DNA of 64,000 bases. Origin: Brachyhypopomus gauderio (Eukaryota > Chordata > Actinopteri > Gymnotiformes > Hypopomidae). The translations under genes and the position numbers were made by a program. Every line of letters begins with the position of its first letter. Positions within the stretch are counted from its first letter, which is position 1. The notes under the pieces were generated by a model. That model made no database searches. It was not told the origin of the DNA and saw only the letters and a program-made list of their open reading frames with translations. Positions 1-64,000 of this stretch are shown here, piece by piece. The stretch spans positions 10,337,873 to 10,401,872 of the forward strand of contig NC_135222.1 in the NCBI RefSeq assembly GCF_052324685.1, read 5' to 3'.

Positions 1-171
1 TTAAGAGACTACAGAAGCTTGGGTGAAACGCTCAATAATGCTGTCTGTACATTTTCATAGCGTTGCATCATTTAGCATTTTGACTCATACTTGCAGGAGG
101 CCAACATGATGTCATCAGCTTATTACAAAGTTTTACTTTCCCTCCCCCCTTTATATCTGTCACACTTGAAG

Positions 172-1855
172 GTTTTGGAAAACTACAATAAGGGGAAGAC
201 AGCCCTTCTGTCAGCTGCCAAGATCATGGTTAGCCCCACGGATGTGGACCTGAACGCTGAGACTGTCTTCCTTGGGGCCTCCAACTCCCAGCAGCCCACA
301 CCCCCCACTCACCACCGAAGGAACAGTAGCGTCCGGTGAGTCCTTCTTGCTAACCCTATGGGAGAGTAGACAGACAGTAACACACACCTGCACCTTGGAA
401 GGGGATACAGTCAGCTAGAGCTGTTGTTTTTAAGGATGTGGGCTGGCTAGAGAGAATTGGTATTCTGCCTTGAAACAAATTTGAGCATTTCTTGGGAGGT
501 AAAGTTAGCTGTACTGTGAATGCAGAATGTCAAATCAGTATTACTTGGTTATCTCTGTTGATTACTTGTGGTTTATCTTTGTTTTTCTGTCTTTGTTTCT
601 GCTTCATATACCTGTTTCATATACCTCTTTTGATTTATATTATGTTTATTTTGGGTATATATATATATATTTCCTGTCCTCCACAATTTCTTATTCTCTC
701 CTCTCGGCTTGCAGCTCCTGTGCACGCTCCGAAATCTCTCTGGATGGTTTTTCGGAGTGCCCCCCTCCACCTGTGCCCGTGGTGCTGACGGGTGCCCGCG
801 AGCGGCTGACTGTGGAGCTGCAGGAGCGCAAGGCACCGCTAGCGGTCATGGAGAGCTTGTCTGATGTGGACTCCATCTACAGCCTGGACTCCCGCCGCTC
901 CTCCGCTGCCCTGAGGGGCTCTCCATGCCTGGGCTCACTGCCATTCCCCCTGGACGCCCCCATCCCTGAGGAGAACCCGTCTTTGAGCTCACGCACCGAG
1001 CTTCTAGCAGCAGACGGGCTGCTCCAGTCCTCACCCGAGCGGGAGCTGGGAGAAGCCGGCCCCTACTGCCCCTCGCCGCCACAACTCATCCTGCCTTCCA
1101 ATGGGGGCCATCGCCTCTTACCTGCCAACCCACGGCACAGCGGTCACTTCCCTCCGCTTCTACTTGGACAGACCGTTATAGGTCATCCAGGCCGCCAGAG
1201 GGCGAGCTTGCGGCCCCCTTCGGCAGTGTTTGAGGCGTATAAGCAGTCGGGTGTCCCCATCAGCCGGGAAATGAAGCCCGCCACACCCTGGACCGGTCCT
1301 GATGGGGATGGTTGTGAAGAGAATGCGAGAGATGGAGGAGTGGAGAAAAACACGCAGAGCCAGGCAGAGGTCAGGGTGGAGCCGAAGAGTGAGCTTTCGC
1401 ACACCATGCCAACGGTAACCCCACTCTCCAATGGGAACCCCAGCCAGGCTGTGTTGGAGTTCGCCCAGTACCTCGACTCTCTCTTCAGGCTCGATGGCAG
1501 CAGCTCTCCTCCTCTGGAGCTCTCTGACGCAGAGTCCGAGTCTGGTCGTGGCTCCTGCAGTCAGACGGAGGGCCAGTGTGATGAACAGCATGGGGAGAAC
1601 TCGGACAGGGACAAGCAGCTTCTAGCTAGGGCCACGCTAGAGCCCAATCTCGTCCCCAAACCACCTCGCACCTTCGCCGGATCTGCTGACCCCTCGTCAG
1701 GCATCTCTCTCTCTCCGTCCTTCCCTTTATCCTCGTCGGGAGAGATGAATGAACTCTCACCCCCGGATGGACCACTGACGGTCAACCACTCCACACTACG
1801 AACTTCCACTGCCTGTCCTTACCCTGAGGAAAACACAATATCATCCATGGTGTAG
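172..1855 (+). CDS. C-terminal exons of an unrecognised gene (partial)
   Basis: Two exons read in one frame: 172-335 (acceptor AG at 170-171, donor GTGAGT at 336) and 715-1855 (acceptor GCAG at 711-714), joined in phase 2 and ending in TAG at 1853-1855. They give 434 residues, and the 5' part of the gene lies outside the window. The first exon encodes a short basic and polar segment (ENYNKGKTALLSAAK). The last exon is a long tail rich in Ser, Pro and acidic residues, with stretches such as SLSDVDSIYSLDSRRSS and LSDAESESGRGSC that look like phosphorylated disordered sequence. No catalytic motif or membrane segment is visible here. The protein ends in S-M-V, which fits a class I PDZ ligand (S/T-X-V). 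The reading frame is clean across both exons, so the gene is probably real, but I do not recognise the family. It lies upstream of arih1 on the same strand. Confidence 0.75.
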
Positions 1856-2774
1856 TGCCCAACGTCTGACACACACACTTCCCGTTCCTTCTCTTGATGG
1901 TGTTATTACCCTCCCAAACAGAAAACAAACACACACAAAAAAACAGTGGGTGAAATTTTCTTGCTTTCTTGGACCAACTCCTAGAAACATGCATGCGTAG
2001 CAATGCGACTTCCAGACAGAGACCATTAAAATCACAAAGAATAGAAGACCTCATTTTGTACCATTGATGAACAATATCTCTGAATGCAGTCTGTCTCATG
2101 CATAACTGTTACAAAGTGTCCTGTTTGCTGCCTGCGACGTGAGTGTGTCAGGCTGCTCCTACACGAAAAGACTTCAGCTGTTGCTGCCATAAAAGAAGCT
2201 TTGCACAGACGACCCAAAATTTCCACCAAGTCTCATGTTTATGTTTACATTACTGCCACTGAACAATAAGTGTGTCAAGTTAACATATTTGCAGGGAATT
2301 TGACTTGCAAGGAACATAATAGGATGGCCAAAAAGGGAGAGCTAGCTTGATTGAGATGAGCTAGTGAGTTAGAGGCATGCTTGCTTGCCAAGTTCAAGTT
2401 TCTTGACACGGCGACATTTCCTCAGGTCTTTAAAGAACAGAGATAAAGATAGGGGGCGCTCTAACAGGTTCTGATGTCAAAACTCATATTTGTGCTTTTC
2501 AGATGTTGGCTTGAAGGTCCTGCACCACTCAAGTCTCGATTTCTGATTTAGGACTGTGGTACGGTGTGCATGAGAATATAATGAATACTTATTTGGAACA
2601 GTTCATTTTGAAATTTACTTAGCATTGATCTTCATTCATGCGTACATTCAAAATAACGATAATCTGCTTTTACTTCCTTTCTTTTTTTGCCAAATATAAA
2701 CCCTGCCAAATATGTGTAGGAATCGATATCTGAAATGAGTTTGAAGATTTATGTAAGAAATAGATTTTTTTTAC

Positions 2775-2856
<82 letters not shown>

Positions 2857-3097
2857 TTTTGTCACATAAATTTGATGTACTGTCACGTGCGAATCCACCA
2901 TGTAACAGTGAAACGAACTAGGTGGCATAGAGCATGCGCCACACACAGTTCTGAATGCCCTTGCTAAACATGTCTTCTTTAGACATTAGATAATACTTTT
3001 TTTAAATGCTCACCTCATTAAATGTGGGCTTGGACTGGAGGAACAGGGCAGAACATTGCCCTTCATGTGACACTATACTAGGACCAGTAGCAAACTG

Positions 3098-3136
<39 letters not shown>

Positions 3137-4919
3137 TAGGGAGTCTCATCTGCATTTTTATAATTTCTACTGTTGTTGTTATGACTATATTTCAATAATT
3201 GGTGGTTTATCATTATGATGAATATTTTAGTAACTGTTACAGTTTGACTTGCCTTTTAGATTATTTCTGAATGGAGTGGTCTTGAGTTGAGGTGTCTGTG
3301 TGAGGAAGAAGTTACAGCAGTGGGGCCCTGGTGTGTGTGAGATAGATACAGCATTGGGTCCAGGTATGAGTTAAAACACTACAAATCAAACAGTGTGCCA
3401 AATGGGCCAAACACTCAGTGAAGTTGCATGTTTTGAACACTGTATACAGAACGAGAAGTTGAGTTTTTACTTTTTGACATGCCAGTTCTATAGTGAGGGG
3501 ATAGAACGTATCACATACAGAAACTATACCTTGCAATTTTTTTATATGGATACATTACATAGCAATGTGTTGTGATTCTGATCAGTTATATACTGGTGTT
3601 TGAAACACAATGGTTGCCATTTTCACAGGTTTTTGAAAATGTATAGTAAAAGATCTTTGCTGACTTACATTATTTTTTTAATTCACTAGTTTGAGAATGC
3701 TGAATGGAGGACTGGAGAAATAGTTCACTGCTGTACTTTTTCAACGTGGTTGTGTATAGCATTGTCTTTCATGTCATTATTTTATGCAAGTAAAACCCAT
3801 CTTATTTTCAGTCTTTAAAAGAAAAAAGAATCCAGTTAAACATTATCAAGAAAAATGGCTGTATCATGTATCATAGTGATAAGTTTATCTGAAATCTATA
3901 GCTATACTGAAAAATAAATAAATATATGTATATATAATAATAAATGGGGAAAACATATTTATCTGTGGATATATGCTGACTTAAGAAAATTAATGATGTA
4001 GCCATTGGTCTTCAAAAGAAAAACATTTCTTTCTATTGTTGCCAGCTACCTTACCAGTCCTTATTTTTCATGAATGAGAATGTATTTAAGATTTGCCTGC
4101 ACATACACATACACATGAACATACACATTACCCTGCCTGTAAAAGAATAAAACCGTACAGATTTCAGACACCCGAAGCTGTCTGGTTCTTATTCTGGTTC
4201 TATATATATTCCTATTAATATAACATGTTTCTGTTCTGTTCAAAGGTTCATTGCAGGTTTTGGAATACTATAAAGCTATGTATTCTATTAGATGCAGATG
4301 GTTTTAGATGCAGATAACAGTTTATAGAGAACATACACCTGCTTTATTAAAAACACTTGCTTGTGCATCACTGCTCATCACTGGTCGGTTAGTAACATCA
4401 GGGCCAGTGCAGGGCAAACATTTAGATAAAAGACCATTCTCAGTACAGAATTGACATGGCAGAGGCATGGTAGGTAAAACTGTTTTATATCCATCACTGT
4501 CAGTGGTCCTGTGGTAGACAGGAGACCGCTGACATAGATTTGTAAGATAGCGAACATTGTCTACAGTATCTAACTACACCCACCACGTTTTCTAACATGT
4601 AAGGTTGGTGACAAGTAGAAGTGCAATGAAACAGCCTGAGCTTATGACAGTCTGAAATCAATGAAGACGTTTACCACCTACGCTATTTGAGCCTATTTGG
4701 CTCCTGCACACTGATAAGAAAAACTATGAATACTCAAACTGGGATTTAGAGAGCACCATTCGACCCTCTTATGTAGTTCTAAAAGGATTAGGCAAACAAT
4801 TCCAGTCAAATCGATCTCAAATTAAACCGGCCAGTTGTTTACATTTGTTAATTTTCTTTTTTATTTAATATGCTATTGAGACTGTCTCCATTTATTTATT
4901 TAATTTATTAATTTATATA
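1856..4919 (+). other. 3' UTR and intergenic DNA before arih1
   Basis: No gene is visible. The first part is presumably the 3' UTR of the upstream gene. Candidate AATAAA signals occur near 3912 and 4147, but none can be chosen without transcript data. The stretch includes a long AT microsatellite at 2778-2851 and a TTA trinucleotide run at about 3100-3136. Confidence 0.5.
2778..2851. repeat. (AT)n microsatellite
   Basis: About 70 bases of uninterrupted AT dinucleotide. The Ile/Tyr reading frames over it are artefacts. Confidence 0.95.
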
Positions 4920-5192
4920 TTTATTTATGCGCTGTTTTGCCTCTGGCAATAAGTTTTCCATGCGCATGACGTCGCACACGTAGGTCTTTGTTGGCCTAGC
5001 TGAGGCTTCAGTTAGCCGGCTCTGCTAACGCGGTCGCGGGTCCTAGCCTGGACGAGCTAGCTAGCATCGCAGGATTTGGGTTTTTTTTATATCAAGGCAT
5101 ATTTTCCGCTAATACTCCTGTCGTCCTGCTTGCCGCCGCAGACCTCGCGTTTGCAAAAATTTGTCATACGCCAAAAAAAAATACACCACGTA
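4920..5192 (+). promoter_or_regulatory. probable arih1 promoter and 5' UTR
   Basis: The 270 bases before the arih1 ATG are richer in G, C and CpG than the flanks. They contain a CRE-like half site, TGACGTCG, near 4968, and the CpG-rich character continues into the first exon. No TATA box is visible. This fits a CpG-type housekeeping promoter, but the start site is inferred. Confidence 0.4.
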
Positions 5193-12974
<7,782 letters not shown>

Positions 12975-15900
12975 GGAGTCCTCCAACCATGAACTCCCTG
13001 CAAGGAAGAACCCAACCCCCCCCCAACGGTTCAACGAGCGCTGTGGTCCCTCCCCCACACTCCTCTCAACCATCTCCATACATCCTGTATTGCATCCTCT
13101 TTTTCATGGCTTTTGATTTTTTTTTTTTTGCTTGTTTGTTTTTACTGAGAATTTAAGTTAATTTTATTTGAATAAAAAGTTAGACTATAAAAGACGACTC
13201 ACGATGTCAGTATTGCAGTCTGCAGCAGAGTTGATTGTGAACACTGCGTCTTCTGTCCTACGGTGATTTGTGTGGAGGCTCCCTCAGTAGTTTCTTTTTT
13301 CTTAGTTTCTTAATTTTTTAGTAGTTTGGTTTAAAATGGACATAGCTTTACATGTTGGAGCCATGTGCGGTTGTGTTTGGAATGCTGGTGGGCGTGGCTT
13401 CAAGCTTGTTTTCCTCAAAAGCAGAGGTCTTTAGGCACTGGGATGGAGACATTTCAAGCTGTAAATAATGTATGTGCATGGAACATGGCATGGGATGCAT
13501 TTCTTTTTGTGTTTTGTTTTTATTTTTTTGTTTGTTTCAAAATATTTATTTCTTTACAGATATTTGAAAATGTGTGGCAGCCCAGTGTGACGGGGTGACG
13601 TCTCAGCTTCCGTTTCCTTCATGTTGGGTTTTGGGGTTTAACAATTTTTTTGGAGGGGTGAGAAAATGTTAAGATTCAAATACAAAAGGACTTAAGCCCC
13701 AAACAGGGGCACAGGATCACCTCCCACAAGACAGAGTGCAGGTAGCCTTAACATTAAGTACATTAAGTACTGTTGTCGGATGCAGACGAGCCCTTCCTAG
13801 GTTGAACATGCAGGACCAGACTGCTTTTAGGTTGGACTGGAATAGAACTTTCCAGCTAACTTTAATAATTTAAGTCAATCACCTGCACATTGTCTTAGCC
13901 TAATTAAAGGCCATACCCCTTCCCTAAAACAACTATGATTTGCTGGTTAATAAACTACTAGTTGTTTCATGAGAGCAAACATGAGTGATATTCACTCAGC
14001 AGACGGCACATGCCCCTAGAGCTTTTACCTTTTTCTTTTAATCTTTATTTAAGAAAATAAGCACCTGCACCTTTTGTGTTTGAGGAGGCAGTTGTCATAT
14101 TAAAAGCATTTATATGATATTACACTAGCCAGCCTGGTGGTGACCAGATTCACTAACACTAAGAAGTGGAGAAGTAGCAAATCAAAGATTTTGTAATGGA
14201 AATTTTCTTGTGTGTTTAGCTAATACAGAACCATGCTAAAACTACTAATGTACAGACTGTTCCAAATTTCCAGTTCAGTATCTGTGACTAAATCTGGCAC
14301 TTGCACAGAATATGCACATTCAACATTTATTTGCAACATGATTATTTTAATGGGAGAGAATTCCTCCAACCTCCCCTTTTTTTGCCTTTTTGAGACATTT
14401 CATAAGTACCCATTTGAACATTGCATATGTATCTGAACTTGTTTTGTAAGGTAGCTGGCACCTTTTACTGTCATTCACGCTCATGGCTCTCAAAACGTTG
14501 CCTGGAGTGTTTCCTCAAACCCTCATCGCAAGACACACAAAGGACTTCAGTGTTGGCTGTGCTGGGAGATCTTTTCACCAAAGTGTGGATCTAGAATAAA
14601 AAATCAACTGCCTCTGATCAGAGAAATGTTCATCTTCAGTGGCTTTCATGTGTTATAACCATTCTTACAAACAAATGTCCTATTTAAATAAATCTCATTC
14701 AAAAGTATCAAGCTTTATTTATTTTTAAATCTAATGCAAGCTTCTGTACTTGCACACTACATGCCATCTTTTCTAATTTATCAGGCATGAGTTCCAGTAT
14801 TCATAATTCAGAGGTGAGGTTTGCACATCTTTTAAGAGTCACATTCTACTTCTAGAATAGGCCGGTGGAAAAGTGAGAAAGCAATTGTGGATAGAATGCT
14901 TTCAGATTAGAGACTAGTTTCAGATTAAGAGGAAGATGTTTTCAAAGTCGCCATCATTGTTAGTGGTTTGTCAGAGTTTATTTAGTTTGTTTTCATATAC
15001 ATGACCTAAAAATTCATCAGTTACTGGTATTTGAAATGCATGTATTTGTGTCCGGATTTTTTATTTCTGTTGACATCTATAAACCTGTTAGCAGCATTTG
15101 GATTATAAAATGTTTACAATTGCCTTTACGTCTTTTATAATAGTAAGTTATTTAAGAATATTTTTTTAAGAAGAGGGTTTTTGCAGATGAGACTGAGTTT
15201 GCACTCGTCTTGATAATTTAATGCTTGAAAGTATGAATGACGATGCACATGTACACAATGTTTCACAAGGGGGCGCACAAGTTAATACCAGTTTAACCAG
15301 TTCTTCTGCCTGTTTACCCACCTTATTTAAATCGGATTACTAATCGGCATTGACCTGAGGGCCCACATTACAATGATGTTTGTACAACGTAATGAACATT
15401 AGACTTTGTTGTTGTTGACTACATTGCCTATAGTTTTAGCATTTACTTTTTTCAGATGTCTGGTCCACGGCATCTTCGAAGATTTGCCCTGACAATACAA
15501 GGTGATTTCACTGTGACTGTTAGCATCCGAAATGGAGTGTAAAGAGGTAACTTTCACTGTATGGGTTTAGTGACAGTGTGTATGCAAAACACTTAAGTTT
15601 CAGTTTCTGCATGCAAAAGGCCCCACTATCCCGTTACCAGTTACAACAAACCATTTCCCAAATAGTGCCTCAGAACTGCCATGGTAAAACAAAGAATGTG
15701 AGGGTCGTGAACGTTTTCATAGAGAAATTATGTATTCTGAGGTAGGCTAGGACCCTTCACAAAAATAATAATAAATAAAACAATTATGTAATTAATGATT
15801 TTGCACTCCTGATTTCCTTAATAAGACTAGAACTACTTTTAGTTTTATGAATGGGGAAAAAATGTCAATCACATTTACTGCACTGTTTTAAGGAACCTCA

Positions 15901-17741
15901 GCATCTGCATTGAATTTACATCAGCGTTGGTCAGTCTAAAACAACCTGCTTCAGTTCCTGGGCTTCTCCTGGACATTGAGCCATTTGACTGCTGATCTCA
16001 TACTGCAGGACAAAGGTTATACTACACCTATTGCTGAAACTACTCTAAATATTATATTATAAAGTAATAAGATAGATGCTGTCTAATTAGCATCTATAAT
16101 AATACATTTGCTCATATTAAAAGGTTACAGTAAATAACATGAATTATTTTACTGGATGCAATCATGACAGTCTCATAGAAAACCTCTATGTTTTATTTAT
16201 GTCAGCTCTACGTGCATTGAACAGTGCATTTAAGTCATGTGCAGCAGTTCTGTACACCTGTCAGATGCTGGCAGCACTGGAGGTGATGAATGCAAACATG
16301 GGCCTCCTTAAGAGACCCCCTTTCACACGTGTAAACCCCAAAAACGGTTTGTATGCTGCTGCGTTCCATCACGCTGAGACTGCCGTGAACTCCACAACTC
16401 ACAGGTGGTGGGGAAATGTTCATCTTGGGGAGGGAGGAACCTCATTGCGTTGGTGGTGTTTGGGAGTCTGCTACACATGCAGGCAGGAGTGTTGTCTTCT
16501 TCGTCTTCTACCTCTGGAGTGCCATGGACGTGTTCAGGTGACACAGATGTCAAGCTGGAGCGGAGTGTGAGGTGAGTGTCATAGGTCGTCAGATCTGATC
16601 TCTGACCCCCAGATGTTCGTGGCCTCTCCAAGTATCCAGGGATGGAGTGGAGGGCTCTTGCATGTCTGTTGCATGTCAATATTTCAGTATTTATTATTCC
16701 CTCCACCTCAGTCAAAAGCCCAGTTCAGGCTGAAAAAGCAGCTCCAAAGCATAATGCTACAACTACTGTTCTTCAACTGTGGGTGTGGTTGTATACTTGT
16801 GATGTGGAACGTTAATTTGGTACCAATGATACCTTTTGGAATAATGGCCAAAATGCTGAACTTTCGTCTCAAAAGACCATAAATAATATGAGAAGCATAC
16901 TGTCATGTAGAATGTAACTGGTACTTGCTTTCACGTCTGTCTCCTCCCATCCTATCAATCTTGTTTCATTTTTTGTAACATTCTGTTTTGTAACATTCGC
17001 CTGATCGATACTCTTTAACAATGAGATCTTTATAAATCCTTTGCAGATTTATTAAAATGCAATTAAGTAAACGTCAGGTAAAAGCTGACCAGAACAGCTG
17101 AAATAATATGGGGTTAAACAATGTCTCTTTAATGGATAGCAGGTGTGGGCTGACTACTGGGTAATCAGTTTGGAAAGTGATTGGTTATTTCTGAACACAG
17201 CCACATCCCTAGTTATATGGGGGGTGTGCGCACTTAGACAATCTCATTTGTTTTAGATTTTTATTTATTTTCATTTTCACCTCTAAATGATGTCAGTTTG
17301 TTTTTCAACTGAATTGCTCATATTGTAGATCACATTTAAGGTTGAAATAAATCTGAAAACCTTTATCTCGGTCAGAATTTTTGCACCACAAAAAGTAGCA
17401 TTTTAACAGAGTTGTGTAAACTTTTTAAAATGCACTGTACTGTATATTATTGGCTTGGCGCAGGTTACATGGCCTGTCTTTACCCACCAAAAAATGTGGC
17501 AATTTGATGACTCAGAGACTTGCATACTCTCTGTACTTGTTTTACAGGTCTCTTCATAAATATCAGGTATCTGGTAAGACTTTTCCGACTGAAACGTGAC
17601 TGATGCTTGCAAAAACAAATGGATGTGTGATTTTTACGTCCTCATATTAATTGTATGATTATTTTGTGTAATTGGTAACTGTACAACTATGTAATTGGTG
17701 ATATGTAACTAGAACTTCTGGGAGGATGTATGTTGTGTTTT
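12975..17741 (+). other. arih1 3' UTR and gene-free intergenic DNA
   Basis: The 3' UTR begins after TGA at 12972-12974, with a first AATAAA near 13170. More distal AATAAA-type signals exist, for example near 14687, so the UTR could be much longer. From about 14 kb to 17.7 kb I see no gene. Short reading frames at 16139-16900 have no recognisable content and may belong to an old repeat I cannot name. Confidence 0.5.
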
Positions 17742-18080
17742 TGTGACGATGGGCGCAGGGTGACGGACGAGGCACGAGTCCACTGTTCTTTGCACACACA
17801 TCACTTTATTTATAACAGAAATAGCGCAGACAGCGCACGAAGAACACTTACACATTAATCTTGTGTGACTCAAACAAAGATGAGCACGTGACACTGCACG
17901 AACACACATTAAATAGACAAACCACATAAGCACTGAGTGATCACGAGATGAGCCACAGGTGAGACCGATGAACACACTCAGACACATCCACACCCATGAA
18001 TATCCACAGATGCAGACGTCTAGACGTAAACAACATAAACACATGCCCAAAGAGGAGGGGTCAGGGGCTGTACCTTGACA
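17742..18080 (-). mobile_element. solo LTR (family A)
   Basis: A 339-bp block starts TGTGACGATGGGCG and ends ACCTTGACA. It matches the LTRs at 59164-59500 and 60738-60983 along most of its length. The polyadenylation signal reads on the minus strand (TTTATT on + near 17807), so the sense strand is minus. The flanks, GTTTT and ATTTT, are an imperfect 5-bp target duplication. Confidence 0.75.
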
Positions 18081-18240
18081 ATTTTCATAACTAATAATAT
18101 TAAGTTACAGCAAGATACATTTTTATTGTTGTAAACCAGACAATAAAAGTATCACTTTATGAAATCTTTATTTTCTCCATTCAGCTTGTCACATTACGGT
18201 CCCCAACCCCTCCCTTTTGGGCGTGTGTTATATGTCTGAA

Positions 18241-18921
18241 GCCTGGTTTAAGCCTGGTTTATACTCGACGCGCCGCGAGCGGCGCGAGGGTCCGCGCGGC
18301 GAAAATGACGTAATCACTGTGGCTCCGCCCGTGCGCGAGGGCCGAATTTTGTAACTTCGCGCGCGCGCCGCGCTTCAGCGCGATGGACAAAGTCATGTTT
18401 GCCGGGTTCATACACCTTTACAAGGTGGAATTAAAGCACTTGTACGTCACTTTAAAGGTCCATTTCAATATTTCCCAGCACGTTAAACTTAATTAAGTTA
18501 AATGTTTATACATATACTCGAAATGAATCGAAATAATTCGCTTTTTTATCACATTATTTAATGGTGGTTTATTTTCAAAACGCCCAATCTTAACGTCTTC
18601 ACGTTCTCTCATGTTTCGTCCTGGAATTACAAGAGGCTCGTATTTGTTAACATATCGTTTCGGACAACACTGCAAAGCCATAATTACGTTTGATGCCTGA
18701 TGTGTCTCTGCGGTCTCTGGTCAGGTAAAAATGTTCTTTCACCGGTTTTGCAGGGGTTTTTTATTCTCCACTGCCACCTATCGCCACCTATCGTTTCGGA
18801 GAACACTGCAGCGACGCTCGCGACGTTCGCGAAAGTATAAACGCCTACACCGCTCGCGCAGGGTCGCGCGAGGTGGGCGGAGCCGCGCGCTACGGTCGCT
18901 CGCGAAAGTATAAACCAGGCT
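18241..18921. mobile_element. GC-rich MITE with inverted ends
   Basis: The left end contains AAGCCTGGTTTATACT and the right end contains AGTATAAACCAGGCTT, an inverted pair of about 16 bp. Inside, both arms are rich in CGCG and the middle is AT-rich. There is no open frame of note. A second copy, split by an LTR element, lies at about 58960-59163 and 60984-61150. The superfamily is not certain because no clear target duplication is visible, but PIF/Harbinger or hAT is plausible. Confidence 0.6.
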
Positions 18922-18927
18922 TGAGTG

Positions 18928-19028
18928 TTAAACGTGCGCTGTCTGCGCTATTTGTAAAGACGAATAAAGTAATGTCTGTAGCGAACAGGATTCCGTGTCT
19001 CGTCCTTCACCCAGTCGCCAGCGTTACA
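18928..19028 (+). mobile_element. LTR fragment (family A), opposite orientation
   Basis: The stretch from GTGCGCTGTCTGCGC to AGCGTTACA matches the terminal part of the family A LTR, including AATAAA and the GTGTCTCGTCCTTC block. It lies in the opposite orientation to the solo LTR at 17742-18080. The 5' part is missing. Confidence 0.6.
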
Positions 19029-19272
19029 CAGCTGGTTCATTGCAAACACAGAAATGCCACAAGACAACGAAACGGAGCAAGCAAGTCCATATTTAAAGCT
19101 TAAATTAATATTATTTTTATAATCAGTTTCTGGAAGAAATTGACTTTTTGTAAGTTTTGTTCAACTCCTCTCACATTTATTAAAATACAAGTATTTAAAT
19201 TCTGTAGTGATCCATAGTAGCCAATCAGGGTAGCTCAAACAAAGATAATTTCCAGATAAAATAAGTCTATTG

Positions 19273-19634
19273 TACGGAGCCCCGTAGGGGTCACTGGCGA
19301 AAAAAAAATTTGAGGAGCAAAATCCGTACGCATGGATTAATAAACCGTACGTACGGATTACTAAACCGTACGCACGGATTACTAAACCGTACGCACGGAT
19401 TACTAAACCGTACGTACGGATTTATAAACCGTACGTACGGATTACTAAACCGTACGCACGGATTACTAAACCGTACGCACGGATTACTAAACCGTACGTA
19501 CGGATTTATAAACCGTACGTACGGATTACTAAATCGTACGCACGGATTACTAAACCGTACGCACGGATTTATAAAACGTATAATAATTTATAAAACGTAG
19601 CTTTCTCCCTAGTAACCCCTCCAGGGCTCCGTAG
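19273..19634. repeat. left terminal inverted repeat with 21-bp array
   Basis: Outer block 19273-19322, then twelve tandem 21-bp units (about 19323-19580), each with a near-palindromic core CCGTACG(C/T)ACGG followed by ATTACTAAA, ATTTATAAA or a close variant. The inner block reads CTTTCTCCCTAGTAACCCC and ends GGGCTCCGTAG. The inner block reappears inverted in the right arm. The regular 21-bp spacing is two helical turns. Confidence 0.9.
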
Positions 19635-19711
19635 TGGCCAGTCGCTACAAGTTCCCTCAGCATCTCTGCTTTAAGGAACACGTGTAGCTAGCGTCACGTT
19701 TATTATAAATA

Positions 19712-22700
19712 ATGGACAGTTTCTTGATATTTCTTCAAGAAAACAGGCGATTGGACGACATTACTGTGTCAACCTTTCGTGATGAAAAGGTAAATATAAG
19801 CAAGAAACGTAAAACTAAGCAGACAGTATCAGAGAGTTGGTAGACAATGGAGTTGTGTGCACCATGCAACCTACGTGTCTCGTACATAGTTAACAACGGG
19901 TTTATAATGTAATGAAATTGAGCTTTACTGCTGTTTGGTATGGTACAAGTGTGTTAAGCCGATGGGTTTGTTAAAAATGACTCACATATTCGTCCTCGAG
20001 TCTGTACGTACAAAGTTCTGGAAAGTTCTCCCAGACCCATCTTATCACTGATTAAACTTGGATAAATCGGGTTTTAATTTTGAAAATAAAAAGTTAGTCA
20101 AATTAATAAACACGTCCTCTGACATGGTATATTTAGAACTGATGGTGATTTTACAACTGACGGTGGTGACAGTGGCCTCGTTACAAATATACAATTCCAG
20201 AATGTATTTAACTATTTGGTTCAAAAACAATTCTGAGCCCTGTGATTAACATTTTTCAAGGAATATAAGGTACAATTAATATCATTAAGTGTACCCCATC
20301 CACATATCACCAAATATGTGTCAGTGCGCAGTGTCTTGTGCTCGTCGTTGTCTAATGGCGCATTTCCACTAGGGCCTGCTTGGCGCGGTACGGTTCGATA
20401 CGGGTCGCTTCGCAACGGAACGGTACGGTCGCGTTGTGTTTCCATTACAATGGTGAACCACCCCAATGTGGGTGGAGTCGCTGTTGGCGCGCGGGTTGTA
20501 GTGTCGTGACATCATTTGTATGCGACCACAACACCGGCACAACACCCCTTAACAAATAGCATTATTGTATCTTATTTATCTTTATCTTCATTATTGTATG
20601 TGGTTGCTCTAATTATTGATAATAATTTGGTATTACTCAAACAGGCTGAATACACCCTGCATAAAAAGCATCAGTCATACAATCAAATGAAATCAAACTT
20701 TATTATGAAATAGATATTTAAAGTACAACATATGTAAATTATAGTTATAGTTTAAAAAAGTGCAAAAAGCAAATATATACGTATAGCTTTATATGAAATA
20801 AATATTTATAGTACTACAAGCAACATTTTGTGTGCTTTTACTGGCGTCTGTCTCGCATGGTGTTCACAAGTTCGCCAAGCACCCCGAGGAAAGCCCGGTT
20901 GAAGGAAACATTTTCCGCCAACTCCGCTCGCCTCGTCAATGGAAGGGGAATCTTGAACGTAAAAAATAACAAATATTAAACACAAGTATTCCCGTGAAAG
21001 CAACAACAATATAGCGTAACTGCACAAAATGTGTAGCACGTCATCGCTGCTATGGCTACAGCTAACTAGCAAGGCTAAGAGCTAGCTATTGTACAGTAGT
21101 GACTGTGGTGGTAACATTAACTACAAACACAGCTCTAAATTCCTGCGTTTACAATAGATGCGTTCATATTACGTTCATATTACATCTTTTACGAGCCTAG
21201 TAGTAAAACTGTGAAATCACAATACACTCACCATTCTCCGTGGCCTCCAGCACCGACATCGTCGTGTCCAGCACGTTTTCTCTTCCGTTACTGGCTGGCC
21301 GGTGACCGTATACGACATCCATTTGCTGGAACCATTTCCAGTCTTTGCGGTTTGCTCCGCTGCGTCCGTTATGGTCCTTCACCGCCCGGTAATCGCGTTA
21401 AGCTTTTTTAGCTTGGACCGACCGGCACTGCTGAACGGACCGCTGGTAGCCATGAGTGGCCATTAGCGCGGAAACATCGCTAAAAACCTTTACATTTCTA
21501 GTGCCCCTGTCCAGTTCACCCTGGATTTTTTGATCGCTGATTATTAACAGAAAGGTTTGTATCTCGGCGTTTGACCAGGGAACAGACTTCGCTCCTTGGG
21601 TTTTAAAAATGGCTGAGGAGTCCATAGCATAGCGGAGGAGTCGCTCTCCTGACGCACCCTGTGACGACACTCCCTGGCCAATCAGTGTCATGCTGTTCCT
21701 CCACGTCACAGAACTGTACCGCTTCGGAACGGTTAGAACCTCGAGCGAGTCGGTACGAAAAAAGTACCCAAAGGGGCCGGCTAAACGGGTCCTGGTACTA
21801 ATGGAAACACTCACAAACCGACCCGTATCGAACCGTACCGCGCCAAGCAGGCCCTAGTGGAAATGCGCCATAAGTCTGCACGTTTGCGTGTATTTATGTG
21901 AGTTTGTACGTGCGCATACAGCGCCATCTGTTGTCCATTAAACGTGACGCCTGTTGTCAAGCCTGTTGTCAATTTGTGTCTCGTCCTTCACGCTGCACCC
22001 AACGTCACAGCCAGCATATAATCATTAAAAAAATAAAAAATAAACCTGATCTGAGATCATTCCTGGAATATAGAATGTTATTAATTTCCAACAGAATTAG
22101 CACATTTCTCAGTGGGACATGTTTTATCCAAAATCTACAGTGTAATATAGTAATGCTCATATTATCCCACCATGCTGCCACAGATGATAGATAGTAACAG
22201 TAACCGTAACAGTAAACAAATTTTGTGCATTAAAATGCATTTTATAAACACAGCCCACTTATAGTATAAAGTACTCCTATTTAGCTCCCACTCTGAATTT
22301 AAAGGATATTTGGTTGGCATAGTTTCGGTCAATTTGTTGTATTAATTATGTTTTTGTTCACCCCCTATAGATGTTATAGACTGTTGTGCTGTTAATAGCA
22401 TGTCAGATGAGCAACTGATGAAATATGTGCCCAGATTTGGAGACCGGATAGCAGTAAGGCAATACTGCAGAAGGGAAGTGGCTGCATCAGAGGGAATCAG
22501 CAGTACTGTGTCTAAAGCAACTGAAAATCTCATGGCAAAGCTGAACGAAAGACATGCCTGCAAGAGAAAGCATAATGACAGTCAATCTCAAAAACTGTAT
22601 AGGAACTTAAATGCTCAAAAAGCAGAACGGAATTACCAAATGGGACTATTTGAAGAAGTTGGTGACTCCTTTGTTCAGATCAAAGGGAAACGAGGAGGTG

Positions 22701-24420
22701 GAATCAGGCACCTGAAGGCTTTAAAAACAGCTACAATGGCAGAGCTTTTAAAGTGTGGCAAACAGCTGTTCTTTCCAAATGGAAAAAACAAATTGGGTGA
22801 CATAACTGAATTTGAAATCACAATGAGAGACTTTACTGAAGAAGAGCTAGATCCATTGACCACACTGGGTGAACAGTACGAAACAAGGAAAGTGAAAGTA
22901 CTGAGACTTTATCTGTCTTGCAAAAGGATAGACACAACCACTACTCCAAGGGCAGAGGAATCACTGGTTGAACTTCAATCTACTTCTGCTATGATAAACT
23001 TTCCCTCAGCAGAGAACTACAGTGTAACAGCAGAGAACAGTAGTGTAACAGCAGAGAACAGCAGTTTAACAGCAGAGAACAGTAGTGTAACAGCAGAGAA
23101 CAGCAGTGTTTTTGTTGATTTAGTGTCTCTTCCAGTGGACAGTGTGGTGCTGGTTGAAGATGATACATTTCATACAATACAAGAGACAAGTGCCATTTCA
23201 GTTGATGAAGAAATTCAGCTTGGTTATGCTTTCATGCAGGAAGATGTAATACTTGATGATACAATTCCTCTGGATCCATTTGAAAGGGCACAAACACCAC
23301 CACCACCACACATCACAAAGATGAGGCTTCGGAGGGGACATGTTTTTCAAGATCTGAATGCTGCTTTTAAGAATGGCTTGGTGTCAGTAGATGACTCCTT
23401 GGTAGAAATTGAGATGGTTCTGCCTAATGGTAGTACTGAAAAAGGGGAGGACAGTGGTGGGATTCTGCGAGATGCACTGAGTGAGTACTGGGAGACTTTT
23501 TTAATGAAATGTACAACAGGAAATACCCTGAAAGTACCAATGACCAGACATGACATGAAAGATGAATGGGAATGTGTAGCCAAAGTGATGGTACTAGGCT
23601 ACAATACTGTTAAATACTTCCCCATTATGCTTGCCAAGCCCTTCCTCTGCTACTCTCTTGGACTGGTAATTGCTGAGGATGACCTCTTTTCAGCATTTTT
23701 GGCAACAATTCCTCCAGAGGAAAAGCAACTTGCCGAACAAGCAGTGAGAGACTTTTCATCTGTCTCTGGAAGTGAAGAATGGTTTGAATTCTTAGAGGCT
23801 CATGATGTGAAACTTCTTGTCACTGAGAAGAATGCAAGAAAAACTTTACTTGAGGTGGTGCACAAAGAAATTGTCCAAAATCCTGCTTACATAGCAGAGC
23901 AATGGAGTCATGTGTTAAAAAGATTGAGATTGCCTTCAGGAGGGTTAGATGAATTGATGACTAGTCTCACTCCTACAGCAAGGAAGGTTGTAGCCATACT
24001 TCAACATGAAAGCCTCAGTAACCGAGAGCAACAAATCCTGGATTTCCTTAAGAGGTTCATCAGGAATTGCAGTGATGTTCGCCTAAAAAAGTTTCTCCGT
24101 TTTTGCACTGGTGAGTGGGAATTACATTAAACTTACTATTACATAATGTCTCTCTGATTGACTCAAGGCTTTTGTTCTGTTTTGTAAATTGTGTTTGGAT
24201 CAATTGAGTACATTTTTTGTCAATAGGAGCTGACCTCCTTGTTGCCAGTGCTATCCATGTTAGATTTGTTGAACCGAACAGTGCCTTCACAAGAAGCCCT
24301 CAGGCCCACACCTGTGGATGTGTGTTGGAAGTCCCAAACAATTACACTTCCTACCCTGAACTTGCAGAAGAGTTTGGGAGTGTTCTTGATGCAAACATAT
24401 GGGTGATGGATATTATATAA
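19712..24420 (+). CDS. HECT-domain E3 ubiquitin ligase, G2E3-like, carried by the transposon
   Basis: Exon 2 runs from an acceptor at 22370 to 24110 and exon 3 from 24227 to TAA at 24418-24420, joined in phase. A likely first exon at 19712-19789 (MDSFLIFLQENRRLDD...) has the character of the SAM-like N-terminus of fish G2E3-like proteins. However, its donor and the obvious exon 2 acceptor differ in phase by one base, so translation may instead start at the ATG at 22400. From there the product is about 636 residues: an N-terminal region (DEQLMKYVPRFGDRIA), a middle with a 7-residue repeat, and a HECT domain from about residue 310. GEDSGGILRDALSEY lies in the HECT N-lobe. The C-lobe has HTCGCVLEVP, whose first Cys (codon 24313-24315) sits where the ubiquitin-accepting cysteine belongs. 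HECT ligases pass ubiquitin from E2 to substrate through that cysteine. No RING or PHD finger is visible. The substrate is unknown. Confidence 0.85.
20356..21870. mobile_element. PIF/Harbinger-type non-autonomous DNA transposon
   Basis: A 1515-bp element with 52-bp perfect terminal inverted repeats beginning TGGCGCATTTCCACTAGGGC, flanked by a TAA target duplication (20353-20355 and 21871-21873). The 3-bp TWA target is characteristic of PIF/Harbinger. It carries only a SANT/Myb-like gene remnant on the minus strand. No DDE nuclease gene is present, so it would depend on another copy for movement. Confidence 0.85.
20838..21625 (-). pseudogene. SANT/Myb-like (trihelix) protein of the Harbinger element, frameshifted
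   Basis: The frame starts at the ATG at 21625 (MDSSAIFKTQGAKSVPWSNAEIQTF...). It shows a trihelix-like Myb domain with the key Trp in VPWSNAE and ends early at 21398. The continuation (VKDHNGRSGANRKDWKWFQQMD) lies in another frame at 21382-21232, so at least one indel near 21385-21410 has broken it. A donor GTGAGT follows at about 21227. A last exon at about 20927-20838 reads AELAENVSFNRAFLGVLGEL before TAA, in a frame that also does not join cleanly. Harbinger elements normally encode such a DNA-binding partner besides the nuclease. This copy is dead. Confidence 0.65.
23009..23109 (+). repeat. coding 21-bp minisatellite in the HECT gene
   Basis: Nearly five in-frame copies of a 21-bp unit encode SSVTAEN-type heptapeptides between the N-terminal and HECT regions. 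It is likely a flexible linker of variable copy number. Confidence 0.9.
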
Positions 24421-25813
24421 GGTAAGATTTATATGTTGCACAAAAAAATGTTACCATCCTTTCATTTAAATTTTGTTGTCTTATTATTTTTTAAAGGATG
24501 TCATGTACTCTTTACCATTACACACCTTATGGTCTATATAATTTGTCAAAGAAAATAATTCCCCAGTGGTGCCACTGATATTGCTACCCTTTAAAGAGAC
24601 CCAGAAATGAAAAATGGCTTGGCAGACCAGCAACACTGCCCACATCAGATAAAAAACACAAAGCTTTTATCTTTAAAAGAGAAGAATAATTAAGCTTCAT
24701 TCTCACTTTATATCTGAGAACATCTACAGATGTTTGTGTCCATATTTTCACTGTGAATTGGCTGTGAGTTTGAAAGCACATGAAAACACTGTTTAAAGCA
24801 CTTACTGAGGAAATTGTAAACAGATGACAAATTACTTTAAATTTACACCTAACCTGGGCATCTGAGATATAAAGTAAAATACAGAATCGTCCTTTATTTG
24901 GCAACTAAATGTTACTTAATAAACTACATGTTGTGATTTGTTACGTAGTTCCATAAATGTCCAGCACACTTCAGTGCCTGGAACGACCCACTCGTCTGCA
25001 CTGTTAACTCTGCTTTTGGCTTTTAACGTAGCTAGCTAACTCTCCAGCCCCTATTATTTAGATAAATCCAATGTATATAAACCTCCATAATGTCTTCGGG
25101 AAATCACTGGACACTGTATTCCTCACAGTTATGCACATAAAAAGTTACATTAAGTATATTTAAAATGTTTGTTGTTGTTGCACACAAACATGTTTCAATT
25201 AAGATTTAATTAACTGCACTTTATAAGAGTGAAATTAGATGAAAGTGTGATTTTGTGGTTTTGTAGTGCTATATGTATAGCCATATTCTTAATTGCCTCT
25301 GCTGAAATAGTAACATCCAGCTGTTTTTGTCCTAGGTGGCTGAGAGGTGTATGTGTCTGAATGCAAGTCCAAAGACAAGTCCAGATTTTAGCACGTTGCT
25401 TTTTTAAAAAACAATGTTCAACTGATGTGTTAAAATATGTTCAACCACCTGTTATCATAATTTAAGTATTTGTCCCACCTTTACTGTTATAGATGTATTG
25501 TTGCTGTTCATCGTTCAGCAGTTTTGTTAGTCTTTCATTGCTTCTTTTCTGTGAAAGAACCCTATGAAACACTTGTACCCTTAACTACATCATTTTTTAA
25601 TATTCCTTTGCACAAACGTTAGCATTTTATTATTTTAAATGCAGTGTTCCACTGATGTGTTAAAACAAATGGGCAACCATCTATGCTATCATAATTGTAG
25701 TATACAAATACTATGTATTCTGATACTAATAATAAACCAATTGTTTTGCATGTACTGCCAGAAATCATTTCAGGTCAGTGAAACTGTCCATAGCAGCATC
25801 CTCAGTTAACTTG
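24421..25813. other. gene-free stretch between the two convergent transposon genes
   Basis: AT-rich DNA between the 3' ends of the HECT gene and the transposase gene. It presumably holds both 3' UTRs. Nothing else is recognised. Confidence 0.6.
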
Positions 25814-27639
25814 TTAAGCTTGTACTCTATCTGCCAAATTTAACATTGTAGTCAGCTCCTGCCTTAAGGAAAGATAGAGGTCAAGGGCACCATACACATC
25901 TGCTGGAACACTGAGATGGTGCTGTGCCATGACATGTGTACAGATGGTAAACACATCCTTGTCACAAGGTACATCACATCGGTGAGTGCATTGATCTTCG
26001 CAGGTGGTACACTCTATCTCTGGCACATGGCATAAGTAGTCCTCGGTGCCATATAACTCCGGAAGTGTGTACATCACATGTGGCCGACCATGGGGTACAA
26101 GGTCATTCCTCAAAGGGCGAATAAGGTGGCTGTTCCAGGTATCTTTGACCAAATCCAACTCATCCTTTAAAGAAAAATACAGAAAAGTGTGATATTCAGG
26201 TTTTCCAACACAGTGCTTTAACTAACCAGGTTTTCCTACTTGCAGTAATTTTATTCTAATGTTTTTATTTATAGTATTTTACCAAGACCTCATTTAACAT
26301 ATTACATTTAGATGCACATGCACAATTGTTGTTTGTACAATGCTGATTATATTGTTTTATATATTATATATTACTATGTATGAGCATTATTACAAAAGCA
26401 TTTGGATATTCAATATAGTAGTAGTCACATAAAATATTAGTTAATATTATATGCACCAGTTTTCTAGTTACTCCTAGATTGCATTTACACTCAGGCAGTT
26501 TATGAGAGCCAACTACCATAGAAAGTACACTTTAAATATGTACAATAAACCTGTAGCCCATCTGTTGCTTTATACTTGATTAGCTCTTTGTTATGATTCA
26601 GATGTTGAACCATCCTCTGCATAGCACTGACACTGACAAGATGTGGAAAAACAACACAGCTGTGCATGTACCAACACCATGTTTGTACATTTCTTAGATT
26701 TACAATAATGTAATGACCAATGAATGTAGGTACAGCACAGGTATACCTAATTAACTGGACAATTAGTACAAATAGGAAGAGGCACACAAATATAATTGAA
26801 ACACTTACCTGTATTAGGCCCAGGAAGCAGAATAATATGAGGTTCTTGTCTAAGAAGCCTCCATCAAAGTTCCCATAATCTTTAAGGTGATGGAAGTGTT
26901 CAAGCCAGAATTCCACACATTCCTTTTGCAGAAAACCCCACCAGCTCTCAATTCTCTGGTTGCTAGTACTGTGGCCGTAGATAAAGCTTCTGCCTCCAGC
27001 TTGTAGATCATCATCACTATGGCGCAAGTACAGCTGAATGTTCCTGACTGTACAGTTTTCTGTTCCCAAATCTGTCCTAATGATTCGGGCAGTTCCACCA
27101 AGCTCTCTGACAGTGTCAAGATAGTAACCTCCAATAACTCTGGGGTCACTGCTAGTGCAGTATGCATTCAGCCACAACATTTTCCTTGAGAATCCGTCAA
27201 TGGCCCCATTGATGCATATGCCGAATGGTTTCAATTTGTCATATGAGTCAACATGCCATACAAAATTGGGGCCTTTTGCAAAGTATGCTCTTCTGTGCAA
27301 TCTTCTTTTTCTTCGCATTTCAGTGCTCAATGGATCAAGAGTGGACAGAATTAGGCGCACATCTTCTTTGCGAACATTCAGTCCCCTTGCCTTGCATTTA
27401 CTGTACATCCATCTGTATCCATGCAAAGTGCCTGAGCCCTGGAGTTCTTCCTGTATAAAATTAATTATATCTAACCAGTTGCTGAATTCTTTCCTGCGAA
27501 AAAGTCCATTTCGTTTTAAGACCCTTTTAAGGGTCTTCATGCTGATAACAATCCTGTGTTTTACACAAAGAATATACAGCATTTCCTCATATTTTATGCC
27601 CAGGTGAAAATAATGTTCAATTAGATCCAGTCTGCTCAT
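25814..27639 (-). CDS. integrase-like DDE transposase of the 9.3-kb element
   Basis: Two exons on the minus strand, 27639-26809 and 26164-25814, join in phase 0 with GTAAGT and AAAG borders and give 393 residues. The ATG at 27639 opens MSRLDLIEHYFHLGIKYEEM, the start of a helix-turn-helix region that runs to about residue 50. The catalytic core has the D-D-E layout of retroviral-type integrases: D131 in FVWHVDSYDKL, D190 in IIRTDLGTEN and E231 in NQRIESWW, with 40 residues between the last two. A C-terminal region with clustered Cys and His (CTTCEDQCTHRCDVPC) follows and may bind zinc. All three acidic residues are intact and there is no stop, so it may be active. The fold and DDE spacing fit rve-like or IS3-like transposases; the exact superfamily is inferred. 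It is transcribed inward from the right inverted repeat, convergent with the HECT gene. Confidence 0.8.
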
Positions 27640-28228
27640 TTTGGGGTTATGAAGAAATCCTCACCAACACCTAGCAACAAAAAAGGACAAAGAGATTAAA
27701 AAAAGTTTCATATAAAAAGAACATAGAAGAAGAAGAACAGACTGAAAGCAGCACATTTGACATATTTAATTATTCTGCCAGTTCATGCCTAATATGCAAC
27801 TTTGTTGACAATATTCCATGTGGTGATTCCATTCAATTTGACTTAGTCATCCCAATGTGCATACAGGTACTCTACAACAACTAAATTACATATAAAGTAC
27901 ATGTCATATGTCCATGCAAATTGACAAATGTTGGCTAGGAGGTGCTGCCCCCTTGTCTATATGCAATGAAGTACTCATGTTTCCACATCTAATGTAAAAC
28001 CATATCAGAAATCCATATCAGAAGAATAGCAGGTGTTACTCCAGTAGGAGGGGGTAAGAAATCACAAAAGAATATGACAAATACAAGCGAGCAATTTACC
28101 GTTAAGTATATGACTAAAATGAAAAATGAGAAAAAAATATAAATACCTTACATGCAACGTACGAACAGTTTAAATGCACGCAAATACGCCGTGGTACACT
28201 AAATTATGTTGCCGAGCATTATCCACAA
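27640..28228 (-). other. transposase gene upstream region
   Basis: AT-rich sequence between the transposase ATG and the right inverted repeat. It probably contains its promoter and possibly a 5' UTR exon. No motif is distinct enough to call. Confidence 0.4.
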
Positions 28229-28605
28229 AATACGGAGCCCTTGAGGGGTTACTACGGAGCTCTGGAGGGGTTACTAGGGAGAAATCTACGGAAGCCCGGA
28301 GAAAGCAAAATCCGTGCGTACGGTTTATAAATCCGTGCGTACGGTTTAGTAATCCGTGCGTACGGTTTATAAATCCGTGCGTACGGTTTAGTAATCCGTG
28401 CGTACGGTTTATAAATCCGTGCGTACGGTTTATAAATCCGTGCGTACGGTTTAGTAATCCGTGCGTACGGTTTATAAATCCGTGCGTACGGTTTAGTAAT
28501 CCGTGCGTACGGTTTAGTAATCCGTACGTACGGTTTATAAATCCGTGCGTACGGATTTTGCTCTTCAAATTTTTTTTTCGCCAGTGACCCTTACGGGGCT
28601 CCGTA
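28229..28605. repeat. right terminal inverted repeat with 21-bp array
   Basis: The inverted counterpart of the left arm. An inner block at 28231-28291 is rich in GGAGGGGTTACTAGGGAGAAA. Twelve 21-bp units follow (core CCGTGCGTACGG with TTTATAAAT or TTTAGTAAT spacers, about 28310-28555). The outer block closes with GGGGCTCCGTA. Confidence 0.9.
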
Positions 28606-28714
28606 CTATTGGATGAAAACATAAAAAAAAACTTTTCATGGAATATCCTTTATAGTGGGCAACAGGAAAACTGAGAGCCAGTTTCAGTAACTGAGAATGT
28701 CAGAAAACTGTGGA

Positions 28715-29195
28715 ATGTGCTCTCCAGGTCGGGAGTGAGTTCTCAAGTGGAGGAGTTCAAGTATCTCTTGTTCACGAGTGAGGGATGGAATTGAAGGTTG
28801 ATGGGCAGATTGGTGCAACATCTGCAGTGTTGTGGATGCTATACCAGATCGTTGTGGTGAAGAGACAACTCCATGTAGAGAGGAGCCATTTGAGGTTGTT
28901 TTGGCATCTGGTCGGGATGCCCCCTCGATGCTTCCCTGGTGAGGTGTTTCAGGCATGTCAAACTGGGGGAGACTCAGGACACGCTGGAGAGATATTATCT
29001 TTTTGCTGTCTTGGGAACACCTCAGGATACCCCTCAGAGGAGCTGGAAGAGGTGGCTGGGACGAGGAAAGCCTGGACGTCTTATCTAAGGCTACTGTCCC
29101 TGCAACCCAGGTAAGCGGATGGATGGATGAATGGAAGAGTGGATGGATGAATGGATGAAAGGTTGGATGGATGAATGGATGAAAAAGTTTACAAA
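28715..29195 (+). mobile_element. RTE-like LINE 3' remnant with GATG-repeat tail
   Basis: The + strand carries broken reading pieces of a non-LTR reverse transcriptase C-terminus in several frames, for example GGGRDARCFPGEVFQAC-like and TRWRDIISFLLSWEH-like stretches. It ends in a GGATGGATGAATGG microsatellite tail. The order of motifs matches the common fish LINE with RMPP, LPGEVF and RWRDY blocks near its end. An internal part is deleted and the frame is broken. Confidence 0.6.
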
Positions 29196-29217
29196 CACTG
29201 TTTAGCTTTTTAGTCCT

Positions 29218-29653
29218 TGTAACGATCTGCGCGGGGCAGAACAGGGAGGCGGACACAAGCGCTGAGGAGAGCGAGATTTATTACAGGAAATTCCATAGGC
29301 AGAGTCGATGTAACGGGCATGGGTCATAACGGGTTGGCAATCCTGACATGAAATGTACAAAGGCATGAACACGGACAAAGAAAACAACAAGGAGGACTCA
29401 CGAAACAGCAGCACTAGGGCGAACAGGCAAAACACAGCGAAAAACAAAAAGACCGACAACTAGACCTGGGAGACACAGGGACTAATATACACAGGACTAA
29501 ACTAGGGACAGGTGATGACAATGACACAGGGGTGTGGTAACAAACAAGGAATCCATCAAAACCAACGAGCAGGGCGGGACAAACAGGCAGGGAACACGGA
29601 CATGAGGGAACCCAGAGTGACAGCTACGAGAGGGGGCGTTGCCCTACGTGACA
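29218..29653 (-). mobile_element. solo LTR (family B)
   Basis: 436 bp starting TGTAACGATCTGCG and ending CTACGTGACA, flanked by GTCCT duplications (29213-29217 and 29654-29658). It matches the solo LTR at 57838-58285 at both ends, including GGGCAGAACAGGGAGGCGGA. The polyadenylation signal reads on the minus strand. Confidence 0.85.
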
Positions 29654-29658
29654 GTCCT

Positions 29659-30227
29659 TTTTTATTATTTCCTGATCTGCCAGTATAAGAAATACTTATA
29701 CTGATGCAATGTATATCAGCATAAACAGGAATACAGTTACTTAATCAGGAAGAATAACATAGGTGGATTCATAGGAATTCATAGGTGATAAATTTATAAA
29801 TAAATAAAAAAATCTAGGTTTCCACAATTCCACAAAATCACCACACTAAATAAATTTGTTAGTCAGCCCAAACACTTGGAAACAAAGTTTCACACTTTCC
29901 GCAGGTGGTACATAACTTCAGATCACTTAAGCCGAGCTGCTACCAGCATTATTTTTCACACATTGAAAGATATTACATTTCACACACTTGACATGTTTTC
30001 TAACCGCATCCTGCATTTTGGCATTGTGATTAAAAAATCTTCTCTGCCTCAGTCAAATTTGTATCACCTGTGATACCATTAATTTCATATAAAAACATGT
30101 AGTAATGTCAACTCTACTCTTTAGAAACATATGCAGTAATGCTAATCTGCAGGCATGACTTATGTAGACTTATTTTATTTAACTGAGAACTGAGGTTCCC
30201 AGGAGATGTGTGGAAGACTTTACACTA
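29659..30227. other. gene-free stretch downstream of the HELZ2-like gene
   Basis: AT-rich sequence with no recognised element. It probably holds the 3' UTR of the minus-strand HELZ2-like gene. Confidence 0.5.
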
Positions 30228-33200
30228 CTAGCGGTTACACTGGACTTTAATGTTTTGGGCTGGATTTATCACACAATTTTGTGCTTGATAGTGAGAGAGC
30301 AGTTTCTTCCAGAGCACACTGCACTCTAGCAAATGAAGATTACCTGCAAAACAGAAAAACACAAATTGGATTGCTCCATTGTATATTTGTGTGAAAGCAG
30401 TGTGTTTCCTTTGTCCTTTTTGTCTATCTTTTACCCAGAATGCAGAGTCCATCCTGAGCACGTGTGATTGCAACGTTGACCTGGTTGGGGTCAGTGACGA
30501 AGCCCAGTTTCTTCCCCATCCAGCCTCTGCTGGTGTTTGGCTTATCTCGTATCTCAGAAAAAGGACAGGATCGCACCGTGGACACTATCACATAAGGCCA
30601 CTCACTCCCTACTCATACACAACCACACACATAATCCATATGAATTTGTGTGATCAACACCTATACAACCGTTTTAGATTTGCAAACAGATTTCAATTTG
30701 CAGAGTTAACATGTAAGGCTGTATATATAAAAAAAAACCCACACACCTTGGCTTTTCATAACTGTGCAAACACTGACATGCTCAAAGCTTTGCTTTTCCA
30801 TGGTCTTCTCTTGCAGCATTTTTTTGATTTTGGACATCTGTGCATTGAGGGGGTCAGGATGGCAATGTTATTAGGCTGTACACCAGAGTGCCTGATCAAG
30901 AGATCAGCTACCCGCACCTGATTATAACAGAAATTAGTGATTGTTGTTGAGACCAGTATATAATATACAAATTTAATAAAAAATTCAAAACATCAATTTA
31001 TAAATATACATTTATATAAAATTATATAAAATTTTGTAAAAATGGCAATTTGCTTTGTGTTCCTATAATATATCAATAAGGTATTGAAGTAATCAGCTGA
31101 ACATTTCACGTTTGATTTGCAGGCTTCAATCTTACTGCTTGTTTTGCCTCCAGTTCATTGGCTACTGAATTTTCATTGCCGGCTTCTGTTGAAACAACCA
31201 AACTAATCTCGTCTCCCTCGACGTGTCCGAAGAGAATAGCTGTCGGTGTGTTTTTGTTATTAAGCAGAAAGCAGGATCTTGTCTTTGGTCCAGTCTTCAG
31301 TTTGCCTTCGTAAAATTCCTCAGATGGGAATTGGCATATGCTCTCATGCTACAAAGGACAAAATAATAAATGCTTGAAATTTTGAGGGGAACAGGGTGGA
31401 GAAATGGAAACTAAATGAAATTTACCAAAAATTATGTACCATTCTGTACTGTGTGTCTAGCATCACAGCCTGGTCCATATAGCGTTCAAAGAGAGACTGT
31501 CCCATACCCATCTCCTTCACACGAGCACAGGATACTATTGGCCGAACCTGTTTGTGGTCTCCCATAAGCACAATCTAAATTAATAGGACAAAAAAACCCA
31601 AATACAAAAAATTTTATACTGTCCTAAATTGTATTTTGAGCAGTATCTGAAAAGATTCTACAATTTCAAATCTATAGTCATGGATTAGGGAGGGAGGGGA
31701 AGCTGAGTGAGTGTGCAACACACAGAACATTTATTGATTTATTTATTACTTATATGAAAATGACTGTCTACCTGTTTGGGCTTATGAGCAACAAGTGGGA
31801 TGAAGGCCTCGGGTTCTGTGGCCATGGCGCACTCATCAATGAGGATCTGTTGGAAGTCCATGGTCTTCATTAGAATCGGCTTCAGAGCAGCTGAGCAGGT
31901 GCACAGAATGACATCATGCTTCAAGAGCTCATGTTTCTGAGCTTTTTCCAACTCTTTCCTGTACCTATGATGATTTAACAGACTTGATTCACACATTTTA
32001 GTATAATTATTTCCCTCTGAATACACATGTTTTGTTTTTCAGGCATCATTTTAGTAATCTACTGTACCTTTCAACATTAAATTCTGTGGGGGAGCTTTTT
32101 TCCATATCTGTTATGCTGGCTGAAAAGGGGTTTTCAGGTTCTCGAACAAGATGCATTAGTGTGATGCTCCTGTAGAACAAGACAGAATTAAGTCCAGTGT
32201 ACTGATCATTTTAGCTATTGTAATTTCAGTAATGGTGTCTGGATTATTATTCCAAGGAATTCCAAAGAGTTCTAAGCAATATTACAGTGGCGTAAATAGT
32301 ACTAAGAAATATTTTCCCAAATTAGTTTTTAACATTTAATTTATGCTGGATATTGCTGGTTATTTTTGGTTTGCTGTGAACGTCTCCATTTGTTGGGTCC
32401 CTCATCAGAAATGTGTATTTTTCTCTTTGTTTTGGTTAGACAAGTCATTAGCTAAATGTTTTGTCTAGAACACATGGCTCAGATTGCAATATATAATTTG
32501 TCTAGGCAATCTCCACATAACAAGTATGTGAAAATGAACATCAAAAAGTACAACAAATCTTGTATTTATCACACTTGAAATAGATGTTAATTATTGTAGT
32601 GTAATGTAAGTTTTTTTACTCTCAGACACATTTTGTTGACATGTTTTTCCCAGAAACTTGTCTTGACAAAACCATTGTATAATTCATCCTCTGACTGTTT
32701 CTTCCATGCAGTTCTTCTTATGTATTTAACCTGAGTTCTTTCTTTAGCTTCTCATCACGGAGAGATTTGCGACAGAGCTTCAGCTCACTCCCAGGGTATG
32801 GAAACTCCCTCATCTCCATCTGATCACAGTAGATGCGTAGAGGGTTAAGGACTCCGTTGTCCTTCAACAGCTTTAGCTGCTCTGGAATACAACACCAAAA
32901 GTGTCTGTAACGACGGTGGTAGGGACGCACACACCGTGTTAGAGAGAGCGAGAGAGAGAGGTGGAACCAAGTGCCACAAAACAATAACAGAACTAAAAGG
33001 AGCGCCTTCATAAACGCGGACTGCTCAACGCGTAAAAAAGAAATAAAGCAAAACAAGGACGCCAGGGGAAGTAGCTGGCTAATAGCAAAAAGGCTAATCA
33101 AACAAAAAAACCCTTCCCATACAAACAGCAACAGGATAGGAAAATAAACAGGTTGAGGAAAACTTGAGGAAGGTCAGTAAGCGACGCAGGAGAGGACTCG

Positions 33201-36200
33201 AAAAAGACAGAGAAAACAGACAGGAGAGATAGGTGACGGGACACCTTCAGAGGCCAACGCTGCAACAGAGAAAGACAAGAGAGGCTGAGAGCGTAACGGC
33301 ATAACCACAACGAATCAGCAATGATCTGTCTCCACTGGCTTCCTTAAGAAGCCATGGCAACAGGTGAGACAGATCATTGCTGATTGCGTTGCCGGAGTCT
33401 AGGACTGGCTCGGGTGCCCCTTGTGGATGTAGACGGCACGGCATCCGAGCCAGCCCTGACAGTGTCAGCATCATCCCATTCATACTGCTAAACTTTACAA
33501 ATAACCACATAAAATGATCAAGAACCGAAGGATTCAGACCCTTTCATTCCTATCCAGTATCATGAACAGATTTCAAATGAGACTAAGATGTCTTTCACAA
33601 CATAAGCAATTACAGTCCACCTGCTACAATATCCACAGACTTGTTGGAGGGCCCACAGTACAGGATAGCATGCTTCTTTTTCTTCTTATCTGCAGAGGTT
33701 GTGCATTTGAGATGCTCAGCCTCCATCATTTTGTTCTTTAAGTAGAAGTGATAAGCAATATGAATCCCAACTACAGTTTTTCCAGTACCTGTTAAATTAA
33801 TGAAAAACATGAACATAATCCTTAAGAAGGAGACAATATTTTGAAAATGAATTGCCCTAAAGAGACAATAAAGGATGTGCATTTTTGAATGTGTTCCTAC
33901 AGTGCATTTTTGGTCTGCTATATAGAAGAGAACATTTTAACTACCGGTAATTAAACTTTTAATCCATTTAAATGCCTCATACCAGGTGGCCCTTGGATTA
34001 CAGTGAAGGGATTTTTCAAAGACTCCTGGACAGCCCTTTTCTGACTTTCATTCAAAGGTGGCAGATTCAGACTGTAATCTATTGAATGTAGCTGAATATC
34101 ATTACCTATGAAAAACATGCATTTTGAAGCTATTTCAAGTATATTGTCATTTAAAATGATATTTAAAATGTAACAGTTATATGTGAGATGTTATATGCTT
34201 GTCAAAACAGGAGCTATGCAAAGAATTTCACAAAATATGTTAAAGCAGAACTTACTGAAACAATTGTGTGGTACATCCCCAGTAGCAATGGCTTTCACTA
34301 AATCATTAGCATTTTTTATGTTGGCTATAGCATGCTCTCTTAACCTGCAAATTATACATAAATAATTCAGAATACATACTTGTGGTAATCATTAATAATA
34401 TTTATATAATATTTTAACTTTTTCCATCTAGGTTTTAGGAAAGAAAATTACTTACACACATGGGATTTTCTTTGGAATGATTTCTACAGTAAAAGTTGTA
34501 TCCTTATCAGAAACTTTAGGTGGAATGTATGTCATAGACTGATGATTTATTTGAAAATTGATTTGATTTTCATTTCTTTCTTTTCTCTTCTTTCGCTGCA
34601 TTTGTGTTGCAGCCTTGCTGGTTACAGCATGTGTGACCCATGTGAAGTGCAGCACATCCTGATGCTCAGGAAGTCCTATTAAATTGGACTGTTTTACTTC
34701 TGTTTCTTTACTTCTGTCTACACATTGACCCCTTAATCTGATGCACAGGAAACAGTTTGTCAGATTAAATTCCAATTTCCATTGCTTTTTCTGGTTTTCT
34801 GATATTTTGAAGAAGCCTGCCTCTGCCTCTTTTGTCCATGTTATGGGCACATCTTCAAGGATAACACTATTGTTTTCTTCTACTGCATTGTAAGCAGTCT
34901 CCATCTGACATAGCTTGCCCCAGATCTCCTGGTAATCTTTGTAATCATGGTATTTGGACTTTGATGAAGCTTTTGCAGCTTTGGAAAAGCACATGGCTGG
35001 GTTTCTTGCATGCTCCAAACAGACCTCAAAGGATGGGTTAATACTGAGGAGCTTAACTGTAGGTGCAAATGTCCCCATATTGATGACTGTTCCGACTTGC
35101 ACTTGTAGCACTTCTCTGAATTTGAGTTCCATGGTGAACTCTTTGAAATGCTGCGACTCTTTTGAACAAGCTCCTGTTGTCTGTTTGTTGGGTTTTCTGT
35201 TTACTTCTTCAAGACAGCCTTTGATTTTATCCCAGTCTTTAACTTTTACTGCAGATATAATTTGCTTCCATTTGTCAACTGCGATTGGTGTTACATTTTT
35301 GCAGGGTAATGAATGAGGCTGAGTTTTTCCACTGAATATATACACTCTTCTCCTCCAGCGGAGAATGATGGATTTTAAAGCTTTGTTGCAGTCAGGCTGC
35401 TCAACAAGTTTTAAGTGCCTGTACATGATGGTAAGATGCTCAGGCATTTGGTCAAGAGGAAATGATACTGTAAATGTATGTGAATGTTGTACTGGAAAAA
35501 GCTGATCTACAACTGCAAGTTTGGTAACACATCTATAGCTGAATTGAGCTGTAGTAATTAATCTTGTTGCTTGCAATTCATAGTTTTCAATGCAATCTAA
35601 ACATTCCATGCCAGATTCACAGAACTGATCAATTTCCCCCTGTGTGTAATCTATTGTCTGTTTGTGTTCTTCAAAGAGAGCACTGTGAAGAAGCCTTTGG
35701 AGAATCAAGTCTAGGTAGCGTCTCATAGGGGAAGTAGCCCAGGTATATGCATTGAGCTGCAAGTTGAAATGTCCTAATTTTGAGTTCAAGGAGGAGCATG
35801 ACCTCAAGATGAGAGCTTTACTTTGAAGATCCAGGAATTCTTCTGCCATGGAAGACAGTGAGGGATGCATGATGTCTGATATGATCAGATGAACCAGTGC
35901 GTGGTAATCTCTGGTTGTAAGTAAAGCCATCATTTTCTTGAATTTTGGTGTGATGATGAGGACATCTTCTTCTTGAATGTCATCAATTTCTTCATATTCC
36001 AGTTCTGTGTGGGCTGTCTGTGTGGTGCAGTTCTCCCGATTTTGAAAACACTCACAGATATGTGATAGATGAAGAGATAAAGGCAATAGAGTAGAGTATT
36101 TTTCTTTAAAGTGCTGAAACCTTTCATGGTCAGGTCCAGGATCGCATCTTAATGGGGTGAGATCTCTTGTTAAGTCTCTGGAGATGAGTTCTTCGGCTGC

Positions 36201-37582
36201 AGCACTGTTGTACAGATTCATTAGCTCTTCCACCATGAGGTGAGCCCTACTCTTTCCTTTCAGCTGTCCAGAGCTCACACCCACATTCAGTCGGCTTGTT
36301 CTAAGGATCTCAGAAAAGTCATAAGCCACTGCAACACAGTCTTCTACACTGGAGAGACATAGAGATCCTGCATTATCCAAACAGTGCTTTTCAATTATCC
36401 TGTCTGCTTCTTCATATGAGAACCGTCTATCAGACCTGATGAGAGAAAGAGTGAATTTGCATGATTGAATTATGTTGGTGGCCTTGTTGATGACAGTTAG
36501 CAAGGATATGGAATTACGGTCCTCATTTGGGACTAAGCTTAAGTATTTAGAGCTTAAGTCTCTGGATAGCATGAAAGCTGGTTCTCCCTTTAATCCATGG
36601 TGTGGGTAAAATGTTCTGCCCTGTTGTCTTGCAAATATATCAGCCTCAGTGTCTTTTCTGATGTAACTTGCAACGTCTGTAATGTGAATAGCAATGACAT
36701 ATGTGTTTCCTTCATCAGTCAAACTAATAGCATCATCCAAGTCACATGAATCCTTGGGGTCTATAGTAAAAGTTAGGTCATTGCGAAGATCCTTTCGTTC
36801 CACATCACACTCGCAGATATTGTTGATTTGAAATAAGGGAGGGGTCCATATTTCTCCGAACTCTGTCTTAAACAATTCAAATGCATAATCCTCTTGTGAA
36901 AGAACCCTTGTAACTACTCCAAGTGGATACTTACAGTGCTTTTCCCATTTTAGCACCTTGACAAGTAATAACTGACCCTCAGCTATGTCTATGAACTTCT
37001 CTGTAACCCACAATTGACTGTTGGGATGTAACTTTCGTATTTCTATTTTGTGAGGATTTTTTTGAATGATATGTATTTTGGTCATGTTCTTTTTTGTAGG
37101 TATAACAAGTTGTTTGCGGTTTCCATCCATCATACAAATGAAGGTACAGTGTTTGTCATCTCTGTGCATCAGACCTACAACCTTCCCTGTCAACAATTCA
37201 TGTCCTTGTGGCTGGAGTTGTCTGCTTACAATTTGAACACACACTTCATCACCAGGGAAAGATCTGCCCACATCATCTCTTCCAATAATTTTTATAAGAA
37301 GTGCTGGTTCATTTACAGGTTTGGCATATGCCAGATCATGGCTCAATGTTTTAAGCTTACATCGTTTGAACTCATGTGGCCTGGTATCCAACAGTTCTTG
37401 CAAATGTACCTGACTGAATTCCTGGTAAAAATCAGACATAGACAGCAACGCTGGTCTTAATAGAATGTGGGGTTTATGGATCCCTGAGGTTTCCTTGGTA
37501 GTTCTGCTGAGGGATGATCCATTCTTCTTTAGTGACTGTGGTAGTGAGGTGTCCATATTCTTCTTGCCTGGTATTGTTTGTC
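30228..37582 (-). CDS. HELZ2-like protein, RNB nuclease plus C-terminal helicase half, one frameshift
   Basis: Twelve minus-strand exons: 37582-34456, 34344-34256, 34105-33983, 33788-33621, 32881-32731, 32169-32068, 31964-31772, 31574-31440, 31348-31136, 30917-30747, 30608-30435 and 30343-30228 (TAG), about 1590 residues. The large exon holds an RNB (RNase II) domain with TIDPKDSCDLDDAISL near 36725-36775, keeping the metal-binding aspartates. The later exons form a UPF1-like superfamily 1 helicase: Walker A split between exons (GPPG, TGKT), Walker B DECA, LMGDHKQVRP, LDTQYRM and VAITRAQDG. All junctions are in phase except inside the exon at 30917-30747, which is one base short after AILTP and then runs to a stop. 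HELZ2 is an interferon-responsive 3'-5' exoribonuclease and helicase (about 2650 residues in human). The zinc fingers and first helicase are not found upstream, so the gene is 5'-incomplete, distributed over unseen exons, or a shortened paralogue. Confidence 0.85.
32906..33461 (-). mobile_element. solo LTR in a HELZ2-like intron (family C)
   Basis: 556 bp starting TGTAACGACGGTGG and ending AGCCCTGACA, flanked by GTGTC duplications (32901-32905 and 33462-33466). It sits in the intron between the exons at 33788-33621 and 32881-32731, about 20 bases upstream of the latter's acceptor in transcript sense. The minus strand reads as the sense strand judging by its ends. Confidence 0.8.
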
Positions 37583-39943
37583 CTACAAACACACAAAAAA
37601 CATCAAAGATACTACTTCCCTTTCTTTTTTAAAAAAAAACTAGTTACTAGTCATTAGTAACATTACTAGTCTGCTACCTAGTGCAAAATGTTTAATCTTA
37701 ATTTAGTATTTAGGGATATATTATACTGTGTTACCACCCAGTCTAGGTCAGATGGATAGCAAGATTAATATAAGAAAAATAGAAGATGACCCTAATGAAT
37801 AGATTGATAAAAAGAAACCGGTAACGACTGAGCATTTTCAAGATATATATTTAAATAAATACAGATGCAAAATGTTACATACATAGCACCGACTGAGCTT
37901 TAGAAAAAAAAACAAACAAAATTACAAAATAACCAGCAGCCTACCATACCAGGTGCAAATCCATGATAATCATAATACTAATGAACCAACATACACCAAG
38001 CAAAAGAAAGAATCACCACACTGGGAGCAAAAGCAATTTAACAATGCCTTCTAATGGATTTCTATACAAGACAAAGTCTCCCAAATGGGAGAAGAAACAA
38101 GGAGAGCCTGCCACTCTCTCCTGCCGTCCACACTCCAAGGAGCCTTTTGTACAAGTGAACTTCAGTTCGACACCGCCCAGGAACACGTGACGCCATAATC
38201 ACACACAGGTGCTCCTGTAAGAAATCGTTACAACACTCCACCCAACTCATAACATAACATACTGACTTAGGATAAATGGGAATGTATCTAATGCATAAAA
38301 ACTCTTTGTAGATGTTTGGTTTGTCATGACTTTTACGGCCAAGTAAATCACACCCTACATGTCTTACTAAATGTCTAGGATTGGCTGATTTAGGTGATTT
38401 GTTAAACCATATCCAATAGCCTTGTCCTTCTTCAAGTAATACATTCAACAGACACCAGCTTCAGGACATACGTGCTTCAGAATGTAAAGGAACAAACAGG
38501 AAAAAGTGATTTTGTATTGGTGATAAAAGCACTGAAATTAGATCAGTGAGAGAAAGTAATGGATTAAAGGAATGGATGGATGGATGGATGGATGGATAAT
38601 TAAGAAAATAAATAATAAATAATGAAGAAATGTGGAAGAACTCCAGAAGCACCAGTAGAAGATATACAGCTGGTAGAAAACCATGAGAATTCAGAGAGAA
38701 TAAATAGAGCCATTAAATCAGGTGCAACTTGTAAAGGAGGGTATCTACTGTAGATGCCACACAGAAGGCTGCTGTGCACTTTGTTCTGCTCAAGTGTGTG
38801 CTTGATGATACTGGGAAGGGAGTGTATTTGGTTACAGTTGAGCAAAAAAGCAAGACAATCTTTAAAAAAAATTAGAACATTTTCATTTGGACATAAGGGT
38901 GTCAAAACCACATAAAGAATATCCATGACTTGATTGCCCCTCCCTAGCATCTGTTTCCCTCAGTTACCTGTGTTTTGGTTTGTACTTCCTGGTTTTCGTA
39001 ATCCATGTATTTCCATGTTTTGGTTCTGTTCTGTTTCACCCCTTGTTTCTGTCCCTGCCTCATATCATTGTTTTCACCTGCTCCTAGTTTGTCCCTTGTT
39101 AGTCTGTGTATTTAAACCCAGTGTTCACTGCTCTATGTTGCTAGTCATGGTTATCTGAGCCATGGTCTGTTTTTTCTTTTTCTCCATTCATTCATATGTA
39201 CTTGTGTTGCTTCAGCCTCCATTTGTTAATCCTAGCCTGATTTGTCTACCTAGCCTGATCTGTTATCCTAGCCCTCTATGTGTGCATAGCCCTGTTTAGT
39301 TTTATAGGTTGAGGAATTGGACATAATGGCAGTAAAATCTAAGACAAATATGCAAAACAGAGGGACAATGTCTAAATACCCTCAAAATGTGTATACAAAT
39401 TGCACCCTCAGACACTCCCTGTTTGGTGGCTCAATTGTACAACAACATTGATCTACAATTAAAATGGGACCCACTATTCTCTTCAAGTGATATTGGAGAC
39501 TGCTTTGTTTACTTTGTTGAGTCTTATTTACTTTGCTGCTGATTTGTTTAATAAAACTAATTTGGCTAAAACATAATGTGGAGCCCACAGTGTAATCACA
39601 TCAGCCTCAACCAACCAGCCCCCCCAAGTATGTTTATGTATGAATACATTCATGTATAGAGAACTTGTCTGAGGGATTTTGTAAGATAATAATCATGATT
39701 GCAGATGCTGCACATCATTAAATCCTTTTAATTGTAATAAATTATCATTATGAAAAATCTTGGCTACAGAAGAATTATTCATCTATGGGAAACAATGTAC
39801 GGCCACCCTGACGGAGTGTTAAATATGGGCACCATCTGAACTAACATGTAACAATCTATCCGTGAGCTCATTTAACAAAATAATGTTAAATCAATACACA
39901 TTCATGTCAGAGTGAAATTACCTCACTTCTGAGTTAAAGAGAA
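37583..39943. other. gene-free, repeat-bearing stretch upstream of the HELZ2-like exons
   Basis: No further HELZ2 exon is recognised. A GGATGGATGG run lies near 38573-38597. The block at about 38935-39330 looks like part of an LTR in + orientation (GTATTTAAACCC TATA-like site near 39108 and T-rich blocks), without clear ends. The block at 38080-38260 also looks LTR-like. Confidence 0.45.
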
Positions 39944-40280
39944 TGCTACGCAATGATGAGACAGAGAGGGATCCACTTGAGAGAGAGAGTGTGCACTTGC
40001 GTGTTGTACTTGCGGTAGTCAGTCCAGTCCGAATTCACAATGTGGTAGCAGAGTCTGAGAAGTACCAGGGGGCTAGGCAGGAGACGAGGTCCATGGAGTA
40101 AGCAGAAGTCGATGCACGGTGAAATCAGACTGGAGATAGAAACGCTTGTTATGCAACATGGGTTGACAATACTTCGCAACCAGGAATTGAGTCGTGGGTG
40201 TATATGAACAGCTGAGAGAGTGTGTGGTTATGAGCAACAGGTGAGGCTAGTTAGAGGAAGATCAGGTACCATTCCTGACA
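39944..40280. mobile_element. solo LTR (family D)
   Basis: 337 bp starting TGCTACGCAATGAT and ending CATTCCTGACA, flanked by GAGAA duplications (39939-39943 and 40281-40285). TG...CA ends and a 5-bp duplication mark an LTR. No coding sequence lies inside. Confidence 0.7.
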
Positions 40281-41136
40281 GAGAATGGTCAGCAGGGAAA
40301 ACATTTTACTGTTATTTATTACTACAGAATAAAGAACACAGACCATGCGTGTCTCTTTATTTGTATTCCAAAACATACTGTAGCGTAACATCCAAATTCA
40401 GAATGTACATACATCATGGCAACAGGCCTATACAGAATTCGGTGTCCAGGACACTGATTTTCATATTTGCATATATATTGCTGGAGCGTTTTCATTTGGA
40501 TATTAAGGTGCGGCCTTCAAACACCAGTGACATGTGGCCTGAGCACCTTGAATTTCATGTAGAGTGAAGAGGCTCTGACCACCCTTACAGAACATAGCTT
40601 ATGACTTTGCACATAGAACTTCTACTCCCCTATGGATCACCCGTTACATTACCCATCTAGCTGAATTTGATTGCATGTGGTGAGTTTTATTTTTATGCGG
40701 TTTATATTTGTTTTTATGCCAGTCGTATCATTTTATTTCGTGGTATTTACCCCCCACACTTTAAAGGCCAGTCCCTGAAAATATTGTCTGACATGTAACC
40801 GATCCGTGGCGCAAAAACTTTTGGGGGCCGCTGCTCTACAGAACCGTTTTCTGAGTACTACTGAGAAAATGAAAATGCTTAAACCTAACTATTACCTCAT
40901 CTCACTTTAACTGGCTTGGGGAAAAAAATACATTTTGTGAGCATGAGGTTGGCAAGAAAAGGGAAATTTACACAAAGTGTAAATTGCACGTGTAAAATTC
41001 TACATGTACATTCTAAATGTGAACAGCAAATGTAAATAGCAAAACAACTGTTAAAAATAACATCATTAATAATAAGTAATAGTTGTATGTACACAGCGCA
41101 AACAGCACATCACACAACACATCACACAGGGAGAAA

Positions 41137-41300
41137 AAAGTTGTTCTCTCTCATATATCTCATATTGCCACTGTCGCCTTTGGCTTGCTCATTAGGGATT
41201 TGGACCCATAGTATTGTTAACCTTGTAAATCCTGTAAAGCGCTTTCTGACAACATGTGTTGTGAAAAGCGCTATACAAATATATTTGATTTGATTTGATA
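41137..41300 (+). repeat. SINE/LINE 3' tail repeat, copy 1
   Basis: Contains TTGCCACTGTCGCCTTTGGC, CTCATTAGGGATTTG, GTAAAGCGCTTTCTGACAAC and ATTTGATTTGATTTGAT. Related to 42423-42590 and, inverted, to 48795-49035. This is a common retroposon tail in fish. Confidence 0.7.
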
Positions 41301-42078
41301 TATATAATGAGCTCATCAAACCAAATTGTTTTATTATGAAAAATGAAACAACACTGACCAGTCCTGGTTTAGGGAAGATACTTGAACCTTCATTCTCTGC
41401 CCTTCATTCTTACCAACCCATCAGCACTCACTGAAGTAACTCACACAAATCATGACATTTTGAGCGCAAACACCATTGTGTAATCTGCTCACACTGCCCC
41501 CCAACCACAGAACAGTATGCTTCAGCGCATGCACTCTGGTGACCTTCCTGTGGAGTATTGCTCCACCCTGTGTGCCTGACACATCCCATTACAGATGTAA
41601 TAGGTGTGCTGTATCACACTCAACTCGAAGGTATAGTTGTCATGGAGAGATCACTTTGGGAGATCCCTGTTCTACAGTATTGACAAGGCAGCAAAATAAG
41701 TCTGCTGGTCTAAACAGTAAGATATTTAATTATTTTGTTGAAAGAAAAATACGAAAACAATACAAAACTATCGGAGACCTTATAGCTGAAGATATATTAA
41801 AAAATCGAATGTGCTAATGAAAGGGAATGAACCGAAGATAAAATGAGAATACAGTTATCAATGCCACAGCCGCAATTTGAACAAAAATTAGGCTATATTA
41901 TTAAATAAAGCTAAGAGAGCATCTCGTCACGAAATGTACGATGATTGCAGATGAGTTTACAGAAGCGTTCAATAGTCGTCTATAATAGGAACACAAGCCT
42001 TTTAAATAAATTTATATAGCCATCGCGCATAGGCCATAACTAATTAATTGTATTAGTTATACATTATAGCCTACTAAT

Positions 42079-42079
42079 A

Positions 42080-42150
<71 letters not shown>
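42079..42150. repeat. (AT)n microsatellite
   Basis: About 70 bases of AT dinucleotide. Confidence 0.95.
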
Positions 42151-42151
<1 letters not shown>

Positions 42152-42422
42152 TAATTAGTAGACCTATATTGTAAATATGATAATGTGTAATAATAAGTTA
42201 TTTAATTACCCATAATTATGTTATTCCTCACTGCAATATATTATTTATTCGTTCGTTATATCCATTAAAATTTTTAAAACACATATTTCGTAAACAAAGG
42301 TTAACACTAAATGAATTTCAGGAAAACCTGAAAATATACCTTTCGTGTCGTTCAGGATACACAGGAAAGAATGACATACTCACGACGCAGCTGGGCGGAC
42401 GGGCTCCCTTTTGAGTTGTGGT

Positions 42423-42590
42423 CTAAGGCTTCTTCCTAATCCCCTTCTTCCTTTAGTGAGTTTTTCCCTTTCCTTACCACTGTCGCCCCTGACTTGCTCA
42501 TTAGGGATTTGAACGCATGTCGTTGTAAAGCTGTTTTGTGAAAACACATGTTGCAAAAAGCGCTATGTAAATAAACTTGACTCCGACCCT
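42423..42590 (+). repeat. SINE/LINE 3' tail repeat, copy 2
   Basis: Contains GAGTTTTTCCCTTTCCTTAC, CTGTCGCCCCTGACTTGCTC and AAAAGCGCTATGTAAATAAA. A diverged relative of the copy at 41137-41300. Confidence 0.65.
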
Positions 42591-43046
42591 GATCAGGCTT
42601 TTAAGAGATGCAGTCAATGACTTCCTCCTGGTCTTCGCTCCTCCCTCCAGGCTGGTACACCTGACTTAACCTTCTACAACTCTTACTCATGCACCTTATG
42701 TTGTTTGTGAACTGTCCGTAACACCTGTGACACATTACATTTTTAAGCATGCGAGTTCAACAGTAGTATCATGTAAATGATCCTTCATCAGCTGTGCTAG
42801 CATAGTGCGTGACATTTCTTACCTTATCTTACAGTTAGCCGTTAGGTACTAAACTACAGGAATGCCAATACCTAGAAGTGCAAATAAAATAGGCTCAATA
42901 TCGCCATACTACAGGAATTAAAACCGATACCTAGAAGAAGTGCAAATAAATAGGCACTATATCATAATGGAATGTAGCCTACAATAAGTGCTAGAGTTTA
43001 CTCTGCAGAGAAGTCTATATTTGCAGTGTTGGTGATCATTTATAAG

Positions 43047-44321
43047 CAGGGTTGACAACTCTCACGCATTGAGCGTGAGACACACGCATTTGACCGTTTT
43101 CACACGCTCTCACGCCACACTTCCGATATCTCACGCCGAAAAAAAATCTAGTTTATTTACCTCTGATCCCTATCTATGATTCAATGAGTTACTAGTTCGC
43201 TCTGGCGCCAACCACCGGCGATAGATCGCGATATAATACTTAATTCATGTATCTAATGGTGTCCGCCAAGGCGGGCTTTTATCTCCTGCTTTGTTCAATG
43301 TTTACATGAATGACTTATCAGTACAGTTGAGTTTGTGTCCCACAGGCTGTCTAATTGGCGGTTCTATAATAAATCACCTCATGTACGCAGATGATCTGGC
43401 CATTGTGAGCCCATGTAGTGCTGGTTTGCAGCAACTGCTTAAGGTATGCACTCAATATGGTCTGGAGTTTGACATTAAATTCAATGAGTAATGTCATGAT
43501 AGTGAGGAGTAAAGATGATAACAAGATGACATTCCCTGTTTTCTATCTGGGTGATAGCACACTTGGGGTTTGTGAAGAAGTTAAGTATCTTGGCCATATA
43601 ATTTCTGATGATCTCAGTGATGATCATGACATATTCCGTCAACGAAGTAAATTATATGCCCAGGCTAACATGCTACTTAGTAAGTTCAGCATGTGCTCTG
43701 TTAATGTCAAATGCTTTCTGTTTAAAGCCTTCTGTTCACCCATGTATACTGCCCACTTATGGTGTAGGTATAAGAAAAGCAGCTACCAGAAGCTGACAGT
43801 AGCATATAATGACATTATGAGACTGTTGATGAAGCTACCTAGGTGGTTTAGTGCCAGTTACCTCTTTGCACACTCCAATGTGCCTGGATGTGATGCAGTC
43901 CTGAGAAATGTCATCTACAAATTTATGTGTAGACTGGATTGCTCACAAAACAGCATAATTGAATCTCTAGTTAATCCAGTTAAGAGTTTGGTGAGGTTCT
44001 CATCTAAGCTTAGGGGACACTGGAGAGAGTGCCTATATGTCTGAGGGGTGTGTACCTGTCTTGTTTATTATTTTTATTTTCTTACTTTATCTTGTTTTGT
44101 TTTGTTTCTCTTTCTTGATATGGACCATGTACCTTGTGTCTGATGTAAATAAAGAATTAATTCGTGTCCATTTTATGTTCGCCACACCCCCCCGTCGACA
44201 ACTTACGTTCGCCACTATAACCCCCCCCCCCCCCCCGACTGTTAGCGATTTACACTCTCGCCACTTCCTCCAGGTTCAAATCTCACTCACTCCAAGCGAT
44301 CTTCAAAAGTTGGCAACCCTG
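43047..44321. repeat. possible hAT-like inverted ends bracketing a LINE fragment
   Basis: CAGGGTTGACAAC at 43047 and GTTGGCAACCCTG ending at 44321 form a 13-bp inverted pair with one mismatch, like the ends of fish hAT MITEs. The interior contains a reverse-transcriptase fragment, so a LINE may have inserted into an older MITE. The flanks (ATTTATAAG and ATTTAAG) are at best an imperfect duplication. Confidence 0.35.
43250..44043 (+). pseudogene. non-LTR reverse transcriptase fragment, frameshifted
   Basis: The + strand reads NGVRQGGLLSPALFNVYMN, then HLMYADDLAIV, the catalytic YADD box of LINE reverse transcriptases. It shifts frame near 43485 and continues as VKYLGHIISDD down to RGHWRECLYV and a stop at about 44043. 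The 5' part (endonuclease and finger regions) is missing. It differs clearly from the LINE at 44.6-47.6 kb. The clade is uncertain. Confidence 0.75.
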
Positions 44322-44384
44322 ATTTAAGTATTCTACAAACAGATGAGTTGAATGAAAATTGTTGAGCGCTGTGAACAAAAATTG

Positions 44385-44600
44385 TTGAGCGGGGGGGGGG
44401 GCTCGGAGCTGCATGATCCTAGTGCTAGATTTGTCGCTATTTGGATATTGTTTTTTTAACCGTTAAAAAGTGGGGGGGACATGACTTCGTCGCTACTTAA
44501 ATATTTGGTTTTAACTGTAAAAACTGGGGGGGACCAAAACCGGCTTTTGAAAAAGTGGGGGGGACATGTCCCCCCCGTCCCCCCCCAAAACTACGTCCGT
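44385..44600. repeat. poly-G/poly-C-rich palindromic repeat
   Basis: Several runs of 7-11 G (44390-44400, 44471-44477, 44557-44563) and of C (44569-44586). These include the palindrome GGGGGGGACATGTCCCCCCC near 44557-44575. Related G/C-run sequence flanks the retroviral insertion at 47.9 and 57.5 kb. Confidence 0.6.
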
Positions 44601-44606
44601 GCGCAG

Positions 44607-47423
44607 TCTTATCAGCAAGATAGACATGTTGAGAATCTGGGCACATTCGACTGATGCAGATGTTATTGTTTTATCTGAAACTTGGCTGAGTAAATCTATT
44701 TCAGATAATGATGTTAATATTATTGGCTATAATGTGTTTAGGACTGATCGCCCTAAAAGAGGTGGAGGTGTAGCCATTTTTACCAAGAAAAAGTTTCAAG
44801 TGAATGTACTTCTCTCCAAAACTGTATCTAAGCAGTTTGAGTTTTTAGCTCTGGAACTTGAAGTCTCCAAATCCTTGCATATTAATGTTGTTGGCTGCTA
44901 TCGAACACCCTCAGCTGATAAGTGTGCCCTGCCTAATTTAATACAGCTCCTTTCAGAGTTCAATGGAAAAGAACTTATAGTTTTGGGTGATTTTAACCTG
45001 AATTGGCTACAACCAGTCTCTGATGAGCTCCGATCCTATTGTGACTCACTGAACTTCTTCCAGTTAGTAGGCAGTGAAACTCGACCAAATCTAAAAAATC
45101 CAGAAAAATCCTCTTTATTAGATCTTATTTTAACAAATTCACCTCATAAATATACAACTGCTTTAATATTTGCAAATGATGTCAGTGACCACTGTGCTGT
45201 TGCAACAGTGAGAAATACTAATATGCCTAAAACTAAACCTCGCATTATTTATAAACGTGACATGAAGCATTTTTCTGAACAAGGTTTTCTTCATGATTTA
45301 TTTCAATTTGACTGGGAAAAAATTAATCTCATTGCAGATATTGATATTGCTTGGGAATTTTTTTATGATTGTTTCATTAACATTATCAATAAACATGCTC
45401 CATTTCGGAGGTATAGAGTCAAAGGTAGAAACAATGCATGGTTCACTCCAGACCTTTCAGATCTTCTCCATCAGCGTAATCTGGCCTGGACGAAAGCCAG
45501 AAAAACAGATCAAAACTCTGACTGGTTAGTTTTTAGGCAATTACGTAATACATGTACTGTCAAGATCAGGAAAGCTAAAGCTAATTATTTTCTTTCACTA
45601 ACTACTCAAAATTTAAATAACCCTTTAAAATTCTGGAAAATCATCAAATTTATTACAGAAAATAGTAAAGGTTCTGCATTATTAAAGACTCTCAAAAAAT
45701 CTCGAATAAGGCCAAAATGCTTGCTTGTTTTAATGAGCATTTTGTTGCTTCAGGATTCTTATTTGAGTCTCTTAACCTCACAAAATCTAACTATTCATAT
45801 AACTCCTTTCCTGCTAAGTCTGATAACCAGACTCGTTTAAATGATTCTTTTACTTTTAATCTTATTAAAGTTACTGAGGTTCACAAAACCCTCAGTCTCT
45901 TAGACTTAACAAAAGCTGCAGGCCCGGACAAACTTGAGCCTTACTTTTTAAAATTAGCAACTGATTTTATTGCCCCACCTTTGACTCATATATTTAACTT
46001 GTCCTTAGTCTCTAATATCATACCACCTATTTGGAAATCTGCCCAGGTTACTCCTTTGCTTAAAGGAGGTAACCCCACGATCTTAAATAATTATAGACCT
46101 ATTTCCAAGTTGTCTGTTCTGGCTAAAGTTCTTGAGTCTCTTATTAGTGATCAGCTAAAGGATTTTTTAAATGAGAATAGTATTTTGTCTGATTTTCAAT
46201 CTGGTTTTAGGAAAAAACACAGCACAATTACAGCAGCACTTAATGTTTTTAATGATTTTATAGATACTATTGATAACAAACAGCATTGTGCGGCCCTTTT
46301 TATTGACTTGTCTAAGGCTTTTGATACTGTAGACCATTCCATCCTTGCACACAGATTATCTAAAGCAGGATTGTCAGACCATGCAGTTGGCTGGTTTAAA
46401 AATTACCTAATAGGCAGAACACAGTGTGTACAAGTAGATGGCTGCACTTCCAGCTTACTCACTGGGCAAAAGGGTGTTCCACAAGGATCAGTCCTGGGGC
46501 CGCTTTTGTTCATACTTTATATTAATAACATTAATTACAATATTTGTAATGCAAAATTTCATTTTTATGCTGATGACACAGTTATGTATACTTCTGCATC
46601 CACACCTATCCAAGCTCTCAGTCAGTTACAAGTTGATTTTAACATTATACAACAAAATTTTTATGATTTAAAGCTGGTTTTAAATGCTGATAAAACAAAA
46701 GTTATGATGTTTTCTAATTCAAAATCTAAACTTTCAAACCTGCCTTCAATTATTACTGCTCAATGAACTCAGATAGAACTTGTTCCTACGTATAAATATC
46801 TAGGCATTTTAATTGATAGTTCTCTTTCTTTTACTGCTCAGATTCAGCAACTTGTTAAAAAATTAAAACTGAAGTTAGGTTTTTTCTTTCGAATAAAATC
46901 ACGTCTCTCTTTTGAATCTAGAAAGAGACTGGTTTCTGCTACATTTATATCTGTATTAGATTACGGTGATGTTTTGTATATGCACGCCTCTTCTCAAAGC
47001 TTACAGTCTCTGGATACTGTCTATCACGGAGCTCTGAGGTTCATCACCAATTTTAAATCTCTTACACATCATTGTATGCTGTATGCGCGTGTTGGATGGT
47101 CTTCGTTGTATGCTCGTAGAAAATATCATTGGTCTATTTTAGTTTATAAGTCTATTTTAGGTCTACTCCAATCCTACCTTCTGACCTATATCAGTCAAAG
47201 GAGTATTGATTCTTATAATCTGCGCTCCCAGAATCTTTTTTTATTGTCTGTTCCTAAAGTTAGAACTGAACTGGGAAAAAAGGCATTTAGGTTTGCAGCT
47301 CCATTTACTTGGAATGAGCTACAAAAAGACTTGAAACTTAAAGATCTGGTTTCTTTGGGCTCTTTTAAGAGGATGTTGAGCAACTTGGAGGCGGATGCTT
47401 CTAGTTGCAAATGTTTTGACTGA
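44607..47423 (+). pseudogene. LINE endonuclease-reverse transcriptase polyprotein, one frameshift and one stop
   Basis: The APE-type endonuclease part has LSETWLS, GVAIFTKK, LGDFNLNW and SDHCAV. The first domain strands are missing, so it lacks a start. A one-base frame change occurs at about 45700-45715. The reverse transcriptase follows with FIDLSKAFDTVDH, GVPQGSVLGPLLF and YADDTVMY. A TGA at 46764-46766 interrupts it, and the same frame continues as YKYLGILIDSS to LSNLEADASSCKCFD and a stop at 47421-47423. Two lesions over about 2.8 kb imply moderate age. The YADDT and VPQGSVLGPLLF boxes fit the jockey/CR1/L2/Rex1 clades. Confidence 0.85.
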
Positions 47424-47625
47424 TTAATTGATTTGACTTATTGTCTTGATTCTATGTTCTGATGTATTGAAAACTTGTTATTGTCTTTATGTATGATTGT
47501 TTTTATTGTAAATTGTGAATGTACTGCTGCCTGTCTTGGCCAGGACACTCTTGAAAAAGAGATTTTTAATCTCAATGAGGTTTTTCTGGTTAAATAAAAG
47601 GTAAAATAAAAAATAAATAAATACA
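44607..47625 (+). mobile_element. CR1/L2/Rex1-like LINE, 5'-truncated and decayed
   Basis: Endonuclease and reverse transcriptase on one strand, followed by a 3' UTR that ends in an A/T-rich AAATAAA tail near 47590-47625. The 5' end is cut inside the endonuclease domain, next to the G/C-run repeat. Confidence 0.8.
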
Positions 47626-47922
47626 CCTCTGGTTTTAAATCTGATGTACGCAGCTACTGGAAGTCAGTGAAGGGAAGCATGTGTTAATGTATAAGAAGAT
47701 TGAAGGTCAGTCGTCCTGCTGTATTTTTGCACGAATCAAGATATTTGATTATTTTAAGCATAAATATTTTAAGTGTATTTGATGCATACAATGCGTTTGG
47801 TAGGAACCAATAAGCTGCATCGGAGTTTTTTTTATGTATACACGGTTTTTGATATTTTGGAACCGATTCCAGCATACTCCGTATCAGGGGTGTAGTTTGG
47901 GGGGGGGGGGGGGGGGGGGGAC

Positions 47923-48511
47923 TGTTGAGGGCTTTAAACTTCTACCTACCACCTTAGCCCAGCGTGTTCGTTTGATGGGAAGGAGATAGCAGGAACCACC
48001 ATACCAAAATTATAGCAATAACAAAAAGGCCTTTATTAAAACAGAGATATCTCTGGGAGAATCTCAGAGACACGAGCAATAACTGCGCATCCGAGAATTC
48101 TCGAATAAGTATGGTTACAGGCAGTCTTTATATACTGTATTCCACGCCTCTAAACAGCTTGATCTTCTCCAAAACGTCTGTACATGGTATTGCGGTTTCT
48201 GTAAACCATGCTTCCCCCTTTATCTCATATTTTGACATCTATCATGCATGTGGTTCCCTTCGCTGGATGCTCCGGTCAACAGGAGGTCACCATACATTAC
48301 TTCTCTGACCCCCACCTTTGGGTTGCACAATCATCTTCCCTTTCTCAGCTCAGACAGAGAGGTTTCGCAAGGCCTCTATAGAGTTCATACACGTACACAT
48401 TTAAACAGTAGTTACATATAAGTCTTAGATCATATTTAGATTATGTTATAAAGGTGAGTAGAATACATTTATTGCTGGTGCTATAGCTAAGCAAAAACCC
48501 CAATCACAACA
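47923..48511 (-). repeat. ERV 3' LTR (minus orientation)
   Basis: 589 bp, TG...CA. Reading both copies by eye I find a single difference, CTGGGAG here against CTAGGAG in the other LTR. Confidence 0.9.
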
Positions 48512-48525
48512 GTTCCCTCTCTTGA
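48512..48525 (-). promoter_or_regulatory. ERV polypurine tract
   Basis: On the minus strand AAGAGAGGGAACT directly precedes the TGTTGTGATT start of the 3' LTR, the usual site where plus-strand DNA synthesis is primed. Confidence 0.65.
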
Positions 48526-48794
48526 TCTCTGATTAAAACAGAGATCACAAAATGTTACCCTCTCATCTGACTCCCCATGATACAACAGTGACATCATAGC
48601 TGCTTGTCCCTGAGGATCCCCCTGTTCAATCACAGTGCTGATAAAGCGTTACACTAAGTTTCTTACGCATGGAATACAACAACAATTTTGCAGTTGCTAT
48701 TAAGACAATAAAGGCCTTGACCCACCATGGACCCACATACACAGGGGGCGCTCCCCTGAAGGTCCTGGTGAGACAAACATTTTATGGCTTCACA

Positions 48795-49035
48795 TTCGAA
48801 TCAAAATCAAATCAAATATATTTGTATAGTGCTTTTCACAACACATGTTGTCACACAGCGCTTTACAGGATTTACAAGGTTAACAATCATATGGGTCCAG
48901 ATCCCTAGTGAGCAAGCCAAAGGCGACAGTGGCAAGGAAAAACTCCCTATGATGGTGGGGAATAGGAAGAAACCTTGGGAGGTCCAAGACTCAAAAGGGA
49001 ACCCATCCTCCATTGGGCGGCCCGTTAACATTCTG
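48795..49035 (-). repeat. SINE/LINE 3' tail repeat, copy 3, inside the ERV
   Basis: An inverted, fuller copy of the tail repeat seen at 41137 and 42423, starting from ATCAAATCAAATATATTTGT and running through AGCGCTTTACAGG to the GGGAACCCATCC block. Confidence 0.7.
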
Positions 49036-50187
49036 TTACATAATAATCATCACATTGGTGCCAACTTTAATAATAATGCGGAAACAAACAAAAAACAAAT
49101 AACAATACCAACAATAAACAAAGTCAAATAAACAATGTTAAACTAGGCCTTTAACGTGCCCCAGCTCTAGTGTTATTTTAACTCGTTGTTTGAGAGCTCC
49201 GTATCTCTGCGCGCTCAATGGTTCTGATGGTCGGCACTGGCTGAAGAGATACCACATTTCTCCTTTGCCCTTCGATTGGATGGCGTGTGATGTCTTCTCA
49301 ATGATTTGGTGACTGGTGGATCTGCTCATGGCGTTGATTCTGACTCCTCCTTACACCTGGACAGAATAAGCTTCACAGACAGCCTTTTAATGAATTTTAC
49401 CATTATTTGTACAACCTTGTGGTTTTCCTGTGGGATGTCGCAAGCGCGTTGGGGGGCCCCCGAAAACTTCTCACTGTCATATGAGTTCATACGGAGCGAA
49501 TCCTGTAACAAAATTCACTGAAGATCTTCTGGCCAACAATACAAACACACACATTTGTGCACATATCTTTTCCTTTATCCTTTGTTATCATTTATCCTTT
49601 CCAATTTACCCTGAGATTGAGAATGATAAACCAACCCATATTTGTGTCTCAAACCCAAATTTTGTTCCACAAATTTTAGCTTCTAGCTAGTGAAGTTCAT
49701 CCCATTATCTAAGTACACTTAATTTATTATACAATGGTGCAGTATCCAGTAATTTTATCAACATTTTGCAGACCAACTTAGAGTCCTCTGGCCTGGTGGG
49801 AAATGCTTCTACCCAACATAAGAATTTATCCACAGTCACTAACAAATACCTTAGTCCCCGTACTGGTATTAACATGTCAGTGTAGTCAGTCTGGATCTCC
49901 TCTCCTGGCTCCTATTGCCCAGGAAACTTGCTTAGACCTGGTCTTAAAACACAAGTTATGTGCATTACAGATATTCACATTTTCAGTCCAGTCTGCTATT
50001 AAGTCAGTTAGGTGTGGATGTGACCAGTAACACATTGTCCTTCATTTTTGCTACCTCGTGTGCTTCAGACAACATTGATTTAATCAATTGACTTGGTAAA
50101 ATCGGTCTCACATTAGGTCCTTTCCAAACCTCCTTACCCCATTTACCACCTTTATTGAACCACAACATTTTTCCTGTAGTTAACGTA

Positions 50188-51805
<1,618 letters not shown>

Positions 51806-53489
51806 TAGCTCTGAATCCTATGGCAGAGGAGGCCACTGTCCTCTGCCCTGCAGACCATCTGATGGGCTCCTGTAACATATCCTGCCTTTTTTTTAGCGGC
51901 CACGTCCGCAGCTGCATTAACTCTGTATTAAATTGCCCCCTTTTGAACTTGAACATTTAATGATAGCAACTCTTACCAACAGTAACACCTTTTACATCTT
52001 CTTATCATTTAATGGGTTTACCTCCTGAAGTGGTATAACCTACTCTCTTCATACCGAGTTCTACATGAACCACTCCTACCACGTACGCCGAGTGTGTACA
52101 GATGTTAACTTCCTTGCCTTCCACCCACCTTAGTGCTGCAATAACAGCCAAAATCTCAGCCCTCTGTGCTGATTGTACTACCCAGTTTTACCTGAATGTG
52201 CTACCAAGAACTCGCCTGCGTCTCCCTGAGCTTCCATTACCACCACAAATCCTGATTCAACACCACCATCTCCACTCCTGAACCCACACCTGTCTGTCTA
52301 CATGTTCTCTACCCCAGGGATTGGTTCAATTTAGCTGCATATGCCACCTCAGTTACACACTCATGTGCCAGACCCTGTAACATACCATGCCATATTAATT
52401 TCTTCAAGTGAAAACATTAAGTTTTAAAACACAAAACCTTCTGTAGTGTGAACATTTGTGATTTTACAAAAGCCATGACGCTGTGACTGGTTAGAATATA
52501 TAATGAATGTCTTGTGACTATGTGTGCTGTTTTATTTATTTAAACAAGTTGATGTAATAAATCAGCACCTTACTGTCCCCCCCTTTTTTTGAAACACAAT
52601 AGGGTGTTTCAGAAACATCTAGGGTAATCTGCCTGTGTCTCAAACGCAGCTGGTGGCTGTGAGATGAAGCCAACGTCATGAGGTCCCTCTGACCACAGAG
52701 AAGCTGGTATCTGATCTAAAATTAAGATATGGTCAAGATGATCGCAGCATTCTCTCTCCTGGAACCTGCTCAACATATCACATTAGAATAACTTTGACAA
52801 ATGACATTGTTTTAATAAACCAAGTATTACAAGACTTAGCATAGCTCACACATGGAATATTAGTTATTACCCAATTCTTAGCTATAGTGGCTCTCCTAAT
52901 CATACCAGTGTCGCTAAGCAAGTGTCAGCCCTACAGGGACCACCACACCATCAGGCTCCACCCATATGCCCCTGGTTGCAATCTCCCATACCTTATCCTG
53001 TAGCTCTTCCTCAAATTCCTCCCCAAAATATGGATCACCTATTGGTCATAAAACAAATTAACATGCAGTGGGTCGGGCGGCAGGACGCGAGGCTCAGAGT
53101 GATCCACAGCCTCTAGGCCATGAAGACAGAGTGGACGCTCCTCGCAGTGCAGGAGTCTGGCTCCAGAAGATGTGAACTGTGGGAGGCCATTCCGTGGGGA
53201 TCACCAGTCCTAGAGGGCTACATAACACAGTAGCTCCTAGTTTAAAATGTCTCTTCTGCAGAGGTTATCAGGTGCAGTCTCTGATATGAGGAAGTTGTGG
53301 TTAATGGGCTGCTGGCCACATTGCACAGTCATTGGAACAGCTTTATGCAGACTTTGGTCACAGAATCAGCATCAGGTAAAACACAGTTGATTGCTGAATG
53401 AGTTGCTCCTTTGTTTCAACCAGAAATGACAACCTTTGAGTACGGGCAGTGAGGGGCAGCATGGGGTCTGCCGCAGCTTTGGTTTGGTG

Positions 53490-53912
53490 CTAGTACATAC
53501 GGACTTCTGGACCTCCCTTGTCCAACGGCGTTCTGAGGACACTCCCTCGACCACCAACACTCCTGCCCACAAAGAAACATCCACCCGACTTGCCACGACC
53601 ACAGTTGCCAGGACCACCCTGACCACCGTTGCCCCTTGCCCGACCGCTCCCTCTTAAACTTGAGTTAAATCTCATTGGTGGGTACTCCCACCCCTGTTGC
53701 AGATAGGGAACATATTGAGGAGTCTGGGGCGGGCCCCTGTACGCGTACACTGCCTGCGTACACCCTTTTCTAAACCAGTTAAGGTGTGAGCATTGGGACA
53801 CCCGGATGTATGCTGCTTGGCTCTGATAACTTGAGGGAGTTGACTTATCCAACCATGTGACTTTAGAAATGGCGGATGCTGCATGTACTGGCCATTTAAC
53901 AGAGGGCCTCAC
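53490..53912 (-). pseudogene. ERV gag nucleocapsid-like remnant
   Basis: A minus-strand open stretch rich in Gly, Arg, Pro and Tyr (for example GRARGNGGQGGPGNCGRGKSGG), followed by a degenerate Cys-His knuckle. This is the character of a retroviral nucleocapsid end of gag. Cysteines of the knuckle are missing, so it is not functional. A degraded protease-like piece (ISETAPDNLCRRDIL) follows near 53260. Confidence 0.5.
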
Positions 53913-54374
53913 CTAATGCTCCATTATGTCTAGTGAGGGGTACTTCATGTAGCAGGTGAGTTGTGCTTGCTGCATACTGAAAAGCACTTAACTTAAACAG
54001 TAACTTCACACTGTATTCCCTGACAGTGTGGTGAACTCATTAAAATTATTCTATTTGTAAGCAAAACTGCAAAACAGTTCAAACAGCTTAAAACATTAAG
54101 GTTCATACAATGATATTCAAGTTTTAATCTCAATAAGCTCAACATTTTCAAGTGAAGACAATCACTAAACTCATTGTTTTTCATTTAATATTTGCTGAGC
54201 GTCTGACGCAATGTGCTCCTGCATGCCTATTGGTTAAAACCATCTAATTAGCATACTTCGATTTTGTGAACAAACATGGTGGACAGTGCGGCTGGTGCGG
54301 GAAAACTACACTGTAAATCCAGCATTAAGGTTTTGCGCTGTCTTAGCTTTTTGTTATGTTTTAAGTTTCGATTC

Positions 54375-54495
54375 CCAGACCTGAAGCCATGACTGAGGTG
54401 TCCCTGAGCAAGACCCCTAACCCTCAATTGCTCACTTGAGATAAAATGTAAGTCGCCCTGGATAAGAGCGTCTGCCAGATGCCACAAAAATGAAA
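54375..54495 (+). repeat. tRNA-derived SINE tail fragment
   Basis: Contains TCCCTGAGCAAGACCCCTAA and TGTAAGTCGCCCTGGATAAG followed by AGCGTCTGCCAGATGCC, the well-known conserved 3' block of many fish SINEs. It lies inside the ERV interior. Confidence 0.75.
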
Positions 54496-54499
54496 AAAA

Positions 54500-56904
54500 A
54501 GTTAAGTTGGAGGAAATTCTATTAATTATATAATTATTACTAAAAGTATTGTAGTATACAGTACTTAAATATATATATCTTAAAAATTTATATTTTCCTA
54601 AACTTATATATTTTATCTAAAGTTTTTTTTTTTTTTTTTTTAAGTTAACTGTACTTAAAAATTATATTACATGAAAGTAACATTTCTTAGGTAATCGGTT
54701 ACAGCAAAACTTTTGAGTTTAGTGAACTTGTTGGGTTTTACAGTGCACTTTAACACTAAGAATATGAAGGTCCACCGTGACTTTGCAAGGAAGAGAAATT
54801 TATATGTAAGGGAATGTTAACAGAACACAGGGCACAGGGAAAACACCATAAGACCTAAAGCAACTAGCGATACAGAAACAAAAAAGAACCTTATTAACTA
54901 AACCACACTGCTAAAAACATGTGTAGCAAGGGAACATGTCAGTAACCTAAACCGAAGACAAAACTGCTAGACAGGCAGATTCAAACACTAATAATGCATG
55001 AACATCTATCATACTTTCATTAATAACCAGACACCAAAACAAACTAAGGACAAGGAGGCTAGATGAACCAGTAAAAATCCAATACCAGCAAAGCTTTTAA
55101 ACATTTACCTAAACAAACTTATGACCCAACTGACCAGAGTAACAGAGGGAAAAAACACAAGATCACAAACACAATAACCCACGATCAGAACATATAAAAC
55201 CAGGAACTAAATCCCAGACAATAATGAGATATAAACTAGAAACAGCTGAGATGGCAAATGAAGGCAGAACTATACAATGAATGTATGACAGTGCATCAAC
55301 GTGCTACCACACCTCTAACGTCTCCCAAAGCCAATATCTTATCAAAACTTATCTAGTTTAACTTGCCAAATACATCACCATTTCACTCTGGCATGTCTAC
55401 GTCACTTACTCACTTCGCTTATCCCGGTGTGTGCGCCATCTATAACTATCTCCACCCAGTCCCTATTAATTTGCAGTTAACCCTTACCGCACAACCTGAC
55501 TTACTTTTATTGTCTATTTCCCTTTTTCTTGGTCCCTTAACTCCCTTCTTGGTCTTTCCTAGTTTAATTCCTTTAGCAGGATTAGCACGTTTTTTATTTT
55601 ATTTTATTTTAAATTTATTTATTTATTTATTTTACCTCTGCTCGCCTGCCTGTCTTCTGTGTGCAGCGTGTTCTAATGTTGTTCACCACTTCCTCTCTCA
55701 GAAGTGCTCAGATTCACTTCCTCATTGGTCGCAGTTCTCCCCCCCTGCTTGCTCTCATCTTGTCGAATGACTGAATTTTCATGGGGTTTTTTACACTCTT
55801 TATTGGGGGTTTTAACTATTTGGACTGTTCTTGTTTCTACATTAACCACTGAATAGATTCATTTTACTTCTCCCTGAGTTTTAGTGGCACTCTCCTGTGA
55901 GGAGGCTGTGGGCATTACCGGGCCTTGATCATGAGGTAGCACATTTTTCTGACTGTCTGCTATCTTCCTGGCCTGTTCCCCAATAGCCCAAGCCAACAAA
56001 CTTATATTTTGCATCGCAATGCTAGTTCTCTTTCACAATTGATTATTTTACGGTTTAACTGCGCTCGCTTCAGTCTTCCTACATTCTCATGTTGCTCTTT
56101 CAGTTATTCTAATTTGCAGAGAGACTGTGATGATTTATGGTCAATGATGTCATCTAAAGCCACACGGTCGTCGCCTGCCTGTCTTGGTCACCTCATACTT
56201 TTAATGTCTCATAACATTGGTTGTATGAATTACTTCACAAGTCACAGTCATTTGTTCCTATAAAATTCTCCACTCACATAAACCAACACCATAAACCAAC
56301 CATTTTACATCAAACTTTTGCATACATTTCGCATTTCCTCACCAGCCATTGTTGTTGATAAAAAAACTGATACTCGCCTGCAGTCGTCTTCAACCATACT
56401 TTAATAGATTGAGGGCTCTGTTGACACCGTAAGGTTTACCACCCTCAATCAATTCAGGTTCTTGGTCCGAAATCAGGCGATTTTGGGGGTACCTCAAGTC
56501 CCCGGGACGCCTGTGACCCAGCTGACTCGAGAACGCCGCTCGGTCTTACCGTCGCCTCGTCAGGCAAACGGGAGGGTTTGCCACACCCCAGGAAACAAAG
56601 AAACACTTATTAGACCGGTAGGGACTCTAACCCTATATTTTCCTTTTAGGGACTGAAACCCTTTTTCCTTTTAAACCATATATTTTACCTTTTAAACCAA
56701 ACCAAAAAAGATAATAAAAAAAAAAAAAAAAATTGCTATTTAATTTAGCATCGACCAAACACCATTAGTTCATCACAATTTGGTATTATACAAATGTGCA
56801 GAAATTTTGTTTTAACAGGTATTCTGCTTTACCTTTAGTTGAGCCGGCTCGGATGAACTAACAGTATTTTAGAAGACGTGCTCCAAAAAATCTATCTCTT
56901 CCCA
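54500..56904 (-). other. ERV 5' interior, gag region without an intact frame
   Basis: By position this is the leader and gag of the minus-strand ERV. Short minus-strand stretches between about 56000 and 55640 look protein-like but are broken by stops. A/T-rich parts (55580-55640, 56715-56735) may be later insertions. The + strand frames at 55363-55770 and 56009-56263 are antisense shadows. Confidence 0.4.
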
Positions 56905-56925
56905 TCACGTCGGGAGGTCACCAAT
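56905..56925 (-). promoter_or_regulatory. ERV primer-binding-like site
   Basis: Immediately inside the 5' LTR the minus strand reads ATTGGTGACCTCCCGACG. The + strand complement ends in GGTCACCA, as a tRNA 3' end with CCA would. The priming tRNA cannot be named without a tRNA set. Confidence 0.6.
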
Positions 56926-57514
56926 TGTTGAGGGCTTTAAACTTCTACCTACCACCTTAGCCCAGCGTGTTCGTTTGATGGGAAGGAGATAGCAGGAACC
57001 ACCATACCAAAATTATAGCAATAACAAAAAGGCCTTTATTAAAACAGAGATATCTCTAGGAGAATCTCAGAGACACGAGCAATAACTGCGCATCCGAGAA
57101 TTCTCGAATAAGTATGGTTACAGGCAGTCTTTATATACTGTATTCCACGCCTCTAAACAGCTTGATCTTCTCCAAAACGTCTGTACATGGTATTGCGGTT
57201 TCTGTAAACCATGCTTCCCCCTTTATCTCATATTTTGACATCTATCATGCATGTGGTTCCCTTCGCTGGATGCTCCGGTCAACAGGAGGTCACCATACAT
57301 TACTTCTCTGACCCCCACCTTTGGGTTGCACAATCATCTTCCCTTTCTCAGCTCAGACAGAGAGGTTTCGCAAGGCCTCTATAGAGTTCATACACGTACA
57401 CATTTAAACAGTAGTTACATATAAGTCTTAGATCATATTTAGATTATGTTATAAAGGTGAGTAGAATACATTTATTGCTGGTGCTATAGCTAAGCAAAAA
57501 CCCCAATCACAACA
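56926..57514 (-). repeat. ERV 5' LTR (minus orientation)
   Basis: Same length and ends as the copy at 47923-48511. On the minus strand it carries TATATAAAG and a downstream AATAAA, giving U3-R-U5 order from 57514 to 56926. Confidence 0.9.
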
Positions 57515-57560
57515 GGACGCAGGGGGACGTCCCCCCACTTGTTTTAACAGGGGATGCTGG

Positions 57561-58697
57561 ATGTTGCTCTTGCTGAGACTGTTAATGCTTAATCTCGCAG
57601 ACTACCCCATTACACCTGGCACAGTAGCCAAAAACCTAGGCGTCATACTTGACTCCGACCTATCATTTGATAAATACATAGATAATACTACTAGGATAGC
57701 TTTTCTACATCTCCGCAACATTGCCAAATTAAGAAATGCATTATCACAGGATGATGCAGAAAAATTGGTGCACACCTTTGTTAGCTCCAGATTAGACTAC
57801 TGTAACTCACTACTGTCAGGATGCTCAAATAGGAATCTGTAACGGTCTGCACTGGGCAGAACAGGGAGGCGGACACAAACGCTGAGGAGAGCGAGATTTA
57901 TTCAAGGGAATACCAAAACCATGATCGAAAGGACAGGCGTGGGTCAAACCAGGAGGGCAGCCAGAACATGAAAGGTACACAGGCATACTTGGACAGGGAA
58001 CTAAACAAAACGGAGAACCACGGAACAGGCAGAGATCTATACGAATGACAGAAACACAGAGCACACTCACGAGCGGGATGAAAACAGCGAACAGGAAAGC
58101 ACAACTGACAGAATGAACAAAACAACCGACAACCAGACAGGGCAAATACAGGGACTATATGAACACAGAACTAAACTAGGGACAGGTGCTAACGGGACTA
58201 ACGGGCAAGGAAGGGGCGGGACTAGCGGGCAAGGAACAGACATTGGAGTGACAGCGGGGAGAGGGGGGCGTAGCCCTATGTGACAGAATCTAAATAAACT
58301 TCAAATAGTTCAAAATGCCGCAGCCAGAGTTCTGACTAAAACTAGAAAATTTCATCATATCAGACCAGTCCTATCAGCCCTGCATTGGCTCCCAGTTAAA
58401 TTCTATATTGATTTTAAAATTCTTTTATTGACTTATAAAGCACTGCACGGGCTTGCCCCTGAATACCTCCAGGAACTTATTTGCTATTATGAACCCCGAC
58501 GTCCGCTAAGATCACAGGGTGCTGGCCTTTTATTAGTTCCAAAAATGAATAAGGTAACAGCAGGGGGAAGAGCCTTTTCTTGTAAGGCCCCCCAGCTTTG
58601 GAACAACCTTCCAAAATGCATCCAGGACTCTGACGCAGTCACAATTTTTAAGTCTAAGTTGAAAACCCACTTATTAAGTTTAGCATTTGATAATTAA
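57561..58697 (+). pseudogene. LINE reverse transcriptase C-terminus, interrupted
   Basis: Reads AKNLGVILDSDLSFDKYI, SSRLDYCNSLLSG, then after the LTR QIVQNAAARVLTKTRK, LHWLPVKFYIDFKILLL, TYKALHGLAPEYLQEL and GRAFSCKAPQLWNNLP, to a stop at 58695-58697. Without the LTR and one copy of its GAATC duplication the frame joins. It is a typical CR1/L2-clade C-terminus and lacks the catalytic YADD part. Confidence 0.85.
57838..58285 (-). mobile_element. solo LTR (family B) inserted in a LINE
   Basis: 448 bp, TGTAACGGTCTGCA to CTATGTGACA, flanked by GAATC (57833-57837 and 58286-58290). Same family as 29218-29653. AATAAA reads on the minus strand. Confidence 0.92.
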
Positions 58698-58959
58698 TAT
58701 CCCCCCTTAGATAAAGGTACAGATCCATTGGTTCATAGGCGAAGGGTTTTATGGTAGACTGGGGCACTGGTGCTGTCATCCTGTCACTGCTCGTGGTCAC
58801 TCAAGTTTGTTGACAGTGCAGTGGATGGATGCCAATGTCTCAGAATGCTCCCAAGTCTTTTTTACCTTCTGGTTCTGCCTTTTTAGCTAGGCTGCAATAA
58901 TTTAACTTAATGCCGGAGTTGCTGCCACACTCCAGAAATGTTTATCTCTTAAACCTAAT

Positions 58960-59163
58960 TAAGCACCTTCAGCTTAATTAAGTTACATATTTATACAAAT
59001 ACACACATACTCGAATCTTAATGTCTTCACATTCTCTCATGTTTCGCCCTGGAATTACAAGAGGCTTGTATCTGTTAACGTAAAATAATCGATCGATTCA
59101 GTCAGATAGCTATTTGTTGTGAAACGAAATAGTTACAGTTTTAAGCATTTTCAAGTACTTGAG
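58960..59163. mobile_element. left part of a second GC-rich MITE copy
   Basis: The stretch with CTTAATTAAGTTA, TCTTAATGTCTTCAC, ATTCTCTCATGTTTCG and CTGGAATTACAAGAGGC matches 18487-18660 of the first MITE copy. It stops where the LTR element begins. Confidence 0.65.
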
Positions 59164-60983
59164 TGTGACGGTGGCGGCTGGACGAAGGACGAGACACAGA
59201 AACCTTTCCGCAACAGGCGTCACTTTTATTTAGACACAGATATTGCGCAATAGCGCACGAGTAACGACTAACACGCACACACAACGTGCAAACTGTAGTC
59301 AATGACGAGCACAGGACACTGCGCGAGCGCACATTAAATAGACAAACCACATTAGCCCCACGTGATTACGAGACGATTCACAGGTGAGACAGATTAACAC
59401 AAGACATAACCACAACCACGAAGATCCACAGACGCAGACTGACACGTGGACAATGTAAACACATGCCCAAAAGGGAGGGGCCGGGGTCCTCAACGTGACA
59501 GACGCCCCCTCCAAGGGCACTACCCGTCCCGGGGTGCCAACAGGACCGAGTGCCCCGAACCCACGACGATGGGCGGATCCGACGCACTCAGTCCTGCATC
59601 TGGGAGCTGACTGCCCTCGATGAAGCGTCCGCCACGAACCGCCTAGAACACCCTCCCTGGGAAGACCGGGGAAAAGACGTTAGACAAACACAACGGAACA
59701 GACACGAATACACACACAGGTACATTCACACATAGAGGAACAAAAGGGAAAAAGGGGTTTGGTACACATACGGGAAGACTTACGAACACTGGAACAGACA
59801 AACACGTAACAGGCGCCAGGCTGCGCGCCAGAAGGAGAGCGATGAGGGGAGAGAAGCTGCAGGTGCTGCAGTGAACAGTCCTCCTCCAGCCTTTGCTGCA
59901 AAGCCTCCGCTGGATGCAGCGCGACTGGCGGACGCGCCTTGTGCAGCGCGAATGGTGGAAGCGCCTGGTGCAGCGCGGCTGGACTCTCCCCCCAGCTGGC
60001 CGTATGGTACGCCCCAATCGCCTCGCAACCGCCCTCTGGAGTCGGCAGTGTGCACGTCTTCCTCCATCTCCGTCGCGAGGGCTCTCCTCTTCCTCCTCGG
60101 TGTAGGAGCACTCCGACGGAGGGTAATCCCCGTTTTCCTCCTCCTCCTCCACTATTTTCTATGGGGGGAGAGGAGCACACGGGCGGAGGGAGGTAATCCT
60201 CTTCCTCAGAGTCTTCCTCCTCACCGTAGTCCACGGTGGAGGCATTGCACTCCGACGGAGGGTACTCTTCCTCCTCCTCCCCACCGTAGTCCACGGTGGA
60301 GGCGTCGCACACTGACGGAGGGTACTCCTCCCCACCGGGGTCCACAATAGGAGAGGGATCCACGGATGGAGGGAGGTAGTCCTCTTCCTCGGAGTCCTCC
60401 TCCCCAAACTCGCCCTCTGGGGTCAACGCGGTGGCGCCGATCATGCAGGTGCTTACCCTCGGAGGCGAGAGGGCGCGGGAAGGAGAGGGGTGTAGCTCCC
60501 TATATATCCGCTGCACCCCATCGCGGAGCATCGCCGCCAGCTCTGGGTCGCCACACTCCCGCGCCACAGCCAGCTGGTAGGCGCACACGGGATCCCGCTC
60601 CAACTCCTCGAGCGACACCGTGGCGTCGTGACGTGGGGGGGAGGAGGAAGCACGGTGATGTCGCTTGGTGGAGCGCTTGCTCTTCTTCGGCCGGGTAGCA
60701 TAGCCTGGCATGGTGTCTCGACGTCGGCTCATCATTTTGTGACGGTGGCGGCTGGACAAAGGACGAGACACAGAATCCTTTCTGCAACAGGCGTCACTTT
60801 TATTTAGACACAGATATTGCACAATAGCGCACGAGTAACAACTAACATGCACACACATTGTGCAGACTGTAGACAACGATGAGCACAGGACACTGCGCGA
60901 GCGCACATTAAATAGACAAACCACATTAGCCCCACGTGATTACGAGACGATTCACAGGTGAGACAGATTAACACAAGACATAA
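59164..60983 (-). mobile_element. short LTR retroelement without pol (family A LTRs)
   Basis: A 3' LTR (59164-59500, 337 bp) and a 5' LTR (60738-60983, lacking about 85 bp of its outer end) enclose 1.24 kb on the minus strand. A polypurine tract (CCTTGGAGGGGGCGTC on minus) precedes the 3' LTR. The interior encodes only an acidic repeat protein. No reverse transcriptase, integrase or RNase H is visible, so it would need enzymes from elsewhere. It sits inside the second GC-rich MITE copy. Confidence 0.75.
59680..60735 (-). CDS. acidic repeat protein of the short LTR element, probably frameshifted
   Basis: The ATG at 60735 lies three bases inside the 5' LTR border and opens MMSRRRDTMPGYATRPKKSK, a very basic N-terminus. 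A helical segment with DPVCAYQLAVARECGDPEL and MLRDGVQRIYRELHP follows, then tandem acidic units of the form EEEDYLPPS or EEYPPSEC with STVDYG spacers. Near 60155 the acidic pattern jumps to another frame (ENGDYPPSECSYTEEEEES), so the last third of the 351-residue frame is probably out of register after an indel. The position corresponds to gag, and the basic start plus small helical domain would suit nucleic acid binding and assembly, but this is inference. I do not recognise the family. Confidence 0.55.
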   Translation of the reverse strand: MMSRRRDTMPGYATRPKKSKRSTKRHHRASSSPPRHDATVSLEELERDPVCAYQLAVARECGDPELAAMLRDGVQRIYRELHPSPSRALSPPRVSTCMIGATALTPEGEFGEEDSEEEDYLPPSVDPSPIVDPGGEEYPPSVCDASTVDYGGEEEEEYPPSECNASTVDYGEEEDSEEEDYLPPPVCSSPPIENSGGGGGKRGLPSVGVLLHRGGRGEPSRRRWRKTCTLPTPEGGCEAIGAYHTASWGESPAALHQALPPFALHKARPPVALHPAEALQQRLEEDCSLQHLQLLSPHRSPSGAQPGACYVFVCSSVRKSSRMCTKPLFPFCSSMCECTCVCIRVCSVVFV

Positions 60984-61150
60984 CCGTTTTTGAGGGATAT
61001 TTCTTTATACTACCATGTATCGTTTTGGAGAAGACGATATTGTTTTGAAGAACACTGCAAAGAATGTGACGCGCCGAGTATAAACGCTTCTGCCGTTCGC
61101 TCAGGTTCGCGCGCAGTGTGCGGAGTTGCGCGCTATGGTCAGACGCGAAC
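60984..61150. mobile_element. right part of the second GC-rich MITE copy
   Basis: GTATCGTTTTGGAGAAGACG, GAACACTGCA, AGTATAAACGC and TTCGCGCGCAGTG follow the order of 18755-18905 in the first copy. The outer inverted end has decayed. Confidence 0.6.
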
Positions 61151-61364
61151 TTTATGCTCCATTTGAAATTTCTGTGTTACCAACAAGTAAGTAGCATGAA
61201 ACTTATTTTCTCCTGTGATTTATACACTATACTCTCATCCCAGGAGTCCTGAGTCAGGACTGGACTGCAGTAGCTCGACTAGTTAGCTTAGCCAGGGCCC
61301 CGGGCCAGTAAACGCGCTCTTGTCTTAGCCAAGTTATGCTAGACGACTGAGTCACGTAGTTAGT

Positions 61365-61665
61365 AGGGTTGCCACCTAGGTCTGACAAAAAACAAATACA
61401 CTCTGTCATACGCGAACGTAAATTGTTGACGGGGACGGGGGGGGGTGGCGAACGTAAGTTGTTTACCGGGGGGGAGGGTGTAAAATGGACACAGCGAGAA
61501 AAAAAGACGGATTTAAAGTGTGCAGAAACAGTCTAAACAGTCGTTTGAACTAACCGAATATTAAAAAGAAGGAAAATCGGGACAAACCAGGACAGCCCGG
61601 GAAAACCGGGACAGCGACGTGAAAACTGGGACAGTCCCGGGAAAACCGGGACAGGTGGCAACCCT
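61365..61665. mobile_element. small hAT-like MITE
   Basis: 301 bp with 13-bp ends AGGGTTGCCACCT and AGGTGGCAACCCT, flanked by AGTTAGT (61358-61364 and 61666-61672), a 7-bp and possibly 8-bp duplication as in hAT elements. The interior has a G-rich part (CGGGGGGGAGGG) and repeats of the GGGAAAACCGGGACAG type. Confidence 0.75.
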
Positions 61666-61672
61666 AGTTAGT

Positions 61673-62102
61673 TAGCTATGCTGCACTCTACATGTCGGTT
61701 TGCTCTGTTTAGCGCAGTTTCGTTAGTGTACGCAGTTGCGTACGCAGTTGTATCTTGTTCTGTTCACTGGTTTGATCAATTTAGCTTTTTCACAAGTATA
61801 GCCTCGGATTCCACTTCATTTCCTGTCAGGTTATATTCCTACCTATAGCCTACAGCAACAATGATGGGGAAGATTTGAAATCAACTGATTTCAAAGAATT
61901 TTTTTTGATCATGTATTTTCTGTTTTGCAGTCGGTGATACAATTGTGTATAGTTAAGCAAGATATGTTTATAATTAATATGTACAATTTGTATTATTTTT
62001 AACTTTGAAAGCAAAACATGCAGTCATGCATGCATCAGCGTCAGCCTGTGATAGCTAATGCGTAGCAGTAGTAAAAACACCGGACAAGATGAATAGGGAA
62101 TC
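61673..62102. other. gene-free stretch
   Basis: AT-rich sequence without a recognised element. Confidence 0.5.
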
Positions 62103-62495
62103 GTGATCAAACAAACCTGCATTGGAGTGTATATGGGTGTGGTCGAATGTGTGGAGGCCGGCGCAGTGCTCCTACAGGAGGACTCATGTAGAATAGACCA
62201 CCCAGTGTGTTACTTCTCAAAGAAGTTTGCTAGACACCAATTGGCCTATAGCACCATAGAGAAGGAAGCATTAGCTCTCCTTTTGGCCTTACAACATTTT
62301 GAGGTTTACCTGGGTAGTAGTTCTGAACCTATTTTTGTGTTCACGGATCACAATCCTTTGACTTTCTTGCATCGAATGTCCAATCTGAACCAACGCCTTA
62401 TGCGCTGGTCCCTTATTATCCAAGGTTTTAACATTTGTATTAAACACAAACGGGGCTCTGAGAATGTTGTGGCAGATACCCTCTCTAGGTGTTAA
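62103..62495 (+). pseudogene. Ty3/gypsy RNase H remnant
   Basis: The + frame reads GAVLLQEDS, YFSKKFARHQLAYSTIEKEALALL, VFTDHNPLTFLHRM and NVVADTLSRC before TAA at 62493-62495. These are the RNase H boxes of gypsy-type pol, and the frame is clean. The reverse transcriptase that should precede it is absent, so the element is 5'-truncated. Only 63 bases separate the stop from an LTR, with a 14-G run just before it that may serve as a polypurine tract. In ordinary gypsy elements an integrase of about 1 kb would come next. Confidence 0.85.
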
Positions 62496-62558
62496 TTGGA
62501 ATGTGTTGGGTTACCTGTGATTTGGTGGGAGGTCTCACACTTATGGGGGGGGGGGGGG

Positions 62559-63181
62559 TGTTATGTCCTATGAAAGTGTTTGTGTATTGTGTTTGCTGTC
62601 TGTTCCGTGCAAGACTCCGCTCCAGACTCCATTCCACCCTGCACTATATAAGGCCCTTCCCGGTACCTCCCAGTGAGACATTTTTGCTCCTTGGTGGTGT
62701 TGGTTGTTTGTAATTAGTATTCTGCATTTGTACCTCATCTTAGAACTCTGGTTTTTGACTGCTTTGAACTTGTTTATGCTTTTTGCCTTTGCCCCTGTTG
62801 GATTGTCTGCCGGTTGTACATTTTGTAAATATTCTACGTGTTGTTGGTGTTCTGGTAAGTAGGGAGTGGCTGCCATTTTGTTTTGGGATTTGGGTTTGTT
62901 TGTATGGTTTTTTGTTAGGGAGTTAGTGTAGTACTGTATGTTTGTTTTCTGTTAGAGTAATTAGTGTTTGGTTTATTTTATAGTTCAGTTCTGTTTGTTA
63001 TGTTGGCCTGGGCCACTCCTGAAGCTGAGACCAGTTACGTGTATGTATATATCTTGTAAAATACAATTTCTGTATAATACACCTTTAACCACCCACTCCT
63101 GTTGTCCCATCATCACTAACATTCGCACTGCTGTTCACATACACCACTGTTACGGTCCTCACGCCTAGACAGGCCGTAACA
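62559..63181 (+). mobile_element. gypsy-type LTR (623 bp)
   Basis: Starts TGTTATGTCCTATG and ends AGGCCGTAACA, with a TATA box (CTATATAAGGC) near 62643. RNase H lies directly upstream and a gag frame downstream, so it serves as 3' LTR for one and 5' LTR for the other. Confidence 0.8.
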
Positions 63182-63183
63182 GA

Positions 63184-63200
63184 ATTGGGGGCTCGTCCTC
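63184..63200 (+). promoter_or_regulatory. gypsy primer-binding-like site
   Basis: ATTGGGGGCTCGTCC follows the LTR within a few bases, with TGG near its start as expected for pairing with a tRNA CCA end. Confidence 0.55.
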
Positions 63201-63287
63201 CTTTCTTTTGGCTCTTTGTTTGCTGCTTCTTTTGGTTTTGGCTGGTGGGTTTTGTTCTTTGTGGGTGGGGGTGTGTGTGTATGTAAA

Positions 63288-63965
63288 ATGCCGGACTTTG
63301 ACCTTACCCAGTTCACTGTTTATCCGACTCTTGAACAGTTTGATGTTTGTCGCAAGGTTGACTTATTGTTGGTGGCTGATTTCTTTAGTGTGGATGTGCC
63401 TCGTTTGGCTCCCAAGAGAGAGATTAAGAGGATTTTGGAGGCACAGTTGGTTAAGGACGGGATCTTGCCAGACCGAGACAAATCGCCTGGTGTTGCACCG
63501 AGCTTGGCCCAGGGGCTGGAAGCAGCGGAGGCTGTAACCGACTTCATGGCTAGGCCCAGCATGGAACCTGGTGTTTACCGTTCTCATGAGGTGGATCCTG
63601 TGCTAGCAGTGAAACTGAAGGAGCTAGAGCTGGAAATTAAGATACAGGAACGCAAGGCAGAGCTACTCAGAGTCAGGGGGTTGCAAGTGGAGGCTGACAA
63701 AGAGATTACCCTGAAGAGGTTGAGTATGGGCTTGGAGAAACCTATACCTCATCCTCGGAAGGTATCCTCACCAGCACCAGTTCCCCTTTCTCACGTGAGC
63801 TCACCAGTCCCTATGCCTCGTTCCTCACGTACATCTACAAGTCCAGCAAGCCCAACCGTGAGTACTGCTTTTGATATCAGTAGACATATTGGCCTAGTTC
63901 CTGTGTTCAGGGAAAATGAGGTAGATGCCTATTTCCCCATTTTTGAGCGCATAGCCACCACTTAG
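63288..63965 (+). pseudogene. gypsy gag, 5' part, frameshifted near the window end
   Basis: The ATG at 63288 opens MPDFDLTQFTVYPTLEQFD. Next come a charged helical part (LKELELEIKIQERKAELLRVRG), a Ser/Pro-rich linker and FDISRHIGLVPVFRENEVDAYFPIFERIA. That last block is the start of the gag capsid-like region of fish Gmr1-type elements, related to the vertebrate SCAN domain. A TAG at 63963-63965 stops the frame, while the next frame continues with a SWPQSLWSLLLQ-like helix, so an indel lies at about 63955. The rest of the gene is beyond the window. Confidence 0.75.
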
Positions 63966-64000
63966 TTGGCCACAGAGTCTTTGGTCGCTGCTGCTACAGT

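Follow-up and report, generated by a model that had tools for sequence, protein, structure and literature searches.

The window analysed in the present study is a stretch of 64,000 nucleotides from the genome of Brachyhypopomus gauderio. Positions 19273-28605 of this window are occupied by a DNA transposon with inverted TACGG...CCGTA ends, which carries an integrase-like transposase gene and a second gene encoding a predicted HECT E3 ubiquitin ligase with a catalytic cysteine near the C-terminus (Table 1). A transposon with these two genes had been proposed at this place (the original prediction), and its ends, its target site duplication (TSD) and the recurrent copies described below confirmed it. 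The HECT gene lies on the plus strand and the transposase gene on the minus strand, and the two are convergent, in agreement with the predicted inward transcription.

Table 1. Features of the transposon and its flanks, with positions in the window.
Feature	Position	Strand	Description
TSD, left copy	19267..19272	.	CTATTG, read from sequence
Left terminal inverted repeat (TIR)	19273..19570	+	TACGGAGCCC tip and 21-bp repeat array built on CCGTACGYACGG
Left array inner cap	19604..19633	-	Inverted, TIR-like (TACGGAGCCCTGGAGGGGTTACTAGGGAGA)
HECT exon 1	19712..19789	+	26 codons; matches residues 1-26 of P0001
Nested insertion, HECT intron 1	20356..21870	.	1,515 bp; TAA duplication; TGGCGCATTT...AAATGCGCCA ends; missing from the C8 copy
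HECT exon 2	22371..24110	+	SAM-like, ubiquitin-like, linker, most of HECT domain; ORF open from 22400
HECT exon 3	24227..24420	+	HTC cysteine and end of C-lobe
Transposase exon 2	25814..26164	-	C-terminal part
Transposase exon 1	26809..27639	-	HTH by eye, integrase core
Right array inner caps	28231..28274	+	TIR-like, 22-bp unit, two copies
Right TIR	28308..28605	-	Likewise 21-bp array
TSD, right copy	28606..28611	.	CTATTG, read from sequence

Structure of the element and its two genes

The left end starts TACGGAGCCCCGTAGGGGTCACTGGCGAAAAAAAAATTTG; read in reverse complement, the right end departs from it at two of 54 bases. These matching ends had been predicted together with a 6-bp duplication, and CTATTG was indeed present on both flanks. 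The termini TACGGAGCCC..GGGCTCCGTA are of the TA..TA form. The inverted arms reach 302 nt at 93% complementarity because a 21-bp repeat array is present at each end, with units centred on the palindrome CCGTACGYACGG. Each end is thus built of a tip, a 21-bp array and an inner inverted cap resembling the tip, and an Rfam search of the element returned no match. With inverted TIR-like caps inside both arrays, each end resembles a small palindromic module. The 9.3-kb size of the element is inflated by the nested 1.5-kb transposon, which we take to be PIF/Harbinger-like; an ORF within it (21398-21814, minus strand) has by eye the look of a Harbinger-type Myb/MADF protein.

In the transposase, Pfam identified the integrase core PF24764 (E = 1.9e-19). 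Its two exons, delimited by eye, form an open frame free of internal stops, and candidates for the D, D and E residues were located by eye in HVDSYD, RTDLGTEN and NQRIESW. A helix-turn-helix (HTH) was likewise recognised by eye; the original prediction had described the gene as apparently intact. A protein search with the transposase gave 789 matches, and fish, mussels and echinoderms were among the 120 of these 789 that were listed.

The HECT gene has a 576-aa ORF, and its domain is completed by the last exon. The exon-2 ORF of the window shares 99% identity with the B. gauderio protein P0001. A 5-bp length difference from the sister copy C8 at the start of exon 2 breaks the frame of the window gene, which had rightly been called almost intact. 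The Pfam HECT score was modest (25.3 bits, with a cut-off of 23.9), and Pfam HECT matched neither P0013 nor the window exon-2 ORF alone. The HTC cysteine was found in 13 of the 25 aligned HECT rows, which are the rows covering that site. An AlphaFold model of the HECT protein based on 25 sequences (pLDDT 74.6) showed a HECT fold with an N-lobe and a C-lobe. An earlier model based on 14 sequences (pLDDT 52.4) was rejected for the HECT half, which was too poor for use; its better part gave ubiquitin-like matches, to GABARAP, RING1B and SATB1 (best E = 9.5e-4).

The predicted N-lobe/C-lobe fold and the HTC cysteine are shared with UBR5, HUWE1 and E6AP (and HERC6 by sequence), whereas identity to UBR5, HUWE1 and E6AP amounts to 13-15% in the best full-HECT rows, and the N-terminal half of the element protein is SAM-like and ubiquitin-like. 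G2E3 is likewise a HECT protein and bears N-terminal PHD/RING zinc fingers; in contrast, no PHD or RING finger was matched by Pfam at E 0.1 in five members of the window HECT family (P0001, P0002, P0003, P0012 and P0013). The label G2E3-like, by which the original prediction linked the gene to large multi-copy families in fish gene lists, is therefore unsupported, since these five members gave no match to a zinc finger of the G2E3 type. The HECT linker contains a 21-bp coding minisatellite (22986-23111, TAENSSV repeats), and its unit length equals that of the end arrays.

A protein search indicated that the HECT protein is also encoded by several other fish, and a HECT profile search added a firefly, a leaf beetle and an annelid. 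Matches to both HECT and transposase fell on equally long contigs in three cases (Misgurnus, Knipowitschia and a contig of 7,328 bases), which implies closeness of the two genes only in the last. A scan of viral contigs with the HECT profile yielded 60 pattern matches, none of which was confirmed. A 972-aa predicted protein of Phaedon cochleariae (P0164) has a HECT family part joined to a PF14291 part, perhaps by fusion of gene models.

Copies, gene pairing and divergence

The C8 sister copy is 7,735 bp long, is flanked by the TSD GAATTC and contains neither the nested insertion nor the 5-bp frame break. Outside the nested insertion, 33 of the 7,735 positions aligned with the window copy carry substitutions (0.43%), and the two copies also have six short length differences. 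The two copies are nearly identical, and the family has therefore moved recently, with the HECT frame broken in the window copy. A search of the host genome with the left end gave 79 matches, which do not represent a copy number because some of them arise when one palindromic array is matched again on its second strand. Thirteen copies were read. Both tips were present in ten, nine of which had an exact 6-bp TSD, with nine different hexamers; the tenth (C6:33.76M, L016/17) had a TSD that was not exact. Furthermore, L010 had lost its left tip, and L020 and L021 had a single end only. L021 (C90) shares its flank with L011 (C231), and the two may be one insertion on another haplotype. A 352-aa ORF inside the non-autonomous copy L011 (L011:2278-3336) appears by eye to be a Harbinger-type DDE transposase.

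Both genes were found between the ends in the window, C8 and C6:33.76M copies, and the joint recurrence of ends and genes that the original prediction had proposed as its check was thus observed. It had also named ends that never enclose a HECT gene as evidence to the contrary; the HECT gene is enclosed in these three copies, yet among nine copies with both end regions that were tested for the genes, C8 had both and eight had neither (430 to 7,864 bp). L020 and L021 were searched for both genes without a match, and no copy with the same ends and only one of the two genes was present among the loci fetched. Protein searches of the genome revealed a C26 copy with both genes and a C18 copy with a HECT piece and no transposase. 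The copies with ends and neither gene look like non-autonomous deletions.

The pairing of the two genes was surveyed in one assembly with two protein queries, the window HECT ORF and the transposase exon, and all counts are lower bounds; the assembly may hold duplicate haplotypes, which would possibly inflate the locus counts. Matches were clustered into loci by strand and a 6-kb gap, and the pairing limit of 15 kb was chosen by us. The HECT ORF gave 84 matches in 56 loci, and the transposase exon gave 110 matches in 94 loci. A transposase was present within 15 kb at 44 of the 56 HECT loci, always in the convergent orientation (44/44) and with a median gap of 2,565 bp, and about 0.2 such pairs would be expected from random placement. 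Two of the 44 (C6:33.33M and C6:33.35M) share one transposase, and the other 12 HECT loci had no transposase within this distance. The predicted co-occurrence of the genes therefore recurs, and in the same layout. Moreover, 50 of the 94 transposase loci lacked a window-type HECT within 15 kb; three of these, from two lineages, were read, and all three contained HECT sequence of a type different from that of the window. Transposase fragments occur every ~50-57 kb at C13:8767217, 8817086 and 8869636 and at C58:30232, 86848 and 138200, perhaps through segmental duplication.

Related elements were read in other lineages. The lineage B element (C120; 54% HECT identity) is 6,920 bp long, with the TSD GAAATA and 25 of 25 tip bases matching. 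Lineage C (C107; 34% HECT identity) has TACGGAGCCCGTAAGG at both ends and no exact TSD, and lineage D (C7:6.97M; 33% HECT identity) has the TSD CATATG and inverted arms of ~1.77 kb at 99.7%, considerable in both length and similarity for an element of 9 kb. The C47 element of 8.7 kb has TACGGTGGCC ends and the TSD TTTTTC. The window query found no HECT gene in it; a different HECT gene (Pfam HECT E = 8.5e-10) lies on the strand opposite to the transposase. The same transposase/HECT pair was found at 99-100% identity and in convergent orientation in a C9 copy, and in a C27 relative, with a transposase 66% identical, HECT sequence of the C47 type covers the C-lobe at least (61%), also convergent. 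A 3.7-kb open frame in or beside the C27 element (L049:1-3726) appears by eye to be of retrotransposon type (zinc knuckle, protease-like). The TA..TA termini were also present in lineages B, C107, D and C47, and an exact 6-bp TSD in three of these four lineages read at both ends, C107 being the exception. Profile comparison (hhalign) of the window-type and C47 HECT proteins gave a weak match (probability 1.9, E = 0.026), as did that of the N-terminal piece (probability 0.4, E = 0.17), and a single acquisition of HECT is therefore not claimed.

Pairwise protein distances of HECT and transposase agreed over 12 copies (r = 0.89, p = 0.0001). The correlation was 0.62 (p = 0.0019) when near-duplicates were dropped (nine lineages) and 0.77 (p = 0.0007) without the outlier C7:16.66M (eight lineages). 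In the latter copy the trees were discordant: its HECT falls in the H/N/O clade (bootstrap 100) and its transposase beside C/K (72), a pattern suggestive of an exchange of the ligase gene, as judged from the trees. In three distant pairs, pN was 0.28-0.35 against a pS of 0.77-0.81 for HECT, and 0.19-0.22 against 0.87-0.91 for the transposase. Close pairs indicated weaker constraint on HECT (pN/pS 0.035/0.049, 0.030/0.059 and 0.012/0.048), and their transposase values were 0.012/0.024, 0.100/0.141 and 0.060/0.086; between the window and C8 copies, the HECT changes were too few to tell (0.003/0.002). That the pair recurs in widely diverged relatives points to the ligase as a functional component of the element, as opposed to a gene carried along by chance.

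Superfamily placement

Transposases of the IS3EU/GingerRoot superfamily are DDE enzymes related to IS3/IS481 and lack the HHCC motif. Polinton/Maverick elements are large and encode capsid proteins as well as DNA polymerase B. In the C8 sister copy of 7.7 kb, only two genes were recognised. Judged by sequence, the ends and TSD of the present element fit IS3EU/GingerRoot. The cited passages describe this superfamily as having TA..TA ends, TACGG tips, a TSD of usually 6 bp and an integrase-like DDE transposase (PMC10045372, PMC12730594). The present element shares the ends, the tips and the 6-bp TSD and, with an integrase core and candidate D, D and E residues, apparently such a transposase; it differs in that its second gene encodes a HECT E3 ligase. 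The termini of TET+ rust families are given there as TAYGG..CCRTA (PMC12730594). Ginger1 and Ginger2, with TSDs stated as 4 bp and 4-5 bp, respectively (PMC10045372), do not agree with the 6-bp TSD of the present element. Fungal TET+ IS3EU elements, as described in the passage cited, likewise pair the transposase with an oppositely oriented gene for another enzyme, but there that gene encodes an alpha-kinase, and a TET/JBP dioxygenase gene lies between the two (PMC12730594), whereas a HECT ligase takes the place of the kinase in the fish element.

A literature search did not find IS3EU and HECT together, and no HECT-bearing transposon was recognisable in broader searches from the titles and abstract starts among the matches listed. 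The superfamily is known, and its conserved E3-ligase gene was found in no paper of the literature searched, with prior annotation in Repbase/Dfam possible.

Possible role of the ligase

The element is best explained, with a probability of roughly three in four, as an autonomous-type IS3EU/GingerRoot transposon that combines an IS3/integrase-type DDE transposase with a convergent HECT E3 ligase acting in trans as a helper. What the data show directly is how the element is built, the footprint of its insertion, a convergent pairing that recurs, more silent than amino-acid changes when distant lineages are compared, and a predicted HECT fold with its catalytic cysteine. The transposase would cut and paste at the TACGG ends, as family knowledge and the TSDs suggest, and full copies would supply the ligase in trans. 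Deeply diverged elements retain the ligase, always at the same position and with its cysteine, while deletion derivatives have spread without it, which fits a product supplied in trans. The N-terminal half of the ligase may recruit the substrate, which would preferably be a host protein limiting transposition and, as the second choice, the transposase or the post-integration complex. The greater change of HECT than of transposase and the apparent exchange between lineages lean towards a host-facing target.

If the helper reading is true, a transposon brings its own ubiquitin ligase, and a role of protein turnover in transposition becomes directly testable with a young copy pair; a defined transposon system that includes a second factor would also become available for vertebrates. 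Furthermore, many multi-copy fish HECT genes would then belong to transposons and should be excluded when host gene families are counted. A broader reading, to which we give just short of an even chance, is that IS3EU elements of animals, at least of fish, are two-component machines needing a self-encoded HECT ligase for efficient transposition, that different HECT types occupy the same slot and can pass between lineages, and that many of the "uncharacterized HECT" genes present in multiple copies in fish genomes stem from these elements as a main source.

The strongest competitor, less probable than the helper reading but a serious one, is that the HECT ligase attaches ubiquitin to the transposase or to the strand-transfer complex and thereby limits copy number or clears the complex for repair. 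The co-variation of HECT and transposase is consistent with the two being partners within the element, and RAG1, which is transposon-derived and carries a RING ligase domain, offers a parallel. However, C7:16.66M mixes HECT and transposase clades, which a tight protein pairing would resist, and HECT changed more than the transposase in all three distant pairs, as a host-facing protein might.

It is unlikely that the HECT gene was taken up from a host and simply rides along as neutral cargo. Non-autonomous copies do spread without it, constraint between close copies is weak, and TET/JBP genes of fungal transposons, described in the cited passage as passively transferred between transposon families (PMC12730594), provide a parallel; against this stand the convergent layout of all 44 pairs, the pairing kept at about 25-35% HECT identity, the low pN beside a saturated pS between distant lineages, and the retained cysteine and predicted HECT fold. 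Finally, databases list such proteins as ordinary uncharacterized fish proteins, but a host gene family whose many copies stay in place, with repeats beside them by chance, is very improbable: nine copies have exact TSDs, HECT loci pair with a transposase far more often than random placement predicts, and complete elements were found in several lineages.
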